The notes below the pieces were generated by a model. The model was not told the origin of the DNA, did no database searches, and saw nothing but the letters and a program-made list of their open reading frames with translations. The position numbers and the translations under genes were made by a program. 64,000 nucleotides of DNA from Pelagibacteraceae bacterium (lineage in GTDB: Bacteria > Pseudomonadota > Alphaproteobacteria > Pelagibacterales > Pelagibacteraceae), in NCBI GenBank assembly GCA_008638205.1, contig VTPO01000001.1, forward strand, positions 62,001 through 126,000. Direction: 5' to 3'. The first letter of the stretch is position 1. Every line of letters starts with the position of its first letter. Shown here in pieces: positions 1-64,000 of this stretch.

Positions 1-2478
1 TCCCACAACTCCAATACTGGTAGCTAATTTTTTTGTTTGTTTTTTTACTTCATTAATTATTTCTTCAGAAAGAGAGTAGGGTGGTATGCAGCAAGCAGAA
101 TCGCCAGAATGAATACCCGCTTCCTCTATGTGTTCCATGACACCTGAAACAAAAACATTCTCTCCATCGCAAATAGCATCCACATCCACTTCAATTGCAT
201 CATTCAAAAAGCGGTCTAATAAAACTGGATTATTTCCTGAAACCTTTACAGCTTCTTGAATATATCTTGTTAGCTGCTCATCGTCATGAATGATTTCCAT
301 GGCTCTTCCACCTAGAACGTATGAAGGTCTAATTACGAGAGGGTACTTAATTTTTTTTGCAATTTCAAAAGCTTCCTCTTTAGATCTAGCCAAGCCATTC
401 TCAGCTTGTTTCAAGCCAAGTTGGTTTATTAAATTACTAAATCTTTCTCTATCCTCAGTGAGATCAATAGAATCTAGGGGGGTTCCAAGGATTGGGTAGC
501 CATTATCGTGAATGGCTTTTGCCAATTTCAAAGGAGTCTGACCGCCAAACTGAACAATCACTCCTTTTAATTTTCCTTTTGAGCTTTCCTTCTTTAAAAT
601 TTCCAAAACAAATTCTTCAATCAGTGGCTCAAAATAAAGCCTATCGCTAGTATCATAATCAGTAGATACCGTTTCTGGATTGCAATTAATCATAATTGTT
701 TCGTAGTCCAGTTCACTTAATGCATAACTTGCCTGACAACAGCAGTAATCAAATTCAATTCCTTGCCCTATTCTGTTAGGACCACCACCAATAATTACTA
801 CTTTTTCTTTTTCAGTGGGATTAGATTCACAATCATTGGAGTCATCAATGCCGGTATCATATGTTGAATACATATAGGGAGTTTGAGAATCAAACTCAGC
901 AGCACATGTATCAACTTTTTTATAGACAGGAACAATTCCCAACTTATTTCTTTTTACAACAATTTCAGTTAGGGGCTTGTTGGTTAATATAGATATCTGC
1001 TTATCGCTAAAGCCAGAGGATTTAATAAATTTAAAAAAACCTTTGTTTTCTAGAGCATCAGATTTTTTTATCTCTTTTTCAATATCAACAATTTCCTTAA
1101 CTTGCTTTAAAAACCAAGGGTCAATTTTAGTTATTGTGTGTATCTCTTCTGCTGAAAAGCTCATTCTAAAAGCTTCTGCCACATAAAGTATTTTTTGAGG
1201 AATGTTTTCAGCAAGCTTTTTTTTCAAATCCTCTTTATTGATAGAAAAAGAATCTAAACCATCTAACCCCACCTCTAAGGAGACCAGTGCTTTTTGCAAA
1301 GATTCTTTAAAATTTCTTCCAATGGCCATTGTTTCACCAACAGATTTCATAGCAGTGCCAAGCTCTGCTTTTGATTTTTGGAATTTTTCAAATGCAAATC
1401 TGGGTATTTTAGTTACAACATAATCAATGGTTGGCTCAAATGATGCTGGAGTGTTTCCGGTGATGTCATTTGTGATTTCATCAAGAGTATAGCCAATAGC
1501 TAACTTTGCAGCTACTTTTGCTATTGGAAAACCAGTGGCCTTAGAAGCAAGCGCAGAAGATCGAGATACCCTTGGATTCATTTCGATTACAATCATTCTT
1601 CCATCTTTAGGATTAATTGCAAATTGAACATTCGAACCTCCTGTTTCGACTCCTATTTTTCTCAAACAACTAATAGATGCATTTCTCATTACTTGATATT
1701 CTTTGTCAGTTAAAGTTAAGGCAGGAGCAACTGTCATAGAGTCACCAGTGTGAATACCCATCGGGTCTACATTTTCAATGCTGCAAATAATGATACAATT
1801 ATCTTTGTTATCTCGAACGACTTCCATTTCAAACTCTTTCCAACCTACCAAAGACTCTTCTACAAGAACTTCATGAGTTGGAGATAAGGAGAGTCCATTT
1901 TTTAATATTTTTAAGTATTCTTCTTCTGTATTTGCAACTCCTCCACCAGTTCCACCCAAGGTAAAAGAAGGTCTAATAATTACAGGAAGATTTATTTCTT
2001 CTAAAATTTTTTTAGCTTGGTCAAAAGAAGTGCAAATTGCTGATCTTGCAGATTCCAAACCTATTTCATTCATGTGTTTTTTGAATTTCTGTCTGTCCTC
2101 CGCTTTGTCAATCGCTTCTGCATTGGCTCCAATAAGCTCAATATTGTATTTTTTCAGTATGCCTTTTTTGTGCAGTAACATTGCTGCATTTAAACCTGTC
2201 TGGCCTCCCATAGTTGGTAGGATTGCATCTGGCTTTTCTATTCTAATAATTTCTTCTAAAATTTCAGTTGTAATTGGTTCTATATAAGTTTTATCAGCAA
2301 CATTTGGATCGGTCATAATAGTTGCTGGATTAGAATTAATTAAAATAACTTTATAGCCCTCCTCTTTCAGTGCTTTACATGCCTGAGTTCCAGAGTAGTC
2401 AAATTCACAAGCCTGCCCAATAACAATCGGTCCGGCTCCAATAATTAATATGGTTTTAAGGTCAGTTCTTTTTGGCAT
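1..2478 (-). CDS. carB: Carbamoyl-phosphate synthase large subunit (C-terminus beyond window)
   Basis: Makes carbamoyl phosphate from bicarbonate, ATP and ammonia supplied by CarA, for pyrimidine and arginine synthesis in the cytoplasm. The minus-strand frame opens with ATG at 2478 ([17 protein letters not shown]) and stays open to position 1, giving 826 codons of the roughly 1070 usual for CarB. The early residues carry the typical [11 protein letters not shown] and [10 protein letters not shown] segments of the first ATP-grasp half. The start overlaps the carA stop by 17 bp, so the two are co-transcribed and probably translationally coupled. The end that is missing holds the rest of the second ATP-grasp half and the allosteric domain. 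Identification is firm; only the 3' end is unseen. Confidence 0.96.
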
Positions 2479-3655
2479 TAGATTTTATAACTTTTATAAA
2501 TTGTTTGAATAAGTAATTACTATCATGAGGTCCTGGACTTGCTTCTGGATGATATTGCACAGAGAAAGCAGATTTATCATTGCAAGAAATCCCTTCAATG
2601 CTTCCATCAAATAAAGATACATGAGTTATATCTATGTCTTTAGGTAAAGTTGATTGGTCAATTTCAAAACCATGATTTTGTGAGGTGATTTCTACTTTTT
2701 CAGTAAGTAAGTTTTTAACAGGATGATTTGCGCCCCTGTGACCTTGGTGCATCTTTTTAGTTGTGCAACCTAGTGCGTGACCAAGCAATTGATGCCCCAA
2801 ACAAATCCCAAAAATAGGAATTTGTTTCTCTAGTATTTTTTGGATACAATTTTTAGCAAATATAGATGTTGCAGCTGGATCTCCTGGACCATTTGATAAA
2901 AAAATACCATCCGGATTTAATTTTTCAATTAATTCAAAAGAACTATCAGCAGGAACAACGGTTATTTTGCAGCCTAGGTTAGAAAAATTTCTTAAAATAT
3001 TTTTTTTAACCCCATAATCAATTGCCACAACATGAACTAAGTGCTTGTTATTTTTGTTGTACCCGTTTTGTTTGTCCCAAAGAGCCGCATCCTCCCATTG
3101 GTAGGGTTTTTTGCAACAAACCTTTAATGTTAAGTCCAACCCCTTTAACCCTCCCCACTGTTTGCACTGCTCTAAATAAAAATCTTTCTTATTGGAATTA
3201 GATTTGTCGTGCACAATAGTCCCTTTCATGGAGCCTTTTTTTCTAATTAAGTTAGTTAGTGCCCTTGTGTCTATTCCTGAAATTCCAACAATGTTATTTT
3301 TTTTAAGCCAAACATTCAAATTTTCCAAAGATCGATAGTTAGATGGATCTGTAATTTCTTTTCCAAAAACTACTCCTTTTAACCATATTTTGTCAGATTC
3401 AATATCTTCCAAGTTAGTGCCAACATTTCCAATATGGGGGAAAGTAAAATTAATAATTTGATCTGAATAGGAAGGGTCTGTGATAATTTCTTGGTAACCA
3501 GTCATTGATGTATTAAAACAAACTTCACCAACTGCATGCGATTCTGCCCCCAGTCCAAAACCTCTAAAAGTGGTTCCGTCTTCTAAAACTAAAATACCTG
3601 TGGATTGTTGATTATATAAATATTCTGATTCTGCCGTTATTTCTTTATTTAACAA
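2462..3655 (-). CDS. carA: Carbamoyl-phosphate synthase small (glutaminase) subunit
   Basis: Hydrolyses glutamine and channels ammonia to CarB. The 397-residue protein has the CarA N-terminal domain (about 20-160) and a class I glutamine amidotransferase domain. The nucleophile is Cys285 in [10 protein letters not shown], and His369/Glu371 lie in [10 protein letters not shown]. The only usable start in this frame is TTG at 3655, because the next in-frame ATG is about 50 codons inside the conserved domain and an upstream ATG is in another frame. Length fits the family (about 380-400). carA is the first gene of a carAB operon divergent from yqeY-dnaG-rpoD, an arrangement I recall from other alphaproteobacteria. 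Function is certain; the exact start is less so. Confidence 0.95.
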
Positions 3656-3722
3656 AAATACAACTCATAGGTTAAAGAATCATTTGTGTAAAAAAAACTT
3701 TGGCGGAACATATGAAAAAGAC

Positions 3723-3751
3723 TTAAACTCGTCAAGCAACTAAAGTAGAAT
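3723..3751 (+). promoter_or_regulatory. Putative sigma-70 promoter for yqeY-dnaG-rpoD
   Basis: TTAAAC at 3723-3728 and TAGAAT at 3746-3751 are separated by exactly 17 bp, and the predicted transcription start lies about 10 bp before the yqeY ATG at 3769. The -10 box matches the consensus at 5 of 6 bases; the -35 box is weak. It sits in the only gap between carA and yqeY. By-eye call, without experimental support. Confidence 0.35.
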
Positions 3752-3768
3752 AGTGTATAAAAATTCCA

Positions 3769-4230
3769 ATGTCAGAAATATTTAAAAAAATAAACCTATC
3801 TTTGAACGAAGCAATAAAGTCAAAAAACTCCGACCGAGTTTTAACCCTTAGATCCATAGTGTCTCAAAAAAAAGATAAAGAAATTGAGCTGAGAACAGGA
3901 GATCAAAAAGAAATCTTAGATACTGATATCACAAATATTTTGAACAAAATGATGAAACAAAGAAAAGAGTCCATTGAAATGTATGAAAAAGGTGGAAGAC
4001 AAGATTTGATAGAAAAAGAAAAGTCAGAAATTGCAATTATAAAAGAATTTTTACCAGAACAGATGAGCGATGATGAGGTTACAAAAGCTTGCAATCAAGC
4101 TATTTTAGATTCTTCTGCGCAAAGCATCAAAGACATGGGAAAAGTAATGACGGTTTTAAAAAGTAAGTATTTAGGAAAAATGGACTTTGCAAAAGCAGGA
4201 AAGATTTTAAAAGAACAGCTGCAAGGATAA
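3769..4230 (+). CDS. yqeY: GatB/YqeY domain protein
   Basis: A 153-residue YqeY-family protein, resembling the C-terminal tail domain of the amidotransferase subunit GatB, which binds tRNA. The free-standing protein's role is not firmly established. Seen here are the typical helical start (MSEIFKKINLSLNEAIKSKN), the central KQRKESIEMYEKGGR segment and the EKSEIAIIKEFLPEQMSDDE motif that marks the family. Length is normal for the family. Its last base is the first base of the dnaG ATG, so translation of dnaG is likely coupled to it. The yqeY-dnaG-rpoD order is a common form of the macromolecular synthesis operon. Confidence 0.92.
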   Translation: MSEIFKKINLSLNEAIKSKNSDRVLTLRSIVSQKKDKEIELRTGDQKEILDTDITNILNKMMKQRKESIEMYEKGGRQDLIEKEKSEIAIIKEFLPEQMSDDEVTKACNQAILDSSAQSIKDMGKVMTVLKSKYLGKMDFAKAGKILKEQLQG

Positions 4231-5987
4231 TGAAGTATCCAAAATCATATCTTGAAGAAATTACACAAAGACTAAAAGTATCAGATATTGTTGGGTCTAC
4301 AGTTAAGCTAACGAAGAGAGGCAAGGAATTTGTAGGATTGTCTCCGTTCACCAATGAAAAAACACCTTCCTTTACAGTTAATGATGAAAAAGGTTTTTAT
4401 CATTGTTTCAGTAGTGGTGAGCATGGAGGTATTTTTGACTTTTTAATAAAAATTGAAAAGCTTACTTTTGGTGACGCAGTTAGAAGATTGGCTTCCAAAG
4501 CAGGAATGTCAGAATATAAGTTTTCAAAATTAGATGTGGAAACTGAAAAAAAAGTAAAACGATCTGAAAAAATTTTTCAATTATTTTTTAATTATTGTCA
4601 CAAAAATATTTTTACAGAAGAAAATAAAAGTCATTTAGATTATCTATTAAATAGATCTTTAAAAAAAGCTACTATAGAAAATTTTCAATTAGGTTTTTGT
4701 GATGATGGCAATCGTGCAAGTAATCATTTTTTAAAACTTGGATATCACGAAAAGGAATTGATTGAGACAGGGTTGTTTTATTTACACGAGCAAAAAAATA
4801 TTTTAATTCCAAGATTTAAAAATAGAATTATTTTTCCTATTAAGAATTTATTTGGAGAGTTTATTGGTTGTGGCGGAAGAACAGTACTGTCTTCAGTTCC
4901 AGCAAAATATATCAATTCTCCAGAAACTATTTTTTTTAAAAAAGGAAATAACCTATACAATTTTAATAATGCTAAAAGTGAAAATAAAAATACAGATTAT
5001 CTTTTGATCGTTGAGGGTTATATGGATGTAGTTAGCCTATACAACCATGATATCAAGAATGTGTGTGCATCCCTGGGAACTGCCATTACTGATAACCAAA
5101 TAAACCTAGCATGGAGAAATTTTAAAAATATTATTATTTGCTTTGATGGAGATAAGAGTGGTTTTGCTGCTGCTTACCGCGCAGCGGAAAAACTTATCAA
5201 AATATCAAAAGCAAATCACACAGTTTCATTTATGATCATGCCCCAAGGTCTAGATCCAGATGACTATGTTGGTAAGTTTGGAAAAGATGGCTTTAACAGT
5301 TTAGTTAAGAAAAAAAAAGATATTACAGAATTTATATTTGAATATACTACTAAGCAGCTACATGATTACAGCGCCTCCTCACTTGCAGATTTAGAAAAAA
5401 GACTAATGGATATTGCAGATACAATTGAAGATGTGATTATCAAAAAGTACTATAAAGGATTTTTTAAAAATAAAATTTTTGAAAATTTAATTAAAAAAAA
5501 TAAAAATAATCTCAATAAGTTTCAGATCTCTAACAAGTTTGATATTGATAGACTGGAGATGTCGGAACTGGAAGTGAAGGAATTTTCTTTATGTCAGTTA
5601 TTAATTAAATTTCCCAAATTGTTGGAAAAAAATATAGAAAGAATATCAGAAATAGACCTCAGCTTAGAGCTTACTAAAAAAATCCGTACCACTCTTCTGG
5701 ATATTTCTCTCAATAGAGATAATTGCAATTATGAAAAAATCAAAGAAATTTTGCTTGGTGCTAACATTCAAAATATAGGCACTTTTTTGAAATTTGTGGA
5801 TGCAAACTCCTTTATGACTAATGTCGATGCTGATACTTTTGTAAACTTAATTGAAGACTACGAGCTACAATTAAAGAAAATTCAAAAAGATAAGAAAATA
5901 GAGGAGTTGGAAAAATCATTTTCTTCTAATATGAGCGAACAGGCTTTAGATGAGCTAATTTCGCTAAAAAACAGTAATAATTTATAG
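4230..5987 (+). CDS. dnaG: DNA primase
   Basis: Synthesises RNA primers at the replication fork. The 585-residue protein has the N-terminal CHC2 zinc-finger fold (about 1-95), a catalytic core with TOPRIM motifs LLIVEGYMDVVSLY and IIICFDGDKSG, and a C-terminal helicase-binding region. In the zinc-finger stretch GLSPFTNEKTPSFTV...YHCFSSGEHGG, three of the four usual ligands are replaced: Ser38 for Cys, Thr41 for His and Ser62 for Cys, while Cys59 remains. The finger therefore probably folds without zinc. I recall similar degenerate versions in some alphaproteobacteria. The gene follows yqeY with a 1-bp overlap and precedes rpoD by 51 bp. Identity is secure. Confidence 0.96.
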   Translation: MKYPKSYLEEITQRLKVSDIVGSTVKLTKRGKEFVGLSPFTNEKTPSFTVNDEKGFYHCFSSGEHGGIFDFLIKIEKLTFGDAVRRLASKAGMSEYKFSKLDVETEKKVKRSEKIFQLFFNYCHKNIFTEENKSHLDYLLNRSLKKATIENFQLGFCDDGNRASNHFLKLGYHEKELIETGLFYLHEQKNILIPRFKNRIIFPIKNLFGEFIGCGGRTVLSSVPAKYINSPETIFFKKGNNLYNFNNAKSENKNTDYLLIVEGYMDVVSLYNHDIKNVCASLGTAITDNQINLAWRNFKNIIICFDGDKSGFAAAYRAAEKLIKISKANHTVSFMIMPQGLDPDDYVGKFGKDGFNSLVKKKKDITEFIFEYTTKQLHDYSASSLADLEKRLMDIADTIEDVIIKKYYKGFFKNKIFENLIKKNKNNLNKFQISNKFDIDRLEMSELEVKEFSLCQLLIKFPKLLEKNIERISEIDLSLELTKKIRTTLLDISLNRDNCNYEKIKEILLGANIQNIGTFLKFVDANSFMTNVDADTFVNLIEDYELQLKKIQKDKKIEELEKSFSSNMSEQALDELISLKNSNNL

Positions 5988-6038
5988 ATTTATCTTTTCA
6001 AATTTTGAAAAAAAAATATAAGTTCCCAAAGGAAAAAC

Positions 6039-7904
6039 GTGGAAAAATTAATATCCAAATCATTTGAACGACTAATGGAAAAAGGCCTTAGCAGGGGCTT
6101 TATTACCTATGAGGAATTGCAAAAATCTTTAGGAAAAAGAAATGCAAATGTTGAAAGTTTAGAAAAATCTGTTTTACATATATTCGATCAAGCAATTTGT
6201 TTTGTTAAAAAGAAATCTGATTTTAAAGTTAAAAAATTAGAATCTGAGATATCCAAGCAGCCAAAAAATCAAGATAGAAGCGATGACCCTATTAGAATGT
6301 ATCTTCGTGAAATGGGTGGAGTGGAGTTATTATCCAGAGAGGGTGAGATTGCAATTGCAAAAAGAATAGAGTCTGGAAAATATGTAATGGTAAGCTCTTT
6401 ATCAGAAAGTCCAGTTACAGCTAAAAAAATATTTGAGTGGGAAGAAAGACTAATCAATAACGAAATGTTAGTGAGGGATATTATTGATCTTGATACTAAT
6501 TTTTTAGATGACGATAAATTAAAAAAATCAATTAAAGAAAAAAAAGAAAAAGAAGAAAAGTTAAAGAAAAAAGAATCTAAGGAAAAAGGTGAGGAAACTA
6601 ATGACACAACTGCTGATATTGTAGATGATGATGACGAATTTAATATTTCATTAGCTTCTTTAGAGATTGAACTAAAGCCAAAGATCTTAGAAACTTTTAA
6701 AAATATTTCAAAAAATTATAGAAAATTAATAGCCTATCAAGAAGAGAGCTTGCAATGCATATTGAGCGGTCAAAAATTTTCCGACAGTAAGAAGAAAAAT
6801 TACGAAAAAATTAAAAAAGAAATCATGGAAGAGATGCTTGGTTTGCAATTTAATCAAGTAACTCAAGAAGATCTAGTCGCTTTGAATTATAATGAAAATA
6901 AAAAAGCAATCAATCTAGATGGGGATTTAATGCGTGCGGCTCTAAAATATGGAATTTCAAGAGATGATTTTATTAAATTTTATGTTGGCAACGAGCTAAA
7001 TCCTAATTTTGAATCTTTTTTAAGTGGAGATAAAAATTGGTCTAAATTTTTTAAGAACGAACAAAAATTATTTAAGGTATCAAGAGAAAAACTTACGGAG
7101 TTAAGTAAAAATATTGGAATTTCTATTTCAGATTTTAAAATTTTAGTAAATAAAATTAAAAAAGGTGAAAGAGAGTCGAGAATTGCAAAGAAAGAAATGA
7201 TCGAGGCCAATTTGAGATTGGTGATTTCTATTGCAAAAAAATATACTAATCGTGGGCTTCAATTTTTAGACTTAATTCAAGAGGGAAATATTGGTTTAAT
7301 GAAAGCCGTTGATAAATTTGAGTATAGAAGAGGGTATAAATTTTCAACTTACGCAACTTGGTGGATTAGACAGGCAATAACAAGATCTATTGCTGATCAG
7401 GCAAGAACAATTAGAATTCCAGTCCACATGATAGAAACAATTAATAAAATTGTAAGAACTTCTAGACAAATGATGAGTGAGTATGGAAGAGAGCCTACCC
7501 CTGAAGAGCTATCTAAAAAATTAGCCATGCCTTTGGAAAAAGTTAGAAAAGTTCTTAAAATTGCAAAAGAGCCAATTTCATTAGAAACTCCAGTGGGAGA
7601 TGAAGACGATAGTAGCTTAGGAGATTTTATTGAGGATACTAATGCTTTAATTCCTGTGGATGCAGCAATTCAAACAGGGTTAAAAAATTCAACCACAAAA
7701 GTTTTGGCATCTCTTACACCAAGAGAAGAGAGGGTATTGAGAATGAGATTTGGTATTGGAATGAATACTGACCACACCTTGGAAGAGGTTGGGCAGCAGT
7801 TCTCTGTTACCCGAGAGCGAATTAGACAAATTGAAGCCAAAGCTCTCAGAAAACTTAAGCATCCAAGTAGATCAAGACAGTTAAAAAGTTTTTTAGACAA
7901 TTAA
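6039..7904 (+). CDS. rpoD: Housekeeping RNA polymerase sigma-70 factor
   Basis: Directs RNA polymerase to -35/-10 promoters. The 621-residue protein carries region 1.1 (about 1-60), region 1.2 starting at [16 protein letters not shown], the group-1 non-conserved region, and regions 2-4. Region 2 includes the -10 recognition segment [15 protein letters not shown] and region 4 ends in the helix-turn-helix [17 protein letters not shown]. The start is GTG at 6039, preceded by a purine-rich AAAGGAAAAAC. Residues about 165-200 are a lysine/glutamate- and aspartate-rich stretch, probably an unstructured linker in the non-conserved region. It closes the yqeY-dnaG-rpoD operon. Confidence 0.97.
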
Positions 7905-7945
7905 TCTATTTTTCTTTTTTTTAAGAGGTGGTATAAAAAATTTAA

Positions 7946-8022
7946 GGGCCTGTAGCTCAGTTGGTTAGAGCCCCCCGCTCATAACGGGGTTGTCCGGGGT
8001 TCAAATCCCTGCGGGCCCACCA
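7946..8022 (+). tRNA. tRNA with CAU anticodon, probably tRNA-Ile2 (lysidine type)
   Basis: A complete cloverleaf: acceptor GGGCCTG pairs with CGGGCCC; the D arm is GTAGCTCAGTTGG; the anticodon stem CCCCG/CGGGG encloses loop CTCATAA with anticodon CAT at 7980-7982. The T arm is CGGGG-TTCAAAT-CCCTG, and CCA is encoded at 8020-8022. G1-C72 is paired, so it is not the initiator tRNA. C4-G69 and C5-G68 match positions known to be read by the lysidine synthetase TilS in tRNA-Ile2 rather than elongator tRNA-Met, so I favour an AUA-decoding isoleucine tRNA. It lies between rpoD and a DMT transporter that starts 6 nt after the CCA. Confidence 0.9.
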
Positions 8023-8028
8023 AAATTC

Positions 8029-8931
8029 ATGAAGAAACCTAATTTTCAAAGCTATTTATTACTTTTTATTCTTGCCGCCATATGGGGGTCAGCTTTTTTT
8101 AATTACAAAATTGTCCTAATAAGTTTTGATATTTTTATCTTAGCTTCTGGAAGGCTGTTTTTTGCGAGTATATTTTCAGTTACTGTCTCAGTTTTTTTTT
8201 TAAGCTCTGTAAAATTAAAAGATTTTTATTCCAAAGATTTTTATTGGTTCTTGTTAATTGGTCTAATAAATTACGCTATTCCTTTTGTATTTATCGCAAT
8301 TGGTATTGATAAAATGAGCAGTGGATTGGCAGCATTACTTATGTCAGCTGGACCTTTTTACGCGATCATCCTGTCCCATTTTCTCACGGATGACAAGTTT
8401 AATAGATTTAAATTTATAGGAACTTGCATTGGTTTTTTGAGTGTTTCAATTTTAGTCTATGACCAAATCTATATTACTGAAAATACTAATTTAATTTCTG
8501 TTTTGTTTGTGATGGGCGCATCATTTTTTTATATTATTGGAGGTTTGATCATAAAAAAAATTACTACTAGATATAACAATGAAACCATAACCTGTTTTTC
8601 CATGATATGGGCAACTTTATTATTAGCTCCACTTACTTTTTATTTTAACCCCAATTTAATTGGAATGACATTTCATATAGAAAGTTTTTATAGCCTAATT
8701 TATCTGGGAATTGTTTCGACTGCGATTGCTTTTTACATAAGAGCAAAACTAATTATTAACAATGGATTAGTATTTATGTCCCAAGTTTCATTGCTGCTAC
8801 CAATTTTTGGTGTTTTTTTTAGCTATCTTTTTTTAAAAGAAGCATTTTACCCAAGCATGGCAATCTCATTAGTATTTTTGATTATGGGTCTATTTATTTT
8901 GCAAAAAGGATATAAAAAAAATAAGCCTTAG
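8029..8931 (+). CDS. EamA/DMT-family inner-membrane transporter
   Basis: A 300-residue membrane protein with about ten hydrophobic segments arranged as two EamA repeats. The first begins at YLLLFILAAIWGSAFFNYK, the second around ISVLFVMGASFFYIIGG. Such proteins export or import amino acids, nucleobases or other metabolites; the substrate cannot be read from sequence. The frame extends back to a TTG inside the tRNA, but ATG 8029 is the sensible start because it places the first membrane helix at the normal distance from the N-terminus. No ribosome binding site is possible outside the tRNA. The 3' end overlaps the convergent mlaC by 4 bp. Confidence 0.85.
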   Translation: MKKPNFQSYLLLFILAAIWGSAFFNYKIVLISFDIFILASGRLFFASIFSVTVSVFFLSSVKLKDFYSKDFYWFLLIGLINYAIPFVFIAIGIDKMSSGLAALLMSAGPFYAIILSHFLTDDKFNRFKFIGTCIGFLSVSILVYDQIYITENTNLISVLFVMGASFFYIIGGLIIKKITTRYNNETITCFSMIWATLLLAPLTFYFNPNLIGMTFHIESFYSLIYLGIVSTAIAFYIRAKLIINNGLVFMSQVSLLLPIFGVFFSYLFLKEAFYPSMAISLVFLIMGLFILQKGYKKNKP

Positions 8932-9518
8932 TTATTGGTAATATATTCATTTAGACTTTGAATCAGTCCTTCAAACTTTTTATTAGCAATGATGGAAGCA
9001 AACTCTTCTCTTTGGGTTCTGGCCAGGCTCAATCCTTCCACAACTAAGTCTCGAATGATTAAATTACCATCCACTAAAAAAACTCTCCAATCAACCGCAA
9101 TTTCTTGCTTATCTTTTAATGATACAATTTTAGAATTAACCAGAACATAGTTATCGCTAATTTTTTTAGAACCGGTTATTTTTACTTCTTGGTCTGAGTA
9201 GTCCTTTAGTTTATTGGATAAGTTTTTAGAAAAAAAAACTTTAAAAGTAGAGACAAATTGAGAAATTTGTTTATCAGACAGGTTTTTCCTTTCCTGACCA
9301 AGAGTGTATTTTGCCAAACCTGCCACATCAACTGTATTGAGGGCTAATTTTTCTAACTGTTTCCTTTTATCCTTATCACTTATAGCCTTATCAAGAATGA
9401 TTTTTTTTGCATTCTGAGTTGTTTCTAAAATAAAATTCTCAGCATTTTTTTCAAAAGCAAAACTGGTACTTGAGAAAAATACAATTAAAGCTAATGATAG
9501 TACAATTTTTTTTATCAT
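8928..9518 (-). CDS. mlaC: MlaC-type periplasmic phospholipid-binding protein
   Basis: In the Mla system, MlaC carries phospholipids through the periplasm between outer-membrane MlaA and the inner-membrane MlaFEDB transporter. The 196-residue protein has a signal peptide (MIKKIVLSLALIVFFSSTSFA). The mature part matches the MlaC/Ttg2D pattern: LALNTVDVAGLAKYTLG, the FVSTFKVFFSKNLSNKL segment, VDWRVFLVDGNLIIRDLVVEGLSL, and the REEFASII tail. It lies 19 bp downstream of mlaA on the same strand, so the two are co-expressed. The inner-membrane components are not in this window. Confidence 0.9.
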   Translation of the reverse strand: MIKKIVLSLALIVFFSSTSFAFEKNAENFILETTQNAKKIILDKAISDKDKRKQLEKLALNTVDVAGLAKYTLGQERKNLSDKQISQFVSTFKVFFSKNLSNKLKDYSDQEVKITGSKKISDNYVLVNSKIVSLKDKQEIAVDWRVFLVDGNLIIRDLVVEGLSLARTQREEFASIIANKKFEGLIQSLNEYITNN

Positions 9519-9537
9519 GTATTTTTAAATTAGTTTT

Positions 9538-10272
9538 TTATTTAAAATTTTTCCACTCATCTTCTGATCCGGATGAATTGGAAATAAGATTTTCTCTTTT
9601 TTGTAAGTATAAACTTCTAACAGTAGAGTATAAATCTACAGAATTTTTTTCTAAGGTTTCAAAATTTTTTAAATTTCTTGCTCTAAAGTCAACGTTATCA
9701 AATCCTCTTTCCACGTAATAAGTGCTATCTCCAAAATTATTGTCTAAAACTGTTTGGTCACCAACTGTTGTTAAGTAAAAAGGGTCAAGTAAAGTGTTAG
9801 CAACTTTTCCTGCAGCATCTCTAATTGTAGTTGGACCAAATACAGGAAGCATTAGATAACAACCATTTCCCACACCCCAGAAGCCCAAAGTTTGCCCATA
9901 GTCTTCTTGGTCAAGTTTTTTAAATCCTAATTTTTCAGCTGGGTCAAATATCCCCAAAATTCCAACCGTTGTATTTATTAAAAACCTTCCACTGTCATTG
10001 TAAAAATTTTTAAAATTTCCTTGCAATAAGTGATTTGGAATAGTTACAGTGTGCGAAACATTAGACGTCACGTTTCTTACACCTTTTTGAATTGTATTTG
10101 GAAGGTATGAGTATCCTTTTGCAACTGGTTTAAATATGGCTCTGTCTAGTCCTTGATTAAAAGAAAAAACCCCCCTATTGATTTTTTCAAAACAGTCTTT
10201 TGTTTCTGCAAAAGAAGCAGTTGCAGACGTGAGAATAAAAGCTGATAATAGTAATTGAATTAAAAATTTCAT
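9538..10272 (-). CDS. mlaA: MlaA/VacJ-family outer-membrane lipid-asymmetry protein
   Basis: Removes mislocalised phospholipid from the outer leaflet of the outer membrane and passes it to MlaC. The 244-residue protein shows the MlaA core: INRGVFSFNQGLDRAIFKPVA, GRFLINTTVGILGIFDPA, EDYGQTLGFWGVGNGCYLML and PFYLTTV. It has a cleavable signal peptide ending in ASFA, but no lipobox cysteine follows the hydrophobic stretch. The protein may therefore not be lipidated, unlike the E. coli VacJ lipoprotein. It is the first gene of a mlaA-mlaC pair and is divergent from the amidase gene, 61 bp away. Confidence 0.9.
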   Translation of the reverse strand: MKFLIQLLLSAFILTSATASFAETKDCFEKINRGVFSFNQGLDRAIFKPVAKGYSYLPNTIQKGVRNVTSNVSHTVTIPNHLLQGNFKNFYNDSGRFLINTTVGILGIFDPAEKLGFKKLDQEDYGQTLGFWGVGNGCYLMLPVFGPTTIRDAAGKVANTLLDPFYLTTVGDQTVLDNNFGDSTYYVERGFDNVDFRARNLKNFETLEKNSVDLYSTVRSLYLQKRENLISNSSGSEDEWKNFK

Positions 10273-10333
10273 TTTTTCTTTAGTTTTTTATCTATATAGT
10301 TACTTATAAAATAATTTAAACATATAAATTATT

Positions 10334-10804
10334 ATGAAATTTGTAAAAATTCCCTCTCCTAACTTTGACAAAAAAGAAAGAACGTTAAAATATATAATTA
10401 TTCATTATACTGGAATGAAATCTCAAAAAGTAGCTATAAAAAGATTACAATCAAAGGTTGCAAAAGTTAGCACTCATTATTTAATATCCAAAAGAGGAGT
10501 TATCTACCAAATGGTTAAAGACCAGCACGTAGCTTGGCATGCCGGAAAATCAAGATGGGGGAGTGATAAAAACCTTAACTTAAAATCCATAGGAATTGAG
10601 TTGGTTAACAAGGGAGATGAAAAATTCCCATATTTGCAGATAAAAAGTTTATGCATGCTCATAAAATATCTAAAAAATAAGCATAAAATCCAAAAAAAAC
10701 ACGTTCTCGGCCATTCTCATATTGCTCCAGGAAGAAAAGCTGATCCAGGTATTCATTTTCCTTGGAAAAAGCTATCTAATCAAAAATTATCTAATAACCA
10801 TTGA
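10334..10804 (+). CDS. N-acetylmuramoyl-L-alanine amidase, AmpD/amidase_2 type
   Basis: Cleaves the bond between N-acetylmuramic acid and L-alanine in murein or its turnover products. The 156-residue protein has the amidase_2 fold and its zinc ligands: His24 in YIIIHYTGM, a His in KKHVLGHSHIAPGRKADPG, and the Asp of the same motif. The central THYLISKRGVIYQMV and AWHAGKSRWG segments are typical. There is no signal peptide, so a cytoplasmic recycling enzyme like AmpD is more likely than a periplasmic one. The stop codon overlaps the -35 box of the rnpB promoter. Whether substrate is anhydro-muropeptide or murein is not decided. Confidence 0.88.
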   Translation: MKFVKIPSPNFDKKERTLKYIIIHYTGMKSQKVAIKRLQSKVAKVSTHYLISKRGVIYQMVKDQHVAWHAGKSRWGSDKNLNLKSIGIELVNKGDEKFPYLQIKSLCMLIKYLKNKHKIQKKHVLGHSHIAPGRKADPGIHFPWKKLSNQKLSNNH

Positions 10805-10829
10805 ATTTATTAATTTTTTTGACTATATA
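10801..10829 (+). promoter_or_regulatory. Promoter of the RNase P RNA gene
   Basis: TTGAAT at 10801-10806 and TATATA at 10824-10829 are separated by 17 bp, placing the start of transcription at about 10834-10836, exactly at the first paired bases of the RNase P RNA. The -35 box overlaps the amidase stop codon, another sign of genome compaction. Confidence 0.55.
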
Positions 10830-10832
10830 ACG

Positions 10833-11194
10833 ATTGCTAGTTGGTTGGATGATAGCTTTTAACTTAGGTTAAAAGAGGAAAGTCTGGGCTCCATAGGAAA
10901 AAGTACCAGGTAATTCCTGGCAAGAGTGATCTTAGGGATAGTGCCACAGAAAATAAACCGCCTAATCAAGGCAAGGGTGAAAAGGTGAGGTAAGAGCTCA
11001 CCGGTTTTTTAGTAATAAAAAACGCATGGAAAACCCTACTTGGAGCAAGACCAAATAGGAGTAGCGTGGTTAATTTTTTAACCGAATTTCCTAAATTAGC
11101 TACTCGGGTTGGTTGCTTGAGCTACTTGGTGACAAGTAGCCTAGAGAAATTATCATTTTAAATGACAAAACCCAGCTTACAGGCCAACTAGCAA
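10833..11194 (+). ncRNA. rnpB: RNase P RNA (bacterial type A)
   Basis: Catalytic RNA that trims the 5' leader of tRNA precursors. The ends form a P1 helix, TTGCTAGTTGG pairing with CCAACTAGCAA at 11184-11194. Conserved landmarks appear in order: GAGGAAAGTC at 10875-10884, a GTGCCACAGAAA block near 10960, GGTAAGAGCTCACC near 10988, a GGAGCAAGACCAAATAGG block near 11042, and the 3' AACCCAGCTTACAGG. The length of about 360 nt fits type A. No strong intrinsic terminator follows; only an A-run and a T-run around 11192-11213 are seen. The gene sits directly upstream of the mraZ promoter. Confidence 0.95.
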
Positions 11195-11258
11195 AAAAAT
11201 CAATTTTTTTTTCAAAATAAGAACAAAAATAGAACAACTTGTAATTGAATTAATCCAA

Positions 11259-11300
11259 TTGACTATTTTTAAAAATACCATACAAACCCATAATATCCCA
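11259..11300 (+). promoter_or_regulatory. mraZ/dcw promoter with MraZ-type operator
   Basis: A -35 box TTGACT at 11259-11264 is followed 16 bp later by TACAAA at 11281-11286. Over the -10 region lie three repeats with an exact 10-bp period: ACCA at 11277, CCCA at 11287 and CCCA at 11297. On the minus strand these read TGGG, TGGG and TGGT, the direct TGGGN repeats with 5-nt gaps known as the E. coli MraZ site. A palindrome TCCCATATGGGA overlaps the last repeat. The repeats would let MraZ block its own promoter. Promoter strength is inferred; the repeat spacing is seen directly. Confidence 0.6.
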
Positions 11301-11326
11301 TATGGGAATAAAAATGAAATTTAAAA

Positions 11327-11776
11327 ATGTTTATTTCTACATTCGAAAACAGATTAGACAAAAAAGGAAGGGTGTCCGTGCCTGCAACATTTAGATCTCA
11401 TTTATCAAGCTTGGGTTATAACAGTGTGGTTTGCTACCCATCTTTTACAAGCTCTTCAATTGAATTTTGTCCACAAAGTAGAATCGAAAAGATTATGGAA
11501 ACTATCGATAATCTGAATCCTTTTGAGGAAAATAGAGATATTTTTTCAACTTCTATTTTGGCAAACAGTCATCAATTAAATTTTGATACTGAAGGAAGAG
11601 TTACGTTAACAGAAAAATTAATCAAACATACAAGTGTAAAGGAAAAAGTTTTATTTGTAGGTCAGGGAAAAACTTTTCAGATGTGGGAACCTTTGCAATT
11701 TAAAAAATTTAGCGATGAAGCTAGAAAAAAAGCAAAATCTGAAAGATCTAGCTTGAAATGGAATCAAAACAATTAA
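11327..11776 (+). CDS. mraZ: Transcriptional regulator MraZ of the dcw cluster
   Basis: A 149-residue SpoVT/AbrB-fold DNA-binding protein that represses the division and cell-wall cluster in E. coli by binding direct repeats at its own promoter. Both MraZ half-domains are seen: FENRLDKKGRVSVPATFRSHL near the start and LNFDTEGRVTLTEKLIKHT in the second half, each with the GRV motif. Length matches the family. It is the first gene of the cluster, 26 bp after a three-repeat operator. The start ATG has no clear Shine-Dalgarno sequence. Here the next gene is ftsZ rather than rsmH, so MraZ sits directly in front of the main division gene. Confidence 0.95.
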   Translation: MFISTFENRLDKKGRVSVPATFRSHLSSLGYNSVVCYPSFTSSSIEFCPQSRIEKIMETIDNLNPFEENRDIFSTSILANSHQLNFDTEGRVTLTEKLIKHTSVKEKVLFVGQGKTFQMWEPLQFKKFSDEARKKAKSERSSLKWNQNN

Positions 11777-11794
11777 ACCAAGGGAGATAAAAAC

Positions 11795-13315
11795 ATGACA
11801 ATTAATATAACAGCACCAGAATTAAGAGAGCTTAAGCCAAGAATCGTAGTGTTGGGAGTTGGTGGAGCAGGAGGAAATGCAATTAACAATATGCTTGATG
11901 CTCAAATTGAGGGTGTAGAATTTTTTGCAGCTAACACAGATGCCCAAGCTTTAAAAAGTAATTTTGCAGAATGCAAAATCCAACTTGGAGCAAATTTAAC
12001 TCGTGGTTTAGGTGCTGGCGCTAAGGCAGATATTGGACAAGCTGCAGCAGATGAATCAATGAATGAAATTATAAATTTATTACAAGGTGCAAATATGGTT
12101 TTTGTAACTGCTGGCATGGGAGGTGGAACAGGAACTGGAGCTGCTCCTGTGATTGCTAAAGCTGCAAAAGATTTAAATATTTTGACAGTTGGAGTTGTTA
12201 CAAAACCTTTTATGTTCGAAGGACCTGGAAGAATTAGAGTTGCAGAAAGAGGTTTGGAAGAACTAAGAAAATATTGTGATACTATGATTGTAATCCCAAA
12301 TCAAAATCTTTTTAAAGTTGCAAATGAAAAGACAACTTTTCCAGATGCTTTCAAAATGGCAGACAATGTTTTGATGCAAGGTGTAAAAGGAATAACAGAT
12401 TTAATTGTTAAACCAGGCCTAATCAATTTAGATTTTGCTGATATCGAAACAGTAATGAGCGGCATGGGTAAAGCGATGATGGGGATGGGAGAGGCAGAAG
12501 GAGAAAAAAGAGCAGTAGAAGCTGCGGAAGCTGCAGTCGCCAACCCACTAATTGATGAGTACTCTCTTAAAGGAGCCAGAGGACTATTAATTAATATAAC
12601 TGGAGGCAATGATATCACTTTATTTGAAGTCGATGAGGCTGCTAACAAAATTAGAGCTGAAGTTGATCCGTCAGCTGAGATTTTAGTCGGAACAACTTTT
12701 GATGAAAATCTTGCAGGTAAATTAAGAGTATCTATTGTTGCTACTGGTCTTAATGGAGAAGTGGCTTCAGGCAAACCAGTAGTTAGTATGGTTAGACACA
12801 TACAAAATAGAAATAATGGTTACACAAGACCCGCTACTTTTTCTGGTAGCTATTCTTCGCTTCAGCCATCTTCAACGAACGCAGCAACAAACGGAACTAC
12901 TGCACATATGGTGACAGAGGGCGCAACTGCATTAGACATGAATAGTTATTCAAATCAAGAGATGCAGGTAATCACCGATTCTCAAACGAACAACCAACAA
13001 TCAATTCATGAAGATACTCAAAATGAAATTACCCCTCAAGAAAATCAGGCTGAGCATTCAGAAATGAACATGGGAGAAGATTCTCTTTTTAATGAAGAAG
13101 CTCCTACTGATTTTGTAGAAGAAAGTTTTGAAAAAGTGGAGGAGGAAACTCAGCTTTTTACAAGCGACCAAGAAGTAAACAATTCAATTTCGACAGAAGA
13201 ATCGTCGAATTCAGAATCTCCAGAACAATCAATTAATGAAAATTTTTCTGAATTAAATTCTGAAGATAAAAATGATTTAGAAATACCTGCTTTTTTAAGA
13301 AGACAGACAAACTAA
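11795..13315 (+). CDS. ftsZ: Cell division GTPase FtsZ
   Basis: Tubulin-like GTPase that forms the division ring. The 506-residue protein has an N-terminal GTPase domain with [13 protein letters not shown] and the tubulin signature GGGTGTG at 109-115, and a complete second domain up to about residue 320. A long acidic, asparagine/glutamate-rich linker follows (about 335-490). The C-terminal peptide [13 protein letters not shown] is the conserved docking site for FtsA and other partners. A strong Shine-Dalgarno AAGGGAGAT precedes the ATG. In most bacteria ftsZ follows ftsQ-ftsA at the end of the cluster; here it lies between mraZ and rsmH, and lpxC follows ftsA instead. Confidence 0.98.
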
Positions 13316-13331
13316 TCATTAGTGAAAATTA

Positions 13332-14345
13332 ATGTCACTGGATATGAATCCCCACTATCCAGTGATGTTAAACGAAGTTATCTCCTCCCTAGAGCCAAGA
13401 AGTAATACAACCATTGTAGATTGTACCTTTGGTTGCGGTGGGTATAGCCAAAAAATATTAGAGACTTATCCTGAATGTAAAGTCATTGGGATAGATAGAG
13501 ATTCATCCGTGCAAGAATTTGCGACTATCTTAGAAAAAAAATTTAAAAATAGATTTTCTTTTATTAACGATAAATTTAGCAATCTTGAAGAAATTATTAA
13601 CAAATATAAAGATGAGATTGGGTCTTTCGTATTTGATTTTGGAATATCTTCCTTTCAATTGGATGATCATAGTAGAGGATTTTCTTTTAATTCTAACAGA
13701 AAGTTAGATATGAGAATGGGTAAAAATAAAATTAGCGCTTATGAGCTTTTAAATGAAGCTCCCCTAGAAGAGCTTAGTAGTATCATTAAGATATTTGGAG
13801 AGGATAAAGATCACAAAAAAATTGCAAAAGAAATTGTCAGAACAAGAGATATAGAGCCAATTTATTCAACCCAAGATTTATACAATGCAATTTTAAAAGC
13901 CAAGGGAAATAAGTATTTCAAAAAAAACCCAGCTACCAAAACATTTCAGGCTATTAGAATGATTGTTAATCAGGAGCTTTCAGAAATATTCAATTCATTA
14001 ACGAGAGTTATTAAAATTTGCAATTCAAACACCTTAGTAACTGCGGTAACATTCCATTCTCTTGAAGACAGAATTGTAAAAAAAATTTTTAATATCAGTA
14101 AAGATTCAGATCAAAATCCGTCTCGATACATTCCAACTACTCATCAGGAAAAAAAAGAGACATTCATTCAAAGAGTTAACAATAGAGCCTTAAAACCATC
14201 TGAGCAAGAAGTCGTATCTAACCCAAGATCAAGGTCTGCCAAGTTAAGATCTGCTATTAAAATTGGCAATGGTACTATAGGCATGGATAGAAAGGCATTA
14301 AAAATGGAAAGGCTTTTTCAATTAGAGGAAAAATATAATGCCTAA
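13332..14345 (+). CDS. rsmH: 16S rRNA (cytosine1402-N4)-methyltransferase
   Basis: Methylates C1402 in the decoding centre of 16S rRNA with S-adenosylmethionine (formerly mraW). The 337-residue protein shows HYPVMLNEVISSL, the SAM-binding loop IVDCTFGCGGYSQKIL, GFVFDFGISSFQLDD-like motif at DFGISSFQLDDHSRGFSF, LDMRMG, KTFQAIRMIVNQEL and the closing VTFHSLEDRIVK. Length and motif order are normal. It starts 16 bp after ftsZ and overlaps ftsL by 8 bp, so the region behaves as one transcript. In the usual cluster this gene directly follows mraZ. Confidence 0.96.
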   Translation: MSLDMNPHYPVMLNEVISSLEPRSNTTIVDCTFGCGGYSQKILETYPECKVIGIDRDSSVQEFATILEKKFKNRFSFINDKFSNLEEIINKYKDEIGSFVFDFGISSFQLDDHSRGFSFNSNRKLDMRMGKNKISAYELLNEAPLEELSSIIKIFGEDKDHKKIAKEIVRTRDIEPIYSTQDLYNAILKAKGNKYFKKNPATKTFQAIRMIVNQELSEIFNSLTRVIKICNSNTLVTAVTFHSLEDRIVKKIFNISKDSDQNPSRYIPTTHQEKKETFIQRVNNRALKPSEQEVVSNPRSRSAKLRSAIKIGNGTIGMDRKALKMERLFQLEEKYNA

Positions 14346-14607
14346 AAAATTTATAGTTAGTTTATTTTTCCTATTACTGGGCCTCATAAGTATTCATTTT
14401 TTAAAAAATGAAACTAGAGAAATGGAGATAAAAATAGAAAAGCTTTCTAAAAATATTTCTAATTTAAAGCAAGATTTGGAAGTGGAAAAATTAGAGTTTT
14501 ATTATCTGTCTAACCCACAAAGAGTATCTAAATTAGCCCAAGAGTATTTACCGAAAGATTATATCTCCCTATTCCCCAATCAATTAACTATTAATGAAAA
14601 AAAATAA
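14338..14607 (+). CDS. ftsL: Cell division protein FtsL
   Basis: Small bitopic division protein that joins FtsQ and FtsB/DivIC and activates FtsWI septal synthesis. The 89-residue protein has a short cytoplasmic start, one membrane helix (FIVSLFFLLLGLISIHFL) and a periplasmic coiled-coil from about residue 27 to 55, followed by the RVSKLAQEYLP segment typical of alphaproteobacterial FtsL. Sequence conservation of this family is low, so position between rsmH and ftsI and the topology carry much of the assignment. It overlaps both neighbours. Confidence 0.85.
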   Translation: MPKKFIVSLFFLLLGLISIHFLKNETREMEIKIEKLSKNISNLKQDLEVEKLEFYYLSNPQRVSKLAQEYLPKDYISLFPNQLTINEKK

Positions 14608-16279
14608 ACAACTAAATTTGTATTTTAGTGAGCAGCCCGAGCTTGCAAAAAAAAAGAAGAATGACGATGGCAGAAATAATATTATTATTTCTTTTTTTAT
14701 TATTTTTTTTCTTATCATTTGTCTTAGATTAGTTTTTTTAGGATTTGAAAGAAAAACTTTTGTAGGGACAAAAAATTACGAGGGCTTGTTTTATGAGCGC
14801 AGAGATATTGTTGATAACCAAGGGTCTATATTAGCAAAAAATATTAGCACTTTTGACCTTGTTTTAAGAAAAAATAAAGTAAAAAATTTTGATAATGTCT
14901 TATTAAAGGTAAAATTAAATTTTCCAGAAGTTAATATCAACTATATAAAATTAAATTACAAAGAGAAAAATACTTTAGTTTTAAAAAAAAATCTTTCTCC
15001 ATCAGATTATAATAAGATAACAAACCTGGGGGAACCCTCTTTGGAGTTATTTAAGAGAGAAATAAGAATCTACCCTCATAAAAATTTATTTGCGCATATT
15101 CTGGGAAAAACAGACTCTGATAACTATGGAATTTCTGGAATAGAAATGTATATGGATGACCAATTAAGAGATAAATCAAAAGTAAATATTCCTGTCCAAT
15201 TATCACTAAATACCAATATTCAGTATTCAATTCATGAGGAATTAATGAAAGGGGTAAAAGATTTTTCAGCCATTGGTGCAGCAGCTATTTTGATGGATGC
15301 AAATACTGGAAAGATAATTTCTATGGTCTCCCTGCCAGATGCAGATAACAATTTAAGAAATAGCAATGAGTTAAAAAATAATTTAAGCAGAGCCACCAAA
15401 GGCCTATATGAGTTGGGTTCTGTTTTCAAAACTTTTGCTATAGCAAGTGCACTAGAAAATAAAGTAATTAGCAAAGACACGATTTTTTCAAATCTCAGAA
15501 ACAGAGTGTATTGCGGTAAATTTCCTATCGATGAATATCGATGGGATAAATCGAAGAGAGAACTTACAGTTCAACAAATATTAGTAAAGTCATCTAATAT
15601 TGGAACTATCGAGATCGTAAAAAAGAATGGATTAGAAAATCAACAAAAGTTTTTAGAAAAATTAGAAATTTTTGACATGCCCAGACTTGAGATATCGGAG
15701 TTATCCAAATCTAATAAAAACAGGTGGGGTAAATGTAATACCCTAACTTCGGCCTATGGTCATGGAGTAAACACAACATTATTACAATTAACAAGAGCTT
15801 ATGCTGCAATTGTAAATGGGGGGGTGCTTCTAGATTCATCAATACTTTTAAATAGAAAATTAAATAAGAAAAGAGTGATTAGCAAAGAAACAAGTGTAAT
15901 TATGAATCAAATGCTAAGGGCAAATGTTGATAAAAAAAACAAAACATCAGGGAGTGGGAGAAAAGCAGATATCGTCGGATATGATGTGTTGGGCAAAACT
16001 GGAACTGCACAGAAGCCATCCAAAAAAGAAAAAGGGTATTCAAAAGAAATTTTAAATGTATTTGCATCAGCTTTTCCAAGCAAAAAACCCAAATACGTAT
16101 TAACTGTATTGATAGACGAGCCAAAGGGGGCACCTCAAATTTGGAAGCATTCTAGAAGAGAGGCTGGATGGAACGCAGTTTATATAGCAGGCAAGATTAT
16201 TCGAAAAATTGGCCCCAGTTTAGCCATAAACGATCTAGATTTACTTAACAATTATGCAAGCCATACAAAAAATAATTAA
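14594..16279 (+). CDS. ftsI: Septal peptidoglycan transpeptidase FtsI (PBP3)
   Basis: Cross-links peptidoglycan at the division septum, working with FtsW. The 561-residue protein has a cytoplasmic N-terminus, a membrane anchor at about 29-50, a pedestal domain beginning YERRDIVDNQGSILA, and a transpeptidase domain. Active-site motifs are present: Ser276-x-x-Lys279 in ELGSVFKTF, Ser333-Ser-Asn335, and KTGT in VLGKTGTAQKP. It overlaps ftsL by 14 bp and murE by 26 bp, the latter one of the longest overlaps here. No truncation is visible. Confidence 0.96.
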   Translation: MKKNKQLNLYFSEQPELAKKKKNDDGRNNIIISFFIIFFLIICLRLVFLGFERKTFVGTKNYEGLFYERRDIVDNQGSILAKNISTFDLVLRKNKVKNFDNVLLKVKLNFPEVNINYIKLNYKEKNTLVLKKNLSPSDYNKITNLGEPSLELFKREIRIYPHKNLFAHILGKTDSDNYGISGIEMYMDDQLRDKSKVNIPVQLSLNTNIQYSIHEELMKGVKDFSAIGAAAILMDANTGKIISMVSLPDADNNLRNSNELKNNLSRATKGLYELGSVFKTFAIASALENKVISKDTIFSNLRNRVYCGKFPIDEYRWDKSKRELTVQQILVKSSNIGTIEIVKKNGLENQQKFLEKLEIFDMPRLEISELSKSNKNRWGKCNTLTSAYGHGVNTTLLQLTRAYAAIVNGGVLLDSSILLNRKLNKKRVISKETSVIMNQMLRANVDKKNKTSGSGRKADIVGYDVLGKTGTAQKPSKKEKGYSKEILNVFASAFPSKKPKYVLTVLIDEPKGAPQIWKHSRREAGWNAVYIAGKIIRKIGPSLAINDLDLLNNYASHTKNN

Positions 16280-17648
16280 TTCCAATAATTGCTCTGTAGA
16301 CACGAGGACTCTTAGAAAAGAAGAAATTTTTTTTGATTTAGGAAGCAAAAGCAATAAAGATGGAGATTATTTTTTCAAAGCCTTAAAAAAAAAGCCATTA
16401 TTTATTATAACTCAAAATCAAAAACGCAAACTATCTGGTAAAAATTTTATTATTGTAAAAAATATTTACTCTTTTTACGTTAAAAGCATTAGTCAGAAAT
16501 TTAAAAAAAAGCCTAAATATAAAGTTGCAGTTACAGGTACTAATGGAAAAACGTCAGTGGCATTTTTTTATTATAGAATACTTAATTTGCTTGGAATAAA
16601 AGTTGGTTCGATAGGAACTCTAGGAGTATTTGAGAACTTAAAAAAAAGTAAAGGAAATTTAACCACCCCAGATTTTTTTTCTAATCACAAAAGTCTAAAT
16701 CATTTCTATAAAAAGAGAATTAATCATTCAATAATTGAAGCTTCCAGTCATGGCCTAAAACAAAGCAGATTAGAAAAAATTGATTTTGATTGCGGTGTTT
16801 TCACAAATTTAACACACGATCATTTAGACTACCACAAAACTATGAAAGATTATTTAAATTCCAAATTAATTCTTTTTAAAAAACTAATTAAAAAAAATGG
16901 ATTTTTAGTAACAGGAAGTGAAGTATTGGAATTTCCTTTATTGAATAAAATTTCGAAAAATAATAAATTAAATTTATTATCTTACGGTAGAAAAGGAAAT
17001 ATTATAAAAATAATATCTAGTAAGCCTGATGGTCAATTTACAAAATTAAAAATAAATATTTTAGGAAAAGTCCATAGCTTGAAATTAAAGTTGATTGGAA
17101 ATTTTCAAATTGAAAATTTTTTAGCTGCCACACTTGCTTGCTATTCATCTGGTATTAGTTTTGAAAAAATATTCAGAATATGCTCTAGAATTGGCAATCC
17201 TCCCGGTAGATTGCAATTATTTAAAAAACAAAACAAAATTGTAATTATTGATTATGCACATACACCAGATGCATTAGAAAAAACAATTATTGAAATTAAA
17301 AAATTTTTTAACAAAAAAATAAATATTGTCTTTGGTTGCGGTGGGGACAGAGATCATCAAAAAAGAAAAGCAATGGGAAAAATTGCATACAAATTATGTA
17401 ACAAAATATATATAACCGATGATAATCCCAGGTATGAAAATGCAAGAAAAATAAGAATGCAAATTAAAGCAGGGTGTCCCAACGCAATTGTAGTTCCATC
17501 TAGAAAGCAGGCAATTAAGAGGTCTATTTCTAAGCTAAATGAAGAAATCTTATTAATTGCTGGAAAAGGACACGAGGAGTTTCAGTTAATTAAGAACAAA
17601 AAAATAGCTTTTTCTGACCAACATTGCGTAACAAGATACTTAAAATAA
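16254..17648 (+). CDS. murE: UDP-MurNAc-L-Ala-D-Glu:meso-diaminopimelate ligase
   Basis: Adds the third residue of the peptidoglycan stem peptide. The 464-residue Mur ligase shows the ATP loop TGTNGKTSVA at about 94-103, SSHGLKQSRLEKIDFD, the TNLTHDHLDYHKTM motif with conserved His/Asp residues, and the DNPR motif in YITDDNPRYENARKI, which in this family marks meso-diaminopimelate as substrate. GKGHE near the C-terminus is also typical. The N-terminal domain is somewhat short (family usually about 480-500 residues). The start at 16254 lies inside ftsI and is followed by the expected SVDTRTLRKEEIF; murF begins directly after the stop. Confidence 0.95.
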   Translation: MQAIQKIINSNNCSVDTRTLRKEEIFFDLGSKSNKDGDYFFKALKKKPLFIITQNQKRKLSGKNFIIVKNIYSFYVKSISQKFKKKPKYKVAVTGTNGKTSVAFFYYRILNLLGIKVGSIGTLGVFENLKKSKGNLTTPDFFSNHKSLNHFYKKRINHSIIEASSHGLKQSRLEKIDFDCGVFTNLTHDHLDYHKTMKDYLNSKLILFKKLIKKNGFLVTGSEVLEFPLLNKISKNNKLNLLSYGRKGNIIKIISSKPDGQFTKLKINILGKVHSLKLKLIGNFQIENFLAATLACYSSGISFEKIFRICSRIGNPPGRLQLFKKQNKIVIIDYAHTPDALEKTIIEIKKFFNKKINIVFGCGGDRDHQKRKAMGKIAYKLCNKIYITDDNPRYENARKIRMQIKAGCPNAIVVPSRKQAIKRSISKLNEEILLIAGKGHEEFQLIKNKKIAFSDQHCVTRYLK

Positions 17649-19019
17649 ATGAATATTAACAGCACAGATCTTCAAAAAATTTTTAATAAAGGAATTCTTA
17701 ATAAAAAAATAAAAATAAATAACGTCGCTATTAATAGCAAAGAGGTAACTGCCAAGTCTATTTTTTTTGCAATTAAGGGAAAAAATACAGATGGCCATTA
17801 TTTTGTAAAAGAAGTAATTAAAAAAGGATGTAAAGTAATTGTTGTAAAAAATAATTTCAAAGTACCTAAAAATAATTTACATAAATTTATCAAGGTACGA
17901 TCACCAATTAGATACCTAGAAGATTTTGCAAAGTATCAAAGGTTAATATCACAAGGTAAGTTTGTGGGTATTACAGGAAGTTTTGGAAAAACAACTTTAA
18001 AATACATGCTGTCCTTCTTTTTGGAGCAATATGGGAGAACTTTCAGTTCCCCAAAATCTTTTAATAATCACTTTGGGTTACCACTTTCTCTTTCTAACAC
18101 TCCTAAAAATAGTCAATTTAATATTTTTGAACTGGGTATGAGCAATGTAGGAGAAATTGATAAATTATCTCAGATATTAAGACCAGACATTGGAGTTATT
18201 ACCAACATTGGTCCAGCTCATTTAAAAAATCTTAAAAACTTAAAAGCAGTTTGCTTGGCAAAAGCAGAAATTATGAATCATATTCAAGAAAATGGACACA
18301 TTGTTTTGAATAAAGATGATTTTTATTTCAATACACTTTTTAAAATTGCTAATAATAAAAAATTAAAAATTATAACATTTTCTAAATCTAAAAAAGCTAA
18401 TGTTCAATTATTGAAGATAATTAAAAAAAAAAATAATTATCAAATAACAATAAAAGTTTTGCAAAAAAAAATAACAATTCAAACCAAAACTATTAACGAT
18501 AGTTTCGTTGTAAATTTTTTAGCCACTTTATGTGTTTGCTCATATTTTAATTGTAGTTTGAAAAAAATTAAAAAAAGAGTTGAAAATTTTTCGTTACCAT
18601 CTGGAAGAGGAAATAAAATTATCAAAATAATTAAAGGAAAAAAAGTTCACATTATTGACGAGAGTTATAATGCTAATCCAATTTCGATGAAGAATGCTAT
18701 CGAAAATTTTTCTTTATACAATTCCCACAATAAGAAAAAAATAGCAATAATTGGTGATATGCTTGAATTGGGTCAGAAATCTAAATTTTATCATCTTGAA
18801 ATGGCAAAGATTTTAAATAATGCTGCAATTGATGAGATTTATTTAGTAGGTAAGGAAGTAGTTCACATTCATAATCAGCTTAAAAAAACTAAAAAATGTT
18901 TCATTTGTAAAGATATTGTGCATTTTAAAAGCCTATTCTTAAAAATAGCAAATGAAAAATCTATTTTTTTGATAAAAGGATCTAATGGAATTGGATTAAA
19001 TAAACTAGTAAATCAGTAA
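17649..19019 (+). CDS. murF: UDP-MurNAc-tripeptide:D-Ala-D-Ala ligase
   Basis: Adds D-Ala-D-Ala to complete the cytoplasmic pentapeptide precursor. The 456-residue Mur ligase has an N-terminal substrate domain with VAINSKEVTAKSIFFAIKG, an ATP loop TGSFGKTTLKYML, FNNHFGLPLSLSN, the ELGMSNVGEIDKLS motif, NIGPAHLKNL, and a C-terminal IDESYNANPISM followed by IIGDMLELG. This order is diagnostic for MurF. It abuts murE with no gap and precedes mraY by 10 bp. The protein is lysine-rich, as are most proteins of this AT-rich genome. Confidence 0.95.
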   Translation: MNINSTDLQKIFNKGILNKKIKINNVAINSKEVTAKSIFFAIKGKNTDGHYFVKEVIKKGCKVIVVKNNFKVPKNNLHKFIKVRSPIRYLEDFAKYQRLISQGKFVGITGSFGKTTLKYMLSFFLEQYGRTFSSPKSFNNHFGLPLSLSNTPKNSQFNIFELGMSNVGEIDKLSQILRPDIGVITNIGPAHLKNLKNLKAVCLAKAEIMNHIQENGHIVLNKDDFYFNTLFKIANNKKLKIITFSKSKKANVQLLKIIKKKNNYQITIKVLQKKITIQTKTINDSFVVNFLATLCVCSYFNCSLKKIKKRVENFSLPSGRGNKIIKIIKGKKVHIIDESYNANPISMKNAIENFSLYNSHNKKKIAIIGDMLELGQKSKFYHLEMAKILNNAAIDEIYLVGKEVVHIHNQLKKTKKCFICKDIVHFKSLFLKIANEKSIFLIKGSNGIGLNKLVNQ

Positions 19020-19029
19020 ATTTAAAACT

Positions 19030-20118
19030 ATGTTAAATTATTTTTTTTCTTATCTATCCGTTGACTATAGCTTCCTAAATGTTTTTAAATATATTACATT
19101 TAGAACTGGCGTTGCTATATTTACTTCATTAGGCTTGGTTCTTATTTTGGGTGGACCATTTATTAGTTATCTAAAATCTTCAAATCATTTTGATCAACCC
19201 ATTAGAAATGATGGTCCAATCTCACACATTGTAAAAAAAGCAGGTACACCCACATTTGGAGGTGTTTTAATTATTTTTGCTGCAATATTAAGTTCTGTTC
19301 TATGGGCTGATATAAAAAATATCTATGTTCTTATCTGTCTTTTTTCAATTTTAAGCTTTTCATTAATTGGTTTTTTTGACGATTATCTAAAAATTAAAAA
19401 AGAAAATTCAAAAGGTATTAAGGCAACATACAAATTCTTACTGCAAATCATTTTTAGCTTAATGATTGTTTATTTAATCAACATCTCTACCGCTGAGGAT
19501 ATAAGAGATATATTGCACCTTCCTTTTTACAAAAATTTGGTTTTGGATCTTGGAACTTTTTATATTTTCTTTGGTGTAGTAGTAATAGTAGGCTCTTCTA
19601 ATGCAGTTAATCTGACGGATGGTCTTGATGGACTGGCAACAGTACCTGTGATTCTAGTTTCATTAACCTTTATTCTTATTACCTATCTTGTCGGAAATGT
19701 TATTTTTTCTGATTATTTAAAATTAACATATATAAAAAATACAGCAGAAGTTTGTGTAGTGCTGGGATCAATTGTCGGGGCAAGTTTAGGCTTTTTGTGG
19801 TTCAATGCTCCGCCAGCAAAGATTTTTATGGGTGATACTGGTTCTCTTGCATTAGGTGCTTTTTTGGGAGCAGTTAGTTTAATTTCAAAACATGAGATAG
19901 CATTACTAATAGCTGGAGGACTTTTTGTTTTAGAGGCATCGTCAGTGATAATACAAGTGATATCTTACAAATTGTTTGGAAAGAGAGTTTTTAGAATGGC
20001 ACCTTTGCACCATCACTTTGAAAAAAAAGGCTGGGAGGAATCTACTATAGTTATACGTTTTTGGATTATTTCTGTAATTTTAGTTTTGATAGCCCTATCT
20101 AGTTTAAAACTAAGATAA
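19030..20118 (+). CDS. mraY: Phospho-MurNAc-pentapeptide transferase
   Basis: Integral membrane enzyme that moves phospho-MurNAc-pentapeptide onto undecaprenyl phosphate to give lipid I. The 362-residue protein has about ten membrane helices and the family motifs: GTPTFGGVLII, GFFDDYLKI with the two catalytic aspartates, NLTDGLDGLA, FMGDTGSLALGA, and the APLHHHFEKKGWEE loop. Length equals the usual 360. The stop overlaps the murD ATG by one base. Confidence 0.97.
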   Translation: MLNYFFSYLSVDYSFLNVFKYITFRTGVAIFTSLGLVLILGGPFISYLKSSNHFDQPIRNDGPISHIVKKAGTPTFGGVLIIFAAILSSVLWADIKNIYVLICLFSILSFSLIGFFDDYLKIKKENSKGIKATYKFLLQIIFSLMIVYLINISTAEDIRDILHLPFYKNLVLDLGTFYIFFGVVVIVGSSNAVNLTDGLDGLATVPVILVSLTFILITYLVGNVIFSDYLKLTYIKNTAEVCVVLGSIVGASLGFLWFNAPPAKIFMGDTGSLALGAFLGAVSLISKHEIALLIAGGLFVLEASSVIIQVISYKLFGKRVFRMAPLHHHFEKKGWEESTIVIRFWIISVILVLIALSSLKLR

Positions 20119-21404
20119 TGGTTTCTATTAATAGTTTAAAAAATAAAAAAATACTTGTTTTTGGAATTGGAATTTCTGGCCAAGCCACAGTTAGAAAATT
20201 ACAAAAGAAAGTTAAAGATTTATCCGTGTGGGATGACAATGTAGTTCATCGCAATGAATTAAAAAAAATAACGAATATCAACCTCAATAGCAAATATTTT
20301 AAAGATTCTTTTGATTTTATAGTAATGAGTCCTGGGATTGATATTTACCAGCATTCACGTAGTTCATTTTTTATTAAAAATTATGGTAAAATAATTACAG
20401 ATGTTGACATTTTTATTAACTCAATTGATACGAATAAAAATAAAATTATCGCAATCACAGGAACAAATGGAAAATCAACTTTTTGTAAGCTTCTGCACCA
20501 TGTCATCAAAGGAAAAAATAAAAATACTTTTTTGCTAGGCAATTATGGAAAGCCTGTATTAAGCTACAATCCAAAATCAATTAAGAACATATATATTCTT
20601 GAATTGTCCTCCTATCAAATTGAGTACTCTAAATTTTTAAAATTTCATGCTTGTGCAGTACTAAATATTTCACCAGACCATCTCGAAAGACACAAAACTT
20701 TTTCAAATTATATTAATATTAAATTAAAAATATTTAACCACTTGTTACCTGACGGTAAAGGCTTTGTTAATAAAAATTTCTCTTATAATAACCGAATTCA
20801 ATCAAATAAAAAAGTAAGAAAAATTTCTAATATAAAAATTTCCAATATTCAAAATAAATTTTTATTAAAAGAAAACTTTTTACCTAGTGTAAGTATAGTA
20901 TTTGCAATACTAAAATTTTTAAAAATTTCAAATAAATTAATAATTAAAAGCTTTAACTCTTTTGTCCCGCTACCTCATAGACAAGAACTAATAAAAAAAA
21001 TTAAAAACATTTCTTTTATTAACGATTCCAAGTCAACTAATTTTGATTCTGCAAATTTTTCTTTAAAGCATTACCAAAATATTTATTGGATTGCAGGTGG
21101 ACTCACTAAAAAAAATGATAAAGCAAATATTGATGTTGCTACCAAAAAAAAAATTGTTGGAACATATCTCATTGGAAAAAATATATCCCTATTTAAACAG
21201 AGCCTAAATATGAAAAAAAAATATCTTGTTTGCAAAACACTAGCAGTTGCTATTCGCAGTGCATTCAGAGATGCAAAGAAAAATAATTTTCAAAATAGTA
21301 CTATATTGCTAAGTCCAGCCGCAGCTTCTTTTGATCAATTCAGAAACTTTGAAGTTCGTGGGAATTTATTTAAACAAATAGTAAAAAAAATAAAAAATGT
21401 TTAA
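20118..21404 (+). CDS. murD: UDP-MurNAc-L-alanine:D-glutamate ligase
   Basis: Adds D-glutamate to the growing peptidoglycan precursor. The 428-residue Mur ligase opens with a Rossmann-like VFGIGISGQATVRKL, followed by VMSPGID, the ATP loop ITGTNGKSTFCKLL, LELSSYQIEYSK, LNISPDHLERHKT, PHRQELI and NDSKSTNFDSA, with the terminal SPAAASFDQFRNFEVRG that identifies MurD. Length is slightly below the usual 440-460. It overlaps mraY by one base and ftsW by 8 bp. Confidence 0.95.
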   Translation: MVSINSLKNKKILVFGIGISGQATVRKLQKKVKDLSVWDDNVVHRNELKKITNINLNSKYFKDSFDFIVMSPGIDIYQHSRSSFFIKNYGKIITDVDIFINSIDTNKNKIIAITGTNGKSTFCKLLHHVIKGKNKNTFLLGNYGKPVLSYNPKSIKNIYILELSSYQIEYSKFLKFHACAVLNISPDHLERHKTFSNYINIKLKIFNHLLPDGKGFVNKNFSYNNRIQSNKKVRKISNIKISNIQNKFLLKENFLPSVSIVFAILKFLKISNKLIIKSFNSFVPLPHRQELIKKIKNISFINDSKSTNFDSANFSLKHYQNIYWIAGGLTKKNDKANIDVATKKKIVGTYLIGKNISLFKQSLNMKKKYLVCKTLAVAIRSAFRDAKKNNFQNSTILLSPAAASFDQFRNFEVRGNLFKQIVKKIKNV

Positions 21405-22509
21405 TCGACATGATAGTGGAGTATTAGCGCAATGGTGGAGAAGTATAGACAAGACCTTGTTTTTCCTTGGATTAGTATTGCTTGTAGGAGGTAATCTTTT
21501 TAATTTTCTTTCCACTTCTACAATTGCTTCTGAAAAATTATACGATAGTCGATATTTTTTATTTTATAAGCATGTCTTTTTTTCATTTGTTGGACTTTCT
21601 ATTTTAATTTTTTTTTCTTTTGTTAATAAAGATAAAATAAAATTATATGGAATAGCTGGATTTATTTTTTTTGTTTTTTTATTAATTTTTGTTTATTTTT
21701 TTGGCGTTGAGGTCAAGGGTTCCAAAAGATGGTTGAATTTATTTTTTTTTCGAATTCAACCTGTAGAGTTTGTGAAGCCATTTTTAATATTAGCTCTTTC
21801 ATTAATTTTATCCTCCTCAAAATATTCATTAAATACAAGGTTTTTTTTAACCTTCCCTTTTGTTTTCTTTTTAGTAGCCCTTTTGCTGATTCAGCCTGAT
21901 TATAGTCAAAGTTTATTAATTATAACCATTTGGATAATTTTAGTTTTTACTTCTGGGATTAGTTTTTTATTTATTTCTTCAATTGGTACAATTGTAGCTT
22001 TAGCAATGATTTCAATATTATTTTTTTTTAAAGATAAATTTTTTTATATATTTGATAGGGTTGTAAGTTGGGTAGGTGAAGCAGAAGTGTCTTATCAATC
22101 AGAACAAGCCTTGAATGCGATAATCTCTGGAGGGTTTTTTGGTAGAGGTATAGGAGAGGGGGTCTTAAAAGAAAGTGTGCCGGAAGCGCATACAGATTAT
22201 GTTATGTCAGTTATAGCTGAAGAATATGGAATTATAATTGTTCTATCCATTATTTCTATAACCATGTTTTTGGTTATAAGAATATTTGCAATAGCTAATA
22301 ATTCTTCTAATAATTTTTTCAAAATTTCATTAATTGGAATATCATCTTTGTTGGCGTTGCAATCTTTTATTAATCTAGGAGTTACTATTAATATTCTGCC
22401 ATCAACAGGCATGCCTTTTCCATTTATAAGCTATGGAGGCTCGTCAATTATGGGATCTTCTATTGCATTGGGACTTGCTCTTCTCCTCAGTAAGGATGAG
22501 CAAGTATGA
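21397..22509 (+). CDS. ftsW: Septal peptidoglycan glycosyltransferase FtsW
   Basis: SEDS-family polymerase that works with FtsI at the septum. The 370-residue membrane protein has around ten hydrophobic helices and the SEDS landmarks: KGSKRWLNLFFFRIQPVEFVK, a QPDYSQSLLI segment, the loop GFFGRGIGEGVLKESVPEAHTD with VMSVIAEEYG, and the C-terminal GMPFPFISYGGSS. These separate FtsW/RodA from other membrane families; position inside dcw between murD and murG decides for FtsW. It overlaps murD and murG by a few bases. Confidence 0.95.
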   Translation: MFNRHDSGVLAQWWRSIDKTLFFLGLVLLVGGNLFNFLSTSTIASEKLYDSRYFLFYKHVFFSFVGLSILIFFSFVNKDKIKLYGIAGFIFFVFLLIFVYFFGVEVKGSKRWLNLFFFRIQPVEFVKPFLILALSLILSSSKYSLNTRFFLTFPFVFFLVALLLIQPDYSQSLLIITIWIILVFTSGISFLFISSIGTIVALAMISILFFFKDKFFYIFDRVVSWVGEAEVSYQSEQALNAIISGGFFGRGIGEGVLKESVPEAHTDYVMSVIAEEYGIIIVLSIISITMFLVIRIFAIANNSSNNFFKISLIGISSLLALQSFINLGVTINILPSTGMPFPFISYGGSSIMGSSIALGLALLLSKDEQV

Positions 22510-23579
22510 GTAGGAAAATCATCTTGTCTACCGGTGGAACAGGAGGGCACATTTTCCCAATGATTGCTTTATATGATTATTTAATATCTAAAAATTATGA
22601 TGTAAGTTTTGTAACCGATAAGAGAGGAGAAAAATATTTTACTGATGATACAAAATACAAAATAAAAATTTTTAATATTAACAGTCCTTTTAATCAAAAG
22701 GGTTTATTTAAAATTATTTCTATATTTCAACTATTTGTATCTACTGTTCATTCGTTTTTTTTTTTAATCAAAAGCAAACCCAAAGTAATTATTGGTTCAG
22801 GAGGGTATGCCTCATTTCCAATACTAATGGCAGGTTATATTTTAAAAATCAATATACTTACCTACGAAACAAATACAATTTTAGGTAGGACTAACAAATT
22901 TTTTTACCCTCTTGCTAAAAAATTACTTTTAGGTTTCAATATCCTAAATAATCTTCAGAAGAAATACCAATCAAAAGCGCGTCATGTAGGGCAGCTTATA
23001 AGAACTTCCTTTAATGTAAATGTTATCAAAAAAGAAAAAAATAATTTATTTACAATTTTAATACTTGGCGGAAGCCAGGCAGCAGAATTTTTTGGGGAAG
23101 ATTTTGCAAAATTATTGTCAGAATTAGATAAGGATTTTTTTAAAATAAAAATATTTCATCAGTGTAAAAAAGATCAAATTGATAAATTAAAACTTGCATA
23201 TGGCAATACAGTTAATTTTGAATTGTTTGATTTTAAAGCAAATATAGCTCAATTAATGCTAGAATCTGATATTGCAATTACAAGGTCTGGTTCGTCAGCC
23301 ATCTCCGAGATGGTTTCATTAAATCTTCCATTTATAGCTATACCACTGCCAACTTCTTTAGATAATCACCAGTATTACAATGCTAAATATTTTGAGGAAA
23401 AAGGTTTTTGCTGGGTGCAAGAGCAAAAGTTTTTTAATATTCAGAAATTTCAAAAAATGATTATTGATATTGTAGCTAACGATAGAAAACAGTTAAAAAT
23501 AAAACTTGAGAATATGAAGACAGCCACCAAGGAAAATGTATTAATCAAGTTTGAAAATGAAATTAAAGAATATTTCTAA
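22506..23579 (+). CDS. murG: Lipid II synthase MurG (GlcNAc transferase)
   Basis: Transfers GlcNAc from UDP-GlcNAc to lipid I on the cytoplasmic face of the membrane. The 357-residue GT-B glycosyltransferase starts with the glycine loop STGGTGGHIFPMIAL, has VIGSGGYASFPILMA, the second glycine loop ILGGSQAAEFFGED, and the sugar-nucleotide site ITRSGSSAISEMVSLNLPFI with IPLPTSLDNHQYYNA. Length is typical. It overlaps ftsW by 4 bp and is 2 bp from murC. Confidence 0.95.
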   Translation: MSRKIILSTGGTGGHIFPMIALYDYLISKNYDVSFVTDKRGEKYFTDDTKYKIKIFNINSPFNQKGLFKIISIFQLFVSTVHSFFFLIKSKPKVIIGSGGYASFPILMAGYILKINILTYETNTILGRTNKFFYPLAKKLLLGFNILNNLQKKYQSKARHVGQLIRTSFNVNVIKKEKNNLFTILILGGSQAAEFFGEDFAKLLSELDKDFFKIKIFHQCKKDQIDKLKLAYGNTVNFELFDFKANIAQLMLESDIAITRSGSSAISEMVSLNLPFIAIPLPTSLDNHQYYNAKYFEEKGFCWVQEQKFFNIQKFQKMIIDIVANDRKQLKIKLENMKTATKENVLIKFENEIKEYF

Positions 23580-23581
23580 TT

Positions 23582-24991
23582 ATGGAATTAAGCATTAATA
23601 AAAAAGATAAGATTCATTTAATAGGAATTGGTGGAATTGGTATGAGTGGTATCGCATTAATTTTAAAAAAAATGGGATATGATGTTCAGGGAAGCGATAT
23701 ATCTAAAAAAAGCAAAAGTTTAGATTTTTTAAAAAAAAATAAAATTAAAATATTTAATAATCACAAGTCACAAAATACAAAAAATGCAAAGATAGTTGTC
23801 ATTTCAACTGCTATAAAAAAAAGTAATAGTGAATTTCAAGCAGCTATAAAAAAAAAGTTACTAATTATTCGAAGAGCCGATATGCTTGCGCACATTATTT
23901 CTTTAAAAAAGAACATAGTAATTTCGGGATCACATGGAAAAACAACCATCACTTCTTTGGTATCTACAATTTTAAAAGACGCAAACTTTAAACCAACCAT
24001 AGTAAATGGCGGTATTATTAATTCGCTAAAGACCAATGCAAGATTGGGAAATGGGGATTGGTCCGTTATAGAAGCCGATGAATCAGATGGAAGTTTTTTA
24101 AAGTTTAACAATACGATTGCAGTAGTGAGCAATATAGATCATGAACATATGGATTATTACAAAAATTTTAGTAATCTGACCAAGCAATTCGCTTTGTTTT
24201 TAGACAAGACCCCTCTTTTTGGAAAAAATGTTGTCTGCTTGGATGATCCATCAATTGCAAAATTAATAAAAAAATCAACTAAGCAAAATTTTTTAACTTA
24301 CGGCTTTAATAGTAAAGCAGATTTTATTCCGACAAAATTGGTCTATAAAAATATGAAAATTTATTTTGATTTAAAGGTAAACCTCAAAAAAAAGTTTACT
24401 ATTAAGAATGTTACTTTAAATTTAATGGGGCAGCATAATGTTTTAAATGCAACGGCTGCAATCATAGTTTCTATTACCCTCGGTATTTCTGTTGAAAAAA
24501 TTAAAAAAGCTCTTGAAAATTTTTTAGGTGTTCAAAGAAGACTTACAAAATTATATGAAAAAAAAAATAGAATAATTTTTGATGATTACGCTCATCATCC
24601 AACCGAAATAGCAGCCGTTTTGAATGCCTGCAAAAAAAACTTCAATAAACATAAGATTGTTTCCGTATTCCAACCACATAGATTTTCGAGAGTACAATCT
24701 CTATATGGCGAATTTTCAAATTGTTTTTTAGATTCTGATTTGGTGGTTTTGTGCCCCGTTTATGCCGCTGGAGAAAAAAGCATTAATTTTGACCTTGAGA
24801 AGTTTGGAAAGAAAATTGTTAAAAATTCAAATACAGAAGTTGTTATTGTAAAGGATGAAAAGAACCTTGAGATTTTTTTACAAAAAAACCACTCCAGCAA
24901 AGAAAAAGAAGTTATTATTGCGATGGGTGCAGGAAGCGTCAGTCAATGGATGAGATCTATCTCAAAGAAAATAAAAAATGCAAAAAATTAA
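23582..24991 (+). CDS. murC: UDP-MurNAc:L-alanine ligase
   Basis: Adds the first amino acid to UDP-MurNAc. The 469-residue ligase begins IHLIGIGGIGMSGIALIL, then has VVISTAIK, the ATP loop ISGSHGKTTITSL, EADESDGSFLKF, VVSNIDHEHMDYY, GQHNVLNATAAI and FDDYAHHPTEIAAVL, ending with FQPHRFSRVQSL and VYAAGE. These are the full MurC set and the length is normal. It overlaps murB by 14 bp. Confidence 0.96.
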   Translation: MELSINKKDKIHLIGIGGIGMSGIALILKKMGYDVQGSDISKKSKSLDFLKKNKIKIFNNHKSQNTKNAKIVVISTAIKKSNSEFQAAIKKKLLIIRRADMLAHIISLKKNIVISGSHGKTTITSLVSTILKDANFKPTIVNGGIINSLKTNARLGNGDWSVIEADESDGSFLKFNNTIAVVSNIDHEHMDYYKNFSNLTKQFALFLDKTPLFGKNVVCLDDPSIAKLIKKSTKQNFLTYGFNSKADFIPTKLVYKNMKIYFDLKVNLKKKFTIKNVTLNLMGQHNVLNATAAIIVSITLGISVEKIKKALENFLGVQRRLTKLYEKKNRIIFDDYAHHPTEIAAVLNACKKNFNKHKIVSVFQPHRFSRVQSLYGEFSNCFLDSDLVVLCPVYAAGEKSINFDLEKFGKKIVKNSNTEVVIVKDEKNLEIFLQKNHSSKEKEVIIAMGAGSVSQWMRSISKKIKNAKN

Positions 24992-25877
24992 TAATAATAA
25001 AATAACTGATAAATTAAAAGATCGTATTAAAAATAACTATTCATTAAATAAAAATTCATGGTTTGGAATTGGTGGTTGTGCAAATATATTCTTTCAACCA
25101 AACAACAAAGAAGAGTTAATTTTATTTTTAAAAAATATTAATTTTAAAAATTTTATTATTATAGGCTCTGGGTCAAATATTTTATTCAAAGATTCTGGTT
25201 TTGATGGTGTGGTGATAAAGCTTGGTAAAGAATTCTGCAAAATAAAAGAAATTAATTCACAAATTGTCGCTGGAGCTGGCGCATTAAAGTCAAGAGTTTC
25301 GGAGTTTGCCAAGAATAATGAGTATGCAAATTTTGAATTTTTATCATCAATCCCAGGTACGGTTGGAGGAGGAGTGTCTATGAATGCCGGATGCTTTGGT
25401 AGCAATATGTCAGATATAGTTAGCCAAGTATCTGTCATTGATTTGTCCGGAGAAGAGAAAATAATAACACTTAAGAATATTGGTTTTGATTATCGAAAAA
25501 CTGCATTGCTTAATAGCTATATAATTACAGAAGTTTTATTTAAAAAAACTAAAAAGATTCAATCATCAGTAATTGAAAATAAAATTAATTTGTTAAAAAA
25601 AAAGAAAAATATGAATCAGCCCTATGGAATTAAAACTGGAGGCAGTACTTTTAAGAATCCAATTAGTAGTTCTAAAAAAGCTTGGGAGTTAATCAGGGAA
25701 GCTGGCTGTGATAAGTTCCATTTCGGGAATGCTAAATTTTCATCTCATCATTGTAATTTTATAGATAACAGCAATCTTGCTTTATCTTCTGATATTGAAA
25801 AATTAATTAGCGAAACACAAAAAAAAATAAAAAAAAATTACGGAATCGATTTAGAGCTAGAGATTAAAATTATATGA
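24978..25877 (+). CDS. murB: UDP-N-acetylenolpyruvoylglucosamine reductase
   Basis: FAD/NADPH enzyme that reduces enolpyruvyl-UDP-GlcNAc to UDP-MurNAc. The 299-residue protein has the FAD-binding IIGSGSNILFKDSGFDG, FEFLSSIPGTVGGGVSMNAGC, DYRKTALLNSY, and the C-terminal domain with GGSTFKNP, carrying the likely catalytic serine, followed by SSKKAWELIREAGC and NFIDNSN. The domain pattern is the short, type II MurB usual in alphaproteobacteria. It overlaps murC by 14 bp and ddl by 4 bp. Confidence 0.95.
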   Translation: MQKINNNKITDKLKDRIKNNYSLNKNSWFGIGGCANIFFQPNNKEELILFLKNINFKNFIIIGSGSNILFKDSGFDGVVIKLGKEFCKIKEINSQIVAGAGALKSRVSEFAKNNEYANFEFLSSIPGTVGGGVSMNAGCFGSNMSDIVSQVSVIDLSGEEKIITLKNIGFDYRKTALLNSYIITEVLFKKTKKIQSSVIENKINLLKKKKNMNQPYGIKTGGSTFKNPISSSKKAWELIREAGCDKFHFGNAKFSSHHCNFIDNSNLALSSDIEKLISETQKKIKKNYGIDLELEIKII

Positions 25878-26782
25878 GTAAAAAAAAAATTCTTTTACTT
25901 CTAGGTGGGCCGTCCAAAGAAAGAAAGGTTAGCCTTTCAACTGGAAGGTCAGTATATTTGGCCCTAAGGAAACTAGGGTACGAAGTTATAAAGTTTGACC
26001 CAAAAATTGGATCTAAAAATTTTTCACAATATAACTGTGATCTAGCCTTTAATGCATTGCATGGACAGTTTGGAGAGGATGGAACTATTCAGTCTCTATT
26101 AGAAAGGCAAAAAATTCCTTACACACATTCAGGTGTTAAATCTTCCGCTATAGCAATGGATAAGCTAAAATCTAAAAAGAAATTTATAAATGCTAAAATA
26201 AAAACACCAGAATTTAAGGTGATTAAAAAAATATCAGACCTTAATAATATTATTTCTAAAAAAAAGTTTGTTTTAAAACCTATTAACGAAGGCTCTAGCG
26301 TAGGAGTTGTTATTTGCAAAAATTTAAGCTCACTCAATAAAGTAAAAATTAAAATGTATTTAAAAAAGTATGGCAAGCTACTTCAGGAAGTGTTTATAGA
26401 AGGTAAAGAAGTGCAGGCTGCGGTTATGGGTAGTAAGGCATTGGGGGCTATAGAAATAAAACCTTCCAGAAATTTTTATGATTACAATGCAAAATACAGT
26501 CGTAATGCTAAAACTAAGCATATCATGCCTGCAAATTTAGAAAAAAAAATTTACAATAAAGTTTTGCAAATAGCACTTAGTGCTCATAAGCACCTATCAT
26601 GCAAGGGTGTCACAAGATCTGACTTTAGAGTGACTAGAGATAATGAAATTTACATATTAGAAACTAACACTCAGCCAGGAATGACCCCCTTGTCATTAGT
26701 TCCAGAAATTGCAGAATATTCTGGAATTCCTTTTATAAAGTTAATTAAGTGGATGGTTTTAGATGCTTCAACAAATCGATAA
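25874..26782 (+). CDS. ddl: D-alanine--D-alanine ligase
   Basis: ATP-grasp enzyme joining two D-alanines for MurF. The 302-residue protein begins KILLLLGGPSKERKVSLSTGRSV, has FNALHGQFGEDGTIQSLLE, the ATP-binding VLKPINEGSSVGV, the LQEVFIEGKEVQAAV strand, GVTRSDFRV and the metal-binding ILETNTQPGMTPLSLVPE. All family motifs are present and length is normal. Its end overlaps the start of ftsQ by 20 bp. Confidence 0.95.
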   Translation: MSKKKILLLLGGPSKERKVSLSTGRSVYLALRKLGYEVIKFDPKIGSKNFSQYNCDLAFNALHGQFGEDGTIQSLLERQKIPYTHSGVKSSAIAMDKLKSKKKFINAKIKTPEFKVIKKISDLNNIISKKKFVLKPINEGSSVGVVICKNLSSLNKVKIKMYLKKYGKLLQEVFIEGKEVQAAVMGSKALGAIEIKPSRNFYDYNAKYSRNAKTKHIMPANLEKKIYNKVLQIALSAHKHLSCKGVTRSDFRVTRDNEIYILETNTQPGMTPLSLVPEIAEYSGIPFIKLIKWMVLDASTNR

Positions 26783-27443
26783 AAAATACAAATGGATAGG
26801 AATCTCACTCCTTTTTATAGTGTTAACTACATTTAATTTAGCAAGCTCAAATTTTATTAATATTTTTTTCCCTATAAAAGTTATTGAATACAACAAAACA
26901 TTTTTTTTAATGGAAAGCACAAAGTCCAAGGTAAATAGTTTATTAAAAAATAAAAGTTTACTTTGGATAAATACAAAACAAGCCAAAAATCTATTTAATA
27001 AGAATATTTGGGTTAAAACTGTAATGTTTACTAAAGAGTTTCCCGATACCTTGAAAATATCTATCTTAGAATATTCCGCAATTGCGTATTTCAAAAAAAA
27101 TAAGTTAATTTATTTAATTAATGACAATTTTAAAAGTTCGTTAATTGATGATAATGCAAACCTTGAAAATTTGATTGAAGTTAAAAATATGAAAAATATG
27201 AAAGATTTTAAAACATTTTTTTTAAAAATTACAAATGAAGATGTTTTTTTTTCAAAAATTAAAGTAATCAATTATATTCATGATGGTAGATGGGATGTTA
27301 TTTTAAAAAACGGTCAATTAATTAAGCTGGGTAATTACAATTTAAATAAGCAAGTAAAGTATCTTAATTTTATTCTAAATAATCAGATAGCAAAAATAAT
27401 TGATCTTAGATATGAAGGAAGAGTTATTTTAGCTAATGAATAG
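26763..27443 (+). CDS. ftsQ: Cell division protein FtsQ
   Basis: Bitopic division protein linking early and late divisome components. The 226-residue protein has a short cytoplasmic segment, one membrane helix (about 12-30), a POTRA-like region including SLLKNKSLLWINTKQAKN and NIWVKTVMFTKEFPDTLKISILEYSA, and a FtsQ beta domain ending IIDLRYEGRVILAN. The IDLRYEGRV ending is the recognisable FtsQ hallmark. It is shorter than most FtsQ (about 250-300), with a reduced cytoplasmic tail. It overlaps ddl by 20 bp and ftsA by 8 bp. Confidence 0.9.
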   Translation: MLQQIDKKYKWIGISLLFIVLTTFNLASSNFINIFFPIKVIEYNKTFFLMESTKSKVNSLLKNKSLLWINTKQAKNLFNKNIWVKTVMFTKEFPDTLKISILEYSAIAYFKKNKLIYLINDNFKSSLIDDNANLENLIEVKNMKNMKDFKTFFLKITNEDVFFSKIKVINYIHDGRWDVILKNGQLIKLGNYNLNKQVKYLNFILNNQIAKIIDLRYEGRVILANE

Positions 27444-28653
27444 TAATTTTGAACCTATCGGCGTTCTAGACATTGGTTCCTACCAGTTAAAATTTATAAT
27501 ATTTAAAATACATAATTTTAAATTTGAGATTTTATCAAAATCTATTGCCTTTACTAGAGGAATAAAAAAAGGTTCAATTTCTGATTTAAGTCAGCTTTCA
27601 GAATCGATAAAAAGCATTATAGGCAAAGCCGAAGAGGATATTAAAATAAAAATAAAAAATATTTATGTATGTCCGAGCCCCTCAAATAGTTCTTTTGTAA
27701 ATTTTTGCCAATCAAAAAATATTGGTGGTTATGAAGTGGACCATGAAAAAGATATACAGTTTTTAATCAATAGTGGTGTAGCTCTTTTTAAAGACCAAAA
27801 TAGGAATTGTAATATTTTGCATCTTTTTAATCTTAATTCAAAAATAGATAAAAATGTTGCATGCGAAAATCCCACAGGAATGATTGCAGATACTTTGGAA
27901 AATGAAATGAATATTATTTATTCAAAAACTAATACTATAAAGAATTTTGAGAAAGTCATTTCTAAAACTTACCTAAAATCTGAAAAAATTATCTACGCAC
28001 CATATGCATTAGCCTTATTATCTTATATAGACAACCCGCTTGCAGATATGAGTATGACTATAGATTTTGGACACGAAAAAACATCCGTAAGTATTTTTAG
28101 AAATGATAGTTTTGTATATGCCTCATCAATTCCAGTGGGTTCTTGGCATATTACAAACGATATATCAAAAGCATTAAATCTAAGTTTTGAAATTTCTGAA
28201 AACTTAAAAAAAGATCATAGTTCCTGTTTAATTGTAAATAGTGATAAAATACAAGAATTTGTTGAAACGGAAGAATTTGGATTTAAGTCATATAAAAAAA
28301 TCTCTAATAATATTTTAAATAGAGTTGTGAATGCGAGGGTGGAAGAGATTATTGATTTAATTAATAAAGATTTAATATTTTTAAGATCCAAAAATATAAA
28401 TTTTAATAAAATTTTAATTACGGGTGAAGGATCTAAAATAAATGGATTTCAAACTATTCTTAAGGAAAAATTGCATTGCAAAAGTCTTTCAATTGAAAAA
28501 TTTCAACCTAAAATTAAGAAAGATATCTCAGATAGTTTTGATGTATGTATATCTGTAGTTAATTTGATTATTAACCCATATTCCAAGGAAATTCCTTTTT
28601 TTTCTAAAAAAAAAGAAGGTTTTTTTGAAAAAATATATTCATTTTTAAATTAA
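27436..28653 (+). CDS. ftsA: Cell division protein FtsA
   Basis: Actin-like protein that tethers FtsZ filaments to the membrane. The 405-residue protein starts GVLDIGSYQLKFIIF (phosphate-1 loop), has an inserted 1C domain region, MTIDFGHEKTSVSIF (phosphate-2), the ILITGEGSKINGFQ adenosine motif, and ends in a basic-amphipathic KKEGFFEKIYSFLN that fits the membrane-targeting helix. It is rather divergent but order and motifs agree. Unlike the usual layout, the next gene is lpxC, not ftsZ. Confidence 0.93.
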   Translation: MNSNFEPIGVLDIGSYQLKFIIFKIHNFKFEILSKSIAFTRGIKKGSISDLSQLSESIKSIIGKAEEDIKIKIKNIYVCPSPSNSSFVNFCQSKNIGGYEVDHEKDIQFLINSGVALFKDQNRNCNILHLFNLNSKIDKNVACENPTGMIADTLENEMNIIYSKTNTIKNFEKVISKTYLKSEKIIYAPYALALLSYIDNPLADMSMTIDFGHEKTSVSIFRNDSFVYASSIPVGSWHITNDISKALNLSFEISENLKKDHSSCLIVNSDKIQEFVETEEFGFKSYKKISNNILNRVVNARVEEIIDLINKDLIFLRSKNINFNKILITGEGSKINGFQTILKEKLHCKSLSIEKFQPKIKKDISDSFDVCISVVNLIINPYSKEIPFFSKKKEGFFEKIYSFLN

Positions 28654-28722
28654 CAATCAATAGATTTGAACTGTAACATTTCTTGAATCGATCTTATATT
28701 TTTTTAAACATATTAGTCTTTT

Positions 28723-29646
28723 GTGAACCTACAGCAAAAAACAATAAAAAAAAAATTAGTATTAGAGGGAATTGCTTTGCACTCAGGTGCTTTAGTTAAG
28801 ATTGCTCTTATTCCAAGTGAGGAAAATACCGGAATTATATTTTTAAGAACAGATCTTAAAAAAAATTCAGTCATCAAAGCGTGCTGGAAAAATATTGTTC
28901 CAGCTAGTCTATGTACAAAAATTTCTAATAAATATGGAGCAAGTGTCAGTACTATTGAGCATTTAATGTTTTCATTTTATGCGCTTGGAATTACCAATTT
29001 GTTAATTGAAATAAATGGACCAGAAATTCCAATAATGGATGGAAGTTCAAAAATCTTTATTGATGAAATTTTAAATAATGGTCTCTTGAATCAAAAGAGT
29101 AAAGTCTCTCATTTAATTATAAAAAAAACTTTTACAGTAGGTGATAAAGATAGATTCATTAGATATGAACCTTCTCAAACCAGCTCTTTAGAAATAGACT
29201 ATACACTCGAATATAAAGATCAGTTTATTAAAAAGCAAAATTTTAGGTCTAAGGATGTTAGAAAAAACGTTTTGGATATTGCCCATACCAGAACTTTTTG
29301 CCACCAGGAAGACTTGGAAAAAATTTTTGCCATGGGTTTAGCCAAGGGAGGTTCTTTGGATAATGCTATCATTATCTCTGGAAATAAAATTTTGAATCAG
29401 GGTGGGCTTAGATGTAAAAATGAATTTGTAAAACATAAAACCTTAGACTGTCTTGGAGATTTGTATTTATCAAATCAGTTTATTAATGGCAAAATAACAT
29501 GTAATCAAGGTGGCCATGAATTGACAGGTCTTTTGTTAAAAAAAATATTTAAAGATAAAAAAAATTATACAATTGAAAATTCAGACTTATCAGCAAGTTT
29601 TAGAGAAAAATCATTTAATTCAAAAGAAATTCAAGTAGTAGTCTAG
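28723..29646 (+). CDS. lpxC: UDP-3-O-acyl-N-acetylglucosamine deacetylase
   Basis: Zinc hydrolase performing the committed step of lipid A synthesis. The 307-residue protein starts at GTG 28723 and shows LEGIALHSGALVKIALIP, the zinc motif VSTIEHLMFSFYALGI with His80, GPEIPIMDGSS, AHTRTFCHQEDLE, KHKTLDCLGDLYL (second His and Asp ligands) and GGHELTGLLL with the catalytic His. Length is normal. It shows the organism makes lipid A and has an outer membrane, consistent with mlaA and bamD. It follows ftsA after a 69-bp gap. Confidence 0.95.
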   Translation: MNLQQKTIKKKLVLEGIALHSGALVKIALIPSEENTGIIFLRTDLKKNSVIKACWKNIVPASLCTKISNKYGASVSTIEHLMFSFYALGITNLLIEINGPEIPIMDGSSKIFIDEILNNGLLNQKSKVSHLIIKKTFTVGDKDRFIRYEPSQTSSLEIDYTLEYKDQFIKKQNFRSKDVRKNVLDIAHTRTFCHQEDLEKIFAMGLAKGGSLDNAIIISGNKILNQGGLRCKNEFVKHKTLDCLGDLYLSNQFINGKITCNQGGHELTGLLLKKIFKDKKNYTIENSDLSASFREKSFNSKEIQVVV

Positions 29647-29689
29647 TATTAGAATTTAATATAAATTATAGGCTATTCTTAGATTTATT

Positions 29690-30529
29690 ATGTTTCAAAA
29701 TTTTTTTTACAAATACCTTTTAATTTTCAGTTTAATTTTTTCTTATGGTTGTTCATCAAAAAATAAAAGTGTCTTCGTAGAACCTAAAACTACTATTCCA
29801 TTAGAGCGACTATATACCGAAGCCCTTCTAAATTATAAAAATAACAAATATCAAGATGCCGTAGAGCTTTTTGAAGAAGTTGAAAAAAATTACTCATTCA
29901 ATACAGAATGGGCATCCAAATCATTATTAATGAGAGGATATATTTATTATGAAGTCTCTAGATATATTGAGTCTTTAGAAATATTAAAAAAATTTAAAAC
30001 GCGCTATGCAGGAAATAAAAATATGGATTATGTTGAATATTTAATTGCCATGTGTCTTTTTGAACAAATAAATATCATTCCCCTTTCCCAAGAAAATACA
30101 TTATTAGCAGAGAGACAATTTAAAAAGATTATATTCAATTATCCAACATCCAACTATGCAGAAGATGCAAAATTTAAATTAGATCTAATCCGGGATCAGT
30201 TAGCAGGTAAAGAAATGTATGTAGCAAGATATTATATTAAAAGAAATAAATGGGGTCCGGCATTAATAAGGTTAAATAGAATTGTAAAAGAATACGAAAC
30301 TACAATTTATATCGAGGAGTCCCTACATAGATTAGTCGAAATTCATTACAAGCTTGGAAATATTCCGGCTGCTAGAAAATATGCTTCGATTTTAGGATAC
30401 AATTATAATGATAGTGATTGGTACAAAAAATCTTACAATATTGTTGAAAATAAAAACCTTCCCATCGAAAAAGAAAAGCAAAAAAAAAGCTTAAAAGAAA
30501 AATTAAAAAAAATAATAAAACTGCAGTAA
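29690..30529 (+). CDS. bamD: Outer-membrane assembly lipoprotein BamD
   Basis: Part of the BAM complex that inserts beta-barrel proteins. The 279-residue protein has a lipoprotein signal with Cys21 in LIFSYGCSSKN, then tetratricopeptide-like helical repeats: TLYTEALLNYKNNKYQDAVELFEEV-type segments and RQFKKIIFNYPTSNYAEDA. The C-terminus is strongly basic. Its place between lpxC and ligA agrees with the order I recall in alphaproteobacteria, where recN often lies between bamD and ligA; here recN is absent and ligA follows 6 bp later. Confidence 0.92.
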   Translation: MFQNFFYKYLLIFSLIFSYGCSSKNKSVFVEPKTTIPLERLYTEALLNYKNNKYQDAVELFEEVEKNYSFNTEWASKSLLMRGYIYYEVSRYIESLEILKKFKTRYAGNKNMDYVEYLIAMCLFEQINIIPLSQENTLLAERQFKKIIFNYPTSNYAEDAKFKLDLIRDQLAGKEMYVARYYIKRNKWGPALIRLNRIVKEYETTIYIEESLHRLVEIHYKLGNIPAARKYASILGYNYNDSDWYKKSYNIVENKNLPIEKEKQKKSLKEKLKKIIKLQ

Positions 30530-34268
<3,739 letters not shown>

Positions 34269-34282
<14 letters not shown>

Positions 34283-36503
34283 TTTTTTTTAAGTATTTAT
34301 CAATTACTTTTTTTTCCCCAGCGTCTTTAAAGTTTATTAATAATTTATTTCCATCTATATGAATAATTTTCCCATTTCCAAATGTTTCGTGATGAACGCT
34401 TTGTCCTATTTTAAAATCTGTTAAATTATTAGTATAGTTAATAGTTTTGGTTTTCTCCTTAGCTTTTGTATACCGATCCCAGCCAGGGCTTTTGGGTGTT
34501 GTTGAAAAATCAGTATCTTGGCTAAATTCAAAATCTTGATGAGGATCTTCTGCAACTTCATTTATTTTTAAATATTTTTTATCTAATTCATCAATGAATC
34601 TGGAGGGCATAGATGGCATCCAGTCGTTATTATCATTTTTGTTACCAAAAAATTTTCTATTATTGGCAAAGGAAATGAACAATCTTTGCTTGGCCCTAGT
34701 TATTGCAACATATGCCAACCTTCTTTCTTCTTGAACTGCCACATCTCCCTTTTCTTCAATAGACTTTTGATGTGGAAACATACCTTCCTCCCAGCCTGGC
34801 AAGAAAATACATTCAAATTCCAAACCTTTTGCAGCATGAATTGTCATAAGGTTTATTTTTTCTCCATCCCACTCCTCATCGATAGCAGTTTGTAGTGAAA
34901 TATTTTCTAAAAATTCTATGAGATTAGAATAGTTTTTCATAGAAGATCTTAATTCTTTTAAATTTTCTAATCTTGCTTCAGCCTCGGGGCTTTTTTCATC
35001 AATCAGCATTTTAGTATAACCAGATTCATCCAAAACTCTTTCTAGCAACTCTACATGATCCAATTTTCCAGAAAGTTTTGTCCACTGGTTTAATTTGTTT
35101 ATTAATAGCTTTAGGCTTTCTTTAGTCTTGGGCTTTAACTCATCCCCATCCAAAAGAGAAACTGAAGTATCAAAAAGATTTTTATTAGAATTTCTAGAAA
35201 ATTCATGAATTTTTTTTAAGGTAGTATCTCCAATGGATCTTTTCGGTGTATTTACAATTCTCTCAAAAGCCAAATCATCATTTTTTTGATGAATGAGTCT
35301 GAGATAGCAAAGTGCATCTTTAATTTCCGCTCTTTCATAAAATTTTACTCCACCAATGACACGATAGGGAAGTCCTATTCTAATAAACCTTTCTTCAAAT
35401 TCCCTAGTTTGAAAAGATGCCCTGACTAAAATAGAAATATTATTTAGTGAAAATTGTTTTGTAAGTTCTTTTTCAATTATATCAGAAGTACCACTTGCCT
35501 CATCACGACCATCACTATAGGAATTAATCCATACTTTTTCACCATCGTTAAAATCAGACCAAATTTTCTTTCCTAGTCTATCATCATTTTTGGATATTAA
35601 AGAGGAGGCAGTGTTTAGAATATTTTTAGTTGATCTATAGTTCTGCTCAAGCTTAATTGTTTTAGTATTGGAATAGTTTTTTTCAAAATCTAATATATTT
35701 TTAACTTCCGCACCCCTCCAGCTGTAAATAGATTGATCATCATCTCCCACCACACAAATATTTTTAGTATCTCCAGTTATATAATTAAGCCATAGGTTCT
35801 GTATAAAATTGGTATCTTGAAACTCATCAACCAGAATGTATTTAAAGTTTCTTTTAAAGGACTCACGTATTTCTTTAAAATTTTTAAAAATAGTAACGCA
35901 GTGTAGAATAAGATCTCCAAAATCAACACAGTTCATCATCTTAAGACGCTCTTGATAAATTCTGTAAATTTTTAAAGCATTAATTTTAGAGTAGTCTGAT
36001 GGACTGGCTTTTATTTCAGAAGGAGTAAGAGCTTTATTCTTCCAGTGATCAATCATGTGAGCAATGAGTTTGGGAGGGTTCTTTTTGATATCAATATTTT
36101 CTGCAGCTAAAATATTTTTAATTAGTTTTAATTGGTCCAGAGTATCTAAAATAGTAAAACTTGGCTTTAACCCTACTGCTTCTGCATGTTTTCTAAGAAT
36201 TTTGTTACTAATAGAGTGAAAAGTTCCAAGCCATGGTACTGAATTAGCATTACCCACCACCAAACCCTGAACTCTTTCCCTCATTTCGTTTGCTGCTTTA
36301 TTGGTAAATGTTACGCAGAGTATTTCATTGCTGAAACATTTTTTACTTTGAATTAAATGAGTTACTCTCGTAGTCAGTACTTTTGTTTTACCAGAGCCTG
36401 CACCTGCAAGAATAAGTAGAGGCCCATCAGTATGTAAAACAGCCTCTTTTTGTTGATTATTTAAAGTATTTAAGTAATTTGGACCTGTGGCACTCATGTT
36501 CAT
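34269..36503 (-). CDS. uvrD: UvrD/PcrA-type DNA helicase
   Basis: Superfamily 1 3'-5' helicase for nucleotide-excision and mismatch repair. The 744-residue protein has Walker A ILAGAGSGKTKVLTTR at about 32-47, CVTFTNKAANEMRERV, WLGTFHSISNKILRKHA, Walker B ILVDEFQDTN, GDDDQSIYSWRGA, LEQNYRSTKNIL, NLMTIHAAKGLEFECIFLPG and VAITRAKQRLFISFA. The C-terminal 50 residues form a Tudor-like tail (SVHHETFGNGKIIHIDGN), as in UvrD and PcrA. The start ATG at 36503 is followed by a second ATG two codons later. Confidence 0.95.
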
Positions 36504-36540
36504 TAATTAAATTATTAAAAATTAAATACAACAAGAAAAA

Positions 36541-37917
36541 ATGAAAAAAGATTTTTCAGCTAGTAAATTTTTTTTAAAAGTAGCAACTCTAATTGTTATA
36601 TTTTTGATTGTCATTTTTGCTGCTCCGTTAGCCCTCAATATAAATAGTTACAAAAGTGAACTAGAGAATAAATTATCTACAGCTCTTAATACGAATGTTA
36701 AAATTGAAGGCGACATTGCATATACATTTAATAATGTAGGGCCCAAATTAATACTTAAAAATATTAGTTTTGATGCAGGAGAAGGTAATGATTTAAATGG
36801 CAATATAGAAAATCTTTACTTAAATGCCAATCCATTTCAATTATTCAAAAAAGAATTTTCATTTAAAAAATTTTCTATAGCAAATGGTTCCCTTTCTACA
36901 TCTGAAGATTTTTTTAAATCCTATATTCAAAATAAATCACAATTTGAAAAAATTAGCTTTGAAAACATGGACATTAGGATTGTTAATAAGCTTTCAGAAA
37001 TAGAATTCGATAGTAATAATGGGGTATTTTTATTTAATTCTCAAAATTTAGTTACTGCCAAACTTCAAGGTACATTCTCCAATCTTCTATATAATTTGAA
37101 GTATAAAAATAATAAATTGGAGATTTCCTTCCCGGAAATAAAGCTATCTCTGGAGCATACAAGACAAGATTTAATTAATAATAATGGTTTTGTTAAAATC
37201 AAGTTTTCTGAGAAATTGTTATTTCCCGGCTTTCGCAATACTTACATTAAGTCAAATATAATACTCGCTAATGATAAGTTGGAATTGAATAATGCTAAAA
37301 TATCATCTGCTACTTATAATGGCGTAGGAAAAGTAAGTTTGCAAAAAAATAATGACTTAGCATTAGTGAATGCGGATTTAAAATTTGGAAGATCTAATTT
37401 TTCAAGAATATCCAAATCAGATTGGGTTTCTTTTTTTAATAAAGAAATATTTCAGATAGCATCATTAATGAATGGTAATTTTAAAATTAATTTTCAAAAT
37501 GTGTTTTTAGATCGGAATTATTTTGATAATATAGACCTAGATATTTCTTTTAATGGAGGAGATATTGTTTTGAATCGAGTTCAATTTAGTTCTGACAAAA
37601 ATTCTTTCGATCTGTCCGGCAGATTTATTCAAGAAAACAAAGATTTTCTTTTATTTTTTGATAGTACCTTTGAAACCAAACAGTTTAAAAGATTGTGCAT
37701 TCAAGCATGCGAATCCAAAGCAACAACTAATAATTATTCCATGAAAGCTAAAGGAGTCCTTAATTTAAAAAATTCTAAATTTACTATGGAGAGTTTTTTT
37801 TCTGACAAGGAATATAGCCAACCTCAAATTGTGGATCTAAACCAAAGATTGAAAACTATTTTTTTTGGTGATCTTGCAAAAACGTTTGATCTTAAAAATT
37901 ACTTTAAATTATATTAA
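36541..37917 (+). CDS. AsmA-like envelope protein
   Basis: A 458-residue protein with one N-terminal membrane helix (about 11-31, FLKVATLIVIFLIVIFAAPLALNI) and a periplasmic beta-rich body. The segment following the helix, NINSYKSELENKLSTALNTNVKIEGDI-type, matches the AsmA N-terminal pattern in which a new membrane protein domain begins with a lipid-transfer-like strand. AsmA/TamB-type proteins are proposed to bridge the envelope for phospholipid movement. Function of this member is inferred by family only. Single gene between divergent uvrD and convergent fumC, which it meets with no gap. Confidence 0.7.
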   Translation: MKKDFSASKFFLKVATLIVIFLIVIFAAPLALNINSYKSELENKLSTALNTNVKIEGDIAYTFNNVGPKLILKNISFDAGEGNDLNGNIENLYLNANPFQLFKKEFSFKKFSIANGSLSTSEDFFKSYIQNKSQFEKISFENMDIRIVNKLSEIEFDSNNGVFLFNSQNLVTAKLQGTFSNLLYNLKYKNNKLEISFPEIKLSLEHTRQDLINNNGFVKIKFSEKLLFPGFRNTYIKSNIILANDKLELNNAKISSATYNGVGKVSLQKNNDLALVNADLKFGRSNFSRISKSDWVSFFNKEIFQIASLMNGNFKINFQNVFLDRNYFDNIDLDISFNGGDIVLNRVQFSSDKNSFDLSGRFIQENKDFLLFFDSTFETKQFKRLCIQACESKATTNNYSMKAKGVLNLKNSKFTMESFFSDKEYSQPQIVDLNQRLKTIFFGDLAKTFDLKNYFKLY

Positions 37918-39306
37918 TTATTTTGGGTGAGTCATCTTTTTAGGATTCATAATCTTCATATAATCTTTTTCATTTATCAATCCTGTTTTTAAAGTTTCTT
38001 CTTTTAAATTAGTTCCATTTTTATGAGCTGTTTTGGCAATCTTACTTGCGTTGTCGTATCCAATTTTAGGGGCCAGAGCTGTTACTAGCATTAATGATTC
38101 ATTTAACAATTGCTCAATTCTTTTTTTATTTGGCTTAATTCCTTTGACGCAAAAATTAACAAAGCATTGAACAGAATCGGATATGAGGTCAATGGACTGA
38201 AGAATGTTGTATGCAATCAACGGTTTAAAAACATTTAATTCAAAATGACCATGTGATCCTGCCATAGTAATTCCGTTGTGGTTTCCAATCACCTTTACGC
38301 AAACCATGGTAACTGCCTCACATTGAGTAGGATTAATTTTACCTGGCATGATGGAAGAGCCCGGCTCATTTTCAGGAAGAGATAATTCTCCATATCCTGC
38401 TCTTGGGCCCGATCCTAAAAACCGTATGTCATTTGCAATTTTCATTAATGCAACAGCTGTCGTATTAAGAGTTCCTGAAAAATTTACAATTGAATCATGT
38501 GCTGCCAATGCCTCAAATTTATTTTTGGCAGTATGAAAAGGAAGTTTGGTTATTTTTTTAATTTCGGCAGCTATTGTTTTGTCCCAACCTTTCCTTGAAT
38601 TAATACCAGTTCCAACAGCAGTACCTCCTTGTGCCAGAGGATAAATCTCAAGTAATGCTCTTTTAATTCTAGTTAATGATTTTGAAACTTGCATATGATA
38701 GCCAGAAAATTCTTGGCCCAGTGTTAAAGGAGTAGCATCTTGTAAATGCGTCCTTCCTATTTTGACTATATTTTTAAATTCTTTAGTTTTTTTAGCCAAA
38801 GCTTTTTCCAATAAGCTAATAGCTGGTATAAGTTTTTTGTTAGCTTGAATCGCAATCGCGATGTGCATGGCAGTAGGAAAAGTATCGTTAGTAGATTGAG
38901 CTTTATTAACATGATCATTAGGATGAACTGGTTTCTTACTTCCCATTTTTCCACCCAGTATTTCTATTGCTCGGTTGGCAATAACCTCATTAACATTCAT
39001 GTTGGTTTGTGTTCCGGAACCTGTTTGCCAGACCCTAAGTGGAAAATTATCATCTAATTTTCCAGAAATGACTTCTTCAGATGCTTTAATAATTGCTTTT
39101 GAAACTTGTGGGGTAATGTCTTTATATTTTGCGTTAACGATTGCTGCAGCTTTTTTAACTATAGCAATAGAGTGAATTAATTCAATTGGAACGTTGACTT
39201 TACCTATTTTAAAAAATTGTAATGATCTTTGAGTTCCAGCTCCCCAATATTTGTCACTAGGAACTTTAATTTTTCCAAAACTATCTGATTCAATTCTTGA
39301 TGCCAT
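37918..39306 (-). CDS. fumC: Fumarate hydratase class II
   Basis: Interconverts fumarate and malate in the TCA cycle without an iron-sulfur cluster. The 462-residue protein shows [75 protein letters not shown], and the superfamily signature [16 protein letters not shown]. This pattern is FumC rather than aspartase or argininosuccinate lyase. Length matches the family (about 460). The start is 46 bp from the divergent dehydrogenase gene. Confidence 0.96.
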
Positions 39307-39352
39307 AAGAGATATTTTATATCACTATATTACTTACTTTTTAATAAATATT

Positions 39353-40102
39353 ATGAATGTTTTAATAATAGGAGCAACTTTTGGTATTGGCTACGAACTA
39401 GCCAAAAAATATCTTAATACCTGCGATAATCTCATTTTACTAGGAAGAACGCAGAGCAAGTTAGAAGAAATTAAACAGGAATTTTCTAGTGGAAAAGCCA
39501 AGGTTTTTACCGAAAGTCTAGACGTGACTATTTTGGACGATTGCAAAAATAAGCTATCCAATATTATAAAAATCAATTCAACAATAGATAAAGTCATTTA
39601 CTGCTCGGGATATTATGAGCCACACGACACTTTTGAAATTGATGTAAGTCTTTTTCAAAAAACTATGGATGTAAACTTTATGGGCATGATTAACGTTTTT
39701 TCAATTTTGCTTCCTCATTTAAAAAATCAAAATCATGGACAGCTTGGAATTGTTGCTTCTCTTGCGGGCTTTGGTGGACTACCGAACTCTTCTTCTTACG
39801 GACCAAGCAAAGCAGCCATGATGAATTATGTAGAATCTATCAAAATTGATTGTGATAAATACAATATTAAAGTTAGCATTATTAATCCTGGATTTGTTCA
39901 GTCTAGATTAACTGAAAAAAATACTTTTGATATGCCATTTTTAATGACGAGCGAGAAAGCTGCTAATATTATTTATGAAGGCTTACAAAAAGAAAAGTAT
40001 GAAATTACCTTCCCTTTACCCATGATGATTTTATTTAAATCCTTAAGAATTTTACCACGTTCTATTTATTTTTGGGTGGTTAAAATTATAACTAAATCCT
40101 AA
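39353..40102 (+). CDS. Short-chain dehydrogenase/reductase
   Basis: NAD(P)-dependent Rossmann-fold oxidoreductase of unknown substrate. The likely start is ATG 39353, giving 249 residues beginning MNVLIIGATFGIGYELAKKYL, which places the cofactor loop GATFGIG at the proper position; an upstream in-frame start lies inside fumC and is rejected. Catalytic residues are in SLAGFGGLPNSSSYGPSKAA (Ser, Tyr, Lys), and the following VSIINPGFVQSRLT is typical. The C-terminus carries a hydrophobic segment that may touch the membrane. Its stop overlaps the stop of a small gene on the other strand. Confidence 0.85.
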   Translation: MNVLIIGATFGIGYELAKKYLNTCDNLILLGRTQSKLEEIKQEFSSGKAKVFTESLDVTILDDCKNKLSNIIKINSTIDKVIYCSGYYEPHDTFEIDVSLFQKTMDVNFMGMINVFSILLPHLKNQNHGQLGIVASLAGFGGLPNSSSYGPSKAAMMNYVESIKIDCDKYNIKVSIINPGFVQSRLTEKNTFDMPFLMTSEKAANIIYEGLQKEKYEITFPLPMMILFKSLRILPRSIYFWVVKIITKS

Positions 40103-40239
40103 CTATTGTAGATTGTAAAATAGATCATTCCCAAAACTAGCAAGTTAGCCGTGACTATAAATGAAACGGTTCTTGAAAAAAAAGATTTTTCTTTTTTAAT
40201 TTCTACTGTGTTGATTTTTGCTGGTTGTATTAGATTCAT
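40099..40239 (-). CDS. Small single-pass membrane protein, 46 aa, unknown
   Basis: A short reading frame starting at ATG 40239, preceded by a clear Shine-Dalgarno (AGAGGAACAAT). The 46-residue product has a lysine/glutamate-containing start (MNLIQPAKINTVEIKKEKSF) and one hydrophobic helix at about residues 24-44 (VSFIVTANLLVLGMIYFTIY). I do not recognise the family. It follows metZ on the same strand after a 78-bp gap and could be co-transcribed with metF-metE-metZ, or have its own promoter. The stop overlaps that of the convergent dehydrogenase by 3 bp. A strong ribosome binding site and plausible topology support it; comparative evidence is lacking. Confidence 0.6.
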   Translation of the reverse strand: MNLIQPAKINTVEIKKEKSFFSRTVSFIVTANLLVLGMIYFTIYNS

Positions 40240-40317
40240 ATTGTTCCTCTTGTTGTTTGATACTTAATTAATATTAAATTAAGGCAAACTCAGACTAAAA
40301 ATGTGACTAATATAAGA

Positions 40318-41490
40318 CTACTTTAAAGAATTGGACAAATCTTCTTTAAGATCATTGATATCTTCCAGTCCAATAGATAGCCTAATTAGGTTAGGGGTAA
40401 TGCCAAGAGATAGTCTTGCCTCTTCTTCTAGAACTTTGTGTGTTGTGGTAGTTGGATGGGTTACAAGGGACTTTGAGTCTCCCAAATTATTAGAGATATC
40501 AAAAACATTTAATTTGTTGATAATTTTAAAAGCATCTTTCTTCCCGCCCTTAACTTTAAAGGCAATCATAGTTCCACCAGCACTTTGTTGTTTTTTGGCA
40601 AGAGCATATTGAGGAAAAGATTTAAGACCGGGGTAATATACTTTTTCAATTTTTTTATGTTTTTCTAAAAAGCTCGCAATTTGCAATGCATTATCCGATT
40701 GAGAAAGGACACGTATTTTAATCGTTTCTAAACTTTTGAGAAGTACCCATGCATTAAAAGGACTAATGCAAGGACCGGTATGTCTCAAGAAGGGTTTTAG
40801 AATATTTTCTTTAAATTTATTTGTTGAACAGACAGCTCCACCCATAGCTCTTCCCTGTCCATCAATATGCTTGGTACCAGAATAAACAACAACATCTGCA
40901 CCAAATTTGACTGGTTGTTGTAACACTGGTGATGCAAAAATATTATCTACAATGGTTGTTATTTTGTTTTTTTTAGCAAGATTACAAACCTGCTTAATAT
41001 CAATAATTTCCAAACATGGGTTAGAAGGAGATTCAAAGAAGAAAATCTTAGTATTTTTTTGAATACTTTTGTTCCATTCTTTAATATTTTTTCCATTAAT
41101 AAAAGATACTTCAATCCCAAATTTAGGAAGTATGTCATTTAGTATATATCTACAGGAACCAAATAATGCTGAAGCAGAAACTACATGATCCCCGGCTTTT
41201 AATTGACACATCATCGAGCCAAATACAGCAGCCATTCCGCTTGCTGTTGCAAAGCATGCTTCTGAACCATCTAATAAAGCCAACCTCTGTTCAAACATTT
41301 CTACTGTTGGATTGGCGTACCTAGAGTACTGAAATCCTTTTTTCTTTCCTAGAAAAATAGCTTCTGCTTGCTCAGCTGAATCATAGACAAATCCCGAATT
41401 GAGAAAAATAGCTTCAGATGTTTCTTTAAAGTTAGATCTAGTTAGGCCACCCCTAACTAGATTGGTATCTAACTTAAATTTTTTTTTCAA
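40318..41490 (-). CDS. metZ: O-succinylhomoserine sulfhydrylase
   Basis: PLP enzyme that condenses O-succinylhomoserine with sulfide to give homocysteine. The 390-residue protein of the Cys/Met metabolism family shows YSRYANPTVEMFEQRLALLDG, ATASGMAAVFG, the PLP lysine Lys207 in VVYSGTKHIDGQGR, GGAVCSTNKF, and the C-terminal SLVTHPTTTTH and RLSIGLEDINDLKEDL. The RHTGPCISPFNAWVLLKSLET stretch is typical of MetZ rather than cystathionine gamma-synthase or lyase, though substrate choice (succinyl versus acetyl ester) cannot be proved by eye. It begins one base after metE and ends the metF-metE-metZ unit. Confidence 0.88.
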   Translation of the reverse strand: MKKKFKLDTNLVRGGLTRSNFKETSEAIFLNSGFVYDSAEQAEAIFLGKKKGFQYSRYANPTVEMFEQRLALLDGSEACFATASGMAAVFGSMMCQLKAGDHVVSASALFGSCRYILNDILPKFGIEVSFINGKNIKEWNKSIQKNTKIFFFESPSNPCLEIIDIKQVCNLAKKNKITTIVDNIFASPVLQQPVKFGADVVVYSGTKHIDGQGRAMGGAVCSTNKFKENILKPFLRHTGPCISPFNAWVLLKSLETIKIRVLSQSDNALQIASFLEKHKKIEKVYYPGLKSFPQYALAKKQQSAGGTMIAFKVKGGKKDAFKIINKLNVFDISNNLGDSKSLVTHPTTTTHKVLEEEARLSLGITPNLIRLSIGLEDINDLKEDLSNSLK

Positions 41491-43749
41491 TTATTCTGCC
41501 CTCAGTTCTTTCGCAGCATCAACCATTTTAGTTAATGCATCAATAGTTTCAGGCCATCCTCTAGTCTTTAAGCCACAGTCAGGATTGACCCAAACTCTGG
41601 ATGGATCAATTAATTTAGATGCTTTTTGAATCAGCTCTTTCATTTCATCTTTCGATGGAACTCTAGGAGAGTGAATATCGTAAACTCCAGGACCTACTTC
41701 ATTTGGATATTTAAATTTTTCAAATGTAGTTAAGAGCTCCATTCTAGATCTAGATGTTTCAATAGAAATAACATCCGCGTCTAAAGCGGCAATAGAATCG
41801 ATGATGTCTTCAAATTCTGCGTAACACATATGTGTATGAATTTGAGTTTCATCTTTCACTACTGCAGCAGATATCTTAAAACAATCTACAGACCATGTAA
41901 GGTATTCTTTCCAGTCCTTTTTCTTTAAAGGCAACCCCTCTCTAAGAGCAGGCTCATCGATTTGAATCATTCGAATACCATTTTTTTCAAGATCTTCCAC
42001 TTCATCGCGAATGGCAAAGCCAATTTCTTGTGCTGTAAATTTTCTTGGTTGGTCATCTCTCACAAAAGACCACTGCAAAATAGTGATCGGCCCTGTAAGC
42101 ATTCCTTTTACAATTTGCTTTGTTTGCTCTTGTGCAAATTTAGACCAACGTACTGTCATAGGTTTTGGTCTAGACACGTTTCCAAAAATAATTGGTGGTT
42201 TCACACAACGAGAACCATAGCTTTGTACGAAGCCACTAGAAGTAAAGGTAAATCCTTTTAGCTGTTCACCAAAATATTCCACCATGTCATTACGTTCAAA
42301 TTCACCATGAACAATAACATCGATACCAATCTCTTCTTGTTTTTTAATCGTATCAATAGTTTTTTCTTCTAAGAACTTGTCGTAACTTTGTCCATCCAGC
42401 TCACCACGTTTAAATTTAGCTCTTGCTTGTCTTACATCGGTTGTCTGAGGAAAAGATCCAATGGTTGTGGTTGGGTATTTTGGTAAAGCAAAAATTTCCT
42501 TTTGAACCACCGCTCTTTCTGGATAGGATGATTTTCTGTTTACAATCGATTGATTGATTGTTTTTATTCTATTTTTCACAGCATCATCATGAATCAATTT
42601 GGAAGTTTTTCTATCTTGAACGTCAGCAGTATTGCTCTCTAACTCCTCCTTATGACTTCCTTCATTAACGCAACCCTTAATCACACTCAGCTCTTGCAAT
42701 TTTTGTTTTGCAAACGATAACCATCTTTTAATTTCATCTGGAACTTTCTGTTCAAGCTCCAAATCATAAGGAGAGTGAAGTAGGGGGCAAGAAGAAGCAA
42801 TAATCACATCGCCAGAAACATTGTCTTTAACAAAATCAATTTTTTCTTGTAAATTTGTTTTCCATACGTTTCTTCCATCTACTAAACCTAATGACAGTTG
42901 TTTCTTGGAGTTTTTGACATAACCTTTATTTTTAGTACCGCGAACTAAATCTAAATGAATTACATCTACATCACTTGCAAACACTTCTTCCTTAACGTCT
43001 TCATTTAGGTCTTCAAAGTAAGTGGTAAGTAAAATCTTACTTGAACCCGCAGCTTGTTTAAGCTCGTTCAGAGTGTTTTTGATTTTAGACACCACATTAG
43101 AATCTAAATCTTTTACTAATATAGGCTCATCAATTTGAATCCATTCTGCTCCTAGATCAGCAAATTTTTTAACCACCTCTTTGTAAACAGGTATAATTTT
43201 GTCTAATAGATCAATAGTATTTAAGCCATCAATTCCCTTTCCTAACAACAAGAAAGACAATGGACCTAAAATAACAGGCTTAGTATTAAAACCTGCCTGT
43301 TTCGCCTCTTCATATTCTGCGAAAGGTTTATTAGAACTTATTTTAAATGATTGGTCTTTGGATAGCTCAGGAACTAAGTAATGGTAATTCGTATCAAACC
43401 ATTTCGTCATTTCCAATGCAGGCACATCCAGCTCTGATGTTTGGGATCCACGCGCCATGGCAAAGTAAGTTTTTAGGTTTACTTCATTGCCATCCCATTT
43501 GTATCTTTTCGGAACTGCACCTAATAAGCAAATTGCATCTAACACCTGATCGTAAAATGAAAAGTCATTACAAGATATTAAGTCTACACCACAATCTTTT
43601 TGAGTTTGCCAATTTTGCTTTCTTAAATTTTTTGCAACATTATGCAAATCCTGTTCTTGAATGTCACCTTTCCAAAATTGTTCTAATGCTTTTTTTAGTT
43701 CTCTTTTAGGACCGATTCTTGGGTATCCAATAGATGCTACTTGTATCAT
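41491..43749 (-). CDS. metE: Cobalamin-independent methionine synthase
   Basis: Transfers a methyl group from methyltetrahydrofolate-triglutamate to homocysteine without vitamin B12. The 752-residue protein has the duplicated MetE barrels: IGYPRIGPKRELKKALEQFWKG at the N-terminus and TTIGSFPQTTDVRQARAKF at the start of the second. Zinc-ligand motifs are THMCYAEFEDII (His, Cys) and VNPDCGLKTRGW (Cys), with IQIDEPALREGLPL. Length is normal. The start overlaps the metF stop by 4 bp (ATGA). Its presence means this organism can make methionine without B12. Confidence 0.96.
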   Translation of the reverse strand: MIQVASIGYPRIGPKRELKKALEQFWKGDIQEQDLHNVAKNLRKQNWQTQKDCGVDLISCNDFSFYDQVLDAICLLGAVPKRYKWDGNEVNLKTYFAMARGSQTSELDVPALEMTKWFDTNYHYLVPELSKDQSFKISSNKPFAEYEEAKQAGFNTKPVILGPLSFLLLGKGIDGLNTIDLLDKIIPVYKEVVKKFADLGAEWIQIDEPILVKDLDSNVVSKIKNTLNELKQAAGSSKILLTTYFEDLNEDVKEEVFASDVDVIHLDLVRGTKNKGYVKNSKKQLSLGLVDGRNVWKTNLQEKIDFVKDNVSGDVIIASSCPLLHSPYDLELEQKVPDEIKRWLSFAKQKLQELSVIKGCVNEGSHKEELESNTADVQDRKTSKLIHDDAVKNRIKTINQSIVNRKSSYPERAVVQKEIFALPKYPTTTIGSFPQTTDVRQARAKFKRGELDGQSYDKFLEEKTIDTIKKQEEIGIDVIVHGEFERNDMVEYFGEQLKGFTFTSSGFVQSYGSRCVKPPIIFGNVSRPKPMTVRWSKFAQEQTKQIVKGMLTGPITILQWSFVRDDQPRKFTAQEIGFAIRDEVEDLEKNGIRMIQIDEPALREGLPLKKKDWKEYLTWSVDCFKISAAVVKDETQIHTHMCYAEFEDIIDSIAALDADVISIETSRSRMELLTTFEKFKYPNEVGPGVYDIHSPRVPSKDEMKELIQKASKLIDPSRVWVNPDCGLKTRGWPETIDALTKMVDAAKELRAE

Positions 43750-44642
43750 GCTCTTGCTTCTCCTTTGGTTTGATTGTTTTGATTTAAATTATTTTGCAGT
43801 GATAGTAATCGTGAACATACTGCAAAGGTTAATTCATATTTATTTAGTGTATAAAAATGAAACTCATTAACTTCTTCTTTTTTTAATTTTTTCACTAGAT
43901 CGCTTGCTAAACTGGCACCAACTAATTGCTGCACTTCTGGCGTGTCGTCTAAGCCAGAAAACTCACTAGCTATCCAGTCAGGAATAGATGCGCCACACAT
44001 AGCGCTAAAATTTTTAACTTTTTTAAAATTAGAAATAGGCATAATTCCTGGAATGATGGGAATGTTAATCCCTGCAGCCACTACTGAATCCCGGTATCTT
44101 AAAAATACATCTTTATCAAAAAAATATTGAGTAATAATTTTATCGGCACCCGCATCCACTTTTCTTTTTAAATGATCAGTATCATCTTGTTTATTTTTAG
44201 AGTCAGGGTGTATTTCTGGATATCCACCAACTGCAATTTCAAAATTAGCTAATTTTTTTAAACCCAAGCACATATCAGCAGCATTTTGGTAGCCATTGGG
44301 ATGAGGAACGTATTGTTTATTTTTTTCTCTAACATCACCTCGTAAAGCAACTATTTTATTCACTCCCTTTTCAAACCAACCTAAAGCCAAATCGTTAATT
44401 TCATCTTTGGACATATCCACGCAAGTCAAATGACCTGCCACTGGTACTAAAGAATCTTTATTAATTTTTTTAACAAAAGAATCGCTTTTTAAACGCTCAC
44501 CACCACCAGCACCAAAGGTAACTGAAAAAAATTGAGGATTAAAATTTTCTAATTTTTTTAAACTCGCCCATGTTTTTTCTTCAGCGGCGGAGTCTTTTGC
44601 TGGAAAAAATTCAAAACTTAATTTTAAATCATTCTTGTTCAT
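43746..44642 (-). CDS. metF: 5,10-methylenetetrahydrofolate reductase
   Basis: FAD enzyme that makes methyltetrahydrofolate, the methyl donor for MetE. The 298-residue protein shows LSFEFFPAKDSAAEEKTW, FFSVTFGAGGGERLKS, HLTCVDMSKDEINDLA, GVNKIVALRGDVREK, a KRKVDAGADKIITQYFF segment and IPGIMPISNFKKVKNF, all typical of MetF. It is the first gene after a SAM-II riboswitch with a transcription terminator, so the metF-metE-metZ unit should fall when S-adenosylmethionine is plentiful. Confidence 0.95.
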   Translation of the reverse strand: MNKNDLKLSFEFFPAKDSAAEEKTWASLKKLENFNPQFFSVTFGAGGGERLKSDSFVKKINKDSLVPVAGHLTCVDMSKDEINDLALGWFEKGVNKIVALRGDVREKNKQYVPHPNGYQNAADMCLGLKKLANFEIAVGGYPEIHPDSKNKQDDTDHLKRKVDAGADKIITQYFFDKDVFLRYRDSVVAAGINIPIIPGIMPISNFKKVKNFSAMCGASIPDWIASEFSGLDDTPEVQQLVGASLASDLVKKLKKEEVNEFHFYTLNKYELTFAVCSRLLSLQNNLNQNNQTKGEARA

Positions 44643-44685
44643 AATTTATTATGATCAAGTTTTCGGTAGTTTCTGATGGGATTTC

Positions 44686-44717
44686 CAAAAAAAAACCACC
44701 GGCTAGAGCGGTGGTTT
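44686..44717 (-). terminator. Intrinsic terminator of the SAM-II riboswitch
   Basis: On the minus strand, AACCACCG and CGGTGGTT form an 8-bp stem around a 7-nt loop, followed by nine T residues. It stands between the SAM-II aptamer and metF, and stops transcription before metF when formed. The CCGC in its 5' arm could instead pair with GCGG in the aptamer, a possible antiterminator; that part is inference. Confidence 0.85.
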
Positions 44718-44718
44718 A

Positions 44719-44773
44719 AATCGCTTTAGCTGGTTTTATATAGCGCCCGCAATTTGAACAAATCAGCGCTTGA
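44719..44773 (-). promoter_or_regulatory. SAM-II riboswitch aptamer
   Basis: The minus strand carries the SAM-II (metA motif) core: GCGCTGATTTG, then ATTGCGGGCGC, then ATAAAACCAGCTAAAG. GCGC blocks pair to form P1, and the closing GCTAAA folds back to make the pseudoknot that holds S-adenosylmethionine. Spacing of these blocks agrees with the known alphaproteobacterial aptamers as I remember them. A terminator follows directly. A weak promoter (TTTACA at 44802-44807 with TATTAC or TACATA near 44780-44787) lies just upstream. Ligand identity is inferred from the class; position before metF-metE-metZ supports it. Confidence 0.9.
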
Positions 44774-44835
44774 AGTGGTATGTAATAATAAATAGACAAA
44801 ATGTAAAGGGTAAAAAGCCAAATATTGAAGAACTT

Positions 44836-45009
44836 TTAGTGCTTGTGATTTTGAGCTCCACCTAAACCACAAGGCATAGCATTGATGGACCCAGAAGTTT
44901 CGCCTTCTTTATGAAATAGAGGGTTGTAAGCCACACCACTATAATTGTGGTCATAGATAATGACTGCAAAAAAAGCAGTTAAAATAAGAAGGTAAAGAAT
45001 ATTTTTCAT
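44836..45009 (-). CDS. Small membrane protein with Cys/His tail, 57 aa, unknown
   Basis: A short frame beginning at ATG 45009, which overlaps the TGA stop of the upstream YeeE/TsuA-type gene as ATGA, so the two are probably translationally coupled. The 57-residue product has an N-terminal hydrophobic helix (MKNILYLLILTAFFAVIIYD) acting as anchor or uncleaved signal, then a polar tail likely in the periplasm. The tail has one cysteine and three histidines near the end (MPCGLGGAQNHKH). I do not recognise the family. The coupling to a thiosulfate transporter and the presence of an exported sulfurtransferase upstream suggest a role in handling sulfur or a metal; this is inference. Confidence 0.7.
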   Translation of the reverse strand: MKNILYLLILTAFFAVIIYDHNYSGVAYNPLFHKEGETSGSINAMPCGLGGAQNHKH

Positions 45010-46172
45010 TGATAAAAAAACTTTCTAGCTTTCACCCCAAAGTAAGAGCCCATAAATGCAAACAAAAACCATATCCAACCGTGCATACTCCCTGAAGCTA
45101 TACCACCAAACAATGCTCCAATATTACAACCAAATGCAAGTCTGGCTCCATAGCCCATAAAAAAACCACCAATCATGGCAGCTAAAAATAACTTTTTATC
45201 AATTTTAATTTGATTAGAAAAGTTACCAGATAAAGCAGAAGCTATTAAAGCACCCAAAATAATTCCTAAGTTAGAAACGGTCGTAGGATCTGCCAATAAA
45301 CTATTTTCTAGGGCAACAGCAGGGTAGGATAATTGCCAATAGTCCCAAGAAGAAACATCCACACCAATTAGGGTTACTAATTTTGCCCCCCACAATCCAA
45401 AAGAAAATGTGACAGACCATGGATGACCTGCAGCATGCAGCATTAAAAAATTAAATAATACCAAAATAACAGAACCTAAAAATAAAGGCCATGGTCCCCT
45501 AAGAAGACTAAAAGAGTCAAATCTAAAAATGTTATTATGATCTATTATTTTGTTTCTTTTCTTGTCTAGAATAAAAACAGTTAAATAAAGAGTAAAAATA
45601 AGACTTAACTGAAAAGTTAAAGTTTCAACCAGAGTATAATTGTCTAATAAAGAAATTCCTCCTAAAGAGGGAAGGGATGACCAAAAATTAAAGTGGTATG
45701 TTCCCGCTACAGAGCCAATAATAAAAAAAAATAAAGTAATAACCATTTTGGTATTACCACTTCCAGCAGTAAATAAAGTTCCAGAGCCACAGCCTCCACC
45801 CAATTGCATGGCAAGACCAAACATAAAAGATCCAATAACCACAGACAAACTAACCGGAGCAATTGCCCCTACGATAGTGCCATCATATACAAAACTTTTA
45901 GAACCAATGACAAAAGAAAAAACTATAGCTGCTAAAGCCAGCATTAAAAATTGAGCTCGAAGTGCACTACTATCCCTTTTTTCAATAAAATTTCTCCACC
46001 CACCCGTAAAACCAAATGCAGCTTTATATAAAGTGAAGCCCAAACCAATACCAATAGCAAAAACTAGAAAATGACGAAGACCAATCGTGGAATAGGTAAT
46101 GTAAGAAAATAATAGTGTAAAAATAACCCCAAACAAAACAATGGGCGTTTCAATTTTTTTAATTACAATCAT
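45006..46172 (-). CDS. YeeE/YedE (TsuA-type) thiosulfate transporter
   Basis: Membrane protein of the sulf_transp family; characterised TsuA members import thiosulfate using conserved cysteines. The 388-residue protein has about ten hydrophobic helices and the two family hallmarks: MQLGGGCGSGTLFTAGSGN in the first half and ARLAFGCNIGALFGGIASGS in the second, each with the transport cysteine in a GC or GCN turn. WRNFIEKRD and GHPWSVTFSFGLWGAK are further typical segments. It follows an exported sulfurtransferase on the same strand, and its stop codon overlaps the start of the 57-aa protein. Thiosulfate as substrate is family-based inference. Confidence 0.88.
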   Translation of the reverse strand: MIVIKKIETPIVLFGVIFTLLFSYITYSTIGLRHFLVFAIGIGLGFTLYKAAFGFTGGWRNFIEKRDSSALRAQFLMLALAAIVFSFVIGSKSFVYDGTIVGAIAPVSLSVVIGSFMFGLAMQLGGGCGSGTLFTAGSGNTKMVITLFFFIIGSVAGTYHFNFWSSLPSLGGISLLDNYTLVETLTFQLSLIFTLYLTVFILDKKRNKIIDHNNIFRFDSFSLLRGPWPLFLGSVILVLFNFLMLHAAGHPWSVTFSFGLWGAKLVTLIGVDVSSWDYWQLSYPAVALENSLLADPTTVSNLGIILGALIASALSGNFSNQIKIDKKLFLAAMIGGFFMGYGARLAFGCNIGALFGGIASGSMHGWIWFLFAFMGSYFGVKARKFFYQ

Positions 46173-46195
46173 GAGGGGCTTGTACTCTAGTTAAA

Positions 46196-46222
46196 TATGC
46201 GGGTAAACTTAGTACCCGCATA
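46196..46222 (-). terminator. Intergenic hairpin (attenuator or RNA-stability element)
   Basis: TATGCGGGTA and TACCCGCATA form a perfect 10-bp stem with a 7-nt loop between the sulfurtransferase gene and the transporter gene. Only TTT rather than a long T-run follows on the minus strand, so it is at best a weak terminator. It may limit read-through or protect the upstream message from 3' decay. Confidence 0.5.
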
Positions 46223-46239
46223 TAATAAAAGTTTTAAAA

Positions 46240-47145
46240 TTATCCGGAAATAACTTTGTTTTTAGGATTGCTTTCCCAATGCGCCCAAGATCCATCATAC
46301 ATTCTTACTTGAGGAATATTTGCAACTTCACTTAGCGCAAACCAAACAGTAGCAGCCCAGTGTCCAGTGTTACAATAAGTAATGTATCCTTTGAAATCTT
46401 TGATTTGAGCCGCATCATAGAGCTTTAATATTTCCGCTTTAGACTTGATAAAACCATCACTTCCAACTGTTTTTTGCTGCTCTACATTAACTGCATTAGG
46501 TATTCTTCCAACCACTTTTAAAGCAGGATGTTTTTTGACTCCTTTAAAGAAATCGTTAGGTCTAGCATCAATTAAACAAATACCATTTGTTTCTTTCTTA
46601 GCATTTCTCACTTCTTTATAAGAAGCGCTGTACTTTTTGTTGATTGAAGCTTTAAATACTTTTGGAGACAATGAGTTTTCACCAGCTACCACTTTATAGC
46701 CAGCATCTTTCCATGACTTAAAACCACCATTTAAAATAGAAACATTTTCATGTCCTAAAGTTTTAAAAGTCCAATAAATCCTAGCAGCACTTCCAAAATC
46801 AGTAGAATTCACTCCGGCATAAATAACAATAATATGTTTTGAATTATCAATTCCAAGACTTCCTACTAATTGTTCCAGCGGCTTTTTTCCTGGAAATTGT
46901 CCGATCACACCATTAACTTTTGCTCTCCATCCATCTTTTAGATAATCAGAGTGCACTGCTCCTGGAATATGAGCTTGTTTAAATGTTTCGTAAGATCCAC
47001 CATCAATTTTGTTTCTAATGTCTAATATAAATACATTTTTGTTGTTTAAATTTTTATTTAACCATTTCACATCCACTAACGGTTCTGCTGAGAACACAGA
47101 TGTTGAAATAAAAATAAAAAGTACTGCTGTTATTATTTTTTTCAT
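46240..47145 (-). CDS. Exported two-domain sulfurtransferase (rhodanese family)
   Basis: Transfers sulfane sulfur from donors such as thiosulfate or 3-mercaptopyruvate. The 301-residue protein has a signal peptide (MKKIITAVLFIFISTSVFSA), so it acts in the periplasm. It has two rhodanese domains: the N-terminal one has IVIYAGVNSTDFGSAAR with no catalytic cysteine, while the C-terminal one has Cys258 in YITYCNTGHWAATVWF. The CNTGHWA loop differs from the CRxGxR of typical thiosulfate sulfurtransferases, so the acceptor and donor are uncertain. The neighbours are a peroxiredoxin upstream and a thiosulfate transporter downstream. Confidence 0.88.
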   Translation of the reverse strand: MKKIITAVLFIFISTSVFSAEPLVDVKWLNKNLNNKNVFILDIRNKIDGGSYETFKQAHIPGAVHSDYLKDGWRAKVNGVIGQFPGKKPLEQLVGSLGIDNSKHIIVIYAGVNSTDFGSAARIYWTFKTLGHENVSILNGGFKSWKDAGYKVVAGENSLSPKVFKASINKKYSASYKEVRNAKKETNGICLIDARPNDFFKGVKKHPALKVVGRIPNAVNVEQQKTVGSDGFIKSKAEILKLYDAAQIKDFKGYITYCNTGHWAATVWFALSEVANIPQVRMYDGSWAHWESNPKNKVISG

Positions 47146-47156
47146 TTTTTCTTTTT

Positions 47157-47825
47157 CTAGTTTAAAGTTTTGGGTTGTTTAACAATTCTAAGGTAGGGCT
47201 TCACGGTATTCCAACCATCTGGAAACAGCGTCTGCGCTTCTTCTTCTTTTACTGCAGGAACAATAATTACATCTTCCCCTTGCTTCCAATTAGCAGGAGT
47301 TGCAACTTTATGTTTTGCGGTTAATTGAAGTGAGTCAATGACTCTTAGAATTTCTGGAAAATTTCTACCCGTCGCCATTGGATACGATAAAATAAGTTTA
47401 ATTTTTTTATCAGGACCAATCACGAATACATTTCGAACCGTTGCATTATCAGCTGCAGTTCTTCCATCAGAAGATCCTTCAGCGCTAGCTGGAAGCATTC
47501 CATAGGCTTTTGCAACGGCTAGATCCTTATCTCCAATTAATGGATACTCAGGTTTGAAACCAGTAACATCCTTGATGTCTTCGCTCCATTTTTCATGATC
47601 TTCTACTGGATCAATACTTAATCCTAAAATTTTAACATTTCTTTTATCAAACTCGATTTTGTGACTTTGAAGAGCTCCAAGTTCAGTTGTACAAACTGGA
47701 GTAAAATTTTTTGGATGAGAAAAAAGTACTATCCAGCTATCTTTAGCCCAATCATATAAATTAATTTTTCCTTGAGTTGTTTCTGCTTCAAAATCTGGAG
47801 CGGTATCATTTATTTTTAATGTCAT
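47157..47825 (-). CDS. 1-Cys peroxiredoxin (Prx6/AhpC family)
   Basis: Reduces hydrogen peroxide or organic peroxides. The 222-residue protein has the peroxidatic Cys45 in HPKNFTPVCTTELGAL and no second cysteine anywhere, which together with the long C-terminal arm (TPANWKQGEDVIIVPAV) fits the Prx6 1-Cys group. It is the first gene of the minus-strand sulfur block and starts 11 bp before the sulfurtransferase gene. Its upstream region contains a long inverted repeat. In that context it may handle reactive sulfur or peroxide produced during sulfur oxidation; this is inference. Confidence 0.92.
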   Translation of the reverse strand: MTLKINDTAPDFEAETTQGKINLYDWAKDSWIVLFSHPKNFTPVCTTELGALQSHKIEFDKRNVKILGLSIDPVEDHEKWSEDIKDVTGFKPEYPLIGDKDLAVAKAYGMLPASAEGSSDGRTAADNATVRNVFVIGPDKKIKLILSYPMATGRNFPEILRVIDSLQLTAKHKVATPANWKQGEDVIIVPAVKEEEAQTLFPDGWNTVKPYLRIVKQPKTLN

Positions 47826-47854
47826 TTGTTTCTTTCTGTTTTTTTGCTTAATTC

Positions 47855-47896
47855 CTGGTCCTTAGGTAATTAAAAAGGGACAAACTTAAGGACCAG
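47855..47896. repeat. Inverted repeat in the peroxiredoxin leader / Lrp intergenic region
   Basis: CTGGTCCTTA at 47855-47864 and TAAGGACCAG at 47887-47896 are perfect 10-bp arms around 22 nt. A second small palindrome, CCAGTTACTGG, overlaps the right arm. Located between the divergent peroxiredoxin and Lrp genes, it may be an operator or a 5'-leader hairpin of the peroxiredoxin transcript. A TTGAAT/TAGATC pair on the minus strand near 47910-47935 is a weak candidate promoter. Confidence 0.6.
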
Positions 47897-48012
47897 TTAC
47901 TGGAAGTTGATCTAGACTTTTTTCTAATTTATTCAAGTTTAGTAGATAAATAAGTTAATAATTAGATAAAAAACTAGAATTAATAGAAAAATATGCTACT
48001 TAAGTAAAAATA

Positions 48013-48489
48013 ATGAAAAAAAACAATGTATTAAATGATATAGATAAGAGAATTCTATCTGTTCTCCAGGAAAATGCAGACCTTCCTATTTCAGAGCTTT
48101 CTAAAAAAGTAAATTTATCCGCAACTCCTTGTTGGGCACGAATTAACAAGCTTTATAAGCAAGGATTTATCACTAAGAAAGTGGCAGTAGTAGACCGGTT
48201 AAAACTAAACTTAAATGTAGTCGCTTTTGTTCAGGTAAAAACTAGCAATCACAATATGGAGTGGGCAAGAAAATTTGTTAAAGTAATTAGTGATATGCCA
48301 GAGGTAATAGAATTTTACAGATTAAGTGGTTCTATAGATTACTTATTAAAAGTATTAGTTCCAAGTATTGAAAAGTACGATGAGTTTTATAAAAAACTAA
48401 CAGACAAAGTAGACTTAACCGATGTGAGTAGTAGTTTTTCTATGGAAGAAATTAAACAAACATCTTCTTTGCCACTAGATTACGCATAA
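48013..48489 (+). CDS. Lrp/AsnC-family transcriptional regulator
   Basis: Amino-acid-responsive regulator. The 158-residue protein has an N-terminal winged helix-turn-helix (LNDIDKRILSVLQENADLPISELSKKVNLSATPCWARINKL) in pieces typical of Lrp/AsnC, then an RAM ligand-binding domain with VVAFVQVKTSNHN and RLSGSIDYLLKVLVPS. Length is typical. Its stop overlaps the ATG of a LysE-type exporter by one base, a classic regulator-exporter pairing in which the regulator senses the exported amino acid. It is also divergent from the peroxiredoxin gene and might bind the palindromes between them. Confidence 0.9.
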   Translation: MKKNNVLNDIDKRILSVLQENADLPISELSKKVNLSATPCWARINKLYKQGFITKKVAVVDRLKLNLNVVAFVQVKTSNHNMEWARKFVKVISDMPEVIEFYRLSGSIDYLLKVLVPSIEKYDEFYKKLTDKVDLTDVSSSFSMEEIKQTSSLPLDYA

Positions 48490-49097
48490 TGATTCCAGAA
48501 AATTATTTAATTTTTTTACAAATTATTATTTTTATGTTTGTCACACCAGGTGCGCCTAGAGTTCTGATCATGTCCCAATCTCTCAATTATGGATTTGGAA
48601 AAAGTTTATGGACTGCATTTGGTGATATATCTGCCAATAGCCTGCAGATGATCTTGGTGCTTTTTGGATTTGCTGCATTAATAAAACTATTTCCTGATGT
48701 TATTATTTATTTTAAATGGAGTGGAATACTTTACCTTCTTTATATTGCCTACGGTTATGTAAAATTAAAATCTAACATTAATATTTCCAACGAAGTAAAA
48801 CAAAAATCTATCAGTGCTTTATATATGGATGGATTTCTTATTGCCTTCTTGAGTCCTAAGGCAACTGTTTTTTTTGCAACAGTGTTTCCAACTTTTTTAA
48901 TTGCTGGATCCAATTATTATGAACATTTTTTTATTTTGTTGCTTACTTATATTTCTTTAGATTTTTTAACACTCGCTATTTATTCGGGCATAGCCAGAGC
49001 TATTGCCAGTAAGTTAAAAAATAATTTAAGTCTAGTGAATTATATTTCGGCAGGAGCCCTAGTTATTATTGCAATCGTTATTGCGATTAAAGTTTAA
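48489..49097 (+). CDS. LysE/RhtB-family amino acid exporter
   Basis: Inner-membrane exporter of amino acids or related compounds. The 202-residue protein has about six hydrophobic helices and a LysE-family beginning: FLQIIIFMFVTPGAPRVLIMSQSLNYG, where the usual sequence is TPGPN. FLIAFLSPKATVFFATVFPTF is another family marker. Fused by a 1-bp overlap to the Lrp regulator. Substrate is not readable. The 3' end overlaps the convergent MarR gene by 4 bp. Confidence 0.87.
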   Translation: MIPENYLIFLQIIIFMFVTPGAPRVLIMSQSLNYGFGKSLWTAFGDISANSLQMILVLFGFAALIKLFPDVIIYFKWSGILYLLYIAYGYVKLKSNINISNEVKQKSISALYMDGFLIAFLSPKATVFFATVFPTFLIAGSNYYEHFFILLLTYISLDFLTLAIYSGIARAIASKLKNNLSLVNYISAGALVIIAIVIAIKV

Positions 49098-49579
49098 TTC
49101 AATATTAAATATTTCTGACTAGATATTAAAAGCTTGTCCAAAAGTTTTTGCATATGAACAATCTCTTCATTACTAAAGTCTTTTAATAATTTTTTATTTC
49201 TATCCGTTTGTTTTTTTAATAATTCTCTATGAAGTTTTTTACCATCACTAGTCACTTGTAATAAAGTATATCTAAGGTCATCGTGGTTCCTTGCTTTATT
49301 AATCAGACTAAGTTTAATAAGTTTTTGAACACCACGACTAATCTCTGCCTGGTCGGCCCAATGCACCGAAGTAATATATTTAATGGTTACTTCTTTTTTA
49401 TTTTCACCAATCACATTGAGCGTAAACAGCTCTGGAATACCTAGTGATGGGTATGATTTAATAATCTTGGACGAATACCTCTTTAGTTCTTTTGAAAGCT
49501 TATTGATTTTAAAACCCAGTGAGTTTTGAAAGTATTTAAAGTCTCTTATATTGCTAGTACTCTTCATGGTAGAATACAT
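49094..49579 (-). CDS. MarR-family transcriptional regulator
   Basis: Winged-helix dimeric repressor. The 161-residue protein has the MarR core: a first helix region IPELFTLNVIGENKKEVTIKYI, recognition helix region HWADQAEISRGVQKLIKLSLI, and the wing ARNHDDLRYTLLQVTSDGKKLH. It is divergent from the binding-protein gene of the ABC transporter, 135 bp away, so it is a candidate regulator of that operon. A perfect inverted repeat (ATATATT, 7 nt, AATATAT) lies close to its start in that gap but sits in very AT-rich DNA. Confidence 0.88.
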   Translation of the reverse strand: MYSTMKSTSNIRDFKYFQNSLGFKINKLSKELKRYSSKIIKSYPSLGIPELFTLNVIGENKKEVTIKYITSVHWADQAEISRGVQKLIKLSLINKARNHDDLRYTLLQVTSDGKKLHRELLKKQTDRNKKLLKDFSNEEIVHMQKLLDKLLISSQKYLILN

Positions 49580-49631
49580 GATAAATCATATATATTATGA
49601 AGCAATATATTAATTGTAAATGCTTGTTTTT

Positions 49632-49660
49632 TTAACAGATTCTTAAAGCTTGTTTATTGT
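49632..49660 (+). promoter_or_regulatory. Putative promoter of the ABC transporter operon
   Basis: TTAACA at 49632-49637 and TATTGT at 49655-49660 are 17 bp apart, about 50 bp ahead of the binding-protein ATG. That ATG has one of the strongest Shine-Dalgarno sequences here (AAGGGGAG). The -10 box is imperfect, so the call is tentative. Confidence 0.3.
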
Positions 49661-49714
49661 TATTTATCTAAGTAGGTTTCGACTGTTAATTAACAAACAT
49701 AAGGGGAGACTAAA

Positions 49715-50950
49715 ATGAAAAAACTATTAAATAGACTAGTTGCTATTTTCTCTATCTTTTCATTACTTTTAGGGTTCAGTTCTGCTCAAGCTAGAGTTGA
49801 TGGCGATGTCATCACTTTGGGTGCTGCAGTTTCTTTAACTGGAAAGTATTCTACTAACGGCGAACATACCAAAAATGGTTACAATTTAGCTGTTAAGAGA
49901 ATCAATGACATGGGTGGAGTTAAAGTAGGTGGTAAAAGCTACAAATTCGCTGTCAAATATTATGATGATGAATCTAACTCTAAGAGAGCTGCTCAATTAG
50001 CTGAACGATTAATCAAGCAGGATGGCGTTAAGTATATGCTTGGCCCATACAGTTCTGGTTTAACAAAAGCAATGGCTCCAGTAACTGAGGAAAACAAAAT
50101 TCCTATGGTTGAAGCAAATGGTGCTTCTAGATCTTTGTTTACTAAAGGATACAAATATTTGTTTGCAGTATTATCTCCTGCTAACCAATACCTTGAAGTA
50201 GCAATTGATTTGGCTGTTGAAAAAAATGGTGGCAAGCCAGTGAAAATTGCTATGGCATTTGAACAAGATCCTTTTTCACAAGATGTTAGATTAGGAATTT
50301 TAGATGCAGCAAAAAGAACTAAATCTAAAATCATAATTGATGACAAACTTCCAAAAGAACTAAACGATATGGCAGCAACTTTAGCTAAAGTTAAAGCTGT
50401 GAAGCCAGATGTTCTTGTGGTGTCAGGGCACTCAAAAGGTGCACTAACTGCGATCAGACAAATTTCAGAAATGAAAGTGGATGTTAAGATGTTAGCGATG
50501 ACACATTGTGATGCTTCTAAATTAGCAAAACAACATGGAAAAAAAGCTGAGTACGCATTATGTGCCTCTCAGTGGCACAAATCTTTATCTTACAAAGATA
50601 ATTATTTTGGTAGTGGTTTAAAGTATGACAAAGACTTTACAGCTGCTTACGGATATGCGCCTCCATATCAAGCAGCAGAATCTTCTGCAGCACTATTAGT
50701 TTATAAAGATGCATTTGAAAGAGCGAACTCTTTCGATACTAAGAAAGTAAGAGATGCATTAGCAAAAACTGATATGCAAACTTTTTATGGAAATGTAAAA
50801 TTTGGTTCTGGTGGTCAAAATACTGCTAAGCCAATGGTGCTTTTCCAAGTTAGATGTACTGGCGATAAGTGTGAAAACAAAGTTGTGGCTCCTACAAAAT
50901 GGGCTTCAGCTAAGTTAGTGCACCCAGTACCAAGTTGGTCTAAAAGATAA
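49715..50950 (+). CDS. ABC transporter substrate-binding protein, branched-chain amino acid (LivK) type
   Basis: Periplasmic receptor for an ABC importer. The 411-residue protein has a signal peptide (MKKLLNRLVAIFSIFSLLLGFSSAQA) and a type I periplasmic-binding fold: ITLGAAVSLTGKYSTNGEHTKNG, then YYDDESNSKRAAQLAERLI, VKYMLGPYSSGLTKAMAPV and AYGYAPPYQAAESSAALLV. The family binds branched-chain or other amino acids, amides or short carboxylates. It starts the operon with a strong ribosome binding site and is followed by a terminator hairpin, so it is likely expressed above the other subunits. The true ligand is unknown; a glutarate-hydroxylase gene at the operon end is a hint. Confidence 0.92.
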   Translation: MKKLLNRLVAIFSIFSLLLGFSSAQARVDGDVITLGAAVSLTGKYSTNGEHTKNGYNLAVKRINDMGGVKVGGKSYKFAVKYYDDESNSKRAAQLAERLIKQDGVKYMLGPYSSGLTKAMAPVTEENKIPMVEANGASRSLFTKGYKYLFAVLSPANQYLEVAIDLAVEKNGGKPVKIAMAFEQDPFSQDVRLGILDAAKRTKSKIIIDDKLPKELNDMAATLAKVKAVKPDVLVVSGHSKGALTAIRQISEMKVDVKMLAMTHCDASKLAKQHGKKAEYALCASQWHKSLSYKDNYFGSGLKYDKDFTAAYGYAPPYQAAESSAALLVYKDAFERANSFDTKKVRDALAKTDMQTFYGNVKFGSGGQNTAKPMVLFQVRCTGDKCENKVVAPTKWASAKLVHPVPSWSKR

Positions 50951-50962
50951 ATACAATTAACT

Positions 50963-50995
50963 AAATGCCCCCTTTTACGAGGGGGCATTTTTTTT
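50963..50995 (+). terminator. Leaky intrinsic terminator between binding protein and permease genes
   Basis: AAATGCCCCC (50963-50972) pairs with GGGGGCATTT (50981-50990), an intramolecular 10-bp stem with an 8-nt loop, followed by a run of T. Position inside the operon suggests partial termination, allowing more binding protein than membrane subunits. Confidence 0.9.
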
Positions 50996-51008
50996 ATAAG
51001 AAAAAAAA

Positions 51009-51902
51009 ATGGATTTTTTAATATTTGAACACCCAATTTTAATCGTTCAAGCTTTGATGGATGGAGTGTTGCTTGGAATATTATTTGCATTGATTGCTTA
51101 TGGAATGGCACTGCAATGGGGAGTGATGAATATAATTAACATTGCACAAGGGGAACTTGTGATTATGGGAGGATATGTTGCATACTTTTTATATATGTAT
51201 GGAATACACCCTGCTTATGGAGTGATTGTTTCTCCAATCGTTATGTATTTTGTGGGTATCGGAATTTATAAGCTAGTTATTAATAAAGTCGTTGATAAAG
51301 ATTTATTTACATCAATTTTAGCAACATTTGGAATAAGTATTTTAATGATGCAATTAATGAACTTCGTTTTTGGTGCGGATGTTGTTGTTGCTCAATCAAA
51401 TTTTGGAACAACTATGTTATTTGATAATTCAGTAACGCTTCCTAATTCTAAAATTTTTGCTTCAGTGGTCAGTGTGCTTGCTGCAATAGTTTTGGTCTTG
51501 TACATGAAAAAATCTAAATTAGGTCGAGCTATCAGAGCTACTGCCCAAAACGCTAGAGCAGCAAAGATATTAGGAGTGGATACAGAAAAAGTTTATGCAT
51601 CTACATTTGGGATTAATGCAGCTCTTTGTGGTGTTGCAGGAGCACTTATTGCTATCACGTTTACTTTGCACCCCTATGTTGGCTTACCTTACACAGTTAG
51701 ATCTTTCATGATCGTTATTGTTGCAGGACTGGGAAATCTTCCAGGTGTCGCATTATCGGGTATGGGATTAGGAGTTTTTGAAGAATTTGCTGACTATCTA
51801 TTAGGAACTGAATTTAGAATTGCTGCAGTGTTTTTATTGTTAGTTTTGATTTTAATGTACAGACGATTTAAATTAGCAAGAAGCAGGGAGTATTTGAAGT
51901 AA
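51009..51902 (+). CDS. livH: Branched-chain amino acid-type ABC permease (LivH)
   Basis: One of two membrane subunits of the importer. The 297-residue protein has about eight hydrophobic helices and LivH landmarks: LLGILFALIAYGMALQWGVMNI, NIAQGELVIMGGYVAYFL, GRAIRATAQNARAAKILGVDTEKVY (the EAA-like loop that contacts the ATPase), and VIVAGLGNLPGVALSG. Length is normal. It follows the binding-protein gene after a terminator and abuts livM with a 1-bp overlap. Confidence 0.93.
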   Translation: MDFLIFEHPILIVQALMDGVLLGILFALIAYGMALQWGVMNIINIAQGELVIMGGYVAYFLYMYGIHPAYGVIVSPIVMYFVGIGIYKLVINKVVDKDLFTSILATFGISILMMQLMNFVFGADVVVAQSNFGTTMLFDNSVTLPNSKIFASVVSVLAAIVLVLYMKKSKLGRAIRATAQNARAAKILGVDTEKVYASTFGINAALCGVAGALIAITFTLHPYVGLPYTVRSFMIVIVAGLGNLPGVALSGMGLGVFEEFADYLLGTEFRIAAVFLLLVLILMYRRFKLARSREYLK

Positions 51903-52969
51903 TGCTGAGCAACATAAAGAAAAAAGATCTTTTTATTTATTTAGGAGTTTTGGCTTTTGCATTGATAGCTCCAAATGTTTTTCCAGACTATAGAATTCAG
52001 TTTACGTTTTGGTTAGTGCTTATCATTCTAGCGATTACTTGGAATATTCAAGGAGGTGAAATGGGATACAACACCTTTGGTAATATTATGTTCTTTGGAG
52101 TCGGAATGTATGTTTGTTCTGGTATTCAAATAGGCTTATTTTTTGATTTGGCTGAATGGACTGTTAGTGGTGGAGAAAAAACTTTTGTTCATACACCCGA
52201 TCAATATTTTCAAGGTCTCTGGGTAGGCTTACTTGCAGCTGCAATCATTCCTGCGATTATTGCGTTAATTATTGGTTATGGAGTTTTAGGATTGCGCGGA
52301 CATTATTTTGCAATTTGTACATTAGGTATTGGAATAGCATCAGGAGAAGTTGCTGGTGGGATAGAACTTATTGGAGCAGGTCAGGGAATGACCGCACCAC
52401 CTTGGCCCAAAGATATTGGTGGAACAGAATATAGAAATGAATTTTTCTATTATTTAACACTTGCTCTTTTTGTTATGACATTTGTGTTTATCAAATGGTT
52501 ATATTCAACAAGGTTTAGATTAGTTCTTAATGCTATCAGAGATAATGAAGATAAAGCAGAAGCAATGGGTATTGAGACTATGCGATATAAAATTACAGGA
52601 TGGGTTATCTCAGCATTTTTTGTTGGACTAGCTGGAGGTCTTGTAGGAAATATCGTTGGTTACATTGAGCCAGTGGAAGTCGCATTTGATGGAAGAGAAA
52701 TGGGAGTCTTTATGGTTCTCATGTGTATTTTGGGAGGCAAGGGGACTTTATGGGGACCGGTTATTGGGGCCTCAGTGTTTCATATATTTAAAGAAAGTTT
52801 TTGGTCTTTCTTTTTAGGATGGCAGTATGTTGCCTTAGGAGTTTTAATTATTGTTATTGTTGTTTATCTTCCGGAAGGAATTATGGGTTTTCTTCGTGAA
52901 AAAAAACCAGAATGGTTTGGTGAGGTTATGGACGAAGAAGATAGAAAGGCACAGGTTACTTTAGATTAA
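51902..52969 (+). CDS. livM: Branched-chain amino acid-type ABC permease (LivM)
   Basis: Second membrane subunit. The 355-residue protein has about ten helices with LivM motifs: ITWNIQGGEMGYNTFGNIMFFGVG, GLRGHYFAICTLGIGIASGEV, LVLNAIRDNEDKAEAMGIETMRYK (ATPase-contact loop) and MCILGGKGTLWGPVIGA. The end is a charged tail (FGEVMDEEDRKAQ). It overlaps livH and livG by one base each, showing tight translational coupling. Confidence 0.93.
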   Translation: MLSNIKKKDLFIYLGVLAFALIAPNVFPDYRIQFTFWLVLIILAITWNIQGGEMGYNTFGNIMFFGVGMYVCSGIQIGLFFDLAEWTVSGGEKTFVHTPDQYFQGLWVGLLAAAIIPAIIALIIGYGVLGLRGHYFAICTLGIGIASGEVAGGIELIGAGQGMTAPPWPKDIGGTEYRNEFFYYLTLALFVMTFVFIKWLYSTRFRLVLNAIRDNEDKAEAMGIETMRYKITGWVISAFFVGLAGGLVGNIVGYIEPVEVAFDGREMGVFMVLMCILGGKGTLWGPVIGASVFHIFKESFWSFFLGWQYVALGVLIIVIVVYLPEGIMGFLREKKPEWFGEVMDEEDRKAQVTLD

Positions 52970-53709
52970 TGGCACTTTTAGAAGTTAGAAATGTTTCAAA
53001 ATCTTTTGGTGGAGTAAAGGCCAATGTAGATATTTCATTGCAAGTAGAGCAGGGGTCTATCGTTGGGTTGATTGGACCAAACGGATCTGGCAAAACAACT
53101 TTGTTCAATTCTATTGTAGGTACTCATCCTATTGACCAAGGTTCCATTACATTTGATGGTAATGAGATATCAAATCTTCCTATTCCAGAAGTTGCTAAGT
53201 TAGGATTGTTAAGAACGTTTCAGCAAACAAGAATTTATGGAAAGTTAAACTGTGTGCAAAATATGCTTATTAGTCATAAGCCTAGAAATGAAACTTTGCT
53301 CACTGTTTTTGCGGGTATACCCAAAGAACTGACCTCAAAAGCAGAAGATATTTTAAAATTTGTGGGTCTGTATCAAAAAAGAAATTTAAGAGCAGGTGAT
53401 CTGTCTTTTGGTCAGCAAAAATTGTTAGAACTTGCGATGGCACTAATGAGTGAGCCTAAAATGCTTTTATTAGACGAGCCGACCGCTGGAATTAACCCTA
53501 CCTTAATTAATGGAATCATTACTCGTTTAATCCAAGTTAACAAAGAGTACGGTATAACATTGTTTGTAATTGAACATAATATGAAAGTAGTTATGCAACT
53601 TGCACAAAAAATATTTTGTGTAGCTCACGGACAGCTTCTTGCCGAAGGTGGACCCGATGAAATTAAAAATGATAAGCGCGTTGTTGATGCTTATTTAGGA
53701 GCGCAATAA
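52969..53709 (+). CDS. livG: ABC transporter ATPase (LivG)
   Basis: ATP-hydrolysing subunit. The 246-residue protein has Walker A LIGPNGSGKTTLFNSI, a Q-loop LLRTFQQTRIYG, signature LSFGQQKLLELAMAL, Walker B MLLLDEPTAGINP and the switch IEHNMKVVMQLA. The LSFGQQ signature and length indicate LivG rather than LivF. Overlaps neighbours by one base at each end. Confidence 0.94.
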   Translation: MALLEVRNVSKSFGGVKANVDISLQVEQGSIVGLIGPNGSGKTTLFNSIVGTHPIDQGSITFDGNEISNLPIPEVAKLGLLRTFQQTRIYGKLNCVQNMLISHKPRNETLLTVFAGIPKELTSKAEDILKFVGLYQKRNLRAGDLSFGQQKLLELAMALMSEPKMLLLDEPTAGINPTLINGIITRLIQVNKEYGITLFVIEHNMKVVMQLAQKIFCVAHGQLLAEGGPDEIKNDKRVVDAYLGAQ

Positions 53710-54494
53710 TGTCAGATCAATATTCAGTTTTAGGATCCGCACCCACAAAAAAAGATTTGCAAAAACTTTCTCCAGATAATGTTCATGTGCAAATTGAAGG
53801 ACTGACCGCAGGGTATGGTAAAATGGAAATTTTACATGACTTTGATTTAATGGTGAGTAAGGCCCAATCTCTTTGCTTAATCGGACCTAACGGAGCAGGA
53901 AAATCTACAATTCTTCATTCTATTTACGGTTTTACTAATATTTTTTCTGGCAAAATTAGCATTGATGGAAAAGACATTACCAATCTAACACCAGCAGAAA
54001 AATTAACCTCTGTTGGAATTGCTTATATATTGCAAGACAACTCAGTCTTTCCAGATATGACCGTAGAGGAAAATTTATTAATGGGTGGTTATGCAAAGGA
54101 TAAAGTGGAAGAATCTTATGAAGAAGCACAAAGAGTTTTAGATAAGTACGAAAGATTAAAAAATAGAAGAAATCAGCCTGCAAAAGTTTTGTCTGGTGGA
54201 GAGAGAAGATTATTAGAAATCTCAAGGGCATTAGTTATGAAACCTAGTGTTTTGCTAGTAGATGAACCATCGATTGGTTTAGAGCCTAGATATATTGATA
54301 TGGTTTTTGAAATATTGAGAGACCTTCAGCAAAATGAGAAAAAAACTATTATCTTAGTTGAGCAAAATGCAAAAAAAGGTTTGGAATTTGCAGATAATGG
54401 TTACGTTTTGGTTTCAGGTCAAACAGCTATCGTTGGTAAGGGCGATGAGTTGCTAGAAAATCCAGATGTTGGTAGATTATTCCTCGGAGGATAG
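53709..54494 (+). CDS. livF: ABC transporter ATPase (LivF)
   Basis: Second ATPase of the importer. The 261-residue protein shows Walker A LIGPNGAGKSTILHSI, Q-loop YILQDNSVFPDMTVEENLLMG, signature LSGGERRLLEISRAL, Walker B VLLVDEPSIGLEP and switch VEQNAKKGLEFA. The N-terminus has an extension of about 25 residues before the usual start (MSDQYSVLGSAPTKKDLQKL), which makes it longer than typical LivF (about 235). The first ATG overlaps the livG stop, so the extended start is probably real. Confidence 0.93.
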   Translation: MSDQYSVLGSAPTKKDLQKLSPDNVHVQIEGLTAGYGKMEILHDFDLMVSKAQSLCLIGPNGAGKSTILHSIYGFTNIFSGKISIDGKDITNLTPAEKLTSVGIAYILQDNSVFPDMTVEENLLMGGYAKDKVEESYEEAQRVLDKYERLKNRRNQPAKVLSGGERRLLEISRALVMKPSVLLVDEPSIGLEPRYIDMVFEILRDLQQNEKKTIILVEQNAKKGLEFADNGYVLVSGQTAIVGKGDELLENPDVGRLFLGG

Positions 54495-54505
54495 TTTACT
54501 ACAAT

Positions 54506-55210
54506 TTGTTTTCATTAATTTCTTTTAGACAAGGTGTTAGTCATGCTTTTGGCGTTCCAGCTTTAGGGTTGGGCTCAAGCATGTTTGCATTTGGAGCTTA
54601 TTTAAAAAGCTCTGGTTTTGATTTGTTTCAAAGCTTTGCCTCTTCCTTCTTTACCTTCGCACTCCCAGGTCAATTTGTAATGGCAGAAACTATGTTAGCG
54701 GGAGGAACATTTTTAAATATTTTTTTAGCTGTGCTTTTAACTAACGCAAGATTATTTCCAATGACCGTTAATTTAATTCCCATCATTAGACATTCCTCTC
54801 ATTCCAAGTGGAAGTATTATTTTCTAGCACATTTTATTGCCGTTACATCATGGTTTAATATGTTCGCAGTTCACAAACAGCTACAACAACAAAACAAGTT
54901 TGATTACTTCTTGGGCCTTGGTGGTTTTTTGTGGTTCAATGCTGTGATCTGTACGATGTTAGGATTTTCAATCTCTCATCTAGTTTCTCATGAATTTTTA
55001 ATAGGACTAGTCTTTATTAATCCGATTTATTTTTTAATTATGACAGTGAGTAATTTGAATGAAAAAAAACTTACCACATCTGTTATCCTAGGAGCAGTTT
55101 TTAGTTTTATTTTATATCAATACACTCCTGAATGGTCCGTATTGATAGCGGGTATTGCATCTGGAACCTTAAGTTTTTTTATTTTTAAAAAGGAAAATAA
55201 TGACAGCTAA
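54506..55210 (+). CDS. azlC: AzlC-family membrane protein
   Basis: Larger subunit of the two-component AzlCD system, known for exporting branched-chain amino acids or analogues. The 234-residue protein has about six helices and AzlC landmarks: FRQGVSHAFGVPALGLGSSMFAFG, FFTFALPGQFVMAETMLAGG, FLAVLLTNARLFPMTVNLIP and a C-terminal ASGTLSFFIF. It starts at TTG 54506, 11 bp after livF; there is no ATG in that region and no good ribosome binding site, so coupling with livF is likely. It overlaps azlD by 11 bp. Confidence 0.87.
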   Translation: MFSLISFRQGVSHAFGVPALGLGSSMFAFGAYLKSSGFDLFQSFASSFFTFALPGQFVMAETMLAGGTFLNIFLAVLLTNARLFPMTVNLIPIIRHSSHSKWKYYFLAHFIAVTSWFNMFAVHKQLQQQNKFDYFLGLGGFLWFNAVICTMLGFSISHLVSHEFLIGLVFINPIYFLIMTVSNLNEKKLTTSVILGAVFSFILYQYTPEWSVLIAGIASGTLSFFIFKKENNDS

Positions 55211-55526
55211 TACTATTTACACAGCCATCTTTCTTGCAACATGTGCAACCTACTTATGTAGAGCCATGGGTGTATTTAGTGCAAAAAACATAAATACAAA
55301 TAGCCCAGTTTTTAATTGGATTAAATGTGTTTCTATTGGAATTATTTCTGCAGTAATATCAAAAATTATTTTATTTCCAGCCGGAATTCTTTCCGAAACT
55401 GAATCTGAGAGCAGAATTGTTGCAACAATTGTAACATTGCTAGCGTATTTTCTGTTTAAAAAGAATGTTATCTTTGGTATTTTTGCAGGCGTCACAACCT
55501 TTTTACTAATGAACTTTTATTTTTAG
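55200..55526 (+). CDS. azlD: AzlD-family membrane protein
   Basis: Small partner of AzlC. The 108-residue protein has four hydrophobic segments and the AzlD pattern: AIFLATCATYLCRAMGVF near the start, FNWIKCVSIGIISAVISKIIL, and RIVATIVTLLAYFLFKKNVIFGIFAG. The length is right for the family. It overlaps azlC and ends only 2 bp before the glutarate hydroxylase gene, so the transporter operon appears to run through to that gene. Confidence 0.82.
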   Translation: MTANTIYTAIFLATCATYLCRAMGVFSAKNINTNSPVFNWIKCVSIGIISAVISKIILFPAGILSETESESRIVATIVTLLAYFLFKKNVIFGIFAGVTTFLLMNFYF

Positions 55527-55528
55527 AT

Positions 55529-56437
55529 ATGCAAATACCAGGCCTCCTTATTGAAAACCATCCTACAAGCAATCGTTTATATGATGTTAAAATTGAAAAT
55601 AAATACCTAGATAAAATCAAAGATCAATTTGATGTATTTGATTTGTTGGATATTGAATACAAACCATTTCTTCGTTTTCATATTACGGATATTTTTAATA
55701 AAATTTTTGATAGCAAAATACAAAACTTTGTTAAAGAAACGATACAAGATCGTCAAAGAGGCGCTTTTATTATTGGTCCAGAAAAAATGGATCCAAAAAA
55801 ATATGATGCAGATTTTTTAGTCAAAGTATCTACAGCCTTAACTCATTTAATTGGAACCCCTAATTTTGATTCTATGGCAGGAAATTATTATGCACGTTTT
55901 GAAGTGAAACATACGGACAACAGTGATTCTTATTTGAGAAAAGCTTATAAAAAATTAGATCTACATACAGATGGCACTTACGTAAAGGAAAAAACAGACT
56001 GGTTGTTAATGATGAAAATGAAAGAGGAAAATGCCCATGGTGGAGAAAGTGTTTTATTGCACTTGGATGATTGGGAAGATTTGAAAGATTTTATAAAAGA
56101 TCCTGTTGCAAAACAGAATTTTATTTGGGGCTCTCCCAAAAGTAAAAATATAGACTACAAAATTGAACATCCTGTTTTTTCAAAAGATATGAACGGCAAA
56201 CCTACGATCTCGTATATTGATCAATTCCCAGAACCAAGCTCATTAGAGCAAGGTCTTTTTTTAAACCGCCTTTCTGAATCTTTGGAAAATAGCAAGAGAC
56301 ACATGGCTTTCAAACTACCTCCTGGGTATTCTATTTTTTCTAATAATCATTTTTTACTTCATGGAAGAAAAGCTTTTCAGCCTAGCCCTAATATGACACG
56401 AGAGCTCTTGAGACAAAGAGGAATTTTTTATTCTTAA
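55529..56437 (+). CDS. glaH: Glutarate 2-hydroxylase (Fe(II)/2-oxoglutarate oxygenase)
   Basis: Hydroxylates glutarate to L-2-hydroxyglutarate, using 2-oxoglutarate and oxygen (GlaH, also CsiD). The 302-residue protein matches E. coli GlaH along most of its length: LRFHITDIF-type start, the SMAGNYYARFEVKHTDNSDSY stretch, ALTHLIGTPNFD, MMKMKEENAHGGESVLLHLDDWE, and SYIDQF. The iron-binding residues are His146 and Asp148 in LDLHTDGTY and His278 in FLLHGR, with arginines in RELLRQRG for the cosubstrate. No L-2-hydroxyglutarate oxidase gene is in the window. It follows azlD by 2 bp. Confidence 0.93.
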   Translation: MQIPGLLIENHPTSNRLYDVKIENKYLDKIKDQFDVFDLLDIEYKPFLRFHITDIFNKIFDSKIQNFVKETIQDRQRGAFIIGPEKMDPKKYDADFLVKVSTALTHLIGTPNFDSMAGNYYARFEVKHTDNSDSYLRKAYKKLDLHTDGTYVKEKTDWLLMMKMKEENAHGGESVLLHLDDWEDLKDFIKDPVAKQNFIWGSPKSKNIDYKIEHPVFSKDMNGKPTISYIDQFPEPSSLEQGLFLNRLSESLENSKRHMAFKLPPGYSIFSNNHFLLHGRKAFQPSPNMTRELLRQRGIFYS

Positions 56438-56440
56438 AAA

Positions 56441-57499
56441 TTATTTTCGTTTTCTAAAAAACTTTAAAATAAAAGGTATCGTAAAGATAATAAAGAACAC
56501 TCTTAAAAAGTGGTGATATGAAACAAAGATAGGATCTATATTGTAGGCTGCACTGATAATAACCATCTCATGCAATCCCCCTGGAGCAAAACTCAAAAAA
56601 GTAGCCATAAATTCAAACCCAAACCAAAGTTGCAAAGCATAAGCGAATACTGCCGCTATTGCTAAAAGCATGATTGAGATTATTGCACCATGAAAGCTGT
56701 AAAATAAAATATCTTTGATTGCTATTCCATTTAGCCTGCAACCGATTGCAGACCCAAGAAAGACAAATGCTAAATTAATAAAAATTGGAGGAAACTTTGC
56801 TGTTGTCATTTCCAAGGTATAAAAAAATCCTGCTGCCACCATTGCAGCTAAAATAGGAGCTGAGGGAATCTGGAATCTTTTTAAAAGTAAAGAAAGTAAG
56901 TGAGAGATAGCAATCAAGAACGTCAATTCAGCAAAATATCTAAGATTAAACTCTTGGTTAAAGGTGCTGCCACTCATGTCTTGGTACCCAGAATGCGCCA
57001 CAAATACAAATGGTACAAACAAAACAATAAACAAAACTCTAGCTGCCTGGGGAATAATAACTTGTCCTTGCTCTTTTTTATTAGTGGTAATTTCATTAAG
57101 AGCTGCCGCAATAACTACAAATGCTCCAGGCAAACCAGCAATAATTGATACAACTTTTTTAAATTTACATACTTTGTGTAAATAAAAAGCAGTGACGATA
57201 GTTCCTATAATGGTGCAAATAATCATGGCTATAGATGAAAAGATCCATAAATGCACTTTTTGCAAAAGAGTAATATTGAATGTTCCTGCAATAATGACTC
57301 CAATGATCAATAAGACAGGAAGAAATATTTTTTTATCAAATTTTATTTTTACAGGAGTGAAAGAAAATACTAAGTTGGCAAGCAAGGCGCCCAATAACCA
57401 TGGTAGCGGTAATTTAGTAAAGGAAGCAAGGTATCCACCCACCACTCCAATTAAAATACTTCTGTGGCTATTTTTAAAAGCAATTAAATATTCTTTCAT
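56441..57499 (-). CDS. AbrB-family (COG3180-type) membrane protein
   Basis: A 352-residue integral membrane protein with about ten helices and the internal duplication of the AbrB/ammonia-monooxygenase-like group: FTKLPLPWLLGALLANLVFSF in the first half, and FQIPSAPILAAMVAAGFFYTL with FLSFAPGGLHEMVIISAAYNIDP in the second. Function of the family is poorly known; transport or regulation has been proposed. It overlaps the neighbouring lyase gene by one base and is transcribed after it, so it may carry that enzyme's substrate. Confidence 0.85.
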   Translation of the reverse strand: MKEYLIAFKNSHRSILIGVVGGYLASFTKLPLPWLLGALLANLVFSFTPVKIKFDKKIFLPVLLIIGVIIAGTFNITLLQKVHLWIFSSIAMIICTIIGTIVTAFYLHKVCKFKKVVSIIAGLPGAFVVIAAALNEITTNKKEQGQVIIPQAARVLFIVLFVPFVFVAHSGYQDMSGSTFNQEFNLRYFAELTFLIAISHLLSLLLKRFQIPSAPILAAMVAAGFFYTLEMTTAKFPPIFINLAFVFLGSAIGCRLNGIAIKDILFYSFHGAIISIMLLAIAAVFAYALQLWFGFEFMATFLSFAPGGLHEMVIISAAYNIDPIFVSYHHFLRVFFIIFTIPFILKFFRKRK

Positions 57500-58356
57500 T
57501 AATTTCTTTCTATTTTTAACACTTTTTGAAAATCTAAAATGCCCAATGTATCGTTTGATAAGTTTTTTGATTTTGGAATTGACTCTTGCTTAATGGTTTT
57601 GAGAATAGTTTTAGTGGTATCTATATATCCATTTAAAATACTTTGAGAGTAGATTGCAAATTTAATGCCACACTTTTTTAAATCTTGAATAGTAAATTCT
57701 ACATTCTGAGTAATATTTAGCATTAAGTTTAAATTTTTATATTTGCTAATTATCTCCAAATCTTTTTTTGTATCAATCCCTGTTGCAAAAATTACATCGG
57801 CTCCAAGTGATTTAAATGCTTTAATTCTTTTAACAGTTTCTTTAATTCCTAAAACTGGGTAGGCGTCTGTTCTAGCAATGATACCAATGTCTTGTTTTTT
57901 ATTTTCTTTTGCAGCTTTCACTGCGGCTTTAATTCTTTCACAAGATTCTTGAAAATTAAGTATTTTTACTTTCTCAGTTAATGCACACTTTTTTGGAAAC
58001 TGCTGATCCTCAATGATTAATGCTGCAACTCCAACATCAGCCAAATCTCTTACCGTTCGGTGTATGTTGATAGTTCCACCAAATCCTGTATCTGCATCCA
58101 CGATACATGGAAGACTTGTTGAGCGTTGAATTTTTCTTGTGGAATTGACTAGTTCGCTCAAAGTAATGATACCAGCGTCCGGATATCCATACTGTCCTGA
58201 AGATAAAGCAAAACCACCAATAAAAATAAAATTAAACTTCTCTTTTTCTATTAACTTCGCACTCAATGGATCATGACAACCAGGCGTTAAAAAGAGTTTT
58301 TTACTACTTAAAGCTTTTTTAAATTTCAGATAATGGTCTTTAGATATTTTGTCCAA
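57499..58356 (-). CDS. PEP mutase/isocitrate lyase superfamily enzyme
   Basis: A 285-residue enzyme of the superfamily that cleaves or rearranges C-C or C-P bonds next to a carboxylate (methylisocitrate lyase, oxaloacetate decarboxylase, PEP mutase). It shows TPGCHDPLSAKLIEK, IFIGGFALSSGQYGYPDAG, the metal site CIVDADTGFGG (Asp87, Asp89) and IIEDQQFPKKCALTE. The usual catalytic KRCGH is here KKCAL: Cys124 is kept but the following Gly-His is lost, so the reaction cannot be assigned. The start is TTG 58356. It lies between an IclR regulator and a membrane protein, all on one strand. Confidence 0.85.
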   Translation of the reverse strand: MDKISKDHYLKFKKALSSKKLFLTPGCHDPLSAKLIEKEKFNFIFIGGFALSSGQYGYPDAGIITLSELVNSTRKIQRSTSLPCIVDADTGFGGTINIHRTVRDLADVGVAALIIEDQQFPKKCALTEKVKILNFQESCERIKAAVKAAKENKKQDIGIIARTDAYPVLGIKETVKRIKAFKSLGADVIFATGIDTKKDLEIISKYKNLNLMLNITQNVEFTIQDLKKCGIKFAIYSQSILNGYIDTTKTILKTIKQESIPKSKNLSNDTLGILDFQKVLKIERN

Positions 58357-58400
58357 GCAAGTTTATTATTGTATATTATTATAATTTTCTATCTTTATCT

Positions 58401-59081
58401 TTATCGTAATAATAATTTTTTTATAGAATTTTGCTTATTTTGTAAAATTTTGGCAAACTGGGGTAATGTTTTGGAATTAAAAAACTGTTTCCAGCCAGAA
58501 ACATTGATTGCTCCCTCAAATTCATTTTTTATATTAAATATAGGCACAGCTACACTAGCAATACTTCCCACTCTTTCTTCGGAAGTGAATGTGAATCCTT
58601 TTTTGTTAATTTCATTCATTTCTTTTTCATTTTTATCTCCAAAAGCTAATAAAATTTTACCTGTAGCGCTCACTAAAGGAAAATTAGTTCCTTCTGTTAA
58701 ATGGTGTGTTAGCTCTGACTCCGTATTGTTGGCCCTATATAAACAAACTTTTTTATTTCCCGAGCGTATCCAGTAACCAGCTGACTGACCGCTTTCTTTA
58801 CAAATATCTTTTAATATTTCTCTAATTTCATTTGCAATATCAAAATTGGCATTATAAATTTGACCCATTTTCCATGCACCTGGTCCTAACTGGTAATTGC
58901 CAGTAAGTTCATTCTTGATTAAAAAATTATGTTTTATCAGTGACCTGCAAATCCTAATAATAGTCGACTTATTTTGTGAAGTAATCTTTGCAATTTCTTT
59001 TAGAGACATACTGTTTTGAGCCTCACTAAAAGAGTTTAGAATTTGGAATGCTTTATCGATAACTTTAATTTCAGAACTCAT
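58401..59081 (-). CDS. IclR-family transcriptional regulator
   Basis: Helix-turn-helix regulator of carbon-compound catabolism. The 226-residue protein has an N-terminal winged helix (IDKAFQILNSFSEAQNSMSLKEIAKITSQNKS) in segments typical of IclR, and a C-terminal effector domain with SATGKILLAFG and GSIASVAVPIFN. Length is a little short for the family (about 250). It is first in a minus-strand unit with the lyase and AbrB genes, and divergent from the MmgE/PrpD gene. A perfect palindrome in the 119-bp gap is a candidate operator. Confidence 0.9.
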   Translation of the reverse strand: MSSEIKVIDKAFQILNSFSEAQNSMSLKEIAKITSQNKSTIIRICRSLIKHNFLIKNELTGNYQLGPGAWKMGQIYNANFDIANEIREILKDICKESGQSAGYWIRSGNKKVCLYRANNTESELTHHLTEGTNFPLVSATGKILLAFGDKNEKEMNEINKKGFTFTSEERVGSIASVAVPIFNIKNEFEGAINVSGWKQFFNSKTLPQFAKILQNKQNSIKKLLLR

Positions 59082-59101
59082 AGTTTTACAATGTGAAACA
59101 T

Positions 59102-59128
59102 AATTTTATAATATAAAATTTGTTGACA
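59102..59128. promoter_or_regulatory. Palindrome and -35 box between IclR and MmgE/PrpD genes
   Basis: AATTTTAT (59102-59109), 3 nt, ATAAAATT (59113-59120) form a perfect inverted repeat with short spacing. TTGACA at 59123-59128 begins 3 bp later and is oriented toward the MmgE/PrpD gene; no good -10 box is visible at 17 bp. The palindrome is a plausible IclR operator controlling both directions. It is AT-only, so chance is a serious alternative. Confidence 0.35.
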
Positions 59129-59200
59129 ATCTACATTTATTTTGATGAATCAAGATCTTCTAAATTAAACAAACTAATTTAACAAAAGGGAGTTCTACCA

Positions 59201-60625
59201 ATGGCAAAAGCATTCACACCAAATATCAAGTCCGACAAAGGCAAAGGATTAACCAAGTACGTAGCTGAATTTGTTTACAAAAACAAATTTACTTCTATTC
59301 CTAAGAAAGTTGTTGAGCTTGGGAAAAAGCATATTTTAGATGGTTTTGGTTTAGCTTTAGCAGGATCGGTTGCTAGAACTGGAGTGTATTTATTCAAACA
59401 TATCAGTCAAAACTCTGCCAAAGGAAGAGCTACTGTTATTGGCTCTAAAATGAAAGTTACATCAAGATTCGCAGCTTTGGCAAATGGAGTTGGAATTCAT
59501 TCTGATGATTATGATGACACTCAATTAGCAGTTCTAAAAGATAGAGTGTACGGTTTGCTAACTCACCCAACGGCACCTTGTTTACCAAGTGCTTTTGCAG
59601 AAGGCGAACTAAAGAAAATTAATGGTAAAGATTTTTTAAATGCTTACCTAATCGGAGTGGACGTTGAGTGTAAAGCTTCAGAAGCAATGTCTCCTAGACA
59701 TTATCAGCATGGTTTTCATTCTACAGCAACTTGTGGAACTTTAGCATCAGCTGCTGCTGCTGCAAAAATTAGAGGATATAAAGTACCTCAAATTCAACAA
59801 AGTTTATCAATAGCTGCATCACTAAGCGCAGGTTTAAGAGAAAATTTTGGAACTATGACAAAACCATTGCATGCAGGACGTGCTGCTGAGAGTGGCGTCG
59901 TTGCTTGTGACCTAGTTGGTTTTGGCTGGTCTGCTGCAGATAAAATTTTAGAATCACCTAGAGGATTTTTTCAAGCTCATGGTGGTGGATATGATTTAGG
60001 TTCTATCAAAGGAAAACTTGGTAAACCTTGGACTTTCGATAAGCCAGGTATTTCTATCAAGCCGCATCCTTGTGGATCTTTGACTCACCCTGGAATGACA
60101 AAAATGTTAGAATTAATTTTAAAGCATGACATTAAACCTCAAGACGTAGTCAAGGTAGATGTTGGTACTAATCATAATATGCAAAATGCTTTAATTCACC
60201 ATAGACCAACTAATGAATTTCAAGCTAAATTTAGCATGGAATATTCAATGGCAATTCTATTGGTTCAAAGAAGAGCATACATTCCTGAATACCAAGATAA
60301 GAGAGTTAACAAACCTGACGTGCAAAACATGTTAAGAAAAATTAACTTTTACAAAAATGCTATCGCTGAAAAAGCAGGATATGATAAAATGACTACTATC
60401 ATTGATATTTATTTGAAAAATGGAAAAAAAATATCTGGTAGAGGTGATTTTGGAAAAGGTAGCCCAATGATACCTATGAGCTATGATGAAGTAGCTGATA
60501 AGTTTATGGGATGTGCTGAATTTGCAAAATGGCCATTAGCTAAATCTAAAGCAATCGTAGAAACAGTAAGGAATTTAGAAAAACAAAAAGACCTTTCTAA
60601 GTTAAGTAAACTGTTAACTAAGTAA
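59201..60625 (+). CDS. MmgE/PrpD-family dehydratase or decarboxylase
   Basis: Family of 2-methylcitrate dehydratase and cis-aconitate decarboxylase, acting on tricarboxylic acids. The 474-residue protein shows LGKKHILDGFGLALAGS, ANGVGIHSDDYDDTQLAVL, THPTAPCLPSAFAEGE, YQHGFHSTATCGTLASAAAAAK, the LRENFGTMTKPLHAGRAAESG lysine-histidine motif and IKPHPCGSLTHPG. A strong ribosome binding site (AAAGGGAG) precedes the ATG. The substrate is unknown. It is followed after 6 bp by a 2-hydroxyacid dehydrogenase, which suggests a short catabolic pathway with the divergent lyase. Confidence 0.9.
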   Translation: MAKAFTPNIKSDKGKGLTKYVAEFVYKNKFTSIPKKVVELGKKHILDGFGLALAGSVARTGVYLFKHISQNSAKGRATVIGSKMKVTSRFAALANGVGIHSDDYDDTQLAVLKDRVYGLLTHPTAPCLPSAFAEGELKKINGKDFLNAYLIGVDVECKASEAMSPRHYQHGFHSTATCGTLASAAAAAKIRGYKVPQIQQSLSIAASLSAGLRENFGTMTKPLHAGRAAESGVVACDLVGFGWSAADKILESPRGFFQAHGGGYDLGSIKGKLGKPWTFDKPGISIKPHPCGSLTHPGMTKMLELILKHDIKPQDVVKVDVGTNHNMQNALIHHRPTNEFQAKFSMEYSMAILLVQRRAYIPEYQDKRVNKPDVQNMLRKINFYKNAIAEKAGYDKMTTIIDIYLKNGKKISGRGDFGKGSPMIPMSYDEVADKFMGCAEFAKWPLAKSKAIVETVRNLEKQKDLSKLSKLLTK

Positions 60626-60631
60626 GCAAGT

Positions 60632-61576
60632 ATGAAAGTCGCAATACTAGATGATTATCAAGGTGTTGCGCAAGAATTTGCTGATTGGAGTAAGCTAAAT
60701 CAAAGTTGCGATATTAAAGTATTTCGTGAACCATTTGATGACGAGACTCATGCAATTGAGAACTTAAAAGATTTTGAAGCTCTTTTAATCATGAGAGAGC
60801 GAACTCCAATCACAGCAAGTTTAATGGATGGCTGTCCCAATTTAAAATTTATTGCTACCAGTGGAATGAGAAATCTTTCCATTAATTTTGACCACGCCAA
60901 AAGTAAAGGAATTGTAGTTTCAGGTACAGAAGGAAATAAAAATCCTACTGCAGAGCTAACGTGGGGAATTCTTTTAAACCTAGCTAGAAATTTAAGGCAA
61001 GAATCTGAAAACATGTATCAGGGATACTGGCAAACAACGGTAGGAGTAGAGCTAAAAGGAAAAACCTTAGGTATTATTGGACTTGGAAAATTAGGATGCC
61101 AAATTGCAAAAATAGCAAAAGCATTTGAAATGAATGTGATTGCTTGGAGTGAAAATTTAAAAATTGCTCATGCCACAGAAAACGGAGTTCTTGCAGTTAC
61201 AAAGGAAGAATTGCTAGAGCAATCTGACTTTGTTTCTATTCACTATGTTCTTAGCGAAAGAAGTAAAGATCTCCTGAAGTACGAGGATATTTGTAAAATG
61301 AAAACAACTGCCTTTTTAATTAATACTTCTAGAGGTCCTATTATTAATGAAGAAGACTTGGTTCGAGCGCTTCAAGAAGAGAAAATTGCAGGTGCTGGCA
61401 TAGATGTTTATGAGCATGAGCCTCTTCCCGAAAGTCATAAATTACGATTTTTACCCAATGCTTTTCTAACGCCACACATTGGTTATGTGACCCAAGAAAA
61501 CTATATTAAGTTTTATTCTCAAATGGCAGAAGATCTCCAAGCATTTATAGACGGACAGCCGATAAGAGTACTATAA
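60632..61576 (+). CDS. D-isomer-specific 2-hydroxyacid dehydrogenase
   Basis: NAD-dependent oxidoreductase interconverting 2-hydroxy and 2-keto acids. The 314-residue protein has a catalytic domain start (KVAILDDYQGVAQEFADW), the nucleotide-binding loop LGIIGLGKLGCQIAKIAKAF, catalytic arginine in INTSRGPIINEEDLVRAL, glutamate in IDVYEHEPLPE and histidine in LTPHIGYVT. These are the Arg-Glu-His set of the family. It follows the MmgE/PrpD gene with a 6-bp gap, so the two are very probably co-transcribed. Substrate is not known. Confidence 0.93.
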   Translation: MKVAILDDYQGVAQEFADWSKLNQSCDIKVFREPFDDETHAIENLKDFEALLIMRERTPITASLMDGCPNLKFIATSGMRNLSINFDHAKSKGIVVSGTEGNKNPTAELTWGILLNLARNLRQESENMYQGYWQTTVGVELKGKTLGIIGLGKLGCQIAKIAKAFEMNVIAWSENLKIAHATENGVLAVTKEELLEQSDFVSIHYVLSERSKDLLKYEDICKMKTTAFLINTSRGPIINEEDLVRALQEEKIAGAGIDVYEHEPLPESHKLRFLPNAFLTPHIGYVTQENYIKFYSQMAEDLQAFIDGQPIRVL

Positions 61577-61586
61577 ATAAAAAATA

Positions 61587-61608
61587 ATTGTTGTAAAATT
61601 ACAACAAT
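61587..61608. repeat. Perfect 10-bp inverted repeat downstream of the dehydrogenase gene
   Basis: ATTGTTGTAA and TTACAACAAT are perfect arms separated by only AA, 10 bp after the dehydrogenase stop. No T-run follows, so it is not a typical intrinsic terminator; it could be a binding site or a 3'-end stabilising hairpin. Confidence 0.5.
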
Positions 61609-61730
61609 AATAACCCTTGTATTTAACAGTTTTTTTAAAATAGGCTTGATTTGATGCATTATTACAATTTTACTTGGAGAATAAAATTAGATATATATAT
61701 TTAAATTAAATAAATTAGAAAGCTTAGATA

Positions 61731-62393
61731 ATGAAAAAAATAACTTTAGCCATTTCGGGTTTAGTGCTACTTGCTGGAAGTGCTTTTGCAGATTCAACAA
61801 ATATCGGTGCTAAATTAAGCTATGGTAACTTTGATGCTTCAGGTACTGAAACTCAAAACTTAACATCTGATCCTAAATTAACAAGTTCAGGTGATGCAAA
61901 TTTTCCTTTTGCTTCAATATTTTTGGAAAGAGAAAAAGAATTCACAAATTTTAATGTGGCTTTGGGATTAGATTTTATTCCTTTAACTGCTGAGATTGAC
62001 AAATTAGGTGGAGGAGACGGTACCGACGCAACTGTTGAAGTTGGAAATCAAATCACACTTTATGTACAGCCTTCAAAAGAACTTTCTAATGGATTAAAAG
62101 TATTTGGAAAACTTGGATATTCTAGAATGTCAGTGGACATTACAGATATTACAAGACAAGCAACTACTGCTGGTACAGCTTCTACTGACGGAAATACATC
62201 TAAAGATTTAGATGGAATAACGGTTGGTTTAGGTGTTGAAAAATCTGTATCTGCAGGACCTTTTGATTTTATTAGATTGGAAGCTTCATATACTGATTAC
62301 GACTCTATTAGTCATACCAACTCTAACAGTAAAAAACTTACAGCTGATGCAGATTTAACTGCAATTAACTTATCGATTGGTAAGAAGTTTTAA
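61731..62393 (+). CDS. Small beta-barrel outer-membrane protein, unknown function
   Basis: A 220-residue protein with a signal peptide (MKKITLAISGLVLLAGSAFA) followed by alternating hydrophobic/polar strands such as NIGAKLSYGNFDASG, NFNVALGLDFIPLTAEI and TVGLGVEKSVSAGPFDFI. It ends in ...AINLSIGKKF, with a terminal phenylalanine typical of BAM substrates. Glycine, serine and threonine are enriched, as in porin-like proteins. No specific family is recognised; it resembles OmpA-like or OmpW-like eight-strand barrels in size. It stands alone with a strong terminator behind it. Confidence 0.75.
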   Translation: MKKITLAISGLVLLAGSAFADSTNIGAKLSYGNFDASGTETQNLTSDPKLTSSGDANFPFASIFLEREKEFTNFNVALGLDFIPLTAEIDKLGGGDGTDATVEVGNQITLYVQPSKELSNGLKVFGKLGYSRMSVDITDITRQATTAGTASTDGNTSKDLDGITVGLGVEKSVSAGPFDFIRLEASYTDYDSISHTNSNSKKLTADADLTAINLSIGKKF

Positions 62394-62420
62394 TTACTAC
62401 TTAATATAAATTAAATAAAA

Positions 62421-62449
62421 GGGATATCTCCGGATGTCCCTTTTTTTTT
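62421..62449 (+). terminator. Intrinsic terminator after the beta-barrel gene
   Basis: GGGATATC and GATGTCCC form an 8-bp stem (one T-G pair) with loop TCCG, followed by nine T residues at 62441-62449. It stands 28 bp after the stop codon at 62393 and 17 bp before the next gene. Confidence 0.9.
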
Positions 62450-62466
62450 ATTGTTTTTTAAATTTT

Positions 62467-63207
62467 ATGAAAAAATTTTTATTAATATTAATTTTTTTAT
62501 CCTTTATTTCCCAAGGCGTTTTTGCAAAAAAAATTGAGATTTCAGAAGTTTCAAATAATAAAATATGGGTATATTATAGTAAGCAAGCAAAAGTTAATTA
62601 TATAGCTTTTGTTGGAGGAGGAGGGATGAAGGGAAACCCAACCAAATCTGGAAATCCTGTAGCGAAGTTTGGAAAAAATTTCAGAGAAGCTGGTTCTAAC
62701 TATTACATTTTTCCAAACCCCAAAAAGAAAAAAGCATTAAATAATAGAAAAACTAAAGATCATATAAAGAGAATTTCAATTTTAATAGATCACATAAAAA
62801 AACAAAACAATTTACCCATTGTTTTATTGGGTCATAGTAGAGGCTCTATTTCTGTTGCTCATGCTACCAATAAAATTGGGAAAGAAAAAATTGATGGTAT
62901 TGTTATTTTGGCCTCTATCACAGATACAAATGGTTCAAAGAAAACCCCCAATACTAAAACAATGAGATATATGCTGAAGAATCCCAAAGTACCTGTTTTA
63001 GTTGTTCATCATGAAAAAGACGGGTGTAATGTAACTCGCTATTCTAGCGCTAAGAGTCTAGCCAAAAAACACAATTTCAAACTAGTAACGATAACAGGAG
63101 GTGGTACTACAGGAGAGGTTTGTGGACCATTTCACTATCATGGTTTTGAAAATAAAATGCCCGAGGTAATTCAAGCTGTTCATTCCTGGTCTAGTACTTT
63201 GAAATAA
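62467..63207 (+). CDS. Exported alpha/beta-hydrolase-fold protein
   Basis: A 246-residue protein starting at ATG 62467 with a signal peptide (MKKFLLILIFLSFISQGVFA); an upstream in-frame start lies within the terminator region and is rejected. It has the alpha/beta-hydrolase nucleophile elbow LLGHSRGSISVAH with the candidate catalytic serine, an acidic residue in VVHHEKDGC and a histidine near FHYHGF. Substrate is unknown; probably a periplasmic esterase or lipase-like enzyme. It is convergent with the second MmgE/PrpD gene, 4 bp away. Confidence 0.78.
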   Translation: MKKFLLILIFLSFISQGVFAKKIEISEVSNNKIWVYYSKQAKVNYIAFVGGGGMKGNPTKSGNPVAKFGKNFREAGSNYYIFPNPKKKKALNNRKTKDHIKRISILIDHIKKQNNLPIVLLGHSRGSISVAHATNKIGKEKIDGIVILASITDTNGSKKTPNTKTMRYMLKNPKVPVLVVHHEKDGCNVTRYSSAKSLAKKHNFKLVTITGGGTTGEVCGPFHYHGFENKMPEVIQAVHSWSSTLK

Positions 63208-63211
63208 AATT

Positions 63212-64000
63212 TTAATTTAAAAAATTTTCTACACTATTTAAATTTTCTATTTTTTCTATTTTTTCTTTAAAATTATCTATTTCTTTTTGATCGTACGCAA
63301 ATTTTGCCAAATTGTTAAATTTTGTTAAAATTTCATTTTTCGGCACAGGGTTTTCAGGGGATCCTTTTCTAAATTTTTCAGTATGTGTAAATTTTTTATT
63401 ATCATTGGTGATCACTTCTATAGATGCCATATGTCTAAATTCATGACCAAGTTTTTCAATTTCTGGATCTACTTCTGCACTTATTTTTTTCATATAATCT
63501 AAAATTTTAGGATTTGATATTTTATCTGGACTAAATTGATCCACAAACAATTCTCCTTCAAGAGCCATTAATGCCAAACCGTAATAAATGTTCATTTGAG
63601 CAGAAGTTACATTTTGATTTTCGTAAGCCCAGGCGCAATGGACATAAGTAGGATGGCTAATTTTTGCTTTAATTTCTTTAATATCATTTGATAAAATTTT
63701 ATTATCTTTCATAATTGCTTTAAGACTATCTAAAGCTGCATGAATACTGGTGACAGACGAGTAGGGCTTAATCCCTGTGTTAGCACATTCCCAAACTTCT
63801 CCTAATTGATCTGTAGCTCTTGTAAAATTATTTTGCCCAGAAAAACTTGAAAGATAACCTCCATAGTCAGCTTCAATAATATTAGAAATTCCTGTAAATT
63901 TTTTTGCAGCAAGTTCAGCTGCCAATACTCCAGCCTCAGCTGCTCTTCCTGAATGTAATCGTTTTACCATGGCACCTTCTTGAGCTGCCATCAAACCAGC
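63212..64000 (-). CDS. Second MmgE/PrpD-family protein (N-terminus beyond window)
   Basis: The minus-strand frame is open from its stop at 63212 to the last base, covering the C-terminal 262 or so residues. It shows the family motif AAQEGAMVKRLHSGRAAEAGVLAAELA, then YGGYLSSFSG, IKPYSSVTSIHAALD and YVHCAWAYENQNVTSAQMNIYYG. It is a distinct member from the one at 59201-60625, with only moderate similarity around the KRLHSGRAAEAG segment. The real start is outside the window. Substrate unknown. Confidence 0.9.
   Translation of the reverse strand, partial: AGLMAAQEGAMVKRLHSGRAAEAGVLAAELAAKKFTGISNIIEADYGGYLSSFSGQNNFTRATDQLGEVWECANTGIKPYSSVTSIHAALDSLKAIMKDNKILSNDIKEIKAKISHPTYVHCAWAYENQNVTSAQMNIYYGLALMALEGELFVDQFSPDKISNPKILDYMKKISAEVDPEIEKLGHEFRHMASIEVITNDNKKFTHTEKFRKGSPENPVPKNEILTKFNNLAKFAYDQKEIDNFKEKIEKIENLNSVENFLN

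Follow-up and report, generated by a model that had tools for sequence, protein, structure and literature searches.

A small membrane protein gene overlapping a YeeE-family importer gene in SAR11 bacteria marks a rhodanese–YeeE module

A very short reading frame overlaps the end of a gene for a YeeE-family sulfur importer in a SAR11 genome (Pelagibacteraceae), which raises the question of whether it is a genuine gene and, if so, what its product does beside the importer. We addressed this question in a 64,000-nucleotide stretch of DNA, the whole of which is referred to as the window. The ORF coordinates confirmed that a 57-aa frame on the minus strand shares an ATGA with the importer gene, an arrangement that would couple its translation to that of yeeE. 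The features of the locus are as follows.

44836–45009, minus strand: gene of the 57-aa small membrane protein, supported by conservation and dN/dS
44953–45003, minus strand: predicted membrane helix, about residues 3–19, from AlphaFold (helix 2–24) and hydropathy
44947–44952, minus strand: helix-exit pair Asp20-His21, shared more widely than any other feature in a survey of 58 proteins
44911–44937, minus strand: GVAYNPLFH block, unvarying among SAR11 in the alignment
44857–44877, minus strand: MPCGLGG cysteine motif from the alignment, with the Cys47 codon at 44869–44871
44839–44850, minus strand: C-terminal NHKH, unvarying among SAR11 in the alignment
45006–45009, minus strand: ATGA overlap of the YeeE stop (TGA) and the small-gene start (ATG), from ORF coordinates
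45006–46172, minus strand: YeeE/YedE-family sulfur importer (PF04143), by its Pfam Sulf_transp match
46240–47145, minus strand: rhodanese/sulfurtransferase with a signal-peptide-like N-terminus and the active-site motif CNTGHWA, the third module member
47157–47825, minus strand: peroxiredoxin (AhpC/1-Cys type), the next gene upstream of the rhodanese

Translation of the frame gave MKNILYLLILTAFFAVIIYDHNYSGVAYNPLFHKEGETSGSINAMPCGLGGAQNHKH (57 aa), whose tail ends in MPCGLGGAQNHKH. The protein contains one N-terminal helix, one cysteine and several histidines. AlphaFold placed a helix at residues 2–24 with a pLDDT of about 88 and returned the tail at low confidence, and the single-helix, single-cysteine, histidine-bearing architecture noted in the preliminary description was thus borne out. 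By the positive-inside rule the N-terminus is predicted to lie inside and the tail in the periplasm, a topology read from charge and hydropathy only.

Homologues of the small gene were found in several SAR11 genera as eight distinct sequences, each directly after YeeE and starting at −4 or −1 relative to the YeeE stop; HIMB114 was the closest named relative found to carry one. The alignment of nine SAR11 sequences contained 24 invariant columns, including GVAYNPLFH, MPCGLGG and NHKH, the last two forming an unvarying end block (MPCGLGG..NHKH), and His21, His33, Cys47, His55 and His57 were likewise invariant. Pairwise dN/dS of the SAR11 small genes was 0.04–0.18 where computable: the window gene differed from that of genome G005 by 17 synonymous and 8 nonsynonymous changes (dN/dS 0.083), and the comparison with HIMB114 was saturated. 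The remaining reading frames across these genes were broken by stops. The preliminary description had named conservation of the ORF in relatives and the codon substitution pattern as checks on its proposal; the ORF is kept with its coupled start in all eight sequences and the substitutions point to purifying selection, so that, by sequence comparison, the SAR11 small gene is confirmed as a real coding gene under purifying selection. The frame is very short, as would be expected of a chance ORF or an untranslated remnant, but such an origin is barely credible given the dN/dS range, the unvarying motifs at both ends and the retained start overlap. The gene was absent from five SAR11 genomes with a YeeE of another lineage (G001, G004, G010, G023 and G031), in three of which, where the next gene was readable, YeeE was followed by a cysteine-synthase-like gene. 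At one locus of G005 (L022) the YeeE frame was split into 154 and 232 aa beside an intact small gene, which probably reflects a frameshift or a sequencing error.

Searches of the small protein against Pfam, NCBIfam, PHROGs and PDB sequences returned no credible match, in agreement with the earlier statement that it has no described family, and neither phage records nor viral contigs contained a homologue. Used as the query of a sequence search, the SAR11 alignment reached no credible relative outside SAR11; its weak class-level matches were attributed to chance, and among the matches listed they lay at unrelated sites away from YeeE. The literature searched contained no description of such a gene, the nearest mention being Hden_0678, and a 'small membrane protein' of cable bacteria was rejected as the same gene since it sits at another locus. 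In Sinorhizobium records with a PLSDB gene table, which is incomplete, the equivalent ORF was absent from the listing. The gene is small enough for annotation to overlook, as the Sinorhizobium gene tables illustrate.

We then considered the identity of the partner, which the preliminary description had called a TsuA-type thiosulfate transporter. Its membership of the YeeE family stood, the PF04143 (Sulf_transp) score being 226.8 bits (cut-off 27), but the more specific assignment did not: scores against the two NCBIfam TsuA models were 81.7 and 52.1 bits, where 400 and 645, respectively, are required. In Spirochaeta TsuA, sulfur is relayed from C293 through C91 and C22 to C17 of YeeD on the cytoplasmic side (PMC11073785). 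Cys349 and Cys128 of the partner correspond to C293 and C91, Gly54 occupies the C22 position, and the surrounding stretch, as far as it was read, contained no YeeD/TsuB gene. By the NCBIfam cut-offs and the three-cysteine relay, the partner thus reads as a YeeE-family protein other than TsuA. Thiosulfate is not established as its substrate, because the C22 equivalent is absent and the scores are far below the TsuA cut-offs; thiosulfate is possible, and other sulfane sulfur species are equally so. For SoxT1A, a YeeE relative, the authors argue that thiosulfate is not the substrate (PMC11582611). The idea that the small protein supplies the missing C22 in trans was rejected, since C22 is also missing from YeeE proteins that have no small gene beside them, and since it lies on the cytoplasmic side. 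An AlphaFold model of YeeE built from six sequences had a mean pLDDT of 38 and was set aside.

To look beyond SAR11, we examined the genes that follow YeeE in Alpha- and Gammaproteobacteria by position and not via sequence similarity. This survey yielded 58 small proteins built on one plan: a short, basic N-terminus leads into a single helix, an acidic residue marks the point where the helix leaves the membrane, and the tail beyond contains cysteine. They were divided into five groups by tail type.

Group A: SAR11, PCGLGG tail
Group G: L108, L181 and L182, PCGL repeats with 4 to 14 cysteines
Group B: Rhizobiaceae and others, NPCAA/APCAAG repeats with up to 28 cysteines
Group C: mostly gammaproteobacterial-type sample and some alphaproteobacteria, CAPCGAPC-like tail
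Group D: GGHC/GGFC tail, mostly with a single tail cysteine

The exit acidic residue was present in 58 of 58 Cys-tail proteins, a count that is not independent for group B, which was picked partly by this residue; the other groups were picked without regard to it. The dipeptide [DE]H occurred within residues 15–32 in 44 of the 58 (shuffled sequences averaged 2.9), and the number of tail cysteines ranged from 1 to 28. The −4 overlap with YeeE was found in 23/58 overall and in 20/27 of groups A, B and G. The class can be defined as an ORF directly after yeeE, mostly overlapping it or within 15 bases, and the window protein fits the plan, lying directly after yeeE with one helix, D20-H21 at the helix exit and Cys47 in the tail. 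As a control, a filter requiring a start from −13 to +40 of the stop, 45–210 aa, one N-terminal helix and a later cysteine was applied to the same loci; it was passed by an ORF after 27 of 70 non-redundant YeeE genes versus 5 of 377 other genes. No family match was found for the representatives of the other groups tested against Pfam and NCBIfam. In five alphaproteobacterial loci (L108, L128, L130, L131 and L132) the small gene was followed by similar, conserved hypothetical proteins of about 190–210 aa with an EHGHFH motif.

The small gene is usually accompanied by a rhodanese. In the window the order is rhodanese, YeeE and small protein, with the peroxiredoxin upstream; several further SAR11 loci likewise have a peroxiredoxin close to YeeE. 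An upstream CNTGH-type rhodanese was present at 57 of 67 loci with the small gene, including those with the cysteine-less forms described below, versus 3 of 75 without it; the Fisher test of this association treats related genomes as independent, so that its p-values overstate the association, and retention across many lineages is the informative part. When 15 loci were checked, 14 rhodaneses were recovered, 13 of them with a signal-peptide-like N-terminus. Gene order thus links the three genes, and the small gene marks a module of signal-peptide rhodanese, YeeE and small protein. By the same comparison the small gene is not restricted to SAR11 and appears as part of a broader module. A separate YeeE lineage ends in a C-terminal cysteine of its own (..RLTGC, ..KPTAC; loci L107, L109, L112, L115, L133, L144–L149, L151, L152 and others); the small gene was never found there in the survey, and the rhodanese was absent with one exception.

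Whether the groups share an origin was judged from profiles, trees and gene order. Profile comparison gave a probability of 98% for G–B, and of 20% for A–G, 18% for A–C and 39% for C–D. In a careful YeeE tree of 89 rows, A and D each formed one clade, and B and C were intermixed. In a quick tree of 141 rows, the Cys-tail label required two changes, one of them a ten-row clade of cysteine-less proteins; with these counted as present, one branch parted YeeE with the small gene from YeeE without it, at low support (SH-aLRT 28). SAR11 YeeE clustered with those YeeE proteins that have a partner bearing PCGL units, as the SAR11 protein does: L182, L181 and L108 contain repeated copies of PCGL/PCGLGG, and in L182 the PCGLGG form seen in SAR11 recurs many times. 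Gene order and the YeeE trees agree with common descent, and between-group profile scores are weak except for G–B; common descent of the small proteins is the simplest reading of these comparisons. The alternative, in which unrelated small genes came to lie by YeeE in the different groups and the one in SAR11 serves a different purpose as a partner peculiar to its lineage, would account for the weak profile scores and for the failure of the SAR11 alignment alone to reach a credible relative beyond SAR11. We consider it highly unlikely: the groups agree in place, plan, neighbours and D-H, the YeeE lineage nearest to that of SAR11 has partners with PCGL units, and the YeeE tree needs few changes.

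Ten loci (L221, L223, L224, L226–L231 and L233) carried cysteine-less 'minis' of 28–38 aa after YeeE, which consist of the helix and D-H or D-Y/W followed by the stop, belong to one YeeE clade and retain the rhodanese. Since the minis keep the helix and the exit residue without the cysteine tail, these two elements would form the core of the protein and the cysteine arm an accessory that can be lost; with the rhodanese kept in these ten relatives, the cysteine is dispensable in at least some cases. The same observation can be used to argue for a role that is structural or regulatory only: the small protein would be a single-helix YeeE subunit in which the helix, with the acidic/His pair at the membrane surface, keeps the importer stable or gates it, and its tail would do no sulfur chemistry and perhaps form a redox-sensitive disulfide. 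Such a role fits what the minis retain (exactly the helix and D-H or D-Y, plus the rhodanese), the exit acidic residue found throughout the Cys-tail proteins, and a 56-aa one-helix protein without cysteine near soxT1A in Hyphomicrobium denitrificans (PMC11582611). The dispensability of the arm in the minis leaves it a sizeable probability, well short of an even chance: the tail cysteine persists through very different tails and is lost in one surveyed clade, and MPCGLGG is unvarying in SAR11.

The Cys/His content of the tail had also suggested metal binding. A periplasmic copper- or zinc-binding tail could shield the YeeE and rhodanese thiols or supply metal to the system, and the five invariant Cys and His residues in SAR11 and the close-set cysteines elsewhere (CAPCGAPC, NPCAANPC) are compatible with such a site. 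We regard this function as rather unlikely, given that only SAR11 has the tail histidines, that group D proteins mostly carry just one cysteine in the tail, and that the stretches read around these genes contain sulfur genes and no metal genes. The metal proposal of the preliminary description was weakened in this way, the tail histidines not being common to the other groups whereas the tail cysteine nearly always is.

The reading we favour, to which we give an even chance, is that the small protein is an accessory subunit of the YeeE-family importer, with a periplasmic cysteine tail that receives sulfane sulfur from the rhodanese and offers it to YeeE. The helix would pack against YeeE as a membrane subunit, with the basic N-terminus inside and the tail in the periplasm. 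The periplasmic rhodanese would pick up sulfane sulfur as a persulfide, the donor being thiosulfate or some other compound. The flexible cysteine arm would receive this sulfur from the rhodanese or serve as the docking site of that enzyme, and would present the sulfur at the periplasmic mouth of YeeE beside the first relay cysteine (the C293 equivalent). A periplasmic tail cysteine would thus add a step before the first of a TsuA-type relay. The earlier suggestion that the tail accepts sulfur gains support from the rhodanese–YeeE context, and from that context we infer the transfer itself.

The fate of the imported sulfur may differ among genomes. Downstream of the small gene in the window lie genes reading as metF, metE and a Cys/Met-metabolism PLP enzyme, and because these adjoin the module, sulfur may go into methionine here. 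Between the small gene and metF, positions 44693–44779 (minus strand) resemble a SAM riboswitch (RF00521, 25.8 bits against a gathering score of 36) and overlap a terminator-like hairpin; in L002 a SAM-V element above cut-off lies just downstream of the small gene (1288–1352, minus strand). In the SAR11 locus L012, a metallo-beta-lactamase-fold protein (6128–6832), possibly a persulfide dioxygenase, directly follows the small gene, and AprB/AprA-type genes are divergent from the rhodanese; these neighbours suggest that the imported sulfur would go to oxidation there. The window genome contained no match to AprA, and the metallo-beta-lactamase relative that it did contain was distant; without an AprA match, the L012-type pathway is not claimed for it.

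Both the accessory subunit and the cysteine arm have precedents as kinds, and the present gene is uncharacterised and apparently overlooked. KdpF, CydX and AcrZ are tiny one-helix subunits that pack against a large membrane protein and are made beside or for that partner. The small protein resembles them in being tiny, in having one helix and in being made next to a large membrane protein; we know of no such subunit with a conserved Cys tail outside the membrane or a rhodanese partner. In Sox thiosulfate oxidation, the C-terminal GGCGG arm of SoxY is a glycine-rich, flexible cysteine arm that carries sulfur in the periplasm. By description, it is an analogue of how the small-protein tail would work; SoxY itself is soluble, folded and periplasmic and works with SoxZ, and the cysteine of the small protein lies 11 residues from the C-terminal end.

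Among proteins near YeeE-like transporters, the closest described is Hden_0678 ('hyp1'), a 56-aa membrane protein near soxT1A of Hyphomicrobium denitrificans, reported with the DsbA-like Hden_0679 and the rhodanese Hden_0680 near SoxT1A (Hden_0681) (PMC11582611). Compared by description, it is likewise very short, with one central helix and an N-terminus predicted inside; unlike the small protein, it is without cysteine, and its gene does not overlap the transporter gene. The authors of that study assigned it no function. For periplasmic sulfur hand-over to YeeE-family importers only candidate donors have been discussed (PMC11582611), and a testable candidate for this step is the small gene, which marks one YeeE lineage along with a periplasmic rhodanese. 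YeeD/TsuB is also a small partner of the YeeE family with a cysteine next to the relay cysteines, but it is soluble and cytoplasmic and acts on the exit side through a TusA fold and a CPxP motif (PMC11073785). In contrast, the small protein, with one hydrophobic helix, no CPxP motif and no Pfam or NCBIfam match, does not belong to the TusA family; it lacks the TusA fold, is membrane-anchored and has its tail predicted on the entry side. More generally, and with somewhat less than even confidence, we propose that widespread membrane-anchored, Cys-armed subunits load rhodanese sulfane sulfur into YeeE as the entry-side counterpart of YeeD/TsuB, which, if true, would make up a three-part periplasmic persulfide import system in SAR11, rhizobia and gammaproteobacteria.
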